Origin: Ganoderma boninense
Taxonomy: Eukaryota; Basidiomycota; Agaricomycetes; Polyporales; Polyporaceae
DNA length: 64,000 nucleotides
NCBI GenBank assembly: GCA_002900995.3
Contig: CM035315.1
Coordinates: forward strand, 2,263,826 to 2,327,825
Direction: 5' to 3'
Made by a program: the position numbers and the translations under genes. Under the pieces are notes generated by a model. It made no database searches. It saw only the letters and a program-made list of their open reading frames with translations, and was not told the origin of the DNA. The stretch's first letter is position 1, and each line of letters opens with the position of its first letter. Positions 1 to 64,000 of the stretch are shown in pieces.

Positions 1-531
1 CATCAATATCCGGTCCATCATGAGCTTCAAAAAACCAAAGAAGAACCGCTCCAAAAGTCATCGATCGGGATCTAGGCTCGAACCAGTCAGGAGCTACTCG
101 GGAGTTCAGTGGTGTGCATAACTACCTATGAGAGCCAGTAGTTCGGGTGTGCATGGGCAGATCGCATCGTCCATGTAGAGATACGACGATCCACGGACCA
201 GCCAAGCTTCCACGGATTCAACTCTCCTCCGCCCACCCGGAGGCTTCCCTTCCATTCCTTCCATAACGCCACCTTCCTGGGACGATCGGGACCCGGATGT
301 TATACACACAGGGAGGGGCGGGGTTGCGGAATCCGCCGAGAAGAACGAGGTCCGGATGATCTCGACCAACCTCCATTGACCTATCCAACATCCAGTACCG
401 CTCACCCCCAGGCCCACCGTCATCCCGTCCAGGAGATCCCAGTCAGAGCAGAGCCAAAAAGGTGAGCTTCCCAGATTTTCAAAATTGGCACAATCTGATA
501 CACGACTACCCGCAGTCAGCCGGAGCCAAGC
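1..531 (+). other. Error-rich duplicate of the KDZ gene start (contig end)
   Basis: This stretch repeats 2641-3176 almost base for base, including the start of the KDZ gene and its first intron. It differs by many scattered single-base insertions and deletions, such as an extra A in the lysine-coding run and missing or doubled bases every 10-20 nt. The copy stops directly at the N gap. Indels spread evenly over coding and intronic bases look like unpolished read error rather than evolutionary decay. I read it as a misassembled contig end, not a second gene. A genuine degenerate tandem copy is the alternative. Confidence 0.8.
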
Positions 532-631
532 NNNNNNNNNNNNNNNNNNNNNNNNNNNNNNNNNNNNNNNNNNNNNNNNNNNNNNNNNNNNNNNNNNNNN
601 NNNNNNNNNNNNNNNNNNNNNNNNNNNNNNN
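532..631. other. Assembly gap (100 N)
   Basis: Exactly 100 N, the conventional length for a gap of unknown size. Sequence to its right does not continue the KDZ copy on its left. Confidence 0.99.
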
Positions 632-753
632 CGCCATTCCCAAGGTCCCGAAGGCCCCTTTCCAACAAAACGCTCTCTCCCTCTTTCTCGCCTCTTGCCA
701 TCGTCCCTCATCGGATCACTTGTATACCTCTGCAATACGCCGTACGCCGGTTC

Positions 754-2381
754 GTGATTTTCAGCAGATTTCTCCTTGCCTTGAGCCCTCGTGAAGACTA
801 TGTCGAGCCGGGCTCGACAGATCGTCCCAGCCCCACAGCACCATCCATGCAAAGCCTTCGCAAACGAACAGAAATGACCGATGCCTGGCTGCGCCCTGTG
901 CCAGTCTACCTACTATCGAACCAAGTACTACAGCTGCGCGACCGGCAACTGGAACTGGCGTTATGCTCCTGGTTCATGACTTTACGACCTAGCTCTCCTT
1001 CCCCCTTTCGCCCGACCCCCGGCCCGTAGATTACGACTCATGGGAGCATGGACTCAAGCTCCATCGAGTTTGCAGAAGTTTTTCTCTCGGATCTCCTGTC
1101 TGTGGATCCGCGGCCCTCACGCTCGTCTCCTCCGACAATCCATGTTCGCACTATCGCCATTCACTACGCATCGAAACTCTCCTATCCAAAATCGGAGCCA
1201 CACTCCAGATTACCAAGCCTGACGTGTCCTCACCACCTGAGTCCACTTCTCATTCCCAGCTATTATGACATCGCACGATTCCCACCTCCCATATTCCGAT
1301 CCCGATCTATCGCCATGCGAGCGTAGCAGGCACCCACGGCAACCATTCACCATCATCTGCACTGCTGTCCTTCCTCGAGGCTAGTCTCGGCCGCCCCCAT
1401 GGATAGAATCACAAGGCTAGCAGGCATCATTCCACCCTGTACGTCCTGTGCCTGTCTTACCGACGCGTCTGTTAATATAGAAACCAATCCCTTGAGAAGC
1501 AGCGAGTTTCGGTTCAATTCATCCTTCGCATGACTCGAGGCCGAGACAAGTTCCACCAATCCGTGCATCGCTGGATGGCCACCTTCATTGCCGAACTTGG
1601 GAACGTCTATGCATGCAGTTGATCGCTCTCATTATCGCGAACCGCGAAAGTGTGGTGCTACTGATTCCGGACCGCGCTCCTTCTCGGAGGGAAGGAGCCT
1701 GCGCGTCAGCACCGCTATCTCCTCAACTGCTCCGGGCTCAACCCGTCTGCTCTACATGTATGCAGATCCGGGGCTGGCGCCTCCGCTCCCCCACATCTGA
1801 GACTCCTCAACGAAATACCGGACTATCCTAAACATGCTTTACGAGAACCGGCAACTTGCATACGAAATCTGGCAATTTCGTCCGCATTTTTGAGGAGTGG
1901 AAATTGATCGACCCTACGGCGAGGTAGATGCATCACCACCGTTTGACGTGTATTTCGGAAGATATCCTCCGTCTAATCATCTGGAAACATTCGAGCTGTT
2001 CACTATGAACTGTGGCTCTCGATCGCTTCATGCGCCCAACAAATCACCTGTCACACGAAGCCGAGCCGGACCACTAGCCGTGCCCGATTTTTCCGTCAGG
2101 GAGCTTGGAGTGCCGCATATCACCATGACGCCAGTGGACTCTTCGCTCCCTTCCCCAAGCGAGTTAACGCCCTCAATGCGCTTCGTGATGTGCTTACCGG
2201 GTGGCCGCGCTGCCCCCAGTCCATTCTTGACGCGAAACCTTTGCAAATTGCAGACAACGTACACGTAATTGAGCAATTGGAGTCGCAATTGGCGTCCTTT
2301 TATATACAGACTTTTTTTGAGGCCTCCGGTCGTGCGCCAATTGTCCCCCACCGTTTACCTTGTACTTCTAGAGGGGTGTGA
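754..2381 (+). pseudogene. Decayed member of the ~700-residue unnamed Agaricomycete family
   Basis: The best preserved part is the C-terminus (about 2160-2381): WPRCPQSILD, then FYIQTFF, then a proline-rich APIVPHRLP ending. It matches the end of the 712-codon gene at 34367-36505, which has WPACPEAIIQ, FYVQSFV and PIPPIAFPF in the same order. Around 1975-2060 a stretch with LIIW and ALDRFMR resembles that gene's LLWEAHEL and ALDHVLVD region but carries stop codons and frame changes. Around 880-940, DAWLRPVPVYLL resembles NWARVGLPVWLI. The middle is not alignable by eye. Function of the family is unknown. The 5' end is cut off by the gap. It lies 280 bp upstream of the KDZ pseudogene on the same strand. 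Confidence 0.6.
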
Positions 2382-2656
2382 CGATTTATATCCCATTTGT
2401 ATCCTACACTGTCACCAACGTCGTAATATTTAGATCAGATTAGGCACATGTACCCGGCTACCGTACGATTTACGTGTCATAATCCGGCGTCCCGTGGTGG
2501 AGACGCTGTCTCAATTGTCATCATCTCTTCCCAAAGGTAACCTGCGCGGACGCCTGCAGACCACGGACGAAAACCTTACGATCTGAACTCCTTTTCTTTC
2601 ACTCATCTGTCCTAACTCTTCATCCCGCAGGCTTCACATCCAATATCCGGTCCATC

Positions 2657-5600
2657 ATGAGCTTCAAAAAACCAAAGAAGAACCGCTCCAAAGTCATCGA
2701 TCGGGATCTAGGCTCGACCAGTCAGGGAGCTACTCGGAGTTCAGTGGTGGTGCATAACTACTATGAGGCCAGTAGTTCGGGTGTGCAATGGGCAGATCGC
2801 ATCGTCCATGTAGAAGAATACGACGATCCACGACCAGCCAAGCTTCCACGGATTCACTCTCCTCCGCCCACCCGGGAGGCTTCCCCTTCCATTCCTCTCC
2901 ATAACGCCACCTTCCCCTGGGACGACTCGGGAACCCGGATGTTTACATCACAGGGAGAGGGCGGGGTTGCGGAATCCGCCGAGAAACGAGGTCCGGATGA
3001 TCTCGCACCCACCTCCATGCCTTCCAACATCCAGTCCGCTCCACCCCCAGGCCCCACGTCATCCCGTCCAGGAGATCCCAGTCAGAGCAGAGCCAAAAAG
3101 GTGAGCTCCCAGATTTCAAAATTGGACCAATCTGAATACACGACTACACCAGTCAGCCGGAGCCAAGCTCGACGAAGCGGGTATCCACATACCTCTGATC
3201 ATGCAATGTCTTCTGCAGAGAGAGGCCCACGTTCACATCCCCGGTATCTGCCAGCACTGCAAACGCAGCCCTGCTCTTTATTGATGTCGAGACTGTTCTG
3301 ACCCTCCTGCGCTATGCCAAGGGTGCATGTGCGACACCCATGTCCACAGCCCGTATCATTGGGTTGAGGAGTGGATGCAGCCATCTCCCGACAGTTCAAA
3401 ATGTTGTTTTCGCAAGAGAGACCTCTTCGAACTGGGACTTGTTCACCACCTGGGCCACCAAGGGCGTCGATGTGAACAGGTGTCGTCCGGCACACCCAAA
3501 ACCCACACTCTCGTCGTAACCCATGTCAACGGTATCCATTCCGTACAGTTCGAATTCTGTGAATGTAGTTCACCACGTCGTCAGAGTCAAGAGGAACAGC
3601 TGGTGCTTGGCGGGTTGATACCAGCCAGCTTCCAGAGACTACAAAGCGCTTTCACGGTGGAAGTCCTAGAGGACGCCCACGAGGACATCCTGGCATCAAG
3701 GAAATCACCGTACGATTATATGCGCAAGCTGCGCCGAAGGACCAGCAATTCATCCACTCATAAGGTTACGGTAAGAAATGCACCCGGGTGCTAGGGTAGT
3801 TTCTTACCGCTACTGGCCAGGATCGATACCGCGAGTTCCTTTACGTCTTCCGATTGTGGAGGTTCATGAAGATGACAATACGCTCTGGCTCCTGTCACGG
3901 ACTTCGATACCCGGGGCGCGACCCCAACCTCTTGACGGTACCGTGTTTCTCCTGCCCATAGCCCGGCGTGAATTTGCCTGCGGACTTCAGGTCCACGAAG
4001 TCGGACATCCAGTGCGTTGCCCAGTCAAATTCGCTTCCATGCGTCTAGAATTGATTTGCAGTCTACAGATATATCTATCGACTATTCCTAGGAGCCGATG
4101 GCAACTACAGCCTCCAGAAGAAAACCAAGCCGGGTGACGACACGGACTACAGTCTTGTGGGGGATAACGGCTTCTTCAACGACGTGGGGAAGTTAAAGGA
4201 CTTCTTGAAAAAATATCCTAAAGAGGACTGGAAAATTGTATGTCGTTCGTAGCCTTATACGGTAAACACGTATTAATGAAGCGCAGCTAGTAACTTGCAG
4301 TGGGTTCAAAGTGACCCGCTCGCAAAGAGTGGGAAAATTCAAGAATCTCGACGTCAGCGGAGTAATTTCTGTCACATGCACCCGACACGGGTGTTTTCGT
4401 GCTTGAGGTACTTGCGACATGCCCGGGGCGAAGCGTAAGTTCCCGTGGCTCCAGCCTGATGCTCAACACTGACTGCCGGTGGTCAATTCCAGGTTTCCGC
4501 TGCTAGATCTAGCTTTGGCGGGAGCCTTCGAGACATCAGAGGAACTCTTGGAGTGGCTGCTCACGTACGACGTGGGCTGCCAGTATATAGCTAATCTCCT
4601 AGATCGCTGGAAAGATTGGGACCTTCCAGTGAAGTTTCGCCACATGGTGGAGAAACTGCGTATCCTTTTGCCTCAGATGCACATGCTCGCCCATCAGGAA
4701 TCATGCCAGACTGACTATTGCATGGGCTTCAAGCAGGGCACCGGTCACACATGCGGGGAGATGGTCGAGACCATCTGGGCGGAACATAACGCCATCGGTT
4801 TATCGACAAGGGAGATGAACGGAGGGGCGCGAAGGGATGCTCTCAATGACTTCTTTAATTCGTGGAACTGGTACAAGAACGAGGGTCGAGGTATGTGGCT
4901 CACATAACGGTCCAGGAGGTCATGGCACGGCGGGCTCTCACCTAAATACGATAACAGCCAAGTACCTCAACCGCAAAATAACGGAGAAACTCTTGCTTCA
5001 GCTACAACAGACAAGAGACTTGGCTGCTTTAACCCAAGAGGCTGGCGCCCCAGAAGTTAAAGACTGGCTCCAGATGGACATCAACGACCAACCTCTCACT
5101 CCGGTAACCTATCACACTCGTCCGTCCCGTGGACCACCCAGTGTCTACGTACTGGATGCAGCGAAACGTGAGTAACCAGGCCAAATGACGCGTGTGTTGT
5201 GGGAGATGGAGCGTCCTGACTGCCTCCACAGTTCCCAGCAAAGGGTCGGCGCTGGAAGAGCTGCTAGAACGTACAGTCAAGCCCACGGGTGCCGAGATGT
5301 CCGCCGCCATTAGTGAAATGGATACTACAGTACAGTATGGCGACGCCTCCACTAGGACGACCGCGTCATCTTCAGCACCATCAACTCCTAGCTCCGATAT
5401 TTCCCATCTGTCTCCCGCAGCTCTGATGTGCCTTAAGAATGGTGTGGAGTTGGAATACAGTCAGTAAGTGTTCCCCCTCCCCGCCACGACACCAAACACG
5501 ATCGGGACTAAACCACCTCTCACCTTGTAGGGAAGATCTACGGAGAAGGGTCGAGACGTTCCGACGCTCGGCACTTGGCAAGGGAGGTGTTTCACCTCAG

Positions 5601-6843
5601 AATGTGGCACAGTTAGGTGCGGCGAGACGTGCTCTGGGAGATCGCATAGATGAATGGCGGAGAGAGTGGTACAACGCTTTCCCGGAGCTGGCGTGCGAGG
5701 AGGACGGACCCGGTGGTTTCGCGGACTGGCTCTGCGAGGAAGACTTGGAAGATCCAGACCTGCCTCACGATGGACCTGAAACCGAACCACTGGGTTTACC
5801 GTCCGCATCAGAGTGGGACGCCAGTGTAGCCCTGGGTTCTCTGACACAAGTGGCTCTAGCTGAGCTGAAGCTTCGTACTGGGCACGCATACGATCTCCTG
5901 GCTAGCATTCGAATGGCCTTGCGTAAGAAAGGTGCGCTGCTAGAGGAGAAGGAGATCAACGCTAGGGGACAAAAAGAGCATACACGAGGCCAGCAGAAAA
6001 TCAAAGGAGTGCAAGATCAAGCTCGCTTTCTGGCCGACGTCTACAACAAGAACCTGGACATCATGAAAGGCCTACTGGTCCCCGCGAAGGTTCAGGACCC
6101 TACCGCCGGCATACCTCCAGCTCTTCGGATGATAGATAAATCCCGAGATCTCACAATTCCACCCACCAGACAACTACACAACACAGGAGACACACAGCGA
6201 CAGCTGCCTTGGATTTTCCAGCCCGCCGGCCCCCAGTCGTTATCCGTAGAGGCGAGTGAGCAGTGGGAAATGGAATGTACGTGAAACACACGTACCATCG
6301 TCACTGGGGAAGTCACTACTAACGTTGCACCTCACAGGTCGACGAACCGACTGGTTCCGTGCGTGGGCGGCGAAGACACGAACCGACGAAGAGGTGAACT
6401 TGCTGTATGCAGATGGGAAGGCTGTCCGACGAGGTTTCGGCTTCGCCGCCCACCTGTGGAATACCTGCGCAAACGAAGACTCCAGTGCTGGAGCTGCCGC
6501 ATATGCTACGCAGAAGTCGTCGATGTTTAGTCTGATGGCGGATGAGGTGGAAGAGTCTGTGCGTGCAGCCCACCGTCGTCATGTTACCGTGATGGGAGCC
6601 CTCAGTGAAGACGACGATGAAGGCTTGAAAAGAGTTTACGACAAGGCCCAAGTGCATCTAACTCCGTCAGACGACAGACTGGACTACAGCCTAGTGAGTC
6701 GTTGCGCCATGTGGATGTCAGGCATGAGTTCACAAACCCATCCAGTCTATTCGCCCGCTACTAGAACAAAGCGGAAGTCCAGAGACGTGGACGGCAATTC
6801 TGTCTATTATGAAGATGTAAAATACTGTACACGGAACGAATGA
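2657..6843 (+). pseudogene. KDZ (Kyakuja-Dileera-Zisupton) transposase, degenerate copy
   Basis: Multi-exon KDZ transposase. Exons begin at 2657-3100, 3153-3770, 3821-4011, 4069-4237, 4287-4434 and 4493-4890, followed by further exons to 6843. After a disordered N-terminus comes the CxC2-type cysteine cluster (CQHC, CRDC, CQGC and then SPYHWVEEW). The RNase H-like core follows with the acidic signatures GADGNY, TYDVGCQY and CGEMVE. The C-terminal part (4493-6843) stays open and ends with the DWFRAWAA block typical of KDZ tails. Three in-frame stops break it: TGA at 3282-3284 inside the cysteine cluster, TAG at 3959-3961 and TGA at 4404-4406. Exon 4287-4434 is also one base short. The intron at 4012-4068 sits at the same codon phase as in the second KDZ gene at 38306. 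Confidence 0.85.
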
Positions 6844-6861
6844 GATACGGGGGAATGAAAT

Positions 6862-8355
6862 CTAAGTGTCTACCAGGACGGCCTTCTGGGATGCACACGT
6901 CATATGCATGTGGTCCCACATATGCTGATGGGTAAAATGAACGAGGAAATTGCGCGTGCCCGACCCCCAATCTGGTGCGTCATGACACAAATCGCGGCCA
7001 CGGAAAAACACCATGTCGCCTGGATGCAGTGCTACAGTGACGTTCAGCTGAGGAAAACGAAGATAGCCGGTAGTGAAAGTGCCAAAGTAAAGAATACTAA
7101 CCCACGACCAATGGGGGTCGTGTTGGTCCCAATGACGCTTGGATTCCCTATTGAAGACCACCTCCCGTCCCTCATACGCCAGTCCTCCGTTGACGGAATC
7201 GAAAAGCTTCTGCACGTTCTCTTTCTGGCACGTCTTCTTCCAGAGCTGGTTGAGCAACGAATGTTGGGTGGGGTCGATCTTCTCCAAAGCCGCCATAACG
7301 TACGCACTGACCATGTCAAGGCCGCAGATCGCGTCAATGGCGGCACGGAAAGTTTCACCTGAGTGCAACATGTCCGAAGCGGGTGTTGGATCGTCACACT
7401 GAAGTGAGAACGGTGTCACTGCCCACACGCCCGGTCAGAAGATAAGGCTGCGTACCTTGTGGCCGATGGCATGCCAAAGAGTACACAGTCTGGTGGTGCC
7501 GACCAATCCGCCATGCCTTCTCAGGTAACTCCCCTTCCTATCATTCGCGACGCACTTCTTAATCTTTGCGAGGTGGCCCCATTTATCACAGACCTGCGAG
7601 ACATAGTCCTGCCATGGAGTGAGAAGTCTTCTCGCGCTATGAGAAGAAATGTCACATACCAAAGACTTGCCTCGGCACGCTCCAGGGATGCGGTATATAA
7701 TGTCGTACCCATCCGCACTAACGACACGCTGTGGAGCATCTCCATCCAACTCCGTCACGAAATTTTCCTCCACCACAACCTGGCTTGTGTCTTCGAACAT
7801 CGTGTAATGAACGGCCTTCTCCATCTCAAAGTTCATCAGCTGCACTGCGTGGGGTGGTGAGACCACGACCACAGAGCAGCGATAGAAATCGTACCAGTGT
7901 TAACCTTCATCTGAGCGGCCGAAACAGCTTTCCGTGCCAGTCGCACCCTGCCAGCCTTGATGTCCTTCTCGAGGGTCTTGTCTTTCCTAACTCGCTTGCG
8001 TCGTCTACGGTTGGATTAGCCCCACATGACACATACGAACACAAACATGAACGTACCGAGGACGTTTCCCCACTGGAGCCAGGGTCGGAAGAGCGGGACA
8101 GTCGGAGTCAGCCAGCTCGGTGAGGTCCGATGAACCAAAGGGGTCGTAATCGCTGTAGACCATGATAACCTCAGCATCGGTGGCTCGCACTTTCTTCCGG
8201 GCGGGGCGTGAGCTGAGAACACCCCCACGCGCGTCAGAGTCTGTGCGAAGAAGGAGAACCTGGACGTCCGCCGAACGAGTGATTGGCATATTATTTGCGT
8301 CGGGCTGAGCTGGCGGTGGGCCGCGTGAGCGTAGGAAATATGTGTGAGTGTCCAT
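6862..8355 (-). CDS. TET/JBP-like 2-oxoglutarate/Fe(II) dioxygenase
   Basis: Spliced model: 8057-8355, 7895-8004, 7456-7844 and 6862-7398 (transcribed right to left). All borders are GT..AG and the 444-codon frame is unbroken. The N-terminus is basic and low-complexity (RPARKKVRA). The C-terminal domain has the family's metal-binding H-x-D (H355, D357 in HWDQHD), the core YFGTFTTGYLRFP, a turn HPGDMVFFRG, the distal histidine H405 and the 2OG-binding arginine R415. This arrangement fits fungal TET/JBP enzymes, which oxidise 5-methylcytosine or thymine in DNA; substrate here is inferred. It is convergent with the KDZ pseudogene, their stops about 20 bp apart. The KDZ-TET/JBP association is established for basidiomycetes. 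Intact catalytic residues contrast with the broken transposase. Confidence 0.75.
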
Positions 8356-8820
8356 GACCTTGGGAGAGGAAGCTAGGTGAGGGGAAATCGACGAAGATGG
8401 GGACAAGGAGGCGGGAGAAACAGAACAAACCAAGAGGAGGACAAGGAGTGGGCGAATCGTCGTCTGAGGAGTCCGGAACCGGCGACTGTTGCTTGGTATA
8501 TGCTGGGCGCCGACAATGTGAGTGACAAATGAAACACGACGGTGCAAAGCTACCTTGCGCCGCAGCTGCTGCCGGTAATCAATGAGAAAAATGCATGACG
8601 GGAAAAAAGGAAGGAGCGGCACATCTGCTTGTGCCCCGCGGTAACAAACTGTGGTACGAGAGGCGTGAGGACGAAGGTGTTCTCTAATAAAAGGAAGGCG
8701 GAGGCGGCCACGATGGTGAACTCAGAGTCACCGTTACGGCTGCACACGTACACGTGACCTGAGGCCAGTTTACCCACAGCCGGAGAGAGACGCCCAGTCG
8801 CGCAGGGAACTGCGTAAACG

Positions 8821-8965
8821 CTGACTGGGCGTTCCTCTTCGCTTTCACCCACCCACCACCCGTGCCCGTGCAGGACTGTTGCAGACCTCCGGCCGGTAAA
8901 TCGCATCCGCTCATACGAAGACATGCGCGATCGCTGCTGATTGCCTGCTTCGTAGATGCGAGGCT
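8821..8965 (+). repeat. Direct repeat copy 1 (145 bp)
   Basis: Identical over 145 bp, as far as I can read, to 9004-9148; period 183 bp. It lies about 470 bp upstream of the TET/JBP-like start. It could be a subterminal repeat of the KDZ-associated element or a local duplication. Confidence 0.95.
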
Positions 8966-9003
8966 CAAGCCCACTCACCTCTATGCTGAACTGCCACGCA
9001 TAT

Positions 9004-9148
9004 CTGACTGGGCGTTCCTCTTCGCTTTCACCCACCCACCACCCGTGCCCGTGCAGGACTGTTGCAGACCTCCGGCCGGTAAATCGCATCCGCTCATACG
9101 AAGACATGCGCGATCGCTGCTGATTGCCTGCTTCGTAGATGCGAGGCT
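9004..9148 (+). repeat. Direct repeat copy 2 (145 bp)
   Basis: Second copy of 8821-8965. It is followed by short C-rich imperfect repeats (9150-9230). No gene is visible between the copies. Confidence 0.95.
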
Positions 9149-9405
9149 ATCCCGCACATCCCCGTCGCCACGCATATCCCTATGCCGCACATCCCCTTCC
9201 CAACACGCCCTCAACCCGAATGCCTACGAGTTCGCCCCGCCGCAGTGCTACTTGCTACGCTGACAATCTATGTCGAAGAATCTGTCCTATGCCTCGGTGC
9301 TGTTGTCGAACGACTACACGAACATGCTAGGAGGACGGATACATGGTCCCTCCCCAACTATTACGGTAGTACCTGAGAGGTCCTAACGTCAACCGCTCGC
9401 TCCAC

Positions 9406-10116
9406 CTAGCGGTCTTCTAGCCTCCCTTCCCCTGCTCCTAAGGCGATCTTGTCCCCAGTCCCCGCCGGCTCTTCTCCTCCCTCGCCTTCCACCCACCGCC
9501 TCTCTACACCTTCCCCATCGCTTTCCGCCCACTCCTTGTCGGCCTCAGTGCCATCGTCAGCCGTCACTGCACCAATTGCCAACCTCGTAGCCAAGGTCGA
9601 CACCCGTCTTCTGTCATCCAACAGGATCGTTCCGTCACCAATATCCACACCAAATGTCACCTGCTCCTCGCCTGTCGGGGCCAACAGAGTGCTCCAGTGA
9701 CTGGGAGTTTCTCCCTGCACGGTGGTGCCATCCTCTTCACCTTCACTCTGGTCCAACGAAGGGGTCGCCTCCAGACATCTTCGGGCCATGCTGACCTGTC
9801 GCCGCAACCGGATCACGTCGCCCTCTACCTCGTCTACGCCTCGCTCGTAACGTTCAGTCAAGGCTTCTAAGCGTGACGCGAGCTGCTGAGGATTAAGGCC
9901 TTGTAAGGAGCTGGAGTGGGCAAGGGGCACGGGGACGTAGGCGCACACCGTGCCGGGAGGGGTCGGGATGTGCTCGGTATCTGCGGGAGACACGAGGATA
10001 GGGGTACATGACAGAGGTTGAGCGGAGGAGGGGACGTGAATAGAGGTCAAGCGAGGGACCTTTCGTGCTGGAGTGGCCTCCGGGGAGGAGACAGAGTGTT
10101 CGCGCTTCAAGGGCAT
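9406..10116 (-). CDS. Hypothetical coiled-coil protein, 236 residues
   Basis: Single uninterrupted frame from ATG at 10116 to the stop at 9406. Residues ~1-75 are serine/proline-rich with a basic patch (ATPARKVPRL). Residues ~76-120 are predicted by eye to form a coiled coil (LNPQQLASRLEAL, VIRLRRQVSMARR). The C-terminal third is acidic. I recognise no catalytic motif. Position just beyond the KDZ/TET pair suggests it may belong to the same accessory block, but nothing in the sequence proves this. A long GC-rich reading frame could also be open by chance; the heptad pattern argues mildly against that. Confidence 0.45.
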   Translation of the reverse strand: MPLKREHSVSSPEATPARKVPRLTSIHVPSSAQPLSCTPILVSPADTEHIPTPPGTVCAYVPVPLAHSSSLQGLNPQQLASRLEALTERYERGVDEVEGDVIRLRRQVSMARRCLEATPSLDQSEGEEDGTTVQGETPSHWSTLLAPTGEEQVTFGVDIGDGTILLDDRRRVSTLATRLAIGAVTADDGTEADKEWAESDGEGVERRWVEGEGGEEPAGTGDKIALGAGEGRLEDR

Positions 10117-10447
10117 CGCTGTGGAGGGAACGGGGACGCAACCAGCTTTTATGAGCGTATTTCCCCCCCTGTGACCTCAAATTGTCGTACGCCGACCCAT
10201 TAGCCATGCCTGTCTATCTTATTAGCGATTAGCCTGGATCACACGCTTTACCTATGGACCCGGGTACCCATGAGTGCGAACATGATGACTCCACGTTTTT
10301 GCGGCCTTGAGAATCCGGTGATCCGGCACACACCGTAGTGACAGGGAGGCGCAGAGGCGCCCACAGCACATCGCTGCGAGTCGGCGACTGATCTCATCCC
10401 ACTTCGCGTCGCTTCTCCCCGCTGCCTCCTCGTCTTCAAAACTCCGC
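10117..10447. other. Intergenic, nothing recognised
   Basis: No coding frame, repeat or RNA motif that I can support. It separates two divergent coding regions and would hold their promoters. Confidence 0.5.
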
Positions 10448-11610
10448 ATGTCAATACAGGAACTGGGTGTCCCATGCCCCGATAAATGGCCCTTGCAAGT
10501 CTTCTTTTTCGCCAGGCGGGACCGAAAGCAGACTCTGGATGCTGCGACAGTCGCGTCGCCGAGCGATTTGAAGTACTATCTTAGGGTTATGAGAGGGCCA
10601 GACCGGAGAATGACGGTGCGTCTGGACAGTTTTAGCACAGTTTGGTTCCGACTGACGAGTTGTTAGGCTCCTCTTTGCGTCGACAAGGCTACGGACGTAG
10701 ACGTGGAAGTGCTCGAGACCGTGCTTGCGTTTATGGAGACGGCCAGCTGTGCACAGTGGTTTTATCCCATGGAAGTCTGGAAGCCGACACGTGTGTTCTT
10801 GATAGCGGTTCATGCGTGGGCTTGCCAGGACCCCCGCATCCGGCACTACGATTGGCGAGGCATGCGCGACTTGATTCCCCACGTTACACCACACGAACGA
10901 GACGGACCCGTGCCCGATATGATCCCTACTGTCGTAGGTCTGGCACGCCTGTACAAGGAGTTTTTTCCAATGGTAAGTCGTGACCCTCGGTGCGGGCTTG
11001 GGATGCCGACCTGACCTGTGTACAGGTCATATTTCACTACAGGAGCATGTTCTATCGCGAACATACGATAGCGGAAAGGCGGATATTCCAGATGGACGGC
11101 TGGAGAGACGTGGGGACTCAATGGGACGGAATGGATAGGGAGATCCCCGCTGGAGAGGGGGAGGGTGTTGACTCGGGAAGAAACGATGCGAGCCCGCTGG
11201 TGGATGTATTCGGGAGCCACATACATTGTGCGGAAGATCCTCGGGAAGAAACATCTATCCATGTGACCGCTCAGAGTCTCCCCCGCCTTTTCTCCCCCGG
11301 CATCCTTCTCCAAATTCCTTTACCGACACAACATGTCTTGTAGATATTCTATGTACTCCGGTTGTGATGGCAGTGCGACTAGGGCGAGAAACTGGCATTT
11401 CGGGCCGGATATCCACGCGTCACGCCATTCTCACATGACCCCGTTTAAGCGTCTATTATGGGGATTGATGAGCGGGAGATAACAACGACGAACGTCTCAG
11501 CTCATCCAGGACATCATGCCAGCCTGCATTCCGCTGTCCACCGCCGACGTGTTTCTGCTATGCACGACTCAGACTGAGCCTCCAATCTTCGTCCCATGTA
11601 CGCCCGAGAA
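10448..11610 (+). pseudogene. 5' part of a host gene split by the retrotransposon
   Basis: Likely exons 10448-10615, 10667-10972 and from 11026 on. Introns of 51 and 53 nt have GT..AG borders and keep the frame (phase 0). The protein is unfamiliar: residues such as FMETASCAQWFYPMEVWKP and the IFHYRSMFYREHTIAER stretch read like a globular domain. From about 11170 two frames compete; the one containing MRARWWMYSGATYIVRK looks more protein-like. A further exon probably starts after a CTCAG acceptor near 11503. It runs into the LTR at 11611, and coding sequence resumes at 16938 beyond the element. Joining across the target site is ambiguous in frame. Confidence 0.5.
11606..11610. repeat. Target-site duplication GAGAA (left)
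   Basis: The five bases before the left LTR are GAGAA, repeated directly after the right LTR at 16933-16937. Five-base duplications are usual for Ty3/Gypsy integration. Confidence 0.9.
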
Positions 11611-12080
11611 TGTTACGACTGGCTGTCGAGTAAGATCAGGGAGGCTTACGAGACGAGCAAGGGTGTCGACGAGCGCTTGTGCAGCGAGAGCGGAGCAAGG
11701 CTCGACAGTCAGGCTGGGGACAAGGGTGTATTGAGTGAAGTATCTACAAGGGAAATACAGTGGGGCTCACCTGGGGACAAGAGGTCGAAACTAGAGTCCC
11801 CAGGTAGCAGGCTACAGTCCTTATATACATGTGCAGGTCCATGGGAACGGAGTACAATGGTAACTACGGTCGCGGGAACGGAAAGGGAGAACAATGGTGT
11901 AGGGAACAATAGCGACGGGAAACAACAGAGGAACAATGGGGAGACAGGAGCTATTGTACTTGGAAACAATGCGGAGGGTTTACAATGCTATGGAGGACAA
12001 CGAGGACGACATTGGACGTAAACTAATCGAGAAAGGAAACCTGGGCGCTAAGGTAGGCGCTAAACGGGGTGTTCGTAACA
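11611..12080 (-). repeat. LTR (3' LTR of the antisense element)
   Basis: 470 bp, begins TGTTACGA and ends CGTAACA, giving an inverted TGTTACGA/CGTAACA terminus. Near identical to 16463-16932; a diverged solo relative lies at 39586-40045. Confidence 0.95.
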
Positions 12081-12083
12081 GTA

Positions 12084-12093
12084 CCCCCCTCCT
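12084..12093 (-). other. Polypurine tract
   Basis: On the minus strand AGGAGGGGGG stands three bases before the LTR, the expected place of the plus-strand primer for reverse transcription. Confidence 0.75.
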
Positions 12094-12106
12094 AAGGGTC
12101 GTGCCC

Positions 12107-13595
12107 TCACGACCGAGTCTTCTTGTTGAGGGGACCGGGGGCCTCTGGGTGTGTCGAATGGAATTTCTTTACTACCAGCGGTGCGTTGCTCAGGTCTGCT
12201 GCATCTTCCCAGCTGTCTTGCTCAGGGCCCCATCCCTTCCAGTGGACGAGGTACTGCAGCTTCTTCCATCGCCCATAGCGGCGGGACTCTAGTACTGCTT
12301 CAACTTCGTACTCCTCCTCTCCTTCTACTTCGATGGGAGCCGGTTCAGGTGGGTGTCGACCAGGGAGTTCGCTCTCTTTGTGTGGGAGTAGCAAGGATAC
12401 ATGGAATACCGGGTGCATCGTGAGGTCCTTCGGGAGTTTGAGTTCGTATGCCAGGTTGCCTACTTTGCGTTTGACTGGGTAAGGGCCTGCATAGCGGTCA
12501 ACCAACTTCCTTGATACTCCAGGGACGCGGAAGTTCCTCGTGTCGAGCCACACCTTCTGGCCCTCCTTGAACTCTGGAGCGTCTCGTACGTAACGGTCGT
12601 AGTGCTCCTTCATCCGCTCGGCTGTTAGAGCCAGTGCTGCAGTCGCATCCTCTCGTGCACGTCGTAGCTCCTCACGTCGTTCATCTGCTGTGGGTACTGC
12701 CGTAGACAACATCGGGATGTGGAACTGGGGTTCGAAGCCATACATGAGGTAGAAGGGTGAATATCCTGTCGATGAGTGCGAGTGGGAATTGAAGGCAAAC
12801 TCTGCTATTGGCATCCATTTGACCCAATCATCGCGGTGTTGTGTGCAGTACATGCGCAAGTACGCCTCAATCTCCTGGTTCCACCGTTCGGATTGGCCAT
12901 CTGTCTGGGGATGATAGGCAGTAGACATTGCACTCTCAATGCCAAGTCCCTTGAGGATCGCACGGAAGAGCTTGCTCGAGAACTGTGGTCCTCTGTCAGA
13001 GACTATCTTGCGCGGCAGACCATGAAGACGGAAGTACTCTCGGATGAAGTTGTCTGCAGCTCCTTCAGCATCGATCTCCTCGGTACAGGGGATAAGATGG
13101 ATCATCTTCCCATGTCGATCAACAATGAGCTGTAGTGCGTTGAATCCATCTACCACTGGTAATCCGGTGATGAAGTCGCAGGTTACTACCTGGCCAGGGC
13201 TGTCTGGGATCTCGTTGGGTTGTAGGGGACCATACGGCTTTGCATGCGAGTTCTTGCCACGGCGACAGGTGTCGCAGGTCTCCACATACTGCTTGACAAA
13301 CTTGCCCATGCTCGGCCACCAGTAGTTGCGTGAGACGAGCTCCAGTGTCTTTGCCTGTCCAGGGTGTCCAGCGGGTGGGAGGTCATGGTGAATGCGTACA
13401 ATCTCTGCTCGTAGTGCATCATCCTTGGGGACATAGACTCGGCCACGGTAAAGAAGTAGGCCTTGCTCCGTGTTCCAGTCCACCAAGTCATTCTGTAGAC
13501 GAGCGGGTCCTAGGCTGTTGAGCTTGCCAAGTGCATCCGCCACCTCCTGTTCGCGTTCTCCACACTCCCGAAATACGTCGAAGCAATGCCTTCTC
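12107..13595 (-). CDS. Pol 3' half: integrase with chromodomain
   Basis: Open frame ending at 12107. It opens with an H2C2 zinc-binding module (H-x3-H of HHDLPPAGH, then CDTC). The integrase core follows with D (TCDFITGL), D (VSDRGPQF) and E of the DDE triad (GQSERWNQE). A GPY/F-like module comes next (RYAGPYPVKRK). The C-terminal chromodomain has YLVHWKGW and an acidic SWEDAADL. The enzyme inserts the cDNA; chromodomains of this class steer insertion toward histone marks. The frame is offset from RNase H by one base in the T-run near 13572. A normal chromovirus pol would be continuous here, so this copy probably cannot make a full polyprotein without slippage. Confidence 0.9.
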
Positions 13596-15728
13596 CGGAA
13601 CTACTGACAAGTGACCTCGTTTTGCTGCCATGACCTGGAAGTGGCTTGGCTGCAGCATGGTACGTCCGAGGTTGTCTTCAGTGTCACCGTGCAGGTGGTC
13701 TGGCCGTCTCGACAGGGCATCCGCTCTACCATTTGAGGTTCCTGGCTTGTGTGAGATGACAAAGTCGAACCGTGACAAGTACAGGGCCCATCGTGCCTGT
13801 CTGCGCGTGAGGTTTTGTGCCGTACGCCAGTATTCGAGGTTCTTGTGATCTGACTGGATTTCGAACACACTAGGCAGCCCTTCAAGGTAGTGACGCCAGG
13901 CCTGCAGGGCTCGGATGATTGCCAACATCTCCTTGTCATAGATCTCATAGTTCCGTTCAGCATCGCTCATTGACTCAGAGTGGAAGGCTACAGGGTGCCA
14001 TTTGCCATCCTCTGCTTCCTGAGACAGGACTCCGCCGGTTGCATAGCCAGAGGCGTCGACTTCGATGCGAGTCCTACGGTTAGGATCATACATCCGCAGG
14101 ACAGGGCTTTCTACGAAGCGTCGTTTGAGCTCATCGAAGGCAGCCTGCTCCTCAGCTTCCCATTTCCAGGGTGCCTTGCCAGTGAGACGGTCTAGGGGTT
14201 TGCAGACTGCACTGAAGTCCTTTATGAACCGCCGATAGAAGTTCGCAAATCCACGGAACTTTCGTACATCTGAGGTGTTCTGGGGAACAGGCCATTCAGC
14301 GATACCCTTGACCTTCACCGGGTCCATCTCCACCTGGTTCTCTGAGACGAGGACACCGAGGTATTCAACCTTGGGCTGTTCAAACTCGCACTTCTCCGGT
14401 TTGCAAAACAGGTCATGCTCTGCTAGACGCTTCAGGACTTCACGTACAAGTGTCCGATGCTCCTCGAGGTCGTTGGTAAAGATGAGGATGTCGTCGAGGT
14501 AGATGGTTATCTTGCCGAGTACGATGAGGTCCTTAAAGATGTCGTTCATGAGTGCAGAGAACGTGCTAGGCGAGTTGGCTAGCCCAAAGAACATGACGTT
14601 CGGTTCGAACAGTCCTCGGTTGGTCACAAAAGCTGCCTTCCATTCATCACCAGTCTTTATCCGTACATTGTTGTACCCCCAGCGTATATCGAGCTTGGTA
14701 AAGTACTTGGCCCTTTTGAGTCGATCCATCAGGTCCGAAACCAATGGCAGTGGGTAACGGTTCTTAATGGTGATGTCGTTCAGTCGTCGATAGTCCTGTA
14801 CTGGACGCAGACTGCCATCCTTCTTTTTGACGAAGAAGAAGGGTGAGAACATCGGTGACTTCGACTCCTGGATGTAACCTTTGGCCAAGTTCTCGGTAAG
14901 GAACTTGTCTAGCTCGGTTTGTTCACTGGGCGACAGGGGGTACACTCTGGAATGGAACATCTTTGCGTCAGGTACGAGTTCGATTGCGTGATCGTAGGGG
15001 CCATGCTTGGGTAAGCGTTCAGATGCCTCTTTCGAAAAGACCTCAAGATATTCGTGGTACTGCTTGGGTACGATCTCCTCAACCGGGCGGATCTCCTTCT
15101 TCTGATACTCCTGTTCTGCAAGCTGCTGTGAATACGTGTGTGTTGCTGAAACAAAGAGTTTGGGGGCATTGCGAAGGGTCCGTCCAGTAGCGAGTGCCTC
15201 GAGAAAAGATTCCTCGGTACCATCCCATTCCGGTAGAAAACCTGGTGGTGGAGGCCTGACCTCCTCCTCTTCCTCCTCCTCGACCATCACGGCCGTACAT
15301 ATCCTTCCCACCGTCTTAGCCTTCCTTACCCGTCGAGGACCGCTGCGCGCCGTAAGCCGTACCTCCGTATCACGCGCTTTGGTCTCAACAGGTTCGGATG
15401 CCTTCTGGTGAGTCGAACACGTCTCTGGACACCTTGAGAGGCGTAGCGAGCCACGTTCCCAGTCTATCTCCGGGTTGTGCTCGCGCAGCCAGTCTAGTCC
15501 AATGATAGCATCCTCCTCTCCGATGTCTGTGACTACAAACACCACCTTCTCTCGGTGGTCTCCAATTGCCATGTCCAACACGGCTACCTCCGTGATCGTT
15601 CCATCACGGTTCTCTGTCCCATCAATGTTATACAGCGGGATGGGTTTGGCCAACCTCCTCGTGGTGACCCGATTCCGTTCTACGAATCGTCTGCTCAAAA
15701 ACTTGGTAGTAGCTCCACTATCTACCAT
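13488..15728 (-). CDS. Pol 5' half: protease, reverse transcriptase, RNase H
   Basis: Frame starting at an ATG directly before the aspartic protease motif DSGATTKF and open upstream of it to about 15894. Domains in order are: protease (flap region IIGLDWL); an acidic linker; reverse transcriptase with FFFVKKKDGSLRPVQDYR, FGLANSPSTF and the catalytic YLDDIL; and RNase H with DASGYATGGVLSQ and a late ADALSR. All catalytic residues are present. The last ~20 codons are a wrong-frame tail caused by the one-base shift near 13572. Confidence 0.92.
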   Translation of the reverse strand: MVDSGATTKFLSRRFVERNRVTTRRLAKPIPLYNIDGTENRDGTITEVAVLDMAIGDHREKVVFVVTDIGEEDAIIGLDWLREHNPEIDWERGSLRLSRCPETCSTHQKASEPVETKARDTEVRLTARSGPRRVRKAKTVGRICTAVMVEEEEEEEVRPPPPGFLPEWDGTEESFLEALATGRTLRNAPKLFVSATHTYSQQLAEQEYQKKEIRPVEEIVPKQYHEYLEVFSKEASERLPKHGPYDHAIELVPDAKMFHSRVYPLSPSEQTELDKFLTENLAKGYIQESKSPMFSPFFFVKKKDGSLRPVQDYRRLNDITIKNRYPLPLVSDLMDRLKRAKYFTKLDIRWGYNNVRIKTGDEWKAAFVTNRGLFEPNVMFFGLANSPSTFSALMNDIFKDLIVLGKITIYLDDILIFTNDLEEHRTLVREVLKRLAEHDLFCKPEKCEFEQPKVEYLGVLVSENQVEMDPVKVKGIAEWPVPQNTSDVRKFRGFANFYRRFIKDFSAVCKPLDRLTGKAPWKWEAEEQAAFDELKRRFVESPVLRMYDPNRRTRIEVDASGYATGGVLSQEAEDGKWHPVAFHSESMSDAERNYEIYDKEMLAIIRALQAWRHYLEGLPSVFEIQSDHKNLEYWRTAQNLTRRQARWALYLSRFDFVISHKPGTSNGRADALSRRPDHLHGDTEDNLGRTMLQPSHFQVMAAKRGHLSVVPEKALLRRISGVWRTRTGGGGCTWQAQQPRTRSSTE

Positions 15729-15886
15729 GGCAACAATGTCCTTGTGCCGCTGCTTGCCGATAAGTCGTACTGGGATATGAAAGTGTTGTCCATAATGGTT
15801 GACTTCGTATACGAAGGACGAACGCAGTACTGCAAATCGACTGTTACTGCTCGAGCCGGCACGCGCAGCGTCCAGTGCGGCTCGAA

Positions 15887-16036
15887 TCAGAAACCCTCCT
15901 CCTTGGCTAGTGTGGCCGCGGCAAGCCTTTCACCAAGCCGCTTGATCTCTACCTGCAACAACTGCACTTGCAGCGCTTCGATCCGCGCTTTCAGTGTTTG
16001 GAGTTGTTCGGCCTGAGATGGCGGGATGGCGGACAT
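15887..16036 (-). CDS. Small leader ORF in place of Gag
   Basis: ATG at 16036, 49 residues, a leucine-rich amphipathic helix (LQTLKARIEALQVQLLQVE) ending at a TGA. The protease frame overlaps its 3' end by one-base offset. Upstream, the same frame continues without ATG past a TAG near 16155 with a basic, charged sequence. No capsid major homology region or CCHC knuckle is visible. This may be the remnant of gag after an internal deletion, or a coiled-coil product of its own. Confidence 0.4.
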   Translation of the reverse strand: MSAIPPSQAEQLQTLKARIEALQVQLLQVEIKRLGERLAAATLAKEEGF

Positions 16037-16462
16037 AGCGGTGGGGTGATCGAGGGTTTCTAGGTGGGTGTTGTGGGATGCCTCGCTTCCTATCCCAGGA
16101 ATGAACACGGCGGGTGCACGATCCAACACTGTTTGCTCAGCCTCCTCGGCCTATTGCTGTGTCTTAGCCCAAGGGACACGGGCCCAAGGGTGTTCTGCCT
16201 TGGCTTTGTTTCGCCGCCTTTCTCTAGCCTCCCACGCCGTGAGGCGGACCACTTCTGTCAGTACCGGGGTCTCGTGTTAGGAGCTTTCCACGTACTGTAC
16301 CACTGAGAGTGGCAAGCCTCAGGTTGCGCCGAGACCACGTCCGATGGTGTGACTAGAGCGCGTACTACGCTAGGCCAACACAGAGGATCTAAGTGCGTAC
16401 CGTACGAGAGAAAAAGAATGTGGGTAGAGTACACCGGTGCTCGTGTGGAAGTTTCGACCTAA

Positions 16463-16932
16463 TGTTACGACTGGCTGTTGAGTAAGATCAGGGAGGCTTA
16501 CGAGACGAGCAAGGGTGTCGACGAGCGCTTGTGCAGCGAGAGCGGAGCAAGGCTCGACAGTCAGGCTGGGGACAAGGGTGTATTGAGTGAAGTATCTACA
16601 AGGGAAATACAGTGGGGCTCACCTGGGGACAAGAGGTCGAAACTAGAGTCCCCAGGTAGCAGGCTACAGTCCTTATATACATGTGCAGGTCCATGGGAAC
16701 GGAGTACAATGGTAACTACGGTCGCGGGAACGGAAAGGGAGAACAATGGTGTAGGGAACAATAGCGACGGGAAACAACAGAGGAACAATGGGGAGACAGG
16801 AGCTATTGTACTTGGAAACAATGCGGAGGGTTTACAATGCTATGGAGGACAACGAGGACGACATTGGACGTAAACTAATCGAGAAAGGAAACCTGGGCGC
16901 TAAGGTAGGCGCTAAACGGGGTGTTCGTAACA
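16463..16932 (-). repeat. LTR (5' LTR of the antisense element)
   Basis: 470 bp, 469 identical to 11611-12080. Its inner flank on the minus strand (TTAGGTCGAAAC) does not begin with TGG, so a standard tRNA primer site is not obvious; self-priming is possible but not shown. Confidence 0.95.
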
Positions 16933-16937
16933 GAGAA
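16933..16937. repeat. Target-site duplication GAGAA (right)
   Basis: Matches 11606-11610. Confidence 0.9.
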
Positions 16938-17730
16938 CTCTGCAATACTCAATTCGAGTCCGCAATGCCGGGGCTGATCTCACGGTGAGATTGGCGGCAT
17001 GGTGTGTAGTATGGAAGCCTGACTGTCCTATCCTACAGATCCCATTGCCTCTCAATGGGCTTAAGCCAACTGACGGTCCTATTATTCGTCTTCTCCTGGC
17101 GTTTCTATCGTCCCGAGCCTTCCATCGATTCCGCGTATCCCCCACAGCCCATCTCACCATACACACTGTTCTCAGCGCCCTCTGGGCCTTCTGGTCCGAC
17201 CTACACGGGATCCAGCCCACTGCCTACCAGAAATTTTGCAAGCGGCTCCAGGCCCTGATGCCGGTTCATGAACCCCAGGACGGAGACATGACGAGCGAGA
17301 TGCAGGACTTCGTCGTTTGGTTGGGGGACGAAGTGGGTCTGGTAGGTGGCCCGTACTTCGTGTACTGGGCTACTAGTCGGCTAACGATGCGAAGCATGCT
17401 CTGAAGTACAGACCTGTCGAAGAAGCTGAGACTCAGGATGCGGTTCAGCAGTTGCATCGCCGTCGTGTGGTTCTCAAGGTGGAAATTACGGCTGATCCGG
17501 AGAACGCAGATGGCGGCGAGGATACACACGAATTCGCGACGGTCCGCATGAACCACCGAGTCCACGGGACGGATAAGCTGCTGCGTCGGGATTACTTCTT
17601 GCCTCCCGGGTTTGACTGCACTGTGGCGACGGGGGATCCAGGCAGTAGCTGGAGTGGGGCGCCACACACGTTGAAGTACATTCAGAACAGCATGTATTAC
17701 GCTAGCTACGGACTAGAGTACCTTGCCTGA
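16938..17730 (+). pseudogene. 3' part of the host gene split by the retrotransposon
   Basis: Beyond the element a frame runs to a GTGAGA donor near 16984. An intron ends at 17038, and exons 17039-17332 and 17377-17730 (stop TGA) follow, joined in phase 0 by a 44-nt intron. The last exon reads like a folded domain (HEFATVRMNHRVHGTDKLLR, then LRRDYFLPPGFDCTV). I do not recognise the family. Because the two halves lie on the same strand and meet at the target duplication, I take them as one interrupted gene. The 3' half lacks its own start. Confidence 0.5.
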
Positions 17731-19203
17731 GTGGTGACGCGACATATGTACAGAAAGGGACCAGAACCTATACCCGGGATGCCTAACGACAAGAAAGAAG
17801 GAAGAATCGGCTACGCAAACGGTCGTATAAACGTGTCGTAAAAGTGGAATCTCTGCTCAAGAGAACGAGCCCACCTGGTGAGGAGTGTGAGGGTCAGTGT
17901 GGCAATATGGCAAAAGATACACGCACCACGCCTGAGACGCCGCATCGAGGACACCATTGTGGGGCTGAAGGAATACCGAGCGGGGATTAGGGCAAGAAGC
18001 TTTAAGAAATTCGACCTGGGGACGTACCTCGTGGAACGCTAAACCGGCTTTTCCATCCGGAGACCGAAGCCGACGAGCAGTGCCCTTGCCCACTTGGATC
18101 TGAAAGCCGCTGTGCAACAGAGCCTAGGAGAACGTGAGTAGCAGGGAGAACGAAGAGGGAAGACGACATACCTGCTTCCAGGAAACGTACTGTAAGGGAC
18201 GGCGACCGCCGGGAGGGGGACGAACAACGCCCCGCAAGACCTGCGCAACGTCAGTGAAGGCCAGAATGCCAGGAACAAAACGCACCAGCAGATGCCTGTC
18301 TGCTTTCATGTCGCGCTGGAAATGCAGGTGGAGAAGGTGGACAAAGGGCCAACTAAGGTGGAATCTATGAGGGAGGGTGTGTATAAACGAGAACAAGGGC
18401 ACACTTACCTAGTAGGCAGCCGCCAACGGATGGTGGTCACTGGGAATGTGGGGGGACAACGGCGAGGGTCTTCAGGGCTGCCGGACGCCGACGAAATCGA
18501 GGAGAGCATGTCCACAGGGCCGGAGACGAGCGCAGAGTGAGGGGGGGTTGAGCGTGGTAGGGGTTGGGTGGAGAGTGTGGGTGGGGAACGAGAAGGAGAG
18601 ATCCGGCTCACCTGGAGTCGAAGATGAGCTGGAATGACCACCGGACGATGCGGTGGGCGGCCTTGAGGACGGGTGAGCCCCGGTGACGCAGCGAGGGGCG
18701 TCCCAGGTGTGGCGTGGAGTAAGGGGAGGTGAATGAGTGGTGGGGAAGGTCCCGGGTGCGGCGTGGAGGTCGGGGAGTTGAATGGTGGATAGGAAGAGAG
18801 AGGCGACAACAGAGAGGCGAGAAGAGAGGAAGGAAGGGAGGGGCGCCCAGGAGCCGGCATGGCGACGCGACCTCCGCGTCCTGTGGCTCATCCCAGCCGT
18901 GGGCCTTCGGTGTCGCATGCGCTTGGGACCGTCTGGGACGTGCATTCGGTGCGTGTCACCGGGCGATTGAGGTTCCAGGTGCGCGGCGGACTGGCGGAGG
19001 GCGGCCACGGTATCGACGCGCCCTCGCATGGACGGCGAGGGTTCCGTTGTGCCAGGTTGAGGAGGGCGGAAGTCGTGGACGGCGGCCGAACACGTCGAAC
19101 GACGCGACGCATTGTGCGGGGCGACCTCGCCCTCCCCCCACCCTGACGCCACCGCTTACACCTCGCAGTGGTGTTATTGGCCTTTTTTTCATTGCAGAAA
19201 GGA
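17731..19203. other. Gene-poor stretch with minus-strand splice-like signals
   Basis: Several good minus-strand donor-like sites occur (near 18028, 18170, 18408 and 18612). The frames between them are short and rich in Pro, Ser and Arg, as expected from GC-rich DNA. A short-exon minus-strand gene is possible, but I cannot build a convincing model. Confidence 0.3.
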
Positions 19204-19291
19204 AGGGACGCTGGCGCAGGGGCAAAGCGCGTCCTGATTTGCGAAGTTCGCAGGCGGGCGAAGGTTCGAATCCGCCTCCTATTTCTTTTTT
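19204..19291 (+). ncRNA. tRNA-like Pol III promoter: tRNA relic or SINE head
   Basis: An A-box-like TGGCGCAGGGGC (19212-19223) is followed 40 bp on by a perfect B box GGTTCGAATCC (19263-19273) and a T-run (19286-19291) that could stop Pol III. The D arm folds well (GCGC stem). Acceptor and T stems do not pair properly, so it is not a functional tRNA by eye. A SINE head or decayed tRNA is the likely reading. Confidence 0.4.
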
Positions 19292-21654
19292 CTCCAGTTG
19301 AGTTGAGGCGCTCGTGCTGCGCTTGCGCGCCTCTCACACCGACGACGCTTGATTGCGAGGTAAGCCTGGCTCTTCTGGCTTACCAGGCTAATCCTCCTCT
19401 TCCCTAGGCTTATCCTACACGGACGGCTTAACCCTGGGCACTGACGGCCTACGCTTTCGACGTGGCCTTGCGGCTACCACCAACTCTGATCTGCCCCCCG
19501 ACCCCGCTAATCCGGTCGTCCCGCTCTCTGCCACTGCGACTGACTGTGCCTAACCCACCCCCAACCCGCTAATCCCGTCGCCCCGCTGAGCTTGGTGTTC
19601 GCCGCCATCTGGCTTACTTGCCCGCCTCTGGATTAAATCGTGAGTAACTACTGGGTGAGTTTAGCCACTTTCACCTGTAACTACTGACGAGGATTATCCA
19701 CCCTGATTGAAGTCCCTGCTGTCCATGTCGATCCCCGTGCTAACCACAGCGAACGATTAGCATCGCAAGCTCGCTTATCACGCGTCTCATGCTCAACCTC
19801 CGCGACCCACGTGTATTACGAAATCGTTACACCGACAGTCGGACGTCCGAGCTAGAGCGCAGCGAGCTCCCATGGTGTCCTAGAACCAACGGCGCCGCAT
19901 GCTCCTCCGAGTCAGCGGGCGGCTCGGACGCGTCAGCGAGTTCGAGTTCGTCTTAGATGTAGAGTTTACAACAGAACATGCATGTTCCTCGCCAGTTAGG
20001 CCACGGGTACATGCATGTTTCCACTCCTGCCTATTTGGGTATTTCGCCCCACGCCCCATCACCCGGCCTTCCTGAGCTCAATCGCTTCCTGAACGGCCCT
20101 GGTATGACACAACACTCCCAATATAACGGTATTCTGAGGTATCAGAAAAAAAGGTACAGATGGAGTGCCAAAACGGAAAAGCCACCAGGCAGCCTCGAAC
20201 CCCGAAACGTGAGAAGTAAGCGCCGCACCGCAGAACCAAGGGAGCTGCGGGTGCTACACCGACTCAGCCAAATCACCCTTCATAGGCCCTAAAAGGATTT
20301 GTTTATATCACATTGTTAAGCCCCCCCCTAGGACGTGGAACGTGCATGTACTCCAACTTGCATGTTCCACCTTCGGCGTCTCCCTTGCCTTTCGTCTCTC
20401 ACCCGTAACCTGCGCGTCTCCGCCTATGCATCTCCTGCAGTCATGCTACGCTTCCCTGCCTCTGCCTCCACCCACTGTTGCTTTCCATCCGTAAACCTCA
20501 ACCCGTCCAATACACCCGCACCCATGAGACTCCCGTATCGCCAACGTCGCATCTGCTGTCCTCGAGGCCTCGGCCATCTTCTGGTCGTGGTGAGTCCTTC
20601 ACCTTCCTTCTCTCGATCTCAACCCAACAACTAGTCGTCGCACAATGCAGCGTCAAGCAAGATCAATTTGGGTATGTGTTTTGAACCCACTGTGGCGCAT
20701 GCAGGCATTGTAGATCAGTGGGGGGCACTTCGATGAGTCTCGCGTGCATTCGTCGGCCCTCTGAACTTGACCACCCTCCCATCCAGTGTTCTCCTGTCAG
20801 CGCCCATGCCTCTCCATCCTTCGAGTCAACTCTCCCACCATCAGCAGGTCCACAGAAGTGTGTCCTCTATGCGTCCTGTGGATGGAGCAGAGTGGTCTCT
20901 GAAACCCCCTGCTCATCTCCACCAAATCTCCACACCGCTGGGGCTATCGCGAGCCTTGCAATCAGTGCATGGTGCGCACAGCACCTCGTCACCAACACAT
21001 ACCACACCGTTCCCTTCTTCTTTTCAGGTAAGTATATTCATAGTACAAAATGTAATATCCCGCAACTGTGTATAATATATGTACTTTTGAACCACGTCCC
21101 TAACACATCAGGCATGTGTCCCAACCATCCAACATGCATGTTTGAGATTTCCCGCTGTACTTATCAGTTTCTACCCCCACCCGGTACCGGCGGTCATCAC
21201 ACCTATCAATGCGATCTACCGGGCCTGACGAGCGTCGCTTCCGCCACCTACTTATTTGGCACTCGCTCAACGCAACATTTTGCCCCTCCCGTATCTGGGC
21301 TCACCCTCGATAAAGGCAACCAGTCCACTCCTGCTTGTGTCGCTTAGTTTCCCTCCCGCTGCAAGCGAAGGGAGTTCACGCCACAGCGCATCGCGTCACG
21401 CCCATTCATTGTGTCTCCCGCCGCTGTCTTGCGTCTATGCCATTGCCCAGGGGACCTTGCCCCGGTCTGCTCCGATTCATCTGTTCCCATCTATCACATG
21501 TTGATTATGTAACCAGCGCCAGTATTCCCACCGTTCGGTCAACTGGTGCCGCGGCCATGGCAGCTCGCTTAATCAGTCTTCATGGTCGCGGGCTCCGACG
21601 TGTTCCCCGCGCGTCCCTCCCACCCTTCCGCTGCCATCCTCCCGTACATCCGCC
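19292..21654. other. No gene recognised; short CATGCATG-containing repeats
   Basis: Holds a few copies of a GCATGTTCC-like word (near 19976, 20011, 20358 and 21133) in C-rich DNA. Open frames here are not protein-like. It could be transposon debris or long UTR/intergenic sequence. Confidence 0.35.
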
Positions 21655-22363
21655 ATGAACTCGCCTAAATGGGACGAAGACAACGCACGGACGCGCGCCC
21701 TCAACATGACGGAGGAGGTCCCATGTGTTTTGATGACTTGCGAGCCTCTGTATTCAGACTTGGACCCCTTCGTGTGTTTTGAGGACCCGATGCCGCAACC
21801 GGAAAAGGTCTTCCTCAAGGTGTATCCAAGTTGGCGGTCAGAGGAGCCTTGTGTCTTCGAGGTGCGTGACTCATGTCTCGCAATTGCATTACTGACACTA
21901 ACCCCTGGCCGTTAGCTCTCCTTCCCGACCTCATACACGGTCGCAACGTCCACACCGTCTTCTCACTGGGAAGCGCAGAGGCGCCTTTTGGAAGAACACG
22001 ACGTGTATCCTCGACTGCTCCATTTTCAACATCACGCCCTTCGAGGAATGTTCCGGGTGCTGAATTACTGCTCTTCAAATTCTTCAGAGGCAGCATGTCG
22101 TTTGTGGCACACGTGTTGGGCAGGGCTGTACAACTTTCTGGAACATGCACAGAACTCGAACCGCGAGTTCACGGAGTACTACATCAACGAAGTCTTTAAC
22201 CGTATGCTTTGGTGGGTCGAGATGCAGGTGAGTATATGCGTACCCATTTCACATTGTAATTATCACTGATATCAACAATTATTCGGAGCAGGACGAAGTC
22301 CCAGACTTGCCGGATATTTGTATGGAAGTTCCCACCTCTGCGTTGACGAATACTACCACGTAG
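21655..22363 (+). CDS. Hypothetical protein, 196 residues
   Basis: Exons 21655-21861, 21916-22227 and 22292-22363; each is a whole number of codons and both introns have GT..AG borders (GTGCGT and GTGAGT donors). The protein is acidic at the N-terminus (MNSPKWDEDNAR). Its middle is rich in aromatic residues, with a histidine/leucine-rich stretch (RLLHFQHHALRGMFRVLNYC) and a tryptophan cluster (NRMLWWVEMQ). No known domain is recognised and no membrane segment is clear. The clean splice phases make a real gene likely. Confidence 0.6.
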
Positions 22364-22426
22364 GCGGGTTGATGTAATTGTCTGTTGCCGCATTATCATT
22401 GTATCTTTCTCTTTCAATGTTCCACT

Positions 22427-22834
22427 GCCCACGGTGTTACGACCGACGCCCATTGCGTACGACCACTGTGTGCTCGCGACGGGCTCGCATGCGACACACT
22501 CCGCTTACGCCAACACGACCTTCCCCGGCGTGTTCGTGTACTGCAACATTGGGAACGTGAACAACCTCCTTGCCTACGCTGATCGCGGGGAAGCCAAAGA
22601 TCTCGAGGTGCGTTCCGCACCACAAAAGTAACTAATAGCGCATGTGATAGGATGCTCCAGCCTCGACGTTCATAGGCCGTCGACGTTCATAGGCCGTCGT
22701 GCTGGCAAGCGGGCTGCACGACCTCGAAGCCGCGAAGGCCGTGCACGACCTCGCGCACGACGGCGAGATCCTCCTGCGCCGCCTCCAGGACTTCGATGTT
22801 TGCTTCCTCGGTCGCACCGTCGCCACGCGTCCGT
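22427..22834 (+). pseudogene. Pyridine nucleotide-disulphide reductase fragment, nitrite-reductase-like
   Basis: Exon 22427-22607 encodes IAYDHCVLATGSHA and then FPGVFVYCNIGNVNNLLAYA. This matches the end of the FAD-binding fold in the NAD(P)H nitrite reductase/rubredoxin reductase group (YDxLVxATGS ... GVFVYRTI.DL). After a 43-nt intron the NAD-binding helix follows as GLHDLEAAKAVHDL. The expected GGGLLGLEAAK glycines are changed, an in-frame TAG comes after a 17-bp tandem duplication, and the frame ends near 22834. Only a small part of the enzyme is left; it is a relic. Confidence 0.5.
22664..22697 (+). repeat. 17-bp perfect tandem duplication
   Basis: CGACGTTCATAGGCCGT occurs twice head to tail inside the reductase relic and places a TAG in the coding frame. 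Confidence 0.9.
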
Positions 22835-24132
22835 GACCTACCTTGCAGGCTCGTCGCGCACGGCGGCGCGGTGCTGCCCTGGACACATGCGGTGTTCGCC
22901 CTCCGAATCACGACGCAGCTCAGGACAGGCGTTCCATCAGCATGCCCGGGCCAGCGTTATCTCACAGGCCGGCAATTGACAGCCCCTTGTGGGGCCATAT
23001 CATATGACCGTCGCGGAAAACGGTACTGGCCTGGGGGACGCGATGCACAGTGCCCTCCCCTCCGATCCTCCTTCCGAAAGTTGCGATGTCACTTCGCAGG
23101 TGATATTTAATGGCGACACATTCTTGGGCTCCTGCTTAGGGTAAATCTGCCACCTGTTCGACGCTGCCGCCGCCGTGGACGACTTTCGGGTTGCCGGGTA
23201 CTTAGTGTGCGGTGTTAATCCACAACGCGGAACCGTGGCACGAATCAGGGGCACCAGATTCTGGCCGGGGCGTGTACGGTTCCAAGCTTTCCTCCGCCAG
23301 GAACTACTTACAGCTTCAGCACTGCAGCTATGGGGTCTCAGTCGGAGATGCAGGTTAATGCTGACGCACAAGGCCGGCTGGAGGGAACAAATTACCACCC
23401 GCGGGGTGTGTGGCGCCGATAACGATGTGCGGTTCCAGAGACTGTCTGGTGTCCTCGAACATGTGCAGTTCAAGTGTTTGACAGACACAGTGTGGCGAGA
23501 GCGAGCGGTGAGGCGTCGTCGCAAAGTAGGCGGAGTCCGTCATTCCAACACATCCAACGCACTCTACATCGCTCTGGGTCGTCCCTCACGCATGTTAACT
23601 GCACCTACCAGGTTGTTCGCCACATATATGGCTGGGCGTGCGAGCGGATAATGCGTCTGGCTCGTACTAACTGCTCGTACTGCGCCGCAACACACTCTCT
23701 TACATGCAGCTGAACCGGCACCGTCGCAGATGGCGTGGTCTCTTCCATGTCTGCAAACATTTCGCGAATCCGCAAGTATGCTCCAGCTCAGCGCGCTCAT
23801 GGCAACATGTCGATACGAATAGGCGCATTTGTGGCCCAGCTTCCAATTTCTGCATACTGCGACCGCTGGCCTGATCAAAATTGCAATCACGATTAATTCG
23901 GATATAGTAGCATAAGACGCAGCGACATATAACGCATGTGGTAGCCTTCAACTTGGATGGAGGTCGGGTGACAAAATCGCAGAGTTTCAAACGTAAAGGT
24001 ATGAGTCTCGTAAAGTAGTGTGGAGCACAGGTGGAATCATCTGTAGTGCGAAGTGGGATAAATCAAGCGGATGCAATACGAAAGTGGGATTGGGACATGG
24101 GCACCTATCATCAGCCAGGGGGAGTTGGCGAT
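22835..24132. other. No gene recognised
   Basis: Both strands carry open frames of up to 170 codons, but their compositions look like antisense shadows. A short minus-strand frame near 23650-23760 (MFADMEETTPSATVPVQ) looks protein-like but has no continuation I can follow. Confidence 0.3.
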
Positions 24133-26244
24133 CTAGGCATCCTTAGGTTCCTTGAACTCACGGACAGTCCAAACCCCCTTCTCTCCCGGCTTGAGGTACT
24201 CGACTTTCCCGTGTGTCGGGTATGTCTCTTCCCAGTCGCAGTCGGTGATCTTGCACCACACGACGACCTCGGTCTCACCCTTGGCATTTGTCTTCTTCTT
24301 CCCATCTCTCGACGACAACGTGCCACATCGAGGGCATTGAACACCAATGTCCAGTCCGTTCGGACGCATGGTGTCATGGGTCCACCGATATTCGACTACG
24401 CAAAGCTTCGGCGGTGAATCCTCCTCTTGTCCATAGTAAAAGTGAAACAGCGGCGTGTGACGGGCGATAAAGACAGCTTGCTCCAGACGAGTCGCCATAG
24501 CGTTGTTGTTGAGAGGCATTCCTTCAATGAGCACTTGGTGCACAAAGTTGTAGAAGAACAGAGACGTCAGGGACGGCTGCAGTTCCTTGGTTGAAAACCC
24601 GAATGCGTGGGCAACTCGAATCCTATCCACACATACCATCAGACGCGTAAGACATTTCGGAGTGCATATCTTACCCGGTTAGTGCGGACATCAGCTCCGT
24701 GCACGCATTGTGATGCATGACGAGCGCGCCACAGGCAAGCATTCCTACGTAGAGCTCGTTGTTGCCCGTAGACGCGATCTGCGCAAGCTTGGGAGTAATC
24801 ATGTCTTTCCACCACTACATAAATGCATTAGTATGTGACCGTGCATCTTCTCGTATGGCTTACTTCTCCTACGCTGCAAGACGAGTAATTCTCTCCATAA
24901 TACAGGTCGCCGTACTCGTCATGTGAATGGGTATAGATGAACATGAAGATTCGTGCATGAGTCACCCTTTCAACGGTCCGTCAGGGCGAGCTTGAGACAA
25001 TCTAGAAATAAATTACGTACTCGCCCAAGCTGTTGAGATGCTTGCTAGTGCGCGCGCGAAATTGCGCCTCAGGCGTTGATTTGAGGGGGTTGCACTTGAC
25101 GTTCGGATCCGGTTCCGGAATGTTGAATGGTAGGTCGATGTAGCGTAGGTTGTTCCTTGCCGGGCCATCAAACCAAGGCGTCAGTAAGTGGTACACGAGT
25201 CTGGCTGGCGAACTCTTCTCTCGCAGCGTGGCCAGCCGCACGTTCAAAATAACCAGGGGGCGAGTGTCTACTCGACTGTGCTGAGGTCGAGTCGTTGACA
25301 TCGTGAGGGGAACCCACTCCGGAAAGTAAGGACGCTCGGTTCCCGGGTAATATAAACCCTTCGCTTGCGTTAGCGATAACTCGCATTAGTTTTCAGAAGA
25401 CGGACTTACGAAGTATGGAACCGCAGGTTTGTATTTCGGCTCTGGCTTCCCTTTCTGGACATGCTTCCCATTCTTGTTAGGCTCGCCCTTCGGGGCATCG
25501 GGCTGCTTCGGAGCGGGATGTCGACCCTTGGCTACGACGGACGTCGAGAGAGCGTTGCCCGCCCCCTCCGCCGGCTTCGCAACCGCACGGGTCTTCAGGG
25601 TATGGCAGGAAGGGCAACGGAAGTGCAGCGTCTCCAGGGTCTCCACCTGCAACGAAGCTATCTGGGGGGCGTGCGACATGCACATGGCGCGCCCGCACCC
25701 TTCTTCGTCGCAAGTGATCAGACTGCCTCCATTTTGACAAATGAAACAGAACTGTATACGCTGTTAGGCAGGTGAACAGGATAATTGCGCGGAAGAACAT
25801 ACCACATCCGAAGTCTCAGCATAGTTCAGTGGACCAGTCGGTTCCTTCTCCTTCGGTTCCTTCTCCTGCCCTTTCTTCTTGGACTCGCTGGTGGACGTCT
25901 TCTTAATGTTGGAGTCCAGGTCCTTCTGGTCCTTCAGTCCTTCGTCGAGCTCCTGCTCAGTCGCGGACCCTGTGATCTTGGCACGTTTGGTCTTCGCTTC
26001 CCTGGCAGCTACGACCAGTTGGGCATCTTAGTCGCAAGAAGTGTTGCAAGGACTTACGTGGTTTGTGTAGGTTTCCCAGTTGTTCTTCCTCACCCGAAGA
26101 AACGTACGTGGGTTCCGGAACTGTTGTACTGGGGTCAGTATGGCTTGTCAAAGTGCAATAGCGCAGGAACAAGGACGAACTCGGCCGCTTCCGGGATGCC
26201 TTGCCTCCTGTGCTTCGATGCGCGGTCTGCTTCGTGCGTGCCAT
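24133..26244 (-). CDS. Histone H3-tail mimic / PHD-like finger / CHAT-like protein, 610 residues
   Basis: Seven exons, right to left: 26058-26244, 25803-26026, 25410-25760, 25021-25358, 24864-24966, 24675-24814 and 24133-24622. They sum to 611 codons with every junction in frame. Residues 1-15 read MARTKQTAHRSTGGK, the H3 tail with K4, S10, K14, R17 and K18 kept but R8 and K9 changed to H and R. A lysine/glutamate-rich linker follows. At ~138-190 is a cross-brace zinc finger (CFIC, TC, GC, CMSH, CPSC). Residues ~255-450 fit a CHAT/caspase-like fold, with a candidate His in FIYTHSHDEYG (~380) and Cys in YVGMLACGAL (~429). A C-terminal zinc ribbon (CPRCG ... CKITDC) ends it. The H3 tail is seen directly; protease assignment is inference from the His/Cys strand pattern. 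Role unknown: chromatin-mark decoy or a chromatin-sensing effector are possibilities. Confidence 0.75.
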
Positions 26245-26559
26245 GAAGCCAACGCAATAGAGAAGATGGTCCCGAAATATGGACGTGCAAGTGGAAGATG
26301 ATGGTGGGCTGCAAGTTTTTCTGGGGCCGCGTAGAGGGTTCCAGCTCACCACGGCGCCTGTGGTCGCGACAGCTCGTTCGGGCGCTTCCGATTCCAACCT
26401 GAACTCGAACCACGGCCACGACAGCACTCACCTCCCAAGCCACGTCTCGTCTTTCTAGCATTTCAAGCCTTTAGAACCTTCTCAACAACCTTCCCAGGAG
26501 CATTCCAGATGGTCAGATCTCAGGTAAGCACACATTATGCATTATGTATTCGTCTTCTC

Positions 26560-27271
26560 GAAGTGCGCGCCGGTGGGCGACGGTCGTCGGGCTTGACACG
26601 GTGGTGTCCTGTCCCGGCGGCCCACTTCTCTTTTTCCTGGAAGTGCGCGCCGGTGGGCGACGGTCGTCGGGCTTGACACGGTGGTGTCCTGTCCCGGCGG
26701 CCCACTTCTCTTTTTCCTGGAAGTGCGCGCCGGTGGGCGACGGTCGTCGGGCTTGACACGGTGGTGTCCTGTCCCGGCGGCCCACTTCTCTTTTTCCTGG
26801 AAGTGCGCGCCGGTGGGCGACGGTCGTCGGGCTTGACACGGTGGTGTCCTGTCTGGCGGCCCACTTCTCTATTTCCTGGAAGTGCGCGCCGGTGGGCGAC
26901 GGTCGTCGGGCTTGACACGGTGGTGTCCTGTCTGGCGGCCCACTTCTCTATTTCCTGGAAGTGCGCGCCGGTGGGCGACGGTCGTCGGGCTTGACATGGT
27001 GGTGTCCTGTCTGGCGGCCCACTTCTCTATTTCCTGGAAGTGCGCGCCGGTGGGCGACGGTCGTCGGGCTTGACACGGTGGTGTCCTGTCTGGCGGCCCA
27101 CTTCTCTATTTCCTGGAAGTGCGCGCCGGTGGGCGACGGTCGTCGGGCTTGACACGGTGGTGTCCTGTCTGGTGGCCCACTTCTCTATTTCCTGGAAGTG
27201 CGCGCCGGTGGGCGACGGTCGTCGGGCTTGACACGGTGGTGTCCTGTCCCGGCGGCCCACTTCCGCTGGTT
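26560..27271 (+). repeat. Minisatellite, nine 79/80-bp units
   Basis: Units start at 26560, 26640, 26720, 26800, 26879, 26958, 27037, 27116 and 27195. The first four are 80 bp (TCCCGGCGG, CTTTTT); the next ones are 79 bp (TCTGGCGG, CTATTT). Units are otherwise almost identical. Each junction contains CACTTC and GAAGTG as an inverted pair around the T-rich spacer. The array lies about 315 bp upstream of the H3-mimic start codon. Reading frames through it change with the unit length and are not evidence for a repeat protein. Confidence 0.97.
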
Positions 27272-27735
27272 CCAGAGGTTCACAGGAGAGGTACTCCCTC
27301 GCTTCTTCATCTGGTGGCTTCATATCATTCCAAGGCGTGGTGAGCTGACATTTCACATCTTCTGTCTAGGGATATTACGGCTACGCCTTGCACAAAGCTC
27401 AGCAAAGATCGTGTTGGATTACGAGGGGCTCCTAGCCTTTGGGGGCGTGGCGCCCCTTTGGACCGGGCCCCAGCACGTCTTCGTGAGGAGATGCCGTGTG
27501 TCAGTCGGTCGGGACAGGGGATTCGGACTGTAATCAGGTATGCGTCCATCACCTGCGCTTTTGGTGTCTCTTGTAGGAATTACTCCGGCTGCGCGTCCAT
27601 GGCGGAAATGATAATCTTCGCGGAGTATACACGTTCTCCATGCATGGTGGCCCCACTGCGACCCTACTGCGAAGGTCACTCTTCTGTCGCATGGAACATC
27701 ATTGTTCGCCAACACAGTTACATGATGTATTTCAC
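27272..27735. other. Intergenic, nothing recognised
   Basis: Contains a GC-rich inverted repeat (GGGGGCGTGGCGCCCC near 27442) but no gene. It links the minisatellite with the 3' end of the next minus-strand gene. Confidence 0.4.
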
Positions 27736-29705
27736 CTATTCATCGCCGTATAGCATGCTGAGATCAATTACCGTGCGCCCATTCTCGACCGATTCTGCCT
27801 CTCGCCAGTTCAAGTTAACTTCGGTGTGCTCCACCTTCACCTTCTTGGCATTCCGCTCCCCTAGCACGCTCCGTTCGCCCGATACGATCGACTCCTGCTT
27901 GGCTTCAGCCTCGCTGGCGGCCGAGATGGTTGACGTGTTCGTGGAGGCGCATGGCAACTGTGCAACTTGGCTGCGTACCGCCCCCGGGTGCCAGGATTCC
28001 ACCGAGGAAGAGCGTGAGCGAGTTTCAAACTCGGCAAGGTACGCCATTGCCGAGTCATGGTCTGCGCTGGCAGTCTTCGAAACTGGCGCCGTAGATGATC
28101 CCTTTCGGGCACGCTTGGCTCCAGTCTTCCCAGGTTTAGATCTCGGTGTGCGGAGTGCTTCGATCTCCACGCCAAGGTGAGGCATGCCGATGACCCCGGG
28201 TATACGGACGAGGAGCGTGTGCGTGGAAGCGGGGATGGGTATGTTGGCCCGGATCATGAAACGTTCCCAATCACTGAGAGCGTCGACATAGACCTCCACG
28301 GTTGGCTCGTGGCGTGCGCGAAGGAGCTCGAAGATCTCGTGCGTCAGCCTCAACAGACAACTCTGTGAAGCCACCCCCCCTGGCCCCTCCGTACCCTCGT
28401 GAATGATCTAGGTAGCAAGATCAACATTAAATGGCAGACGAATACCGAATGCACGAACCTTGATCGTAGTGTCCTCCATCGCCGGCTGGTTGGTCTAGTA
28501 ACAGCCAGTGACATTAGCCGGGAGTGCGTACGGTCAGAAATTCACATTACTCACGTCGTGCCAGAAGACGATGCGTATGTACTCAGGTTCGATCACCTGA
28601 CCGTGAATGGCCTTCTTCTTTGCCTTGTCGGCGGTGAAAGCCTTGCGGTGGCCGTCCGGGCTCCGCATGGCCTGCAGCACGCGTAGCTCAGTTCCGAAGT
28701 CGAGGCAATGTCCAATAAAGTCACGTCGAACGAGAAGGATGTGGGTCTTCATGTCGATGTTGATCGGTCCAATGCCGGGACTCCATGCATTCCTCTCGAT
28801 GCACCACGCCTTCGCCTGAACCTCGTCGCCGTTGCAGATGTCAGAAAAGATGTCATGGTCAGAGAGGTAGAACGCCTTGGATGAGTGCACGTGCAACTCG
28901 AATGTGACGGTCGGTTCATCTTCCTAGTGCATTTCCAGCTGATTCAGTGCACGTCCTGCCCAAATGAGTATAGGTGGACTAACTTTATACCACAGAATGA
29001 CTTTGATAAGTTGGGCAGGGCTGGTAGCCACACTGCCGCCAGTGGAGGACAGAGAGGCGGCCGGTTTCTGAGAAGCGGTGAGCGGAGGGGTGCGATGTAC
29101 TGTGAGCGAGCAACGCACCTTTGCGGAACGCCCAGGGTGTGATGCCTTCTGCACGTCTTTCTCGTGTTCACGAAAGGCGTCCGTGCGCATACGGTCGATG
29201 GACGCCATTACCTTCGCCTGTTGAACCAGGGCTTTCTGCGACTGTATACTCTCGCGCTTTGACTGAAGCAGAGCGAGCTTCAGGGCCTTATCTTCCTCCT
29301 TCTGGGCTTCAGCCTCGAAAGATGCCATGGCGTTCTCCTCGAGCTGCTTGCGTATGGCATCTGCAACGACCGGCGATGGGCCGATCTGTCGCGGGCGAAA
29401 TATGCTTTGGCACTGGTTGCACTGTTCAATTGCGGGCGAAGGATGCGTGAGTCGAAGGGCTTCTTCATTCGTAATAAGCTCACCTTGAACAGCCACATGC
29501 CAGCCTGCTCGGCTTTGTATGTGAGGAAGGCCGAGAAGGTGCCTGACGGAAAGTCGCAGGAAGGACATTTTTCCGGAGGTAGGGGGATGCGGTTCGTCGC
29601 GTCTATATGACACAACTGTCGCACTATGGGACAGTACGCACTCTTCTTGGTCTCCTTGTAGTCCCGACGCCAAATGACCAGACGGGGGTGGATGGGAGGA
29701 GCCAT
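27736..29705 (-). CDS. Zinc-ribbon/coiled-coil protein with two repeated unnamed modules, 563 residues
   Basis: Exons, right to left: 29484-29705, 28984-29421, 28555-28923, 28459-28494 and 27736-28362; all are whole codons with GT..AG introns. An N-terminal zinc site is formed by EKCPSCDF and, across intron 1, CNQCQS. A glutamine/lysine-rich coiled coil follows (~residues 90-160). Then come two related modules. Each starts with a strand ending in tryptophan (KVILWYK; RIVFWHD) and ends ~90 residues later with an LLVR motif plus a conserved glycine/glutamate (LLVRRDFIGHCLDFGTEL; LLVRIPGVIGMPHLGVEI). The C-terminus is basic then acidic (KPGKTGAKRARK). The same module recurs in the neighbour 30401-31434. 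Function unknown. Confidence 0.6.
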
Positions 29706-29915
29706 GAACAACCGGTGTCGTGCTAGTTGACGATTCTACAGTGCGCACGGGTGTAGCAGCGAGACAATCGAAGGGAAGGGGGGCAGGGTCCAAGGGGGGG
29801 CGCTGAGGAGTGCCTGGACATGCTGGCTGCCCGTTCGCCTTTTAATGTGGACCGGATCACTACAAAATTTCTACCGTGGCAATTTAGATTTGGCCCGTTA
29901 TGTGCAGATTTCAAT

Positions 29916-30372
29916 CTATATATGGTCTACATCAATGGGGTTGGACTTGTCGCCCAGCACCGATGGCTCCGACTCGAAAAGGTCTGGAGGGAGCACCACA
30001 CGCCAGGCCTCGTCGACATCTCCCAGTGGCATCCCAGAGCGTTTTTTCCACCTCAGGACCCTCTCTACGTCACTAACCCGTCCCACGAATGCAACCTTGG
30101 TTTTCTTAGTGTCGTGATACTGTGTCGTATTCAATACATGCTCGCCGCTAGCGTGGTCCGGATAACTTACCGTTCGCACATGGTCGGGAAGATGCTGAGC
30201 ATCCCCATGGCGCACGGACGTCTGGTCGGTACCCTGCATGAGCATATGTACAGCAGCGCCATCGTCGACGACCCACGAGAATACATGTTAGCTCATCAAC
30301 CCGCCCTAGATAATCCCACGCAGGCATGCGCACCTCGCCCTCCTCATTGTTTGCATGTGCCTTCACTTCCAC
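29916..30372 (-). pseudogene. Orphan exons of an unidentified minus-strand gene
   Basis: A frame near 30280-30372 (SPVEVKAHANNEEGEVRMPAW), another near 30180-30240 and a last one to the stop at 29916 (KTKVAFVGRVSDVERVL, then DVDEAWRVVLPPDLF) look coding. They are separated by plausible GTAAGT..CAG borders. I find no start codon in frame. They may be a downstream extension of the gene at 30401-31434 in another splice form, or a truncated gene. Confidence 0.35.
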
Positions 30373-30400
30373 TGGCGACTTGGCACTTGAAGTTGATCCC

Positions 30401-31434
30401 TCAGCTATGCTCTAAGGCAGGACGAACAAGCATTCCTATAAGGTGAACAGACCACTAAAGCTATAAGGCTGGCGTTCCATACCTTGCGGCCGCAGGGATG
30501 ATAAACAAGCGAGCGTCTCCCACCACCACGCTTCTCCATAAGACGTCGCGGAGGAGAACATTCGTAGATCCCCTGTTGAGTCCATCAGTTCATGTATTCA
30601 ATCAATGATATGCATGTTACACTTGCCGCGTGGAGAAGGGGTTCCTCGAGGTCCTGCTGGAATCGCTCAACCTGCGCCTGCAATGCAACAATCTCCCGAC
30701 CGAGGCCAACAGTATACCTCACTGCTACTCGCCTCAGCAAGACGGATCGCTGGTCTTGCGGTAGTCGAACTGTGTCCGTGGCGGACATCAGTGTCCAGCG
30801 CATGAGGTCAAGATCCCACATGTCGAAAGCGAACGCCCCATCAAGATGAGATGTTATGGTGGTATCGATGGACCATTTTACCTCGAACGTCTTCGTCATA
30901 CAGATGGCGAACACGACAGGCAGTGAGCCGTCCTGGGAGGAAGTAGCTTGGCATACCAAGATAATATTTAAGGCGTTGAGACCGACCTTATGCCAGAGAA
31001 CGACGCGCTTCTCCACCAAATACTGCTTCTGGACCGGGGTGATGAGCTCCGATGCGGGAGTTTGAGGTTCGTATGAAGGGAGAGGTAGATGCTGGTATAT
31101 GTTCTCTAGCTCGGCGCCGAAGTCTGGACAACGGGTCACACCTGGCATGCGCATGAGAATGGTGTCCTCCCCCGTCGGGATGACGATATCTTCATCAATG
31201 CATAGGGCATTCCACGTCCCCGACTCGACGTTGAAGACGGACACGTAAGTCGCCTTCGGGTGTGAAGAGCAGACTGACTGAAGTTGACGGAGTGGTATTG
31301 TCGCATTGGTTGCGCAGTCGATTTGCTGCTCGATGGGGGCCACCTTGTTCTTCCGATGCGTTGCATGATCAGCTATGCTAATTGACTCATCAACAGTAGC
31401 TCACCTGGACCCAGAGTACCACGATGACAGCCAT
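30401..31434 (-). CDS. Unnamed module protein, 291 residues
   Basis: Exons, right to left: 31405-31434, 30623-31343, 30483-30572 and 30401-30435, totalling 292 codons with continuous frame. It opens MAVIVVLWVQ, matching the 'strand ending in tryptophan' start of the modules in 27736-29705. Near residue 85 it has the closing motif LMRMPGVTRCPDFGAEL. A second start-like strand (KRVVLWHKVGLNALN) follows, then a long helix near the C-terminus (REIVALQAQVERFQQDLE). No catalytic motif is seen. It lies in a run of same-strand genes and shares its module only with its neighbour, which suggests duplication within the cluster. Confidence 0.55.
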
Positions 31435-31800
31435 GGTATGAGGTGCACAGAGGGAACGGTAGGTGGGTAGCACAAGACAGACGATATTGGGGCGGGGCAA
31501 GTCGTGCTCAATGCCGAAGTGCCCTCCGCCATTCGACTCCGGGCGAAAACATGACATGGCATCCCCTATTTTGGGAGGTATATCATCATGTGCGCGTCAC
31601 CCCATCTGGGGTATTTTTCTCGGAGACAGACTAATGTTAGTAGATCAACATCACACTAATTTCGCACAAATTTCTCAACGATACGCTGTCTAGGTCTAGG
31701 CTACTTTTATTGGCACTTCACATTACCCCTGGTTACCCTCGACGACCCCGCCCTGGCCTCGCGGTCAGTGGAACAGTGCTGCCAAACTAACGTTAGTCTG

Positions 31801-34087
31801 TCATACGATGACGTGCGAGTCCACTAACCCGTCCATGCCATCCTGGCGAGCCTTGGCTGTTGGCACCCTTGCACGAGTGGGACGACACACGATGATCGAC
31901 GCATCCGTCGCCTCAGGCATCGGTACGCCGGACAGGCTGTACCGACGAGATCGACGAGCCTGTTTCGAAGAGCCTCCTGCGATCTTCCCACCAACATTGC
32001 GGGGAATTTGCTTGGATGTCGGCTTCTGGGTGGTGAGGCTTGCTGCGACGCTCCTAGAGCGCGCTTGGAACGCCTGCGTCACAGCGGCTGGGAGGGGAAA
32101 TCAGATTTCAGTGATTACGACCAAGTCCAACTGTACCTTCATGAAGATGGTCAACTGTGACCATCTGATCGTCCATCGCTGCGTCGACGCTTGGCGGCAC
32201 GCTCATTGGCGCTTCGCCATGTTCATGCGCATTGACGAATTCGTGATTGGAGGCATTGTCTCCAGCGATACATAGCGCGTGCAGGGCGGAGTCGAACGTT
32301 TCGGCCATTTGGACGTCCTCGTTGTGATGAACACCCATGTCACCATCAAGTCCTCCTGGTGCTGCTACGGCTTCGTGAGTAGGTGGGAATGACACTGGAA
32401 GGCAAGTCTGCTCCGCTAGTACGTCATCGCCACCTTCGACCACATGAGGCCTTGGAGACAGGCGTGCGGATGGATTGTCAATAGCCTCATGAGCGAGGGC
32501 CATGTCCACACCCTCACCCAGATGAGCAGGCGCGCACGTAGCGTTGTGTCTGCCAGCGAGGGATCCCGTCTCTTGGATCAGACCCGCTGTCGTTTGAAGG
32601 GAAGTCAGCTTCGTAGGCACGGCTGCGGCGCGTTCCAAGAGACTCTCACCGTCTACAGACGAGGACGAGGAAGCGATCCCAGCATCCTGAGCAGCCAGCG
32701 AGACGTCCACCTGCGTACGCGTTTGAGGAGGCTCTTGTGGTAGCTTCTGCAGCTCTCGATAACCTGGATTCTATGACTATCGGAACGTCGAACACGAGAA
32801 GATGACAAACGTACGAATCAACGCTTGGGTAGCCAAAACTTGCCACTCACGCTCTTGGGGGTTCTGTGTGGCTAATCGTACCATTGGTTAACACGTACCC
32901 ATGATTGAAGTTGCAGTTGGGTGGACGCACCTGTGACCGACTGCTGAACCCATGTGTACAAGATAAGGTCGAACTCCTCCCGCGTCCACCCGAGAGCTTG
33001 AAGCAACGCATCTTGAAAGGTGAGACCATAACGGTTTACACCCGTTGCTTTCCTATATGAACGGGAGTCGTCACCACCGTGTTCAAATCTGCGACATTAA
33101 CACTTACCCGTAAGTATGCAGCTCCCCCTTCTGGTCCGGACCGGCCACGCAGATGTACCCCGCCCATCCTGCCTCTTTATGTAGCGCTTCCATTAAGACG
33201 TCAACCCAGTGTGCCACATCCTCAGGCCGCCTGTTTAGACGGTAAGCATCAAAGCTGAGCTAGTACAGGACGACGTACGGATAAGGTCCATCTCTTTCTT
33301 CTTCGGGTTCTTCGTCGCTTCTCAAGTCTGCGATCTCTGGTTGAGCGTCATCGCTATCGAATGCTCTGTCCTCGGTCCTGTTCCTGGCGATGGCGATGGA
33401 GGAGTACAGTTGGCGCCTCTCCTCCGGGAGCGCGTCCCACGCGAGCTTGCACATTTGACGCCACTGGGCGACATCCGCTCGAGTGCGACCATCGACTTCG
33501 ACCACTGGAACGTTGGGAGCCTCAATGCTCTGCTGAAACATGTCCAGCCCTGATCTGTTTCGAGGCTGTCGGGGTTTGGAGATTGCTGGAATAGGTGGCC
33601 CGCTCCATGCTGAAGAACTCGCCTTGCGGCCTTGCATTACCTTCCAGTTGCCCACCCATGTGTAGACCCTCTGTTCAATACAGGACGGATGAATCCCGCC
33701 CAAGCTGTCAACTGCGAACACGTTACTCACATCAGGCAAAAGCTTCATCCGCTCAGTGAACTCCTCTTCAGACTCCTCCTTGCGTGTGAGACCCTCCCGA
33801 CGAGCCTTGCGCGCTCTACCGACGCGATGCTTGAAGTCCTCTTGTGTCTCTGCAGGACCTGGTCCTGTGATCTCAGCTCGAAATAGCGCTGTCAATACGC
33901 TCGCGGCCTTCTTCACAGGTGCGTCTTTCTTGGGACGTTCGAGCTCGTTTTGAACTTCTGCCCGGTCGTAGGCCGCTCGAAGCCAACCAAGTTCCAGAGG
34001 TGTGAAGTAGCCGTCTTGGCGGATGAAAGGCGCGCGGGTGCTCATGCCGGACAGTAGGAGAGCTGAGTTGCTGGGCCCGCCCGACAT
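31801..34087 (-). CDS. Hypothetical protein, 682 residues, six exons
   Basis: Exons, right to left: 33279-34087, 33108-33230, 32899-33052, 32815-32863, 32137-32763 and 31801-32087; 683 codons with all junctions in frame. The N-terminal ~270 residues are helical and charged, with W/Y positions and a CIEQRVYTWVGNW motif. A second region (VAHWVDVLMEALHKEAGWAG, then GLTFQDALLQALGWTREEF) reads like a compact domain. The C-terminal half is low-complexity with a basic tail (SKQARRSRRYS). I know related ORFs only as unnamed Agaricomycete proteins found near KDZ transposases. Clean splice phases argue that it is functional or recently so. Confidence 0.6.
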
Positions 34088-34366
34088 CCGACTGGTGTCG
34101 GGGCGGAAGCTACACGGCCAGAAATCCGCAGCGTAAATTTTGCGGTTTCGACCATGCCTGAAATAGACACCCGCCCCGGGCTAGCAAATGTTTATGCCAA
34201 TCGACATCTCGGGTCAGGTACCCGTCTGTGATCATATCAGAAGGCGTAAGTAGCTAGTAGCGAAGGGTCTATCTATGACTGACACATTCACAATGCAGTG
34301 CGACGATCGAACTTACAGGACATGGGAGTTACGGATAATGCTAAAGACAGTTCGAGGCACTCGTAT

Positions 34367-36505
34367 TTAGAATGGGAAAGCAATAGGGGGGATCGGGAGG
34401 CGGGCAAAGATGCGGACAAATGATTGAACGTAAAACTCGACAGCGCACCGTTGAACAACTCGATATTCACTTTCCTCGTCAATCACCGGCGCGCGAGATG
34501 CTTGGATAATAGCTTCTGGACAAGCAGGCCACCGAGACAGTACACAACAGAAAGCCAGCAGGTGTTCCCGACAGTCTTCCCATCCTTTATGAGGAGCGGC
34601 ATGCCAGCAATACCGCCGGAGGTCGGGGTCGAGGGAGGGCAAGACTGTAACCCCCGAAGATGGCTCACCCCACACACCAGACACCAACATCTCGCGCTCC
34701 CACTTGGAACGTTCTAGCCAGTCCCGGGTGTCAACGAGGACATGATCGAGTGCCATGACGTCGGCACGGAAGTTGAGTTCGTGCGCTTCCCAGAGTAACG
34801 TGGACCTGATGAGAGGGTTGGACAAGACGGAAATATCGTCGACGGTCACGTCTCCGATGGATATGCTGACTCTAGGTGAATATGACGCTATATGCGCCAC
34901 TTGATGGAAAAGCAGGCTGATAACATTGCGCTCATCTTGACGGCGTTTCTCCCGACGGACATCAGAAGAATCTGGCCCTCTTGGCAGATGAGTTTTGGGG
35001 CGATAGTCGCCCCAAAGTGCTACACGCCATTCGCCAATGGTGAGTGGACGGCGATCGAGAGTGCGATCGAAGATCCGAGTCCGGCAGAACTCGCGAATTC
35101 GAGCCAAGTTCAGAAGATACCTCGCGACCTTGTCGTCGAGGCGGGCATGGTCAGGGAATCTGCAAGGTGAACAAGCAGAAGGAATGGTGTCAATGAGGAA
35201 GGGGGGTGGGTAGAAGTACAGGGCTGCATTCGGGCCTTGCGGAACGGGAGATGCTTGATGAAGAGCTGACGCCCACACGGGGGAGATCTCGGAGAAAGGC
35301 GATGAAAAGAATGACCGGGAGGGGTGTTCCGAAACTGACGGGCCCGTGACAGGTGCACCTGAAGAACTTGAGGCCGACGACGTGGTGGTGGTCGTAGGCG
35401 CCACAATCAAATTTGTTGACCCTTTAGGCTTCTTGCGACCTCTGCGAGATTTGCGATTCGTTGTTGCACAGTCCCCGGTTGATAAGGCTGCCTGTCGCAT
35501 GACCAGCGAGTGTGTAGGTGTACTCTTGCCATCCGTCCGGGCGCGTTTAGCTTGCGGGGACTCCATAGGAACATGCGGCACGGCAACGAGGTTGAGGCCC
35601 TGCAGATGTGAACCAGCGATGTCTTTCGATACCGACATCAACATGCCAGTCAACCAGCTACCCGTAACGTTCGGCACGCCAACAAACGAGCCGGCCTTGT
35701 GCAGAATCGGGGGATCGCAAGGGGTTCGGGATGCGTCTGCAGGTAGGCCGTCAGGTTCTACAACTCGCCAGACCACCAGATCGTGTGTCAGCGGCTGGAT
35801 TAGCCAGACCGGCAGTCCGACACGGGCCCAATTTTGAGCATCTGTCAGATCCCGGACAAACCCCCCCAGGACGGGAAAAATGGAAGTGCTCCAATCGAGT
35901 GTTCCGCTAAGCCGCACGACCACTTTTTCGACATAAGTTTTGAGGCCGGCCAGTTCCAGACACAGGCGTTGTACATGAGCCGCTATTGCGACAGCAGTTC
36001 TACGATGGGAGGGTACGTAGGACATGCGGTCAACCACCTGGTGCAGGAGCATCACCAGGAACGCGCCGTAACGTCGCATGTCATCGCGTACCACGGACAT
36101 CGCTCGGAACCGGTCAATGGCGCAGCGAGCAGCCGAGACGAGCTGTCCGCGGATTTCCGGCCGTATGAAACCAAGGCCCGTGACCATAACCTCTCCCCGT
36201 TCCACCCAGGCAGTCGACGGAGCGAGCGAATGAAACAAAACAGGGGGCAAATGGGGAAGGACGGGGTATCGGGGAATGCACGCGAGGTGCATCATGCCTT
36301 CGACGTAGGCTTGAGGCCAGCGGGAGTACTCGTGCAGGCCCCAACGACCATCTTGATACGTCGTGATGATCTCTCTGCCCACTGGATATTCGGGAATGTG
36401 GTCCATGTTCGGAGAAGTGAATACAAACCCGTCAAGGTTGCCGAGTGAAGCGACCTTGCCCTCCCAGGCCTTGCAGGTTGGAGGAGCTATATGAGAAGTC
36501 AGCAA
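34367..36505 (-). CDS. Unnamed ~700-residue family protein
   Basis: One long frame of 712 codons. Its first codon is not ATG: an upstream intron ending CATATAG near 36491 probably supplies the start, or translation begins at the ATG at 36406. The protein has two halves with similar flavour. Residues ~40-330 contain ARVGLPVWLI. A basic linker rich in Ser/Thr (RKSRRGRKKPKG) follows. Residues ~440-712 contain RPLTIGEWRVALW, LLWEAHELNFRADVMALD and a closing FYVQSFVRIFARLPIPP. No enzyme motif is recognised. A decayed relative lies at 754-2381 beside the other KDZ gene, so this family is found with both KDZ copies in the window. Confidence 0.7.
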   Translation of the reverse strand: MLTSHIAPPTCKAWEGKVASLGNLDGFVFTSPNMDHIPEYPVGREIITTYQDGRWGLHEYSRWPQAYVEGMMHLACIPRYPVLPHLPPVLFHSLAPSTAWVERGEVMVTGLGFIRPEIRGQLVSAARCAIDRFRAMSVVRDDMRRYGAFLVMLLHQVVDRMSYVPSHRRTAVAIAAHVQRLCLELAGLKTYVEKVVVRLSGTLDWSTSIFPVLGGFVRDLTDAQNWARVGLPVWLIQPLTHDLVVWRVVEPDGLPADASRTPCDPPILHKAGSFVGVPNVTGSWLTGMLMSVSKDIAGSHLQGLNLVAVPHVPMESPQAKRARTDGKSTPTHSLVMRQAALSTGDCATTNRKSRRGRKKPKGSTNLIVAPTTTTTSSASSSSGAPVTGPSVSEHPSRSFFSSPFSEISPVWASALHQASPVPQGPNAALYFYPPPFLIDTIPSACSPCRFPDHARLDDKVARYLLNLARIREFCRTRIFDRTLDRRPLTIGEWRVALWGDYRPKTHLPRGPDSSDVRREKRRQDERNVISLLFHQVAHIASYSPRVSISIGDVTVDDISVLSNPLIRSTLLWEAHELNFRADVMALDHVLVDTRDWLERSKWEREMLVSGVWGEPSSGVTVLPSLDPDLRRYCWHAAPHKGWEDCREHLLAFCCVLSRWPACPEAIIQASRAPVIDEESEYRVVQRCAVEFYVQSFVRIFARLPIPPIAFPF

Positions 36506-38305
36506 GCGCAGACTAGAAGCTGCGCAGATGACTGACCTGGACCTCTTCTATTCCGAACCAACGATGGTGTCAATGGGTGTGAGGTACACGGCTCTACGGA
36601 TGCCTGCACGCTAAAGGCCCAGCGAGAGCGACGCACTCAACGTGGCGATCAACAGAGCACGGAGCATGTACATACCTTGGAGTATGCGTCATCCGCATAA
36701 CGATTGAGGCTTCTATGCCTGCCAGGTGTAACCGTCGTCTGAAATGAGGAAAAGTAAGCGGCCGCCGAGTCAAGCTACCAATTGATAGTCACCTGCAAAT
36801 GGATTGGGGGCTTGACACTGCACAGCAGCACCGTCCTGAGGTAGAGCTTCTCTGTGAAACACCCTTGAGAGGACCAGGAAGACTATCAGCACACGAACAT
36901 CATGGAACCGTATCGCACAGATCCGTCAGCATCTTGGCTTGGTGCGATAGGAAACGTGAAACGGTGATCCATACCTGCTGAGCGGCGCGCCCGAGCCTAA
37001 TATCGGGATAGGATACAACCCTTCAGCACTCCTTCTTGAGGGTTGACGAGCTGAGCACGCTTGAATAGGCGAGCGAAAACTAGCGGTGTGTATCGGATAC
37101 ACGCCACCGAATTCTCGTGAGACAGAAACGAGCGAGCAGATCGTACGAGTAACGGCTCCGCTCAGCTGTTCCTTTTGCTGATCACTGCGGGGCATGGAAG
37201 AACAGTCAATGTAATTGCACACATGTCGAGGCCTAGCATGGACCGAACTCACATAGCGACCAAATCCGCGAGGATTAAAGGGCTGATGAGGGCGACAATG
37301 CGATCTGGTCGTCACGTTGGCCCAACTTCATTTATTCACAGGTGGACTGGTGTAACGACACTCACTTGTGTTAACCAACAGAGACACACGGAGAGGTAAT
37401 GAGGAGTAGGGAAAAGACGGTGCGGATTGACGTTCAGATGGTGATCAAAGAGAGGGAAGGGGAGGGAAGGATCGCGGATGCAAACTGCCGAGGACGACTG
37501 CTCGGGAATGCTGTCAATCAAAACTTGGAGCTCCGCCACAACTTACTGATATCCGGGGCTGCTGAGTAATGCGGGAATTAACCGCCCAATACACGTGGCC
37601 TGCAATTTGGGCACGATGTTGGAGAAGCGACGCCGGATCCAACGTCGGTGAGTGGCGACAGACTATGCTGCCAGCCAGATGGTGCATGCTCGTGAGACGT
37701 AGTCTGTGGTAGTCGAATCCTCCAGCGTGCGTGATGGCCGCTAGGAAAATCTGGGCGCGCGCCTACCGCGTCCGAGAGCCTTCGCGCACCTTGCGCGATG
37801 ACGAACATCCGCCGCGGCTCTCATTCCTGGGTCCGCGCGACCCCTGTAGCCGAGGGGATATGTAGGCGCGAGGCCCGCAAGAGGATCGCATCTCCTGCCT
37901 GCCTCCGCACGCTGCCTGCAGGTAAAATGTGTTTCGGTCTTGCTGCCCTTTCCCCTCGCTCACGTCGCCGCACGGTGCCCGCAGAGCTTTCATTTGCTAC
38001 CCACCATCCCACCCTACGCAAAGGCGCTGGTACATAGATCTCGTACCTACTTTCACAGCTACCCAGCTCTGCTCGGAAATGCCATCTTTCAGGGCGCCCC
38101 AGCGCCCCAGCGCTCGCCCGCCGGGGGCGCCCAGCTAACTTACCACCGCGACCGTCGCGAACCTAGAAAGCGCCAGAGGATTTGGTACAACTGAGCGCTC
38201 ATCCAGCGCGTCCGCAGCACGTCTTCATGGTCTTGACCTCAGCGGACCCCTGTACCCTCCGTAACCCGTTTGCCTTCACCCACTCGCCTCAGACACCGAA
38301 CCACT
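36506..38305. other. Intergenic between divergent genes
   Basis: Possible 5' exon(s) of the minus-strand gene at 36506-36740 and the promoter of the KDZ gene on the right. No other gene or repeat is recognised; a short CGCCCCAGCGCCCCAG tandem occurs at 38095. Confidence 0.4.
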
Positions 38306-41300
38306 ATGTTGCCCGGCCTAAAATCGATCAAAGAGAACCTAGCCCGCAAACGCGCCCGACAGGATCCCCCGACGACTCCTAAAAAAAATTCCCTAAAGCA
38401 TTTGTTTCAACGTTCCCCCCATGCCAGCGCGCGAGGAGCCCAGGAAATCCCAAATGCAAGGCGACCGGACTCATCACTGGCACGTATTGCGTTCCCAGAC
38501 CACCCATCATCCACCCTTCAAGCACCTAGCGCATCCACGTCGATCACGCCCGCAGAGCACACCGTGGGGGATGCCGATGCACGCTTCTATACAGATGCCG
38601 ACGCAAGTGAAGACGGAGAGCCGGGAGACGAAGATGGCATAGATGTTAAATATCATCTGGTGCGACTTCAACCCACCTCGATTATACGTGCACTTAACGC
38701 GGCATCAAAGCCCTCTACCAGATGCGCGAAGTACCTAGATGACGGCCATGCCGTTCATGCCAGGAACCTCCTACACGAACTTGAAGCCCCGCCGCAATCA
38801 CTACATCAGTGCCCAAGATGTTCTGCGCCTCTTACGTGCCACGTGCCACGCTTTCGAACACTATTCCGATGTAAAGACTGTGCTGTGTCATCGTTACAGT
38901 GCATTCGATGCATCTACGCTTCCCACTCTGATCGCCCTTATGACCGGATACTAGAGTGGCGTGTTACGGAACGCTTCTGGTCAAAGGTCACGTTGCCGGA
39001 ACTTGGCTACGAGTACCGACTAGGTCACGATGGTCAGCGATGCAAAAATGCCCTCTCAACCGCGAGTAACGTAGTGGTTATTCACGAGCACGGAGTCATC
39101 TCACTGCCAATTGTGTACTGTGCCTGCCCTGATGGAAGGTCGGAAGTAGACCAACTCGTACTGGCCGGTCTCTGGCCTGCAACCTGGGAACGACCACAAA
39201 CCGCGACAACTCTTACCGCCCTCGAGACCTTTCATAGCTTGAATCTCAATGGGCAACTAAACGTACACGACTACCTCGCGCACATCAAAAGGCAGACTGA
39301 TAATGTCGGAGCTGAGGATGTGTTGGTGAGCTCTTTTCAGACCAATGGTTCGCATGAATACGGGTAAGTCTATATCTCACGCCAAAACGTCGATACAGGA
39401 TCGCTATCGTGAATTCAACAACTCTTACCGCCTATTCACCTATGTCCGCGCATGCCGACGTGCAGGAGTTGAACCTGGGCGCAACATGGCAGTGGGCAGC
39501 CTAGCAGTGCTCTGTCCGGCCTGCCCGCAGCCGGACCGCAACATGAGAGTAGGTTGGGAAGATCGCGACAAGGACTACCAGTAAGTGTTACGACTGGCTG
39601 TCGAGTAAGATCAGGGAGGAGGCTTACGAGACGAGCAAGGGCGTCGACGAGCACTTGTGCAGCGAGAGCGGAGCAGGGCTCGACAGTCAGGCTGGAGACA
39701 AGATGTATTGAGCGAGTAACTAATGAGCGAGAATACAGCGAGGCTTACCTGGAGACAAGAGGTCGAAACTGAGGTCTCCAGGTAGCGAAGTACAGGCCTT
39801 ATATACATGTAGCGGACAATGGGAACCGGGGACAATAGGTAACTATGGACACGGGAACCAGTGGAAGAACAATGGTATGTAGTACAATGACGACGGGAAC
39901 AATGGGTAACAGGAGTTATTGTACTGCGAGAACAAGGGACAGGTTTGCTAAACAACGGAGGACAATAAGGACGACGCGGGAGGCAAACAGTCCGAAAAGG
40001 GAAAGAGAGACGCCGGGGTAGGCGCCGAGCGTGCCGTTCATGACAGTAAGACGTGCAACATCTACAGCCCAGCTCGTATCTGACTTAGACGCTTTAAGAT
40101 ATCTCGATGCGCTTCACTACTCGATTGACGGCAACTTCCACTTCAACATGAAAGCCAAGCAAACGGACCCGAACGACTTTCCACTTACCCACGCAGCAGC
40201 CTACTTCATGCATGAATCAGACTTCAAAAAAGTCCTGCTCAACGCGCCACCGCCAAAGCATGAAGTAGGATATCATCTGCCTAGTCACGATGCATCTGCC
40301 AGTGCTGAATGTGTACATTGTTCTAGACTTCGACGTGCAACGAGTTCGCCGCCATGGGAACGGGCAAGTACAAGGGCCCAGTGTCGGGTATCGTCGCTGT
40401 GGTTTGCCGGCACATGCTGGTGATGCAAGGCGGTGTTGTGGATCTCAAAAAAGCCGAAAGGTGGGACGTCACCGATGAATAACCATGCGAAATGCTAATG
40501 ATTAAAAACAGGTACATATATGTGGACTTCGCCAAAGTATCCGCGCTTCAGCGGTACCTGAAACTCAAGCTCCTCGTTGGGTCCTACGACATCTACTGTC
40601 AATACATCATCCATTTTCAGGAACGCCTACAAGCCGAGTTTCCGCCTGAGATGCTGGACGAGTTGGAGTCGATCCAGCACGTGAAGCTCCCTGACATCAT
40701 CGCAGCCGTTGGCAAGTATCATCTGAGCATGCACAAACCCGCATGTCGCCCTTTATTCTCGCTGCATCATCTCCCCGGGGCATGCATGGATTGTGGCGAA
40801 ACATGTGAACGCCTGTGGGGAATTACTAACGCAGTCTCACGCCGCACCAAAGAAATGTCAGTAGGGCACCGTCAGGACGCTCTGAATGATCTTTATGGAG
40901 ATCACAATGTTCGTCGTGTCCATGGATTAGGTAAGCCGCAACGAGTGAAGATACAACACGGTGTTGACCGGCATGACATAGCTCTTGAAATATCTCATAA
41001 ACTCAACGTGGCTGAAGAACGATTACTCGCAACTACTGAGTATCTCGAGACTGTTGAGGCATCAGTCGAACACCGATTTCCAAAGGGCACACTGGCGAAG
41101 TGGCGTATGGCTCATGCAGCGTGGACGAGGGATGTCATAGACATCGCAAAGCACAAAGACCTTGGCAACCCGTTCGAGCCACCTATGGAAGCAGGTATCC
41201 TAGCACTCCTCAGCCGAAACAGCCATAGAAACTGATGTCTTGGCGCAGCGCTCAATGTTTCGACGATCGCCGAGCAGCTCAATGAGAAGCGTGCCAGGGC

Positions 41301-42659
41301 GGGTGATATTGATGGCGTCGGCATCGTCGCTGCTATACGCTCAGCTCTTATTCTGGAGGACACACGGTTAGTAGACCTCGCAAGCTAAACATACAGCCAC
41401 AAATACTGACACCAGCGCAGAATTGAGTTACAGCGTGAGATTGATACGTGCGAGGGCACAGAAACGGACCGCACTGGCATGGCCAAAAAGATAGAAGCAT
41501 ACCGGTCCCAGGCGTCAGAGTGCGCAACGCTCTGTGACAAGTGGCTCGCCCCTGCGGTTGAAGGCGCCTACGACGATCTCATGCAGGACGTCCTGCCCCC
41601 CACCTTCCCCAAACGCGACCCGAAGGACGATTCGATATTCGGGCTAGCCTCTGCACTTGCGGAACCTCTGAAACGCAAACGCAAACCTCAATCTCGCACC
41701 CAGAAGGCACTCGCGGCCATGATGGAGGAATTGGCTGAGCCACTTGTTATGCTTCCTTCTGCATATCATAGCAAGATGCGTCAGCACCTGGACATGAAGA
41801 AGCCGGTAGAGACAGAACTGGCGCTTCGCGAGGGACAGGCGGATGAAGCCCTGGAGGATCTCCGCTTGCATATTGCCACTTACGAAAGCCTGGAGCAACG
41901 CCGCAAGGAAGGATCAGGTGTCAAGCACAACACAGCCATGGATCGACGGCTCGAGAACAAACGCCTCGCTCAGCATCGCGCGAGGGATCGCTATCGCGCA
42001 GTTCGTGACATGATGGTCCTACTAGGCATGTCGCGCGACCACCCGAAGTTCAAGGAGCTACACGACACGGAGCTTCGGGCGTTTACGCTCACATTGGTTG
42101 AACAGCGCCTTGGTGATAGCTATCGACTACCGTCATGGATCTGTGGAGACTTCTCATTTGTCAACAAGGTCAAAGAGGGGGAGATGCGTACGTTCCTTGA
42201 AGCCAGTAAGTACATAGCTTTTTTCATATCTAGCGAAGCTGATGACAGGCTGGAAGGTATGCATGTTCACTGGTTCCGACACCAGTCACTTGTCCAGCGA
42301 TGGACAGAGGAGTTGAAGACTCGCCGGGAGGAAATATTCCGATGTGCAAAGTTTTTTGCCAGTGAAGAACAACAATGGCGGCGACGTGCGGCTGAACTGG
42401 AGAACAAAGGCCTCGAAGGCGCCGCGGCACACGCTCGAAGGTAAGACCCATCTCATAAGATAATGTCAAGTACTGAAAGGCATCGGTAGGCAAGCCTTCC
42501 GATCACAGAGGTTGAAAAACCGCGTGGAGGCGGTCAAGCGCTACCGTGAATGCGTGGCACAAGTGAGTATCAGACGTTTCATCGCGTGTATGCACTATAC
42601 TTACGCACCATACTTACGCGAACCAGCACGATGGACTTGAAGAACAGATCGTTGATTAA
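38306..42659 (+). CDS. KDZ transposase, full-length open gene of 1142 residues
   Basis: Nine exons: 38306-39325, 39399-39580, 40099-40264, 40327-40460, 40512-41194, 41249-41366, 41421-42440, 42490-42562 and 42627-42659. They sum to 1143 codons without a break. A basic disordered N-terminus is followed by the CxC2 cysteine cluster (CPRCS, CKDC, CIRC, YCAC). The RNase H-like core follows, with acidic residues in HYSIDGNF, SYDIYCQY and CGETCERLWG and the VVCRHM signature. The C-terminus is helical and charged (VHWFRHQSL). KDZ enzymes are cut-and-paste DNA transposases. The third intron contains a solo LTR yet keeps its donor. Terminal inverted repeats were not found by eye, so mobility of this copy is unproven. 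Confidence 0.88.
39586..40045 (+). mobile_element. Solo LTR inside a KDZ intron
   Basis: 460 bp, begins TGTTACGA, ends CATGACA, clearly related over its whole length to the LTRs at 11611 and 16463 but diverged. Flanked by GTAAG at 39581-39585 and 40046-40050. The duplicated GTAAG is also the splice donor of the host intron. Deleting the LTR and one GTAAG leaves a normal 53-nt intron with branch-like CTGAC. Confidence 0.95.
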
Positions 42660-45324
42660 AGACTGTTGTTCATCAGTGGACGGAGCATCGATACTGGTTG
42701 TAGAGTTTGCAAGGCCAGTGCCGCGTCGCCGAGAGCCTGTGCCAATGCGACAACTAATTGCAGCCATAGCCTGTGACTGACTGTACAAGAACGATGGGGA
42801 GGGAGGACCGAGGATGTCATCGAGGTTGCTCTTCCGCCGACTGCCAGAAGAACTTCCAGAGGAAGGAAGTGTGCTCACTTCAAGTACAATGTGTACATCT
42901 AACCCGGTGAGAATTAGATCAAGAGACACAAGTACACCTTGGCTGTAATTTACAAAGAAGCACATTGCCACTGCTCTGCGCCCGGAGCCGCCTAGCGGCC
43001 CACCACCTGTCTGCGGACTCGATGTCCTCGACGTCCTCGCGAGTCGCTATCCAAGTTCAACCGCGAGGTGCTTCCCAGTTCCCATCCAATCTCGATGCAG
43101 CCCATGAGATTCTCGTCGAGTATGATCTCCAGCGTCCCGTTCGCCTGCTCTACGTCGATGGAGGGGGCCGTGATCCCCTCCGCCTCGATGACGCTTCTTC
43201 GCCGTCGTAGGACCACGTATCATGTGGCGGAGCTCGTGGCTGAAGGGATTCGTGACAGGGCGGAGTCGGGTATTGTTGATGTCGCAGAATTGAGACCGTG
43301 CCGGGTGAGCGGCGCTGGACCCGCACAATGTGGCCGACCCGATTTGAGCGTCATCGGGGAGGATGGCGAACGTGAACTGTGGCTACATCGTGGCCGGGTG
43401 CAGCACGAGGCCGGTCGTGGGTAGACTCGGAGGTGGGGTGAGCTGGAAGCGCGATGCGAAGTCGGTGATGGGTTTGAGGCGGGCGTTGCGATGATCCACC
43501 GTGGGCGCGACGAGCTGGAGACGTCGCGTGACGACGAGCAACAGGACTCGTCTGTAGACCGCGATTGCTCCGGGCTTGCGGCTGAGGTCACCGAACGGGA
43601 TGTCCCGGACTTGATATAGTCAGCATCCATGCGTGCTCCTTCGACGCTGGGAGGACTCACCGAGCTGTTTGCGAAGCGAGTCGCAGAGATGGGTGCGGGC
43701 AGCGTTGCGCTCGTCCTTGCTGGCGGCTTTCTCTGTTTCTGGCTTATAGTGCTGGAAGCCGAAGCAAGGCTGGAGATGCATGCGTGCAGAGAGGGCAGTC
43801 GGAGGGCTTGTCAGACAGAGCGTGAAGGAGAGGTGTGCGCGCTCGGATGGGATGAGACCTCTCGGGCTGCCGCTGAGGTTTTATTTTGTTAGTAGACTTC
43901 GCTTCGCTCAGAATAAGCCCCACGACCATCGGGGCAATGGCGGCTAAACGACATCACACCGTTGAAGAAGGTGCTTCGAGTTCGCATGGGGTGTTTCACG
44001 AGTGTGCCAACGGAGAGCTCCCTGGACCGTTCGCCATTCGCTGAGGATCGCAATAGAAACAAGAAGTCAACATGCCACGAAACATGTCCCAACGTTGAAG
44101 GCATTGACCATGGATGCCACGGGATGCTTGGATATCGCGATTGATGTGCGTCATCCAATACACTGGGTGAGCCGCGCCAACACCCTGCATGGGAACCCAT
44201 GCTGGCCACGCTGGGTTCGCGCTACACGATCTTGGATGTGTATAGTGTTCACGGGCAGGGGGGAGCGGTCGACGAGCACTGACCACTCGAACACGCAGCG
44301 CAGCATGTGCGCGAGGACGAAATGTTTCCAGGACAAAGCGAAGTAGCTCACGCCGGAGATCAGGAACAATGAGGGGGACGTGAGGCGGCCAGAGAGCCAC
44401 GAAAGCATGATCGTAAGTACGCGGGAGCAGGGTGCGTGCCTCCCGTCGCAGGGCACGCGAGAGGGGCGTCGGTTGTGAACGGGTGCGGGGCTGAAGGGCT
44501 CACGAATTGGATGCAGGGCAGACTTTGCTCACCTTGGATAGCGGCGCAACTTCACGTTCTGCCTCCACGTCGTCCCCGGTCGCAGATACTTCAGCGTGCG
44601 TCCCTAGGCCAAAATCCTACGTGCCTCTTGACATTGACCGGGCTGCTAACGGCGATGGGTGACTGTTAGATAATGGCGGGTGCGAGGAACACACCTCTGG
44701 GACAGGCGGGGGTGAGGTTGAAGATAGGAAGCCAGGGGAAGGTCAGGAGTTCACGGGAGAAGATGGACGAAGACGAAGAGCAGGTGCCCAGGCCAGTGAT
44801 GGAATCTGGATGGAGGCTCAGGCATGGGAGTTCGGCGTCTGACGAAACATGCAGGTGCGCTCTTGGTGTGGCGGAGGGAGTCAGGCGTCTTTGACAACAT
44901 GCAGGTGTGGCGTGGACTTGGATATGCTTGCGAGAGAGGGGGCGCGTGGCACGACGACTATAGCCCTTTAAAATGTTGCTCAGGGCAGATAACTTGGTGC
45001 AGCGGTTGAGGCGCTTGGTGAAAAGACAGCTGCTGTTTATCCGATAGATGTGCCGGTTCTATTCCGGTTGGGGCCTTTTTGCTTTGGCTTGGATTTCGAT
45101 GTGGCTGTGCTAGGGGCGCTTATCTTTCCGGTTACTCTCTGTCCCCGACTTGCCGACCTCACATGCTTGGAGGCTTCGCCTATTTCGCGACCTACATGCT
45201 TGTTCTATTGTATACGGCTCCTTAGATGCGCCTTTCCAGCCCGATTTCGTCGAACTGAAGTGTCGACGGTTGACGCGAGAAGCGAACGCTGTGCGCGCTG
45301 ATGGTGGGCCACGGATGCGAGGCT
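42660..45324. other. No confident gene; possible decayed membrane-protein gene on minus strand
   Basis: A minus-strand frame at 44151-44456 has a hydrophobic stretch (LFLISGVSYFALSWKHFVLAHMLR). Other minus-strand frames at 42579-43330 look partly protein-like (GTLEIILDENLMGCIEIG). I could not join them into one gene, and stops separate them. Confidence 0.25.
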
Positions 45325-46176
45325 AGAATTGCACACATGGGGGACGCCAAACAGCGGACAGACAGAGCAAGGATTAGTGTAAGATTACAATAGAAGAAAT
45401 GGTAGTACAAATACGGATTATCATCGACCGAGGTCTGAGTATCACAAGGCAAAAGAAGGACGGAGTGCGCGAGGTGACGGTCCGAGGCAAGGATACATAC
45501 AAGACTATCCTAAGTACGAAAGGTCCGCGACGAAACGGTTCTACGTGAACCCAGGCACGGCGAGCATCGCCCGACCAATTATGCTCTAGATGCCGTCCCA
45601 ACGTGTCAGGTCCTGCAAAACGACTTCAGCGGGATGGTGTACTTACTGAACCTGGGTCTGCATCACGTCGGATGCAACGAAGATCCGAGGCTGCACAGTT
45701 CCCCTGGAGCGCACGTCGATGCTGAGCACTCTGATCTGGTCCAAAGTGTACGGAAATTTAGGGAAGCGGGCCTGTGCTAACCAATCAGCACATATGACTT
45801 GCAGCGTTGGTGAAACTACGCACAAGGATCTCTTTGATCTCCCTAGCAGCGAACTCGGCAAACTTTGCTCTCGTGAGGGGTGTCCGCTGCTGCTTCATGT
45901 GGATCTTCTCGCCGTAGGCGGTCTCGCAAAACTGTGGGGAGGAAGGACCGTAAAAGTGAGTGGCGAAACAGGGCGCGCCCTACGAATACGCACCTCGACA
46001 TGCAAAGCCGTCTTTACAGGACAGAATTCATCAAAAACGGAGGCAACATCGCCGTCGGGGTCCGAGACTTCGCTGAGGTCCTTCGAGAGCACCTTTCCGA
46101 CTGTAAACCCGCTTGGGAAGTACGGAATGCGCAAGTTGGCGTCCTTCTCCTTGCCAGTGCCGTTGACGTATGGCTT
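45325..46176 (-). repeat. Inverted duplication, arm 1
   Basis: Reverse complement of this segment matches 50450-51310 through coding exons, introns and about 300 bp of 3' flank. The arms are about 4.3 kb apart. Exonic parts are more similar than the 3' flank. Confidence 0.85.
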
Positions 46177-46384
46177 CTGGGGGAGTTCCAATATTTCCTA
46201 CGATGCGCCAGAGCATCAGCTTGGGCCCGCAACATGGACCCCCTACCGAACTTACATAGTGGATCGTTCCGGCAGTGAATGGTATATGGCCCTGTTGGTA
46301 ATCCGGAACGGCGGGTGTGTTATTCGGGACATGATTGCGTTCAGAAACAGGCATGGCTTCTGCGAGTTTTGAAGATTCGCTCAT
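45643..46384 (-). CDS. Hypothetical protein, 182 residues (intact copy of inverted pair)
   Basis: Exons, right to left: 46256-46384, 45994-46176, 45824-45931 and 45643-45771; each is whole codons, total 183. The protein begins MSESSKLAEAMPVSERN. It has the conserved core KPYVNGTGKEKDANLRIPYF, then SEVSDPDGDVASVFDEF, then a basic stretch ending in VQPRIFVASDVMQTQVQ. I recognise no family. Length and composition suggest a small globular protein. The plus-strand paralogue at 50229-50981 keeps the same introns but has an extra base in exon 3, so this copy is the probable functional one. Confidence 0.65.
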
Positions 46385-47566
46385 GGTAAGGCTGGAGGCG
46401 GAGGAGGGCGTTGACCTGGAGGATTCGAAGAGGGGAGGATGGCGTTGGGTCCATCGTTGGGCCTGCAAGCAACTTTTGTACTCTCCGACTGGATTACTGG
46501 CCTGCGACGGATACTAGTCAAGACGAGCAAGCAAAAAGCGGATATGCAGTAGAAGGATATCACACGTACCGCGCTGTGTCCACTTCCAAGCAGAAAAGCA
46601 TGGGCGTAGATAGACACCGGATAGCCGTTTCATCTCTCTCAGCCCGAGTCCGAGAGATGAGATTCTTGTAAGTTCAGGGCAGCCAGGGTGTGTGGACGAT
46701 GGTGGATAACCGAGGGGGGATATGTAGACGATATCCCCCACATGGCTAACCTTCAGTCTTCCACGGCAATCGCGGGTCAGGCTATTTGGGATAGCCATGG
46801 TTCCGACTCTGCTCAGGTTTAAGATGCACGAGGAATGCGGTCTGTGCGCTCACGATACCCCAGAGTAGAAGGGCCCCGGATGACTGAGCAAGGGAGACAA
46901 GATATCCAGAGGATATTCAACGACCGTCTAATGGTACGGATTTCACCCGTTGGATAGACATTTCATCTCGCAAAGAAAAGTAAGCTGCTCTGAAGTCAAA
47001 GAGAAGGTATGGATGCTCCACCTTTGTGCGTTGTTTCAAGGGACTCGATGCGGTGCAGGATGCGTCGGGGGAAGTTGGTGACAACATGTCACATGGACGT
47101 TTGAAAATGCGTGCGCGTGCAGGCTTGCTCAGGCTCCGATCCAGGCCATCCGAGTCCGTAGGTTGTGATGAGATATAGGTCAGCACTCGGAATGGGAAGT
47201 TGTCGCCGAGTCCGATTCCCATGTCGTGCTGTGACGGGGGAGAAACCAAGATGCACGACAATGCCGCCGGCCGGTGAACATGATTAAAGCGCGCCTTGAG
47301 GTTCACCTAGCACTGGTGATCGCCACTGGAGAGCCAGAATCGGGGCTGAAGAGGAGAAGAGGAGAAGGGGAGAAAGGACGGTAATTTAGATGTTCAATTA
47401 TGAGACAGTTTCACGAACCTCAGAAGGTCAACCTGAGTCTTGAGACTAAGCGTAACTTGAACTAGGCAGGCTCTGAAGAGTGCGGCGTGCGCGGAACTTC
47501 TTCACCGGATTTGTCTCAGCCGCGTCAGTCGATCCTACTATATGTCGAAGCGCGAAAGCCCCTCAT
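46385..47566. other. Intergenic, nothing recognised
   Basis: Minus-strand frame 46917-47306 is open but unfamiliar and lacks splice support. No repeat seen. Confidence 0.35.
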
Positions 47567-47638
47567 AGCAACTTGACGCAGTGGAAGCGTGCAGGGCTCA
47601 TAACCCTGAAGTCCCTGGATCGAAACCAGGAGTTGCTA
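47567..47638 (+). tRNA. Initiator tRNA-Met (CAT)
   Basis: Complete cloverleaf. The acceptor stem AGCAACT/AGTTGCT has 7 pairs and discriminator A. The D stem is ACGC/GCGT, and the anticodon stem has GGG/CCC around CTCATAA (anticodon CAT). The T stem CCTGG/CCAGG encloses ATCGAAA. The A1:U72 pair, the three G:C pairs in the anticodon stem and A at the start of the T loop are hallmarks of eukaryotic initiator tRNA. No intron. A T-rich terminator begins about 14 bp downstream. Confidence 0.96.
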
Positions 47639-48945
47639 ACGAAGTTGCTCATTTTATATTTTTGACACCACGCTCAGGATTTTCCCTCACATTGATCAAA
47701 TTGATTGCGATTGTATGCATAGGCAGCTTGTACTTACTATGGCTCCCCGGGAAGTGAATAAAGTTTGGTTGTAGGAGGTCTGGAAGGCGCAGTTTTGGCC
47801 ATGCAGCCCTTAAACTTCGTATTGTGATACATTGGGTCGTCCTCTATTAGAATATCAACTTTTGGTAGCGAGAGCATGGGCGGGAGAGGCGTCGGAGCAT
47901 TTCCGGTCTCCGGAGGGCGTTTGCACCATGTAATGAATAAACTGATGTGGCGTGGTGGCGCTTCTGTTCATTTGCTCAAGTCCTCCCTGTTGTCCCTGTC
48001 TAAGAACAAATCGGGTGGCGAGGTTGCACTTAATGTGAACTATACCACCTTCCTAGCAAAACACCGCGCAGATTTGCAGGGATTCTGAGCCAGGATCTGT
48101 CGGATTCTGTCCATCAGGCGCCCAAAATTGCTTACACCCACGCTCGAAAACACCAAGTTACTTGAATATCTAGCGAACAACTCATCTCTCTCGCTTCAAA
48201 CTTGGCAGAACTAATGATACCATCATTATCCACATATATTCCAAGTTTGAGGTCCCAAATCGCAGAGGAGAGGCGTCTAGAGCATTTATTCATTACCTGA
48301 GGAATTATTCACTTCCCAGGGAACCATAGTAGCCTTCAATCTTTCAGCCTTTGCTCATTGAGCTCGCTTACGAATGGCGCTCAAGAACCGGCAGTGCTGT
48401 CGGTCCCCATGAATATTCACACGGCCCTTCTCTCGTTTCCTTTGATCTGCCCCACTGTGATGCTACTTACGATGTCTATGCCTGAGTCAAATGCCATCTT
48501 GACCGAGTCGAACGTCTGACTAGTACTGTGGGTATGTGAATGAAGCGGACTCTATTATCACCGTCGTTCGTACTACTAAGCGTACATATGCGCCTACAAC
48601 TCACTCGATAAGGATTTTTCCTAGGCCTCCGAACATTCGAGTTCACGTCTATGGTACGGTCAACGTTGATAGGCTACAGTTAGCCTCTAAGGTCGGGCTT
48701 TGCGCGGGATCGTGGCACAATACTAACCGCAGCGGACGTCGAACCGCAAAATCGATCGAACGTTCGATACCTGGTCAGGCCTTCCCACTTCAGGGTTTTC
48801 CGCGGTTCCCATCTGCGGTATGGGTCAGCAGGCTCTGTACACCCAAGATCTAGGAGCATGCTTTCCCATGAATCCTGGGACTCATGGTGCCTACACGGTC
48901 GATATGCTTGGGCCTCCGACTGTAAGTCAGTGCCCATTCTCTCAC
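47639..48945. other. AT-richer spacer with an imperfect inverted repeat
   Basis: A segment near 47735-47762 (containing GGGAAGTGAATAA) recurs inverted near 48305-48332 with a few mismatches, about 540 bp apart. It may be the ends of a small non-autonomous element. No gene is recognised. Confidence 0.35.
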
Positions 48946-49102
48946 ATGCTTATCCAGCTTCCGGACGAGCAGCTCACCAGTGTTTTGTGTGGTATTGTGG
49001 TGCTTGTAGCCGTATGGCGACCTCGCTGCCTCTATCTCCCTGCCCTAAGCCGCTGCCGATAGTCGGTAACCTCTTCGACCTTCCCCACACGATGGCTAGG
49101 TG
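48946..49102 (+). pseudogene. Cytochrome P450 N-terminal fragment
   Basis: ATG at 48946 begins a membrane-anchor helix (LTSVLCGIVVLVAVW). After a one-base frame change comes the proline-rich hinge SPCPKPLPIVGNLFDLPHT, which fits the PPGPxPLPIIGNLxxxP block at the start of fungal microsomal P450s. No later P450 motif (I-helix, ExxR, haem-binding Cys) is visible downstream. It is a truncated, frameshifted fragment. Confidence 0.6.
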
Positions 49103-50228
49103 AGGGCTTACAAAGTCTCAGTGAAAAATACGGTATGTCGTCTATCCCGAAGCTGCATCCGACTGTATTTTGGCATCTTCGTCGTCCCCGGGTCCCTCAC
49201 AATCCGCATCCCCTTCTCTTCAGCCGATGGAGAGAAGGGAAGGCGTCCGAATGCGGCGCGCGACCACGGCAAGACTCCGTTCAGCATTTACCAGAGCCAG
49301 TGGAATGTGACGGTGCGCGGGACCTCGAGCGGCCCGACGTGATCCAGATGGCCCACTCCGAGGGCACGGCTTTCACCCCGTGGAACGTGCTCGCGGGAAG
49401 GAGAACATCCGTCGGACGCACAGGATGGCGCTCGCCAGGAGTCGGGCGAGAAGGGTGAGCTCGAGGCCTCAAGCCAAGATCGTCAATCCGCTGACGCGGT
49501 GTTGCAGACGCATGAGCGTAGGAGTGCGGACACTGGGAGCGCACCGAGACGGAACGCAACGTCGCGCGGGTGCTCGACGAGGTCGCGGTCTCGGTCGACG
49601 TGACCAGTATCCAGGGGGCTCACGGTACGTCGTCCGGCCATCCATCTATCAACGTTGTCAGGCAGAGAGGCTGACTTCGAGTCCCGTGCTGTCCGTCTTC
49701 CCCCATCGACCACTCGACCCTCGAACCTCGAGGCGCACATCCGCAGGATTGAGAACACGGTGCCATTCGCAGCCGGCGTGCCGCACGATCTCGCGGTGAA
49801 TTTGCAACCAGGCGTATATCCTGCCTGGAGGATCCAGTGTGAGGCCCAGGGGGCACGACACTTCTAGGGCCACGGGACCTTCTATAACGTTGGCTTTGCG
49901 AATGGTGGACAGTCTGATTTGTGGCCTATTAGCCGGGCGGTCTGTCCGGGAAAGTCTAACTGAGGCCGAGGATTGCCGGACCCGGGCACCATGCAGCGCG
50001 CCTGAGTTTGTCCAAGGCCCACCACGCCTGGACCACATCTGCACAGACTTACTACGGAAGTGTGGTACAGAACTGATGCAACGTGCAGTTCCTGGGCACT
50101 CGAAGTCAGGTGCAATGCTCCGTTATAAATATCCTGACCTCTTGTTCGCACTTAGGCTCTCACCTCGAGCTCAGCTGCCCTTGTGATCCCTCCCCCCCCC
50201 CCCTGCAGATCCTCCCCTACTCAGATCA
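49103..50228. other. No gene recognised
   Basis: Frames are open on both strands but mirror each other in composition. A C-run (ten C) occurs just before the gene copy at 50229. Confidence 0.35.
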
Positions 50229-50981
50229 ATGGCCTGCTCCACTTCCGAGTTTACCATCAGTGACTTGGCGAAGGCCGTTCCCCTCGGTGAATGCAGGTAC
50301 CTTCCGGTCAGTACCCCCACCCTTCCCGAACACCAGAATGGCCACATACCGATTGCCTCTGACATGATCCACGATGTAAGTTCGGACTAACTATTTATGT
50401 TAGGGGGCTAGAGTTATGTTCTGACCCGTCGTGGAACTTGTGGGAGATCCTTCAAAAGCCATATGTCAACGGCACTGGCAGGGATAAGGACGCCAAGTTG
50501 CGCATTGCGTACTTCCCAAGCGGGTTTACAGTCGGAAAGGTGCTCTCAAAGGACCTCAGCGAAGTCTCGGACCCCGACGGCGATGTTGCCTCCGTTTTTG
50601 ATGAATTCTGTCCTAATAAGACGGCTTTGCGTGTCAAGGTGCGTGTTCGTAGGGCGCGCCCTGTTTTGCCACTCACTGTCCTTCCTCCTCACAGTTTTGC
50701 GAGCCCGGCCTACGGCGAGAAGGTCCACATGAAGCAGCAGCGGACACCTCCAACAAGAAGAACGTTTGCCGAGTTCGCCGCTAAGGGGATCCTTGTGCGT
50801 AGATGCAGTTTCAACAACGTTGCAAGTGATAGGTGCTGACTGGTTGACACAGGCCCGCCTCCCTAACTTTCCGTACACTGTGAACCAGATCAGAGTGCTC
50901 AGCATCGATGTGCGCTCGAGGGGGACCGTGCAGCCTCGGATCTTCGTTGCATCCGACGTGATGCAGACCCAGGTTCAGTAA
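50229..50981 (+). pseudogene. Broken paralogue of the 182-residue gene (inverted copy)
   Basis: Starts MACSTSEFTISDLAKAVP and shares the core QKPYVNGTG, SEVSDPDGDVASVFDEF and the ending QPRIFVASDVMQTQVQ with 45643-46384. In exon 3 the sequence around 50703-50710 has one base more than the partner, which breaks the frame if the phase-0 intron before it is spliced as in the partner. If that intron is retained the frame stays open, so a divergent product is not excluded. Confidence 0.6.
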
Positions 50982-51310
50982 GGACACCATCCTCGGCTGA
51001 GCCCTCTTCAAGTTTGCAGGGCCTGGTGCATTGGGACGGCATCTAGAGAATAATTGGTCGTGCGATGTTGACTGTGCCTCGGTTCCCGTAGTACCTACGT
51101 CCTCGCTGCGGACATTTCTGAGCATACAGTCCTTCTTGCGTGTATTCCGCATTCTTGGCCTCGCGCACTCCGTCTTTCGCCTGCTTTGCCATACTCAGTC
51201 CTCAATAGATGATGATCTGTATTGGCACTACCGATTCTTGATTCTTGTATCAGTGCTATCTTACACAGACTCTTGCTCTGTCCTTCTACTGTTTGGCGTC
51301 CGTGGACCGT
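50450..51310 (+). repeat. Inverted duplication, arm 2
   Basis: Matches the reverse complement of 45325-46176, including about 300 bp past the stop codon. Confidence 0.85.
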
Positions 51311-51779
51311 GGACCATCATCGCCGTACCCGACGTGCACCCCCGCACCAAGCGCCGACGCCTCTTCGAATCATCACCAGGCTGGAAAGACGCATATAAGA
51401 TGAAGTCGTGGAGGCGACCGAGCCGCCAGCAGAGGAGCCCGACGCGGGGTTAGTTCTCGGACACCAGCTAGCTACCGTTGTGACGATTGCCTAGCAAGTG
51501 TGGGTCGCGGAGGTTGCACATGAGAAGCGTGATGAGCGAGCCTGATATGCTAGTCGCGCACCGTGGCTAGCACCGAGCTCGACGTGGACAGATGGAGCAG
51601 ATGAGAACATGGGACGCCAATGCCTCAGTAGACGGGGATGTGGCCTCGCGTTTCCGCCCCTGGATAATCCGTGATGGTGCTTGGCTCATACAACGCCGCG
51701 GCGTGCGGTACCTGTTGAAGTTACTGTACAGTGTATTCTCTGCTGAACATGTTCGCATTTTCGCCTCATTCATTTCCAA

Positions 51780-52953
51780 GATCCAACAGATCTCCTCACA
51801 CGGCCCCAAGAACACAAAGTCCGCAAACCCGTCCCGGTCACTCCTCTCCACGTTGAAAATGGCACCGCGACCGTCCCGCCCCGCTCCTTCGCCGTCACCG
51901 CGAACGTCGCAGCCGGGTGCACCTGCAACCATCCGACAACGTCAGCCACCCTCGCACTCTCCTCGGACTCGGACGACAGCAACGTACGAGAGCAGACGTG
52001 CCGACGACCATGATGACGTCCGCGCCCTCCACCACGCACACGACCTCCGCAATCCGGTGCGGCACCTCCGTGAACCACACGATGTCCGGCCGCAGGAGTG
52101 ACCCGCACCGCACGCACCGCAGCAGGTCCCGCACCGCAATCTCCGGCTCGCCCTCTCCGTGCGCCTCCTGCGCCACCCCAGCGACTCGCGCGGCCGCCCA
52201 CGCGCGTGCTTCCGCTGCGCTGCGTTTGGGGGGGCGTCGACGACGAGCTCGGTGCCGGCGAGCACGGGGCAGAGGGGCATCGTGAGGTCTAGCGCGCGGT
52301 GCCTGCACGCGTAGTCGGTGCAGCGCACGCCCGCGACGTGCCCATGCATCTCGAGCAGGAGCGGGTCCTGCCGAGTCGACTCTGCGTCGTCCGAGTCGTG
52401 GAGGGGGCGTCAGCGTATGCGCGGTCGATGTTCTGCGTGATGACGGTGAAGGCGGTGGCGTGCGGCGCGAGCGGGCGGCGCGAGCTCGAGGACGGGAGAG
52501 TGAGGCGGGCGAGGGCGGAGTGTGCGGCGTTTGGCGAGGCGGTGAGCATCCTGGAGATGAAGGGAGAGAGAGAGGTGAGTTGCTAGCCATATGGCGAGGA
52601 AGGGGGACCGGGGGGGGGTGGCTAGCGCTGTGACATGCGTACATTGTCCGGAGGTAGTGGTTATACTGCTATATCCGGCACGGGTCGTCGATGAATGCGG
52701 CCTTGGTCGAGAGCTTGAAGACGTCGTGGCCGCGCCATGGGGCTCCTTGTGAGTGCCCGCGCCACGTTGTCGTGCCTGCCCATTATTCGAGTTGAGGTCG
52801 TGAATTTGTGGTTGATGCATGTTGTACGATTATTAGCAAGTTCATGCTCGCTGCTCACCAGACGTGACTGAGAGACCGGCCCCAGCGAGCACGACTATGG
52901 CGCTTGGATCGTGCCAATATTGCACGGAAGGCTTCGATGTCCTTGCCGAGCAT
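51780..52953 (-). pseudogene. Sir2-family NAD-dependent deacylase (SIRT5-like), frameshifted
   Basis: On the minus strand the Sir2 motifs appear in order but in changing frames. They are: KDIEAFRAILARSKR with VVLAGAGLSVTSG (Rossmann glycines); WRGHDVFKLSTKAAF; FTVITQNID; a catalytic-histidine block EMHGHVAGVRC; the zinc-site region LLRCVRCGSLLRPDIVWF; VVGTSALV; HPAATFAVTAKERGGTVAV; FNVERSDRD; and VFLGPCEE. At the first motif one extra C (near 52903) shifts the frame. An in-frame stop lies in the DPCRI block, and more shifts follow in the GC-rich middle. Some changes could be introns, but not all. Full-length family members are about 270-310 residues, so the whole gene is present but dead. Confidence 0.7.
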
Positions 52954-54340
52954 TGTCGACGACGGTGCCGACTGTTGCATTCTCCTTGATACCTATAGGT
53001 GAGTGCGTTGCGTAAGTGGCAGCGGTAGGCCGAATGGTGGTGGCCCAGAGAGAGAATGAGTACGACGCTCGAGTCCAAATCCTTACCAATATGGCGTCCA
53101 GGCCGCTGCTACTATGAATTTATCATGAGTTAGGATATGAGATGCGGGCGCGTCTGAAGCAACTTAGTTGCGCCTTGCTCTGCTCTTACTCCCGCAGCTC
53201 CGGTGGCAGTACAGTTGATAGAGCATTAATATTGTTACTTACTGACTATCGCAGTCGACGTTCACGACTCGATCAAGACTCGACTCCGGCATTCTCCGAC
53301 AACGAAGCCATTGGACTTCAGATTTGCCTCGCCGCGCCGCCATTGGGACCAGCAACTCGAGGACTCAGGACGTGTCAGATACAATGAAATCAACTCTTGT
53401 GGATCACTCCTTACCGAGTCGACGTAGCAACATAACATAGTGTCACTTCTATATCTTCGAAGCCATGATCCTAAGTTGAAGCGAGTCCGATAACGTGCAA
53501 CTTTTGTGATCATGATCTAGGACCCATCGAAACTCCTAGGTGCTCGTGTCCAAGATTGAACGGATGCAATGAGGTAAGTAGTGTTAGTACTTAGGGTATA
53601 CGGGGGATTGATCACTTTTCAGGCCCACCTGCGATCACCAACACCACATGCAGGAGCAGTGGTTCCGCACCATCTGTGGCGCGTGGTCGTTGTCGTTTGA
53701 GAGTTGCAGGGTGTGCGGGGGCGTATCGAGTATGAACACCCCTGCAGATGCTACAGTGTAGAAGGTGCAAGAGAGATCTCGTCCCTGATGACTGTACGAT
53801 GATGGCAGAGGAGACCCATCATCGGCGCTTGCGATGCCAAGTTAGGCGGAGTGGATCGGGCGTGGGATCGGCAAGCCAAAGTCGGCTGTCGGATGACGTC
53901 TTTCGTGGAGTTTAGAAGGTGGTGCGAAGGATGTGCTTCCTCTTGTCATGGAGACTCCGCCTTGTGGCTGTTGCGCGAGCTCCAAGGCTCCACCGTAAAC
54001 TACTCCTACAAAGGCCCCTTCCACGACACACCGTTATGCATGCGAACCACGCACCGAGAACCACTGCGAAAATCAGTGCGGCGACGCTTCCAGATTGCCG
54101 AAAACGCACAGCCCAGCTGATCAAGCCTTCTCGCCGTGTGGTGGGAAGCGCAGGCAGGGGTATAACAGGGTATAACTTCGCGAGGAGGAGCGACAAGGGC
54201 AGGCCCCACAAGTATACAGTACTTACAGGCACGGTCTGCTACTTTTGTCCTTGCTTTTGCGTCGGAGACGATCGATCGTGGGTCGTGGCTGGCAGCTGGC
54301 GCCATCCCGGACGTGACGCATTTTCCTTCCATTCATACTT
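52954..54340. other. No gene recognised
   Basis: Includes a 5' flank of the sirtuin relic and unrelated sequence. No frame is convincing. Confidence 0.35.
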
Positions 54341-54348
54341 TTTATAAC
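54341..54348 (+). promoter_or_regulatory. TATA-like element upstream of the CSC1-type fragment
   Basis: TTTATAAC followed by a pyrimidine-rich leader of about 110 nt up to the split start codon, a common layout of basidiomycete core promoters. Confidence 0.45.
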
Positions 54349-54458
54349 CTTATCGCTCTTGTTCTCCTACCCCCACCTCCGCCGCTCCTTGATCCTCTCA
54401 ACTTTCCTATCCACACCCTTCCCCTCGCTTCCTCGACGCCCACCCTCACGACCCCACC

Positions 54459-54678
54459 ATGTACGTCCTCTCTTCCAGCGTAGCGGCGCGCACAGCCGGA
54501 TCTCACGCCTTGATTGCAGGTCGAACCTCGAGGGGGCGACGAGCGCGTCCACCGCGACCTTCGTCACCGCCCTCGTCTTCAACGCCGCCGTCTTCGGCAT
54601 CGAGCTTGGAATCTTCACCCTCGTCCGGCCCTTCTTCCCCGCCATCTACCAGCCCCGGACCTATATACCCCCAAAGAG
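54459..54678 (+). pseudogene. First exons of a CSC1/OSCA-type (RSN1-like) channel; split start codon
   Basis: AT at 54459-54460 is followed by a 59-nt GTACGT..GCAG intron, and exon 2 begins with G at 54520, so the start codon is interrupted. Exon 2 encodes SNLEGATSASTATFVTALVF, a long hydrophobic helix, and then IYQPRTYIPPK. This is the N-terminal helix and PRTY block of fungal osmosensitive calcium-permeable channels (RSN1/CSC1 family, ~850-1000 residues). A donor follows at 54679, but no later exon (second helix, cytosolic or DUF221 domain) can be found in the 1.4 kb before the gap. It is a 5' gene fragment unless the rest was lost in assembly. Confidence 0.55.
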
Positions 54679-56034
54679 GTGAGCCGTCTTCCTTTCTTTC
54701 GCGCGCGAGAAGAGGACATGGGTGGTTTGATGGTGTCTGTGTGTGGTCGAGGGCGGGTGGCTGCGTTGGAGATCGCCGTTTGGCGGGGTCGCGGATGTGG
54801 GAGGGGCGCTCCGAGGGCGCATCTCGGCGCTGCCGTGCGCATTTGAGATTGCGGCGGGGTCTGGGGTCGTCGGTGTTGTGTTCGCTGCTTTACAGTGCGT
54901 TCTCCTCCTCCCCACCTCCCTTGCTGTCTTGTCTACGGCGCACGACGTGTCTGTCGGGGCATTCCGTGTTCCGGTTCTCGGCACAACCAGCGAGCATGAA
55001 TAGAACATCTCAAGATGACACACTTCCATTCATGCCTGCTTAAGCGGCGACTTGTGCCATCGTTTGACGGATTCCATCCACGCTCTTATTCTTTTCATGA
55101 TTTTCAATGATCCCCGACGTAACACTGGCACCGCGTTGCGTTCATTTTTCTTGCTGCTTGCGTCGTGTTGCGTTGGTTTCTCCTGCTGCTTGCCTACGCC
55201 GTCTCGCGCGCGAGGAAAGCGGACAGGGGAAACGGGACAGGAGTTGTCCTAGCTGCCTCATGCTGTCCGCGGTGTCCCCCTACCCCTACCATTATCATCG
55301 CACCACTGTTGGCTGTGCAACACACGAGGCCGCGCGATGTTCTCCTTGGCGATTGTCAGCGCTTCTGGCTCCCTGCCAAGCCCCGCCATCCGTGAAGACG
55401 TCGCGAGGACGTGGCGTGCGTTTCGCCGCGCTAGCCTAACCTTTTAAGTAGGTTCGCAATCACTCTAGCAGTCATTTATGAACTACCTTGCCACAAGCGT
55501 GGAATTGGCATCGAGTTTAACCACTGATTCTACCTCAAGTGCCCGCGTATACTCCAGGTGGCCGTAGCCGTGAGAAGGCGCCGCTGGCGGTGATACGTGC
55601 TGAGCGGGTGTTTTTTCTTTTCATTCCTCACTTCTAATACCAAATGCGAGCGGGGACGATGCTCGAGCGAGACGCCATCATCTTTCGGTGGCAGAGCTAG
55701 GCTCTTCACTAGACACAGGAGAGCCTCGCGATTGTTCACCTGGTATGGATCGCGCAGCGGCTTGGTCGATACCGGTCCAACCGTCTCTCCCAAACAGACT
55801 TTTCGCCTGGACAGGTCATATGGAATGGAAGGAAAACCATGGACGGACTTTCATTCATGAAAGCGCATATGCCTTCGTGCCCGTGATTTCCGGGAAGTGC
55901 TCGACAATCTCACGTTGACGATCCTCGCCAATGATCCGTCGAGTTTCAGTATCTCACTGCTCCCGGTACTCTATGAAGAGTCCCTTGCCTGCCGCGAAGG
56001 CTGCACGAGGGCACTATGATCTTTAGATTTCTCC
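54679..56034. other. No gene recognised
   Basis: Frames are short or mirrored. Sequence after 55440 is unrelated to the channel family. Confidence 0.35.
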
Positions 56035-56128
56035 TCAGGCAGGCGTGTCAGATGTCATGGACGAGGTGGCAAAATGAGTAGCGCCAGCTGTGTCATGGGC
56101 GTCTTCGTTGGCGGGCGAAGGTGCAAGT

Positions 56129-56228
56129 NNNNNNNNNNNNNNNNNNNNNNNNNNNNNNNNNNNNNNNNNNNNNNNNNNNNNNNNNNNNNNNNNNNNNNNN
56201 NNNNNNNNNNNNNNNNNNNNNNNNNNNN
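56129..56228. other. Assembly gap (100 N)
   Basis: Second 100-N gap; it cuts the kinase gene on its right. Confidence 0.99.
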
Positions 56229-57016
56229 TCGTCTGCGACCTCGTTATCCTTCCAAGGAAGAGGAGGGATAACGCTGACTTGAACTGCCATGTGCCCCTGT
56301 AGTATGAATTTAGATCATCTTTCCCACCTTTCTTCAAGTCTCGGGCAAAAACGCCTCCCGACTTACAGTGCGATCTGGCTGTGTTGGATTTGCGAGGAGT
56401 AAACCAAGGTCCTCCCTTATACTTTGCTGAGATCCCAGTCGCAAAGCATTGGGCTCGAGAAACCGTGTTAGTTTTCCAATCAAATCTCATCAGAATGTTT
56501 CCAATGCTGATGTCACGATGGAGAATTCCCGCGTGCTCCCATGCCATGGCGTGTGCTAGAACACTCATGCATGTGAGCATTTGATTGTCAGCCAAGGTTA
56601 TAACAATCAACTTACCGTCAAAACCGCACCCCAGTATCAAACGAACCATTGATTGGAAGTTGTAAAACTTGTCCATGGAACACCGACCTCACGAAGGACT
56701 AGTCGGTAGTGGGCACGGACAACAGGTGACCCATGACCCTGGACAGGTGGGATATGGGCATGCACGCGAGTTGTCTGGATAGTAGTGTGGTCGCCAACTG
56801 GGAGCGTGAGGTCGCCACCGCATAGAACAGTAGGGAAGTACTCGGTGCTCTTCTTCTTTGCATTGAGCTCCCTGTACAGACGCGCGTAAACTTCATGTTC
56901 AGGGCGTGTACGACCATCGACAACGGGGCGCCAGGAGTCCTTGAGAAAACAGTGTGTTTTCTCCACAGGATCAAACGCAATATATCCTCTGGTGCAGCGC
57001 CCGACAAGTGCATCAC
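56229..57016 (-). pseudogene. FunK1-type fungal protein kinase, partial
   Basis: Reading leftward from 57016: VGRCTRGYIAFDPVEK and FLKDSWRPVVDGRTRPEHEVY (nucleotide-binding lobe, lysine in FLKDSW), FPTVLCGGDL, VRAHYRLVLREVG, then AWEHAGILHRDISIGNIL (catalytic loop HRD-x4-N) and GTWQFKSALSLL (activation-segment end). These are the FunK1 signatures in order, over several short introns. The C-lobe would continue into the gap. No frame-breaking change is certain, so it may be a functional gene truncated only by the assembly. FunK1 kinases are expanded in mushrooms; their substrates are unknown. Confidence 0.65.
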
Positions 57017-59439
57017 CCGAGAAGCAGGGACATCAGCAAAAGCGCAAAAGTATTGGTGAACTTTGCATGGCCGTGGGCGTCGCGTGGAAACCTGAAAAGA
57101 GCGTGCACCACCTCTCGAACGGGGTATGGTCCTCTTTTGGTTTGCCTAGTAAGGCAATACTACCGACGGGAAAGGTGCTGCTGCGCAATGCTGGAAAACC
57201 TAGGCAATCCTCGCCAGATATTGCGAGGATTGCACGGGATTGACTACATTGCCTTTGCGTGCAATCTCACCCGGCTCCAGGCCCTATTAATCAGACTACT
57301 TACCTAGGTAGTGAATATAATGTATTCGGGATTCGGGCCAAACAGGCAGGTGTTGCTTCGAGGAGAAGCATAATGTAATATATTTTAATCAGCGCGCTAT
57401 CCAAGCTGGGGACCGGCTATGCCAACAATACACCACCTCTCCGGATCCAAAGCCCTAACACGACAGATACCAACAAGTTCCTAAGCCTCACCAATTCCAA
57501 AGATGCTAGTCTGAGGGCAACGACGCACCGTTGGTGACAAGATATTAAAACAGCGTCGAGAGAAGGACAACGAGTGCTCTTTCCGTTAGCGAGCGCAGCC
57601 CGGTCACAGACCCAACGGAGCGATGCACAGGTATGGAGTGGGAGAGAAGAGGAGGCAGACCTTTAGGTAGTACTCACCTTTCAGCGTGGATCTATACGCG
57701 AATAACACACCTAAGATAGCATATATGCGCATATAAAGACATCATCGATGTCGTTCCGAGCTCTGATCTCCACCGACAGACAGGGACGGCTGAATTGAAG
57801 AACACACCTTGATAACAATCTTGAGGATATCCCCATATCCATGTACATCGAGACTCTTGGGAGACGCTGTGGAGGTCACCAGGTCATCCATTGAGATGGT
57901 CAGGACTTGAAGGACGGACGGGACAGTGGTAAGCTGCAGAGTACTACTGACGAAGGTGGAAGCGGAGGGTGGTGGTGGTGGTACGAGGACAAAGAGCGTG
58001 ACTGTGGCTTTTTCCAAGAAAGCGGGTTAAATAGCAGACGGGCAGGTGAAGGGTACTCAGCGTACAGGTTGAAGACGACCCGACGCGTGAAGTTCAAGTG
58101 GGCGGGGATCGTGTTAATCACGTGTGGGCGCTCAGGAAGCAAAATTCCCATGGCTTCGTCCTGGATGCGGAGCACAAGTATCCGGCATCTTGTGCTCAGT
58201 ACAAAACTTCATAATAGGGCTCAACATCGTATCACTCACGCTGAGCTTGTGCCCGCGCCACTGAAGCCAAGCACCATAGCGGTGCATGCCCGTGTAGCAC
58301 TCAAGAGCCAGTAGATCCGTGTGCACCAGACACTCTCCCGCCTCGCTCATGGACGCCCTCGAACACTTATCCATCTCTACCTCCTCTCTATTATGTATCA
58401 TGCCCCTCACGTTCGTCCCCTCCGCATTTCCGAAGCGCACGATCTCCCTCTCCACACTCACGACCCCGGCCTGGTATAGCTCGACGGACTTGAACTATAG
58501 CTAGCTGCTCCCACAATTGCGCACGCCCGCCCCTCAACTCCGCTCGTTCGAGGACGTGGCACCGCCGCGACCGCCAGCAGCCGATCGCTCAAGATCCTCC
58601 AGCTGTACGACATCGATTTGGCGCTAGACACGTTTGCGGCTATCTTCAAATCGCTGAGCCGTTCCCTCTGCGAGCTCTGCTGTACGAGTCCTCCATCTCC
58701 GACGTGATCGTGCGTCTCCTCGACGGCCCGCGTGCGCTTCCCGAACCTCGCAAGGCTGGATATGAGGTGGTGCGGCCCATGGACCGGGGATGCAGGCTGC
58801 AGGACCGTGCGCGCGTTGACCTAGTGGGCCTCAGCCACCGCGCGAATATAAGAGGGGCGGTTTCTCGATAGAGGTACTCGGCGTGGTAGATAGCGTGTTC
58901 GTGTGCGAATAGCACATGCTCCATCTCGGACGCATAACGGTCTGTTGGACTGGCATACGGGACGGGGATGATTGTTGTTGTACGTTTGGCCACGGATCTT
59001 TGTGTCGCCAGGAATGTGCCGAGTGTCTTGTTTATATTTCTGTTTGCACCGTTGCATAGGACGCGTGGGCATGGGTGCTGCATCGATAGGCCGTCTGGGG
59101 CCGAGGGACATGTTGGATGCATTCATTTGGCACCCGTAGATTCTCTGACACGGAGGAGATCTCTCCTACTGCTGCATGGAACTCGACATCGATAAACAAA
59201 TTCCAGAAGCCGAGTGTTCGATATCGCCTGCACTAGCTCCTCACCCCCGAATGAACGTGCATGATAAATTCATAAATGAGGAAGCGTCCAGAACTCAACA
59301 TACAGTTCGTAATGATTTCTCACTTTGTATTCAAAACTCATTCGTGAATGGTATTCACCCCAAGAGTAAATGTAGGGTAATCACGAACCCGGGCCGTGCC
59401 CCGTTGTCGGATCGAGCTCACACTCACTTCTCCCTGCAT
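57017..59439. other. Kinase upstream region and unidentified fragments
   Basis: A plus-strand stretch near 58710-58800 (VRFPNLARLDMRWCGPWTGD) resembles a leucine-rich repeat of F-box proteins but is isolated. A minus-strand frame at 58132-58461 (GMHRYGAWLQWRGHKLSV) looks coding without a family I know. No complete gene. Confidence 0.3.
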
Positions 59440-60657
59440 CTAAACCCGGACTCGAGCATTCACAGCCTTGAACATCGGCGACGCAGGGAGCCCGCTGACA
59501 ACAAAACCAACACACACCATCAGATCGACAAACACTGAGCCTGCCGAGCCTAGCTTAAGCACCCACCTGTCCATCTCCTGGCCCCGCATGCACTTATACC
59601 TGTTCCACGAGCTCTTCACGATCCAGTTCGGCTCGTACCTGCCCTCCTCCTTCGCAAAGCGGAACCACAGGCGCCGTTTGTCGCCCAGCACCGGGTGCGG
59701 CACGCCCTCCTCCGTCTTCCCCCACGCCGCCCCGTCCCACATCCACGCCTGGAACCGAGCACTCCGCGTGTCCTCGTGCAGGAAGAGGTCCCCGCGCTCG
59801 AGGATCTGGAGGTCCGACGCTCGCGAGGGAGGGGAGTGGAGGAGGCACGGGCCCGTCGTGTAGTACCACCGCGTGGTGCCGAAGAGCGCGACCGACTTGG
59901 GCGACTCGGGCCTTCGGAAGGGGCGGGTGCGGAAACCGGCGTGACAGATTGGCACGCTGTGCACGGAGAGCGGAGAAACGGCGAGGGACGAGGATGCGGG
60001 ATGGCCGGGAGAAGGCGCCGGCACAGGAGAGGAGGGCTGGGAAGACGAGGCATGCGATGTGGCCGACGGTGACGATGGAGACAAAGGGAGAGAAGCGGGA
60101 GATGTGGCCAGCGACGGTCCCTGCGGATAGGATGTCGACGAAGGCTTGGACGGATTCGTACAGGAGCTGTCGTCGTCGGTCTGGGAATCTTCCTGTAGAT
60201 AGAATGAACAAAGAACAAAGGCACAAACATTGATGCAACCGACCTCGTCGCTCATCACGAAGTCGGGTATTTCGATGTTCAAAATTATGTCGGAAGACTC
60301 CTCTCGAGAGCTGCTTGAAGATGCCATGCACGCAGTGAGCAATTACCCACAGAGGAGCGACAAGGCCGAAGAGTACAGACCAGTCGAACACGACCTCCAT
60401 CCCCTTTGTTTTGAACGACCTCTTCTGAAATGCGGATAGGCGAAATAAGAGTCAGGCCTCGAGTCGAAAATGCGCAAGCGGTAACGGCGACGTACCTTCC
60501 TCATTATCCGAAGGTCATCCTCGGAGAGTGGCACGCGCCCATTAACAAAGACCTGCACTTTGCGCCGAGTCCTTCCGCTAACAGACTGGTGGCCGGGATG
60601 CTCTTGATGGCTTGTGCGGAACGTGCGCTTGAAGAAATGGCTAAGAACCTGGAGCAT
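59440..60657 (-). CDS. Hypothetical protein, 325 residues, five exons
   Basis: Exons, right to left: 60496-60657, 60347-60424, 60244-60300, 59567-60192 and 59440-59494; 326 codons, all in frame. The N-terminus is basic (HFFKRTFRTSHQEH) with VFVNGRVPLSEDDLRIMRK. A short hydrophobic helix (VVFDWSVLFGLVAPLW) follows, then a Ser/Pro-rich linker. The C-terminal domain is aromatic (RTRPFRRPESPK, ALFGTTRWYYTTGPC, DTRSARFQAWMWDGAAWG, RLWFRFAKEEGRYEPNW). No enzyme motif. It resembles basidiomycete-restricted unnamed proteins. A single membrane anchor is possible. Confidence 0.6.
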
Positions 60658-61415
60658 TTTATGTTGGAAAGGGATGGGAGAGGTGAGCAGAGGGTTGTTG
60701 GAATCAGAGACGGCCTGCCGCGCCAGAAGTACTCAGAATAAGCGCCAACTGCATGCCTCGTGCAGTAGCAGATCTTCTCCCGAGGTTCAGACATACCGGA
60801 CCGGGGAGGGTTCAGTGGAACGTTGAACAAAGCAGCCTCTGCTTCTGTTCACGAGGCATCCATGAGGCGCGTCGATGGCGTGACGGAGTCGTGTTCATGA
60901 TCTCCCTCTGGCGGGGATCTTAAACATCGAGCATAAAGCAAAGTCGGCCTGAATCATCGACCCCGGGGCAGCCCCAGCTGTGCTATATGGAACGGAGATT
61001 GTGAGCTAGTCCCCGTCGGGCTTGCAGATGGAAAAGGATTTCCCGTACCTCCATCGGGTCATTTTGCCTGAGGATGGCTGCATTGGCGCTTCAACATGAG
61101 GCCGGGAATAAAATCCCTACTATCATAAACCACACGTGTGGCCTGTAGCAAGCTTCCCGGCGCAGCATTGTCGTCGGAGGGGAGTGCAACTGCAAGGGGA
61201 GGTGCCATGACAGTGGATGGTTGAATGCATCTCGTCTCGCAGTGAGTCGAGGCACACAGGGCACAATTGCCACTGGATGCAATCAAGTACAAATAGTGGA
61301 CCGGCGAACTCCGATCCACAGCAGTCGCGGAGCGCCTGACCTTGACCTTGAACAGCCGTGGACTCTTCCTTGTGCCCGCCCACTCCTCTGGACACTCTTT
61401 TGTCTCGTACTACTC
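60658..61415. other. Divergent promoter region
   Basis: Lies between start codons of two divergent genes. No RNA gene or repeat seen. Confidence 0.45.
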
Positions 61416-62475
61416 ATGTCGGACCCCGATGGAAGGACATCAAAACGCATCAGGACAGACGGAGGCAGCGCCGACCCCGAGCCGCCACTTGAGGGTCTTG
61501 CGAGAGACGAGGAGTTCTGGCTTGAGGACGGCAACATCGTGCTCGTCGCTGGAAAACGTGCATTCAAGATATACAGAGGTCTCTTGGCGATACAGTCCCC
61601 TATTTTTGCCGACTTGTTTTCCACTGCCAATCCCAATATCGGACAACTGTATGACGGGTGCCCTGTCGTCCGCTTGTCCGACTCACCCGAGGATCTGAGG
61701 CATCTTCTATGCGCCTTGATACCGAAGGAAGGATCGTCGTGAGTTACGCTGTTTTGAATGGCACGGCGGACAGCTCATTGATCTTCCCTCTCTCAGTCCT
61801 GCTGACGAGGAGCCCCCTTATGCCTTCGAGAAGCTCTCGTCATTGACGCGTCTTGGTCACAAGTACCAGATCGGTTTCATCGAACGTCAGGCTGTAGGAC
61901 GCCTCAAAATATACTTCACGGACAGGTTCGAGAAATGGGATGAAGTTTTAGCTATGCCATTCCACCTCGGCGACGGGCAGGAGATCGAAGCGGTTCATCT
62001 GGCGAGGCTCACCGACAATCTCGATATGCTTCCTGTGGCTCTCTACGCGTCTTCCCTTCTGGGTGGAGCCGCCGTGTACGGATGGACTCGTGAGGATGGA
62101 ACTGTGGAAACACTCGACGCACACGACTTGGAACGGTGCATCAACGGCTACGGAGTACTCCGCGAAGAGACGCCTGGTATTCTATCTCGCATCTTCGCGC
62201 CCATTCGCCAACCCAAGTGTGCCACGGAATATCGCTGCGGTCTCTCTATCAGCTACTTTCATCACATGGCCCAAACGGACACTCGACGCCACTCCCACCT
62301 GGACACCTGGTACTCCATGTTCGATGGTTGGATCAAGAATGCAGCGAACGAGCTTCGGCTGTGTAACCCGTGCTTAGAGATCTTGAAAAAGCGAGAGGAT
62401 AACGAACGACTTGCCATATGGCGGAGGCTTCCAAGTATTTACGGCTTATCAACGCCGGACGGATGGGGAACGTAG
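61416..62475 (+). CDS. BTB/POZ domain protein, 333 residues
   Basis: Exons 61416-61738 and 61797-62475, 334 codons, 58-nt intron with GTGAGT..TCAG. After an acidic/basic leader (GRTSKRIRTDGG) the BTB fold begins: DGNIVLVAGKRAFKIYRGLL, AIQSPIFADLF, VVRLSDSPEDLRHLLCAL. The intron falls inside the BTB, and PPYAFEKLSSLTRLGHKYQI completes it. The C-terminal ~200 residues, with CNPCLEILKKR near the end, follow the usual layout of the large mushroom BTB family. BTB domains mediate dimerisation or Cullin-3 binding; partner unknown. No defects visible. Confidence 0.85.
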
Positions 62476-63813
62476 TACCGAGTTAAAAGTAAGCTATCAA
62501 ATTATGTTTATCCGGATCAGCTTGGTTTGCTTACGACTCGACCTGGCCAACCGATTCCTTGCCCTCATTATCTTCTGCCCCGCCTTTCCCTTGGACGCCC
62601 ACCCCCCATTTGCCACCTCTCCAAGGCTGGGAAGGCTCCTGTTCTAGTCCCGGTCTGCCATCGCACCCTGTCTTCTCCCGGTCGTCCACTCTCTATCCGA
62701 CCATCGCGCCTCTGTCCGTCCCATCCAACCTCCGCGCCCTACGAGCCTCCATCGGCTTCGTAAGCATCACCACCCAATGCGCGCAAACGAAACGCTGTCG
62801 GTGCCGTTAACAGGCGCGGTGGGCGTTGGGACCAACGATCCGTGGCAAGGGCAGCATGACAAGGCCGTCTTCGAGCCGTCTCCTACAGGTCGAGCAGAGA
62901 ACCTGGCATTCAGCATCTTTCCCTGCACAGTCATCTCAAAACTATCTCTACGACGCACCACGCTCGAAGGGAACACAAGTCCCCTTTCGCCCCGCGCCGT
63001 TATGCTCACCATCACGGAGCTCACCGTTCATCTCCATGACAAGCGCTTCATCCGGAGATGAGAAGTGGTGTCGGAGCATGGCAAGGGTATAACGTCGAAT
63101 ATGGACCTTGCTTCCAGCTTCGAGTCTGCTTTCAGTGGAGATGGGATTCAGCCTATCGCGCTCAGGCAGAACGGTGCAGCGTACAGTGACTTGCGGTATT
63201 CAGGCTGTCGGTGGGGTAGCGTCGTCTACTATCAACATTATGAGGTGTATTCGACTAGATGATATCGATTGGGGCTCACTTGAAAACTTGAGCCTTTCGC
63301 TTCGTCCCTTGTCTCACCGACCACCCAGCTGAGTCAGCAGCAGCCCCCGGACGGGGCCAACCTCGGCGCTTGTTCAGCGCCTCTGAGGGCGGCCTTGTCC
63401 ACTCATCCCAGACTCATCCCAACGAGTATTCAATTTTCGGCCTCTCGCACAACTTATCAATGGTCAGTTCCAGTGTATTTTCGAGCATTGATTGATTACT
63501 CACCAGATTCCTAGGCGAAGTTGGGCTAGGGGCGTTCTCCGAGGTTCCGATGGTCCCGGACTCCGAGCCGGCATTGTCACTGTCGGGTGTTTTCCCTCGG
63601 GGTCAAGGGGAATGTGGATCCTCCGCTAACCTGTCGGCCCAAGGTCAACAGCCTCGCACCATGCTATGCTTCTAATTACAGATGATCCTGCGTGCTATAA
63701 CACATTCTGAGCGCAAATGCACCCACTTCGCTATGTCAGATCGACGCGGCGGCCGCGGGGACGCTGAGCCCCTCAGGCGACGGTTGGAGTCGGCATATGT
63801 CAATCCCGCGTCG
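62476..63813. other. Intergenic, nothing recognised
   Basis: Frames at 62777-63092 overlap one another and show no domain or splice support. Confidence 0.35.
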
Positions 63814-63821
63814 TATAAATA
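63814..63821 (+). promoter_or_regulatory. TATA box
   Basis: TATAAATA, 66 bp before the next start codon, with a pyrimidine-rich leader (CCTTTCCTCCTCTC) between. Confidence 0.6.
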
Positions 63822-63886
63822 CTAGGGCAGCCTCACAGACGTGGTGGTATCGCATCGTATCCTTTCCTCCTCTCGCTGACCTTCCG

Positions 63887-64000
63887 ATGTGGTTGGTCCA
63901 TGGCCATCTAAGACGCCTCGCGCTTCTCCTCGCTCTCGTTGCCACAGCCACCCGCGCTGCTTCCAGTGGCGCACAGTCAGTCGCATCGTATGCGCCTTAC
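63887..64000 (+). CDS. 5' end of a secreted protein gene (runs off the window)
   Basis: ATG at 63887 opens 38 codons to the window edge. The N-terminus is a typical signal peptide: short basic n-region (HLRR), hydrophobic core LALLLALVATA and likely cleavage after TRA. The mature start (ASSGAQSVASYAPY) is too short to name. A TATA box lies at a proper distance. A secreted hydrolase is possible but only a guess. Confidence 0.6.
   Translation, partial: MWLVHGHLRRLALLLALVATATRAASSGAQSVASYAPY

Follow-up and report, generated by a model that had tools for sequence, protein, structure and literature searches.

A mushroom protein family combining a histone H3-like N terminus, a PHD-like finger and a predicted caspase/CHAT-like fold

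Introduction

The SNAG domains of GFI1 and SNAIL are N-terminal imitations of histone H3 directed towards LSD1; their sequence is not ARTKQTAR, and the proteins that carry them are transcription factors with neither a reader nor a protease in the chain. All H3-tail imitations known to us are short motifs that act on another protein. According to passages of PMC11187062, PAF15 and DPPA3 each use a VRT motif to offer an imitation of H3 residues 1–3 to the PHD finger of UHRF1. The protein that we describe here resembles them in its imitation of H3 1–3, which would be offered to a PHD finger, in this case a predicted one, and differs from these short motifs in that up to 20 H3 residues are imitated, in the same chain as the finger. 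Among PHD fingers, those of BHC80, AIRE (PHD1), CHD4 (PHD1/2) and TRIM24 are assigned, in passages of PMC3471955, to a subfamily that reads H3 unmodified at Lys4 (H3K4me0), and a preference for H3K4me0 is stated for TRIM66 and CHD4 in passages of PMC6979384.

A third point of comparison is the CHAT proteases (fungal NLR-CHAT and TPR-CHAT, bacterial SAVED-CHAT), with which our protein shares a predicted caspase-like fold and a His/Cys pair; unlike theirs, its sensor part is an H3-like tail with a PHD-like finger, not NLR, TPR or SAVED. For many of the fungal CHAT proteases we know of no trigger. What passages of PMC10197012 and PMC12881547 do describe is that CHAT proteases activate fungal gasdermins in allorecognition death.

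Taken singly, H3 imitation, K4me0 readers and CHAT-like proteases have precedents. A protein uniting an H3 tail, a PHD-like finger and a protease did not appear among the top matches of a search of the open-licence PMC literature. We therefore regard the combination as new and its parts as known. Here we describe such a gene in a 64,000-nucleotide stretch of the Ganoderma boninense genome (the window; all coordinates without a contig name refer to it). We hypothesize, with a probability of about 0.4, that the finger takes up the tail, either within one molecule or between neighbours, and that the protease is switched when K4 is methylated or genuine H3 tails compete.

Results

Gene model and protein layout

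The gene lies at 24133–26244 on the minus strand. Our model, a prediction from splice signals and from homologues that align over the full length, comprises seven exons (26244–26058, 26008–25803, 25760–25410, 25358–25021, 24966–24864, 24814–24675 and 24622–24133) separated by GT..AG introns of 42–54 bases each; the exons join in frame, and the frame closes with a stop. Splice sites and open frame thereby bear out the coordinates and the seven in-frame exons of a first-pass annotation of this DNA, but not its length of 610 residues: the spliced frame gives 604.

Exon 1 (26058–26244) encodes the H3-like start, MARTKQTAHRSTGGKASRK (residues 1–20, 26244–26185), and exon 2 (25803–26008) translates into a charged linker of low complexity. 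The PHD-like finger (residues 135–187; 25593–25751) is in exon 3. Exon 4 (25021–25358) carries the first half of a caspase/CHAT-like core that, by alignment to an AlphaFold2 model of the relative P0002, spans approximately residues 283–509. The codons of the candidate catalytic residues follow, His374 (24927–24929) in exon 5 and Cys423 (24731–24733) in exon 6, and exon 7 contains a C-terminal zinc ribbon at approximately residues 531–576 (24220–24357), with the motifs CPRCG and CKITDC. This ribbon is the sole above-cut-off match in a Pfam scan of the window protein (Zn_ribbon_Com, E 4.5e-5, residues 531–545), the DNMT3 ADD domain being a weak match (E 0.21); folds and profiles were therefore needed for the remainder. 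Together they support, at the level of sequence and model, an architecture of three parts (H3-like start, PHD-like finger, caspase/CHAT fold). Because the tail is H3-like, the finger profile is of the K4me0 type and the models are caspase/CHAT-like, we read the chain as containing ligand, reader and protease fold at once.

The H3-like start is not due to chance

The window protein begins with MARTKQTAHRSTGGK. After the Met, 13 of the first 15 residues are those of H3 (ARTKQTARKSTGGKAPRK), the differences being R8H and K9R; the translation confirms this count from the first-pass annotation, together with its statement that K4, S10, K14 and K18 are retained while residue 9 is Arg. The Pfam scan detected no histone domain in the window protein, which by this measure lacks the histone fold of H3.

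A pattern back-translated from MARTKQTA, with up to two mismatches allowed, occurs 17 times in the 55.6-Mb genome and its reversed control once; the H3-like start is therefore not due to chance. Nine occurrences are exact: three are real H3 genes, which continue into APRKQLA or carry an intron split, and six are associated with the histone-tailed family. Four of these six are directly joined to a gene body. The other two (C13:457293 and C22:30328) precede a body by ~5 and ~7 kb, and we assign them to the family by position, from their strand and order. When the genome was searched with the first 81 residues of H3, the family loci matched over residues 1–26 at most, except C13:457293, which has a weak 38% match over residues 1–71 with two stops.

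The inexact occurrences number eight, of which seven were inspected. Two are further family copies (C2:171465 and C1:1926043) with Arg instead of Lys at position 4; these keep the charge and cannot take lysine methylation, and are thus natural unmodifiable versions of the tail. Five are copies of a dispersed ~1.5-kb repeat (L049–L053, at C2:3851k, C11:3092k, C6:1484k, C17:75k and C1:5070k). The repeat copies are ~78–99% alike, one of them in pieces, and hold a decayed H3-tail exon (e.g., MARTKQSARQYVGDIAPRAKLG) without the rest of the gene.

The family spans two mushroom orders

At least ten family loci are present in the G. boninense genome; at two of the ten (C12:2.96 Mb and C16:91 kb), there is no tail within the stretch fetched. 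Database members come from Ganoderma, Dichomitus, Lentinus, Fomitopsis, Rhodofomes and Pleurotus. Of these, 13 relatives were retrieved by searching 5.8 billion proteins; they belong to Ganoderma, Dichomitus, Fomitopsis and Rhodofomes, all four in the Polyporales. P0014 was added by a second search with P0012 as query. A profile search then listed at least 43 proteins: ten known members, three new ones (P0015, P0016 and P0019), two fragments (P0017 and P0018), and 28 others (P0020–P0047) that have a Pfam histone domain. That search was incomplete, since the known members P0009 and P0012–P0014 are absent from its list.

P0019 is from Pleurotus djamor, a member of the Agaricales. Deprived of its first 30 residues, it matches the profile cut before the finger at E 2.5e-21 (best of 200 shuffles: 0.12), and a profile comparison gives a probability of 99.3%. 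It starts with MARTK and, after a few differing residues, continues as KSTDGNAPRKRL. A search of fungal proteomes for ORFs that start with the H3 tail had been proposed in the first-pass annotation; our searches show a family found in two mushroom orders, with the tail partly shared.

Subtraction of the two fragments from the 19 family proteins (P0001–P0019) leaves 17 near-complete members, in which MART stands at residue 1 in 13, ARTK lies inside a longer model in two, only the later part of the tail (KSTGESAPRAKL) is present in one, and one has no tail. Tail and finger are not always paired in the database models: the tail is missing from P0009, which keeps the finger, and the finger from P0004, which keeps the tail, and in P0001 and P0016 the finger is incomplete at its beginning; these mismatches are perhaps prediction errors. 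P0007, from Ganoderma sinense, is named as a peptidase S53 domain-containing protein, and most of its model is the histone-tailed family; the name probably reflects a gene-prediction fusion. Viral gene capture was also considered and rejected: no viral contig encodes a relative (27 stretches fit a pattern, and none was confirmed).

Among the copies compared, constraint is strongest on the tail

We aligned 22 tails (14 from databases, eight from the G. boninense genome), which are not independent, because P0002 and P0004 are 99% identical. Residues A1, R2, T3, A7 and G12 are identical in all 22; Q5 is kept in 21, T11 and R17 in 19 each, R8 in 17, and K4 in 19, its replacements being Arg in two and Thr in one (P0013). 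The other lysines are far less constant: K14 in nine, K18 in five and K9 in three, position 9 being otherwise Q, R, V, N, D, H or E. The alignment takes in P0004, with its internal start, and P0016, in which Val instead of Met precedes the tail; it leaves out P0009 (no tail), P0015 (a fused model in which only KSTGESAPRAKL is recognisable), P0019 (MARTKIAAASKSTDGNAPRKRL, one residue longer) and the L049–L053 repeats. It had been suggested from the window alone that an H3K4-type mark could be written on this protein and an H3K9-type mark could not; the family fits, with K4 in 19/22 tails and K9 in 3/22.

Across the codons for residues 1–8 in the eight own-genome copies, pS is 0.67 and pN 0.08. 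We also compared the window gene by region with four copies (those four of the eight with an aligned tail, one of them through the C13:457293 tail). Here pN is 0.03–0.05 in the tail, 0.09–0.19 in the finger, 0.09–0.24 in the C-terminal ribbon, 0.16–0.39 in the protease-like core and 0.22–0.54 in the linkers, with pS at 0.36–0.79 in all regions. No other part of the protein is as constrained as the tail in these comparisons, and what is preserved is its amino-acid sequence, not its DNA. The H3-like start first noticed in the window is thus a family-wide trait under purifying selection, silent changes far exceeding protein changes.

These data bear on the idea that the tail is a relic without any task specific to H3, either what remains of a captured H3 exon or simply a signal for nuclear import. 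Sequence similarity does stop near residue 20, as it would in a captured exon, and H3 tails can promote nuclear import. Yet residues 1–8 are nearly fixed despite abundant silent changes, the start is partly common to the Pleurotus protein, which comes from a different order and whose body by itself reaches E 2.5e-21, and an import signal would hardly be expected to lose lysines 9, 14 and 18 as often as this tail does. We regard a relic as very improbable.

The length of the conserved stretch, H3 1–12 and partly 15–17, exceeds a PHD footprint, and would be explained if the tail acted in trans: the cell's own H3 machinery (COMPASS, an LSD1-type demethylase, other PHD proteins) might read, write or bind it, and so carry the protease to chromatin or be sequestered. 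H3-like motifs that compete with H3 for a PHD finger have precedent in DPPA3 and PAF15 with UHRF1 (the same passages of PMC11187062). Two observations make such a mimic rather unlikely in our estimation: the protein already carries its own K4me0-type finger, and the other main modifiable lysines, K9, K14 and K18, are mostly lost.

The finger resembles those that read H3 unmodified at Lys4

Residues 135–187 follow the order C-x2-C, GG, CD, C, C-x2-H, C-x2-C-H. When a profile of the finger was searched against all PDB sequences, CHD4 (2l5u, E 1.2e-4) and PHF21A (2puy, 6.1e-4) led the list; PHF21A/BHC80 was followed by TRIM24, TRIM33, ZMYND11, AIRE, TRIM66, NSD3 and SP140, in that order. At E 1 or better there were 33 PDB sequences, the lower ones being mixed zinc fingers. 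The similarity is thus to solved PHD fingers that read H3K4me0; the match to CHD4, PHF21A, TRIM24 and AIRE upholds the cross-brace finger of the first-pass annotation, as a PHD-like one. With the H3K4me0 fingers of CHD4, BHC80/PHF21A, AIRE and TRIM24 it shares the profile and the pattern C-x2-C-x-GG-x-L/I-x-CD-x-C. It differs from them in its ligand order, and in being joined to a protease fold and to an H3-like peptide of its own.

The Pfam PHD domain has no match in the window protein scanned whole; when finger pieces were scanned alone, 8/15 matched it (best E 6e-4). The 15 pieces come from the window protein, 12 of the 17 members (without P0001, P0004, P0011, P0016 and P0019) and the fragments P0017 and P0018. 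Their zinc ligands depart from the canonical C4HC3 order: Cys and His are swapped at ligands 5 and 6 in 12 pieces, and the other three, from Fomitopsis and Rhodofomes, are all Cys. Since the order is not canonical, we name the finger 'PHD-like'. The resemblance of its sequence to H3K4me0-reading fingers makes it a likely reader. Alignment A2, used whole, matches both H3 tails (E 1.9e-6) and CHD4 (4e-6), so that the protein appears to hold a ligand together with its likely reader.

A predicted caspase/CHAT-like core keeps a His/Cys pair

AlphaFold2 models of two relatives, P0002 among them, contain a caspase/CHAT-like core with a caspase-like α/β fold. A structure search with the first model returned SAVED-CHAT as the best match and then mostly caspases. 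Foldseek gives 8tl0 low TM-scores (0.21 and 0.24) and, when queried with the second model, places it no higher than 18th, behind MALT1. Matches to azoreductase, Egt2 and aminotransferase were set aside as common α/β arrangements. The comparison with CHAT and caspase folds that the first-pass annotation had called for has therefore come out in favour of its proposal, through resemblance of the relatives' models to SAVED-CHAT, caspases and MALT1. Pfam CHAT (PF12770), on the other hand, has no match in the window protein or in the 11 members scanned; nor is it found among the 25 of 28 families listed for the 17 members, or in six frames of the genome. We consequently call the core CHAT-like in fold only, not a member of Pfam CHAT.

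Both segments singled out in the first-pass annotation, FIYTHSHDEYG and YVGMLACGAL, are present in the translation, and their His/Cys pair is conserved: the aligned His column is His in 17/17 members and the Cys column Cys in 16/17. The exception is P0019, with a gap at this column and a VCKGA elsewhere. In the P0002 model, these residues follow strands 320–326 and 369–375, i.e., they would sit as a catalytic pair at the ends of neighbouring strands.

A caspase/CHAT-like fold with a His/Cys pair, preceded by a long conserved tail, could also describe a protease that cuts H3 tails and whose own tail blocks the active site, as a pseudosubstrate, until it is removed. This proposal leaves unexplained both the H3-reader-like finger and the extreme N-terminal position of the tail, and no docking of the tail is seen in the AlphaFold2 models (see Discussion); we think it quite improbable.

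Somewhat better placed, and still unlikely, is an integrated decoy, in which the tail would be bait for an H3-modifying or H3-cutting factor of an invader, and its alteration would cause the CHAT-like domain to trigger cell death. Scattered, fragmented copies are common for conflict genes, and here there are ten scattered own-genome loci, some of them fragments, plus a dispersed repeat with tail exons. The gasdermin activation by CHAT proteases in allorecognition (PMC10197012 and PMC12881547, in the passages introduced above) would supply the output. However, such an attacker is not known here, K9 is mostly not imitated, and Pfam gasdermin has no match in the 20 window ORFs scanned (19 of 46, and one shorter), although gasdermins may escape Pfam and introns break frames. 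The first-pass annotation had proposed a decoy for H3 modifiers or an effector in a conflict with mobile elements; we place that proposal below the tail–finger latch, given that a likely reader of this very tail is part of the protein itself.

Genomic surroundings

Just upstream of the gene, at 26560–27263, a hairpin-forming unit of 79 bp is repeated in 8.9 tandem copies, as found by repeat and genome searches; no 13-mer is common to this array and the rest of the window. The unit occurs in at least five places in the genome: in the window and at C1:3127838-3128341, C9:2979772-2980314, C13:437071-437150 and C13:447925-448073. Four of the five (in the window, on C1, on C9 and at C13:434k) immediately precede a family gene, and their orientation relative to it is constant; the fifth, at C13:448k, lies ~9 kb ahead of the isolated tail at C13:457k. 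From locus to locus the arrays are more alike (82–95% in alignment) than the genes are (63–77%).

As plus-strand RNA, the unit folds well in the window (z -3.2) and on C9 (-3.65), but not on C13 (-0.27); the opposite strand of the window unit gives z -1.8. An RNA role for the repeat was considered and set aside, there being no Rfam match and no compensatory base changes among six unit types. Plus-strand splice-like signals flank the array at ~26524 (CAG/GTAAGC) and ~27370 (TTCTGTCTAG/GGATAT), and similar GTGAGCAG donors are found at C9, C13 and L057. A possible reading is a spliced transcript, divergent from the gene and on the other strand, whose intron would hold the hairpin array.

Further upstream, at 27739–31400 on the same (minus) strand, is a gene of open frames and repeated modules that was duplicated with the histone-tailed gene on C1, where the duplicate has 74–76% protein identity; a short match also lies upstream of the C9 copy. 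In Lentinus tigrinus, the model P0015 joins a family member to a stretch resembling this upstream gene (41% over 49 residues, E 7e-9); Pfam gave no informative match for the gene. Elsewhere in the window are a piece of a KDZ (Kyakuja-Dileera-Zisupton) transposase with a CxC2 cysteine cluster (38237–41235, plus strand) and retrotransposon pieces with reverse transcriptase, RNase H, integrase and chromodomain (12107–15929, minus strand), presumably of the Ty3/gypsy kind from their domain order.

Discussion

The latch that we favour would work as follows. Once the Met is removed, the ART(K)Q end would bind the finger of the same molecule or of a neighbour, a contact that would keep the protease off or hold protomers together. 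The latch would open if the tail were displaced by real H3 tails, or if K4 were methylated by the cell's own H3K4 methyltransferase; the putative His/Cys protease would then be activated, in the manner of the CHAT proteases of cell-death pathways in fungi and bacteria. The absolute N-terminal position of the tail, the fixed ART and the mostly fixed K4 and Q5 argue for this latch, as does the constraint on the finger, which is second only to the tail in the comparison of the window gene with four copies.

Several observations count against it. Tail conservation goes beyond the usual PHD footprint (T11 19, G12 22 and R17 19 of 22), for which reason the reader may be one with a longer footprint; the zinc ligand order is non-canonical; and tail or finger stands alone in some database models. 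The two own-genome R4 copies and the T4 of P0013 speak against the K4-methylation switch in particular. In the two AlphaFold2 models, the tail is not docked, as judged by pLDDT and DSSP only: the mean pLDDT of the first ten residues is 45 and 41, with no strand and just a short low-confidence helix. This is a weak test, since the alignments were shallow, at 17 and 16 sequences, and the linker is long.

A fuller version of the latch, which we offer tentatively as possible rather than probable, is a chromatin-gated caspase. The counterfeit H3 tail would be the built-in ligand of the protein's own H3K4me0 reader, methylation of the counterfeit K4 or the arrival of real or freed H3 would decide activation, and the whole would form a nuclear sensor of chromatin integrity wired to mushroom cell death. 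A death switch is a plausible output because fungal CHAT proteases act via gasdermins in allorecognition death (again from passages of PMC10197012 and PMC12881547).

Antibodies to the H3 N terminus may also detect histone-tailed proteins in polypores. Some 15–20 residues of the H3 tail, a K4me0-type finger and a predicted caspase-like fold are encoded together and under selection, and there are relatives in two mushroom orders. If the latch is true, the H3K4 code would be coupled directly to proteolysis, and perhaps to programmed cell death, in fungi.
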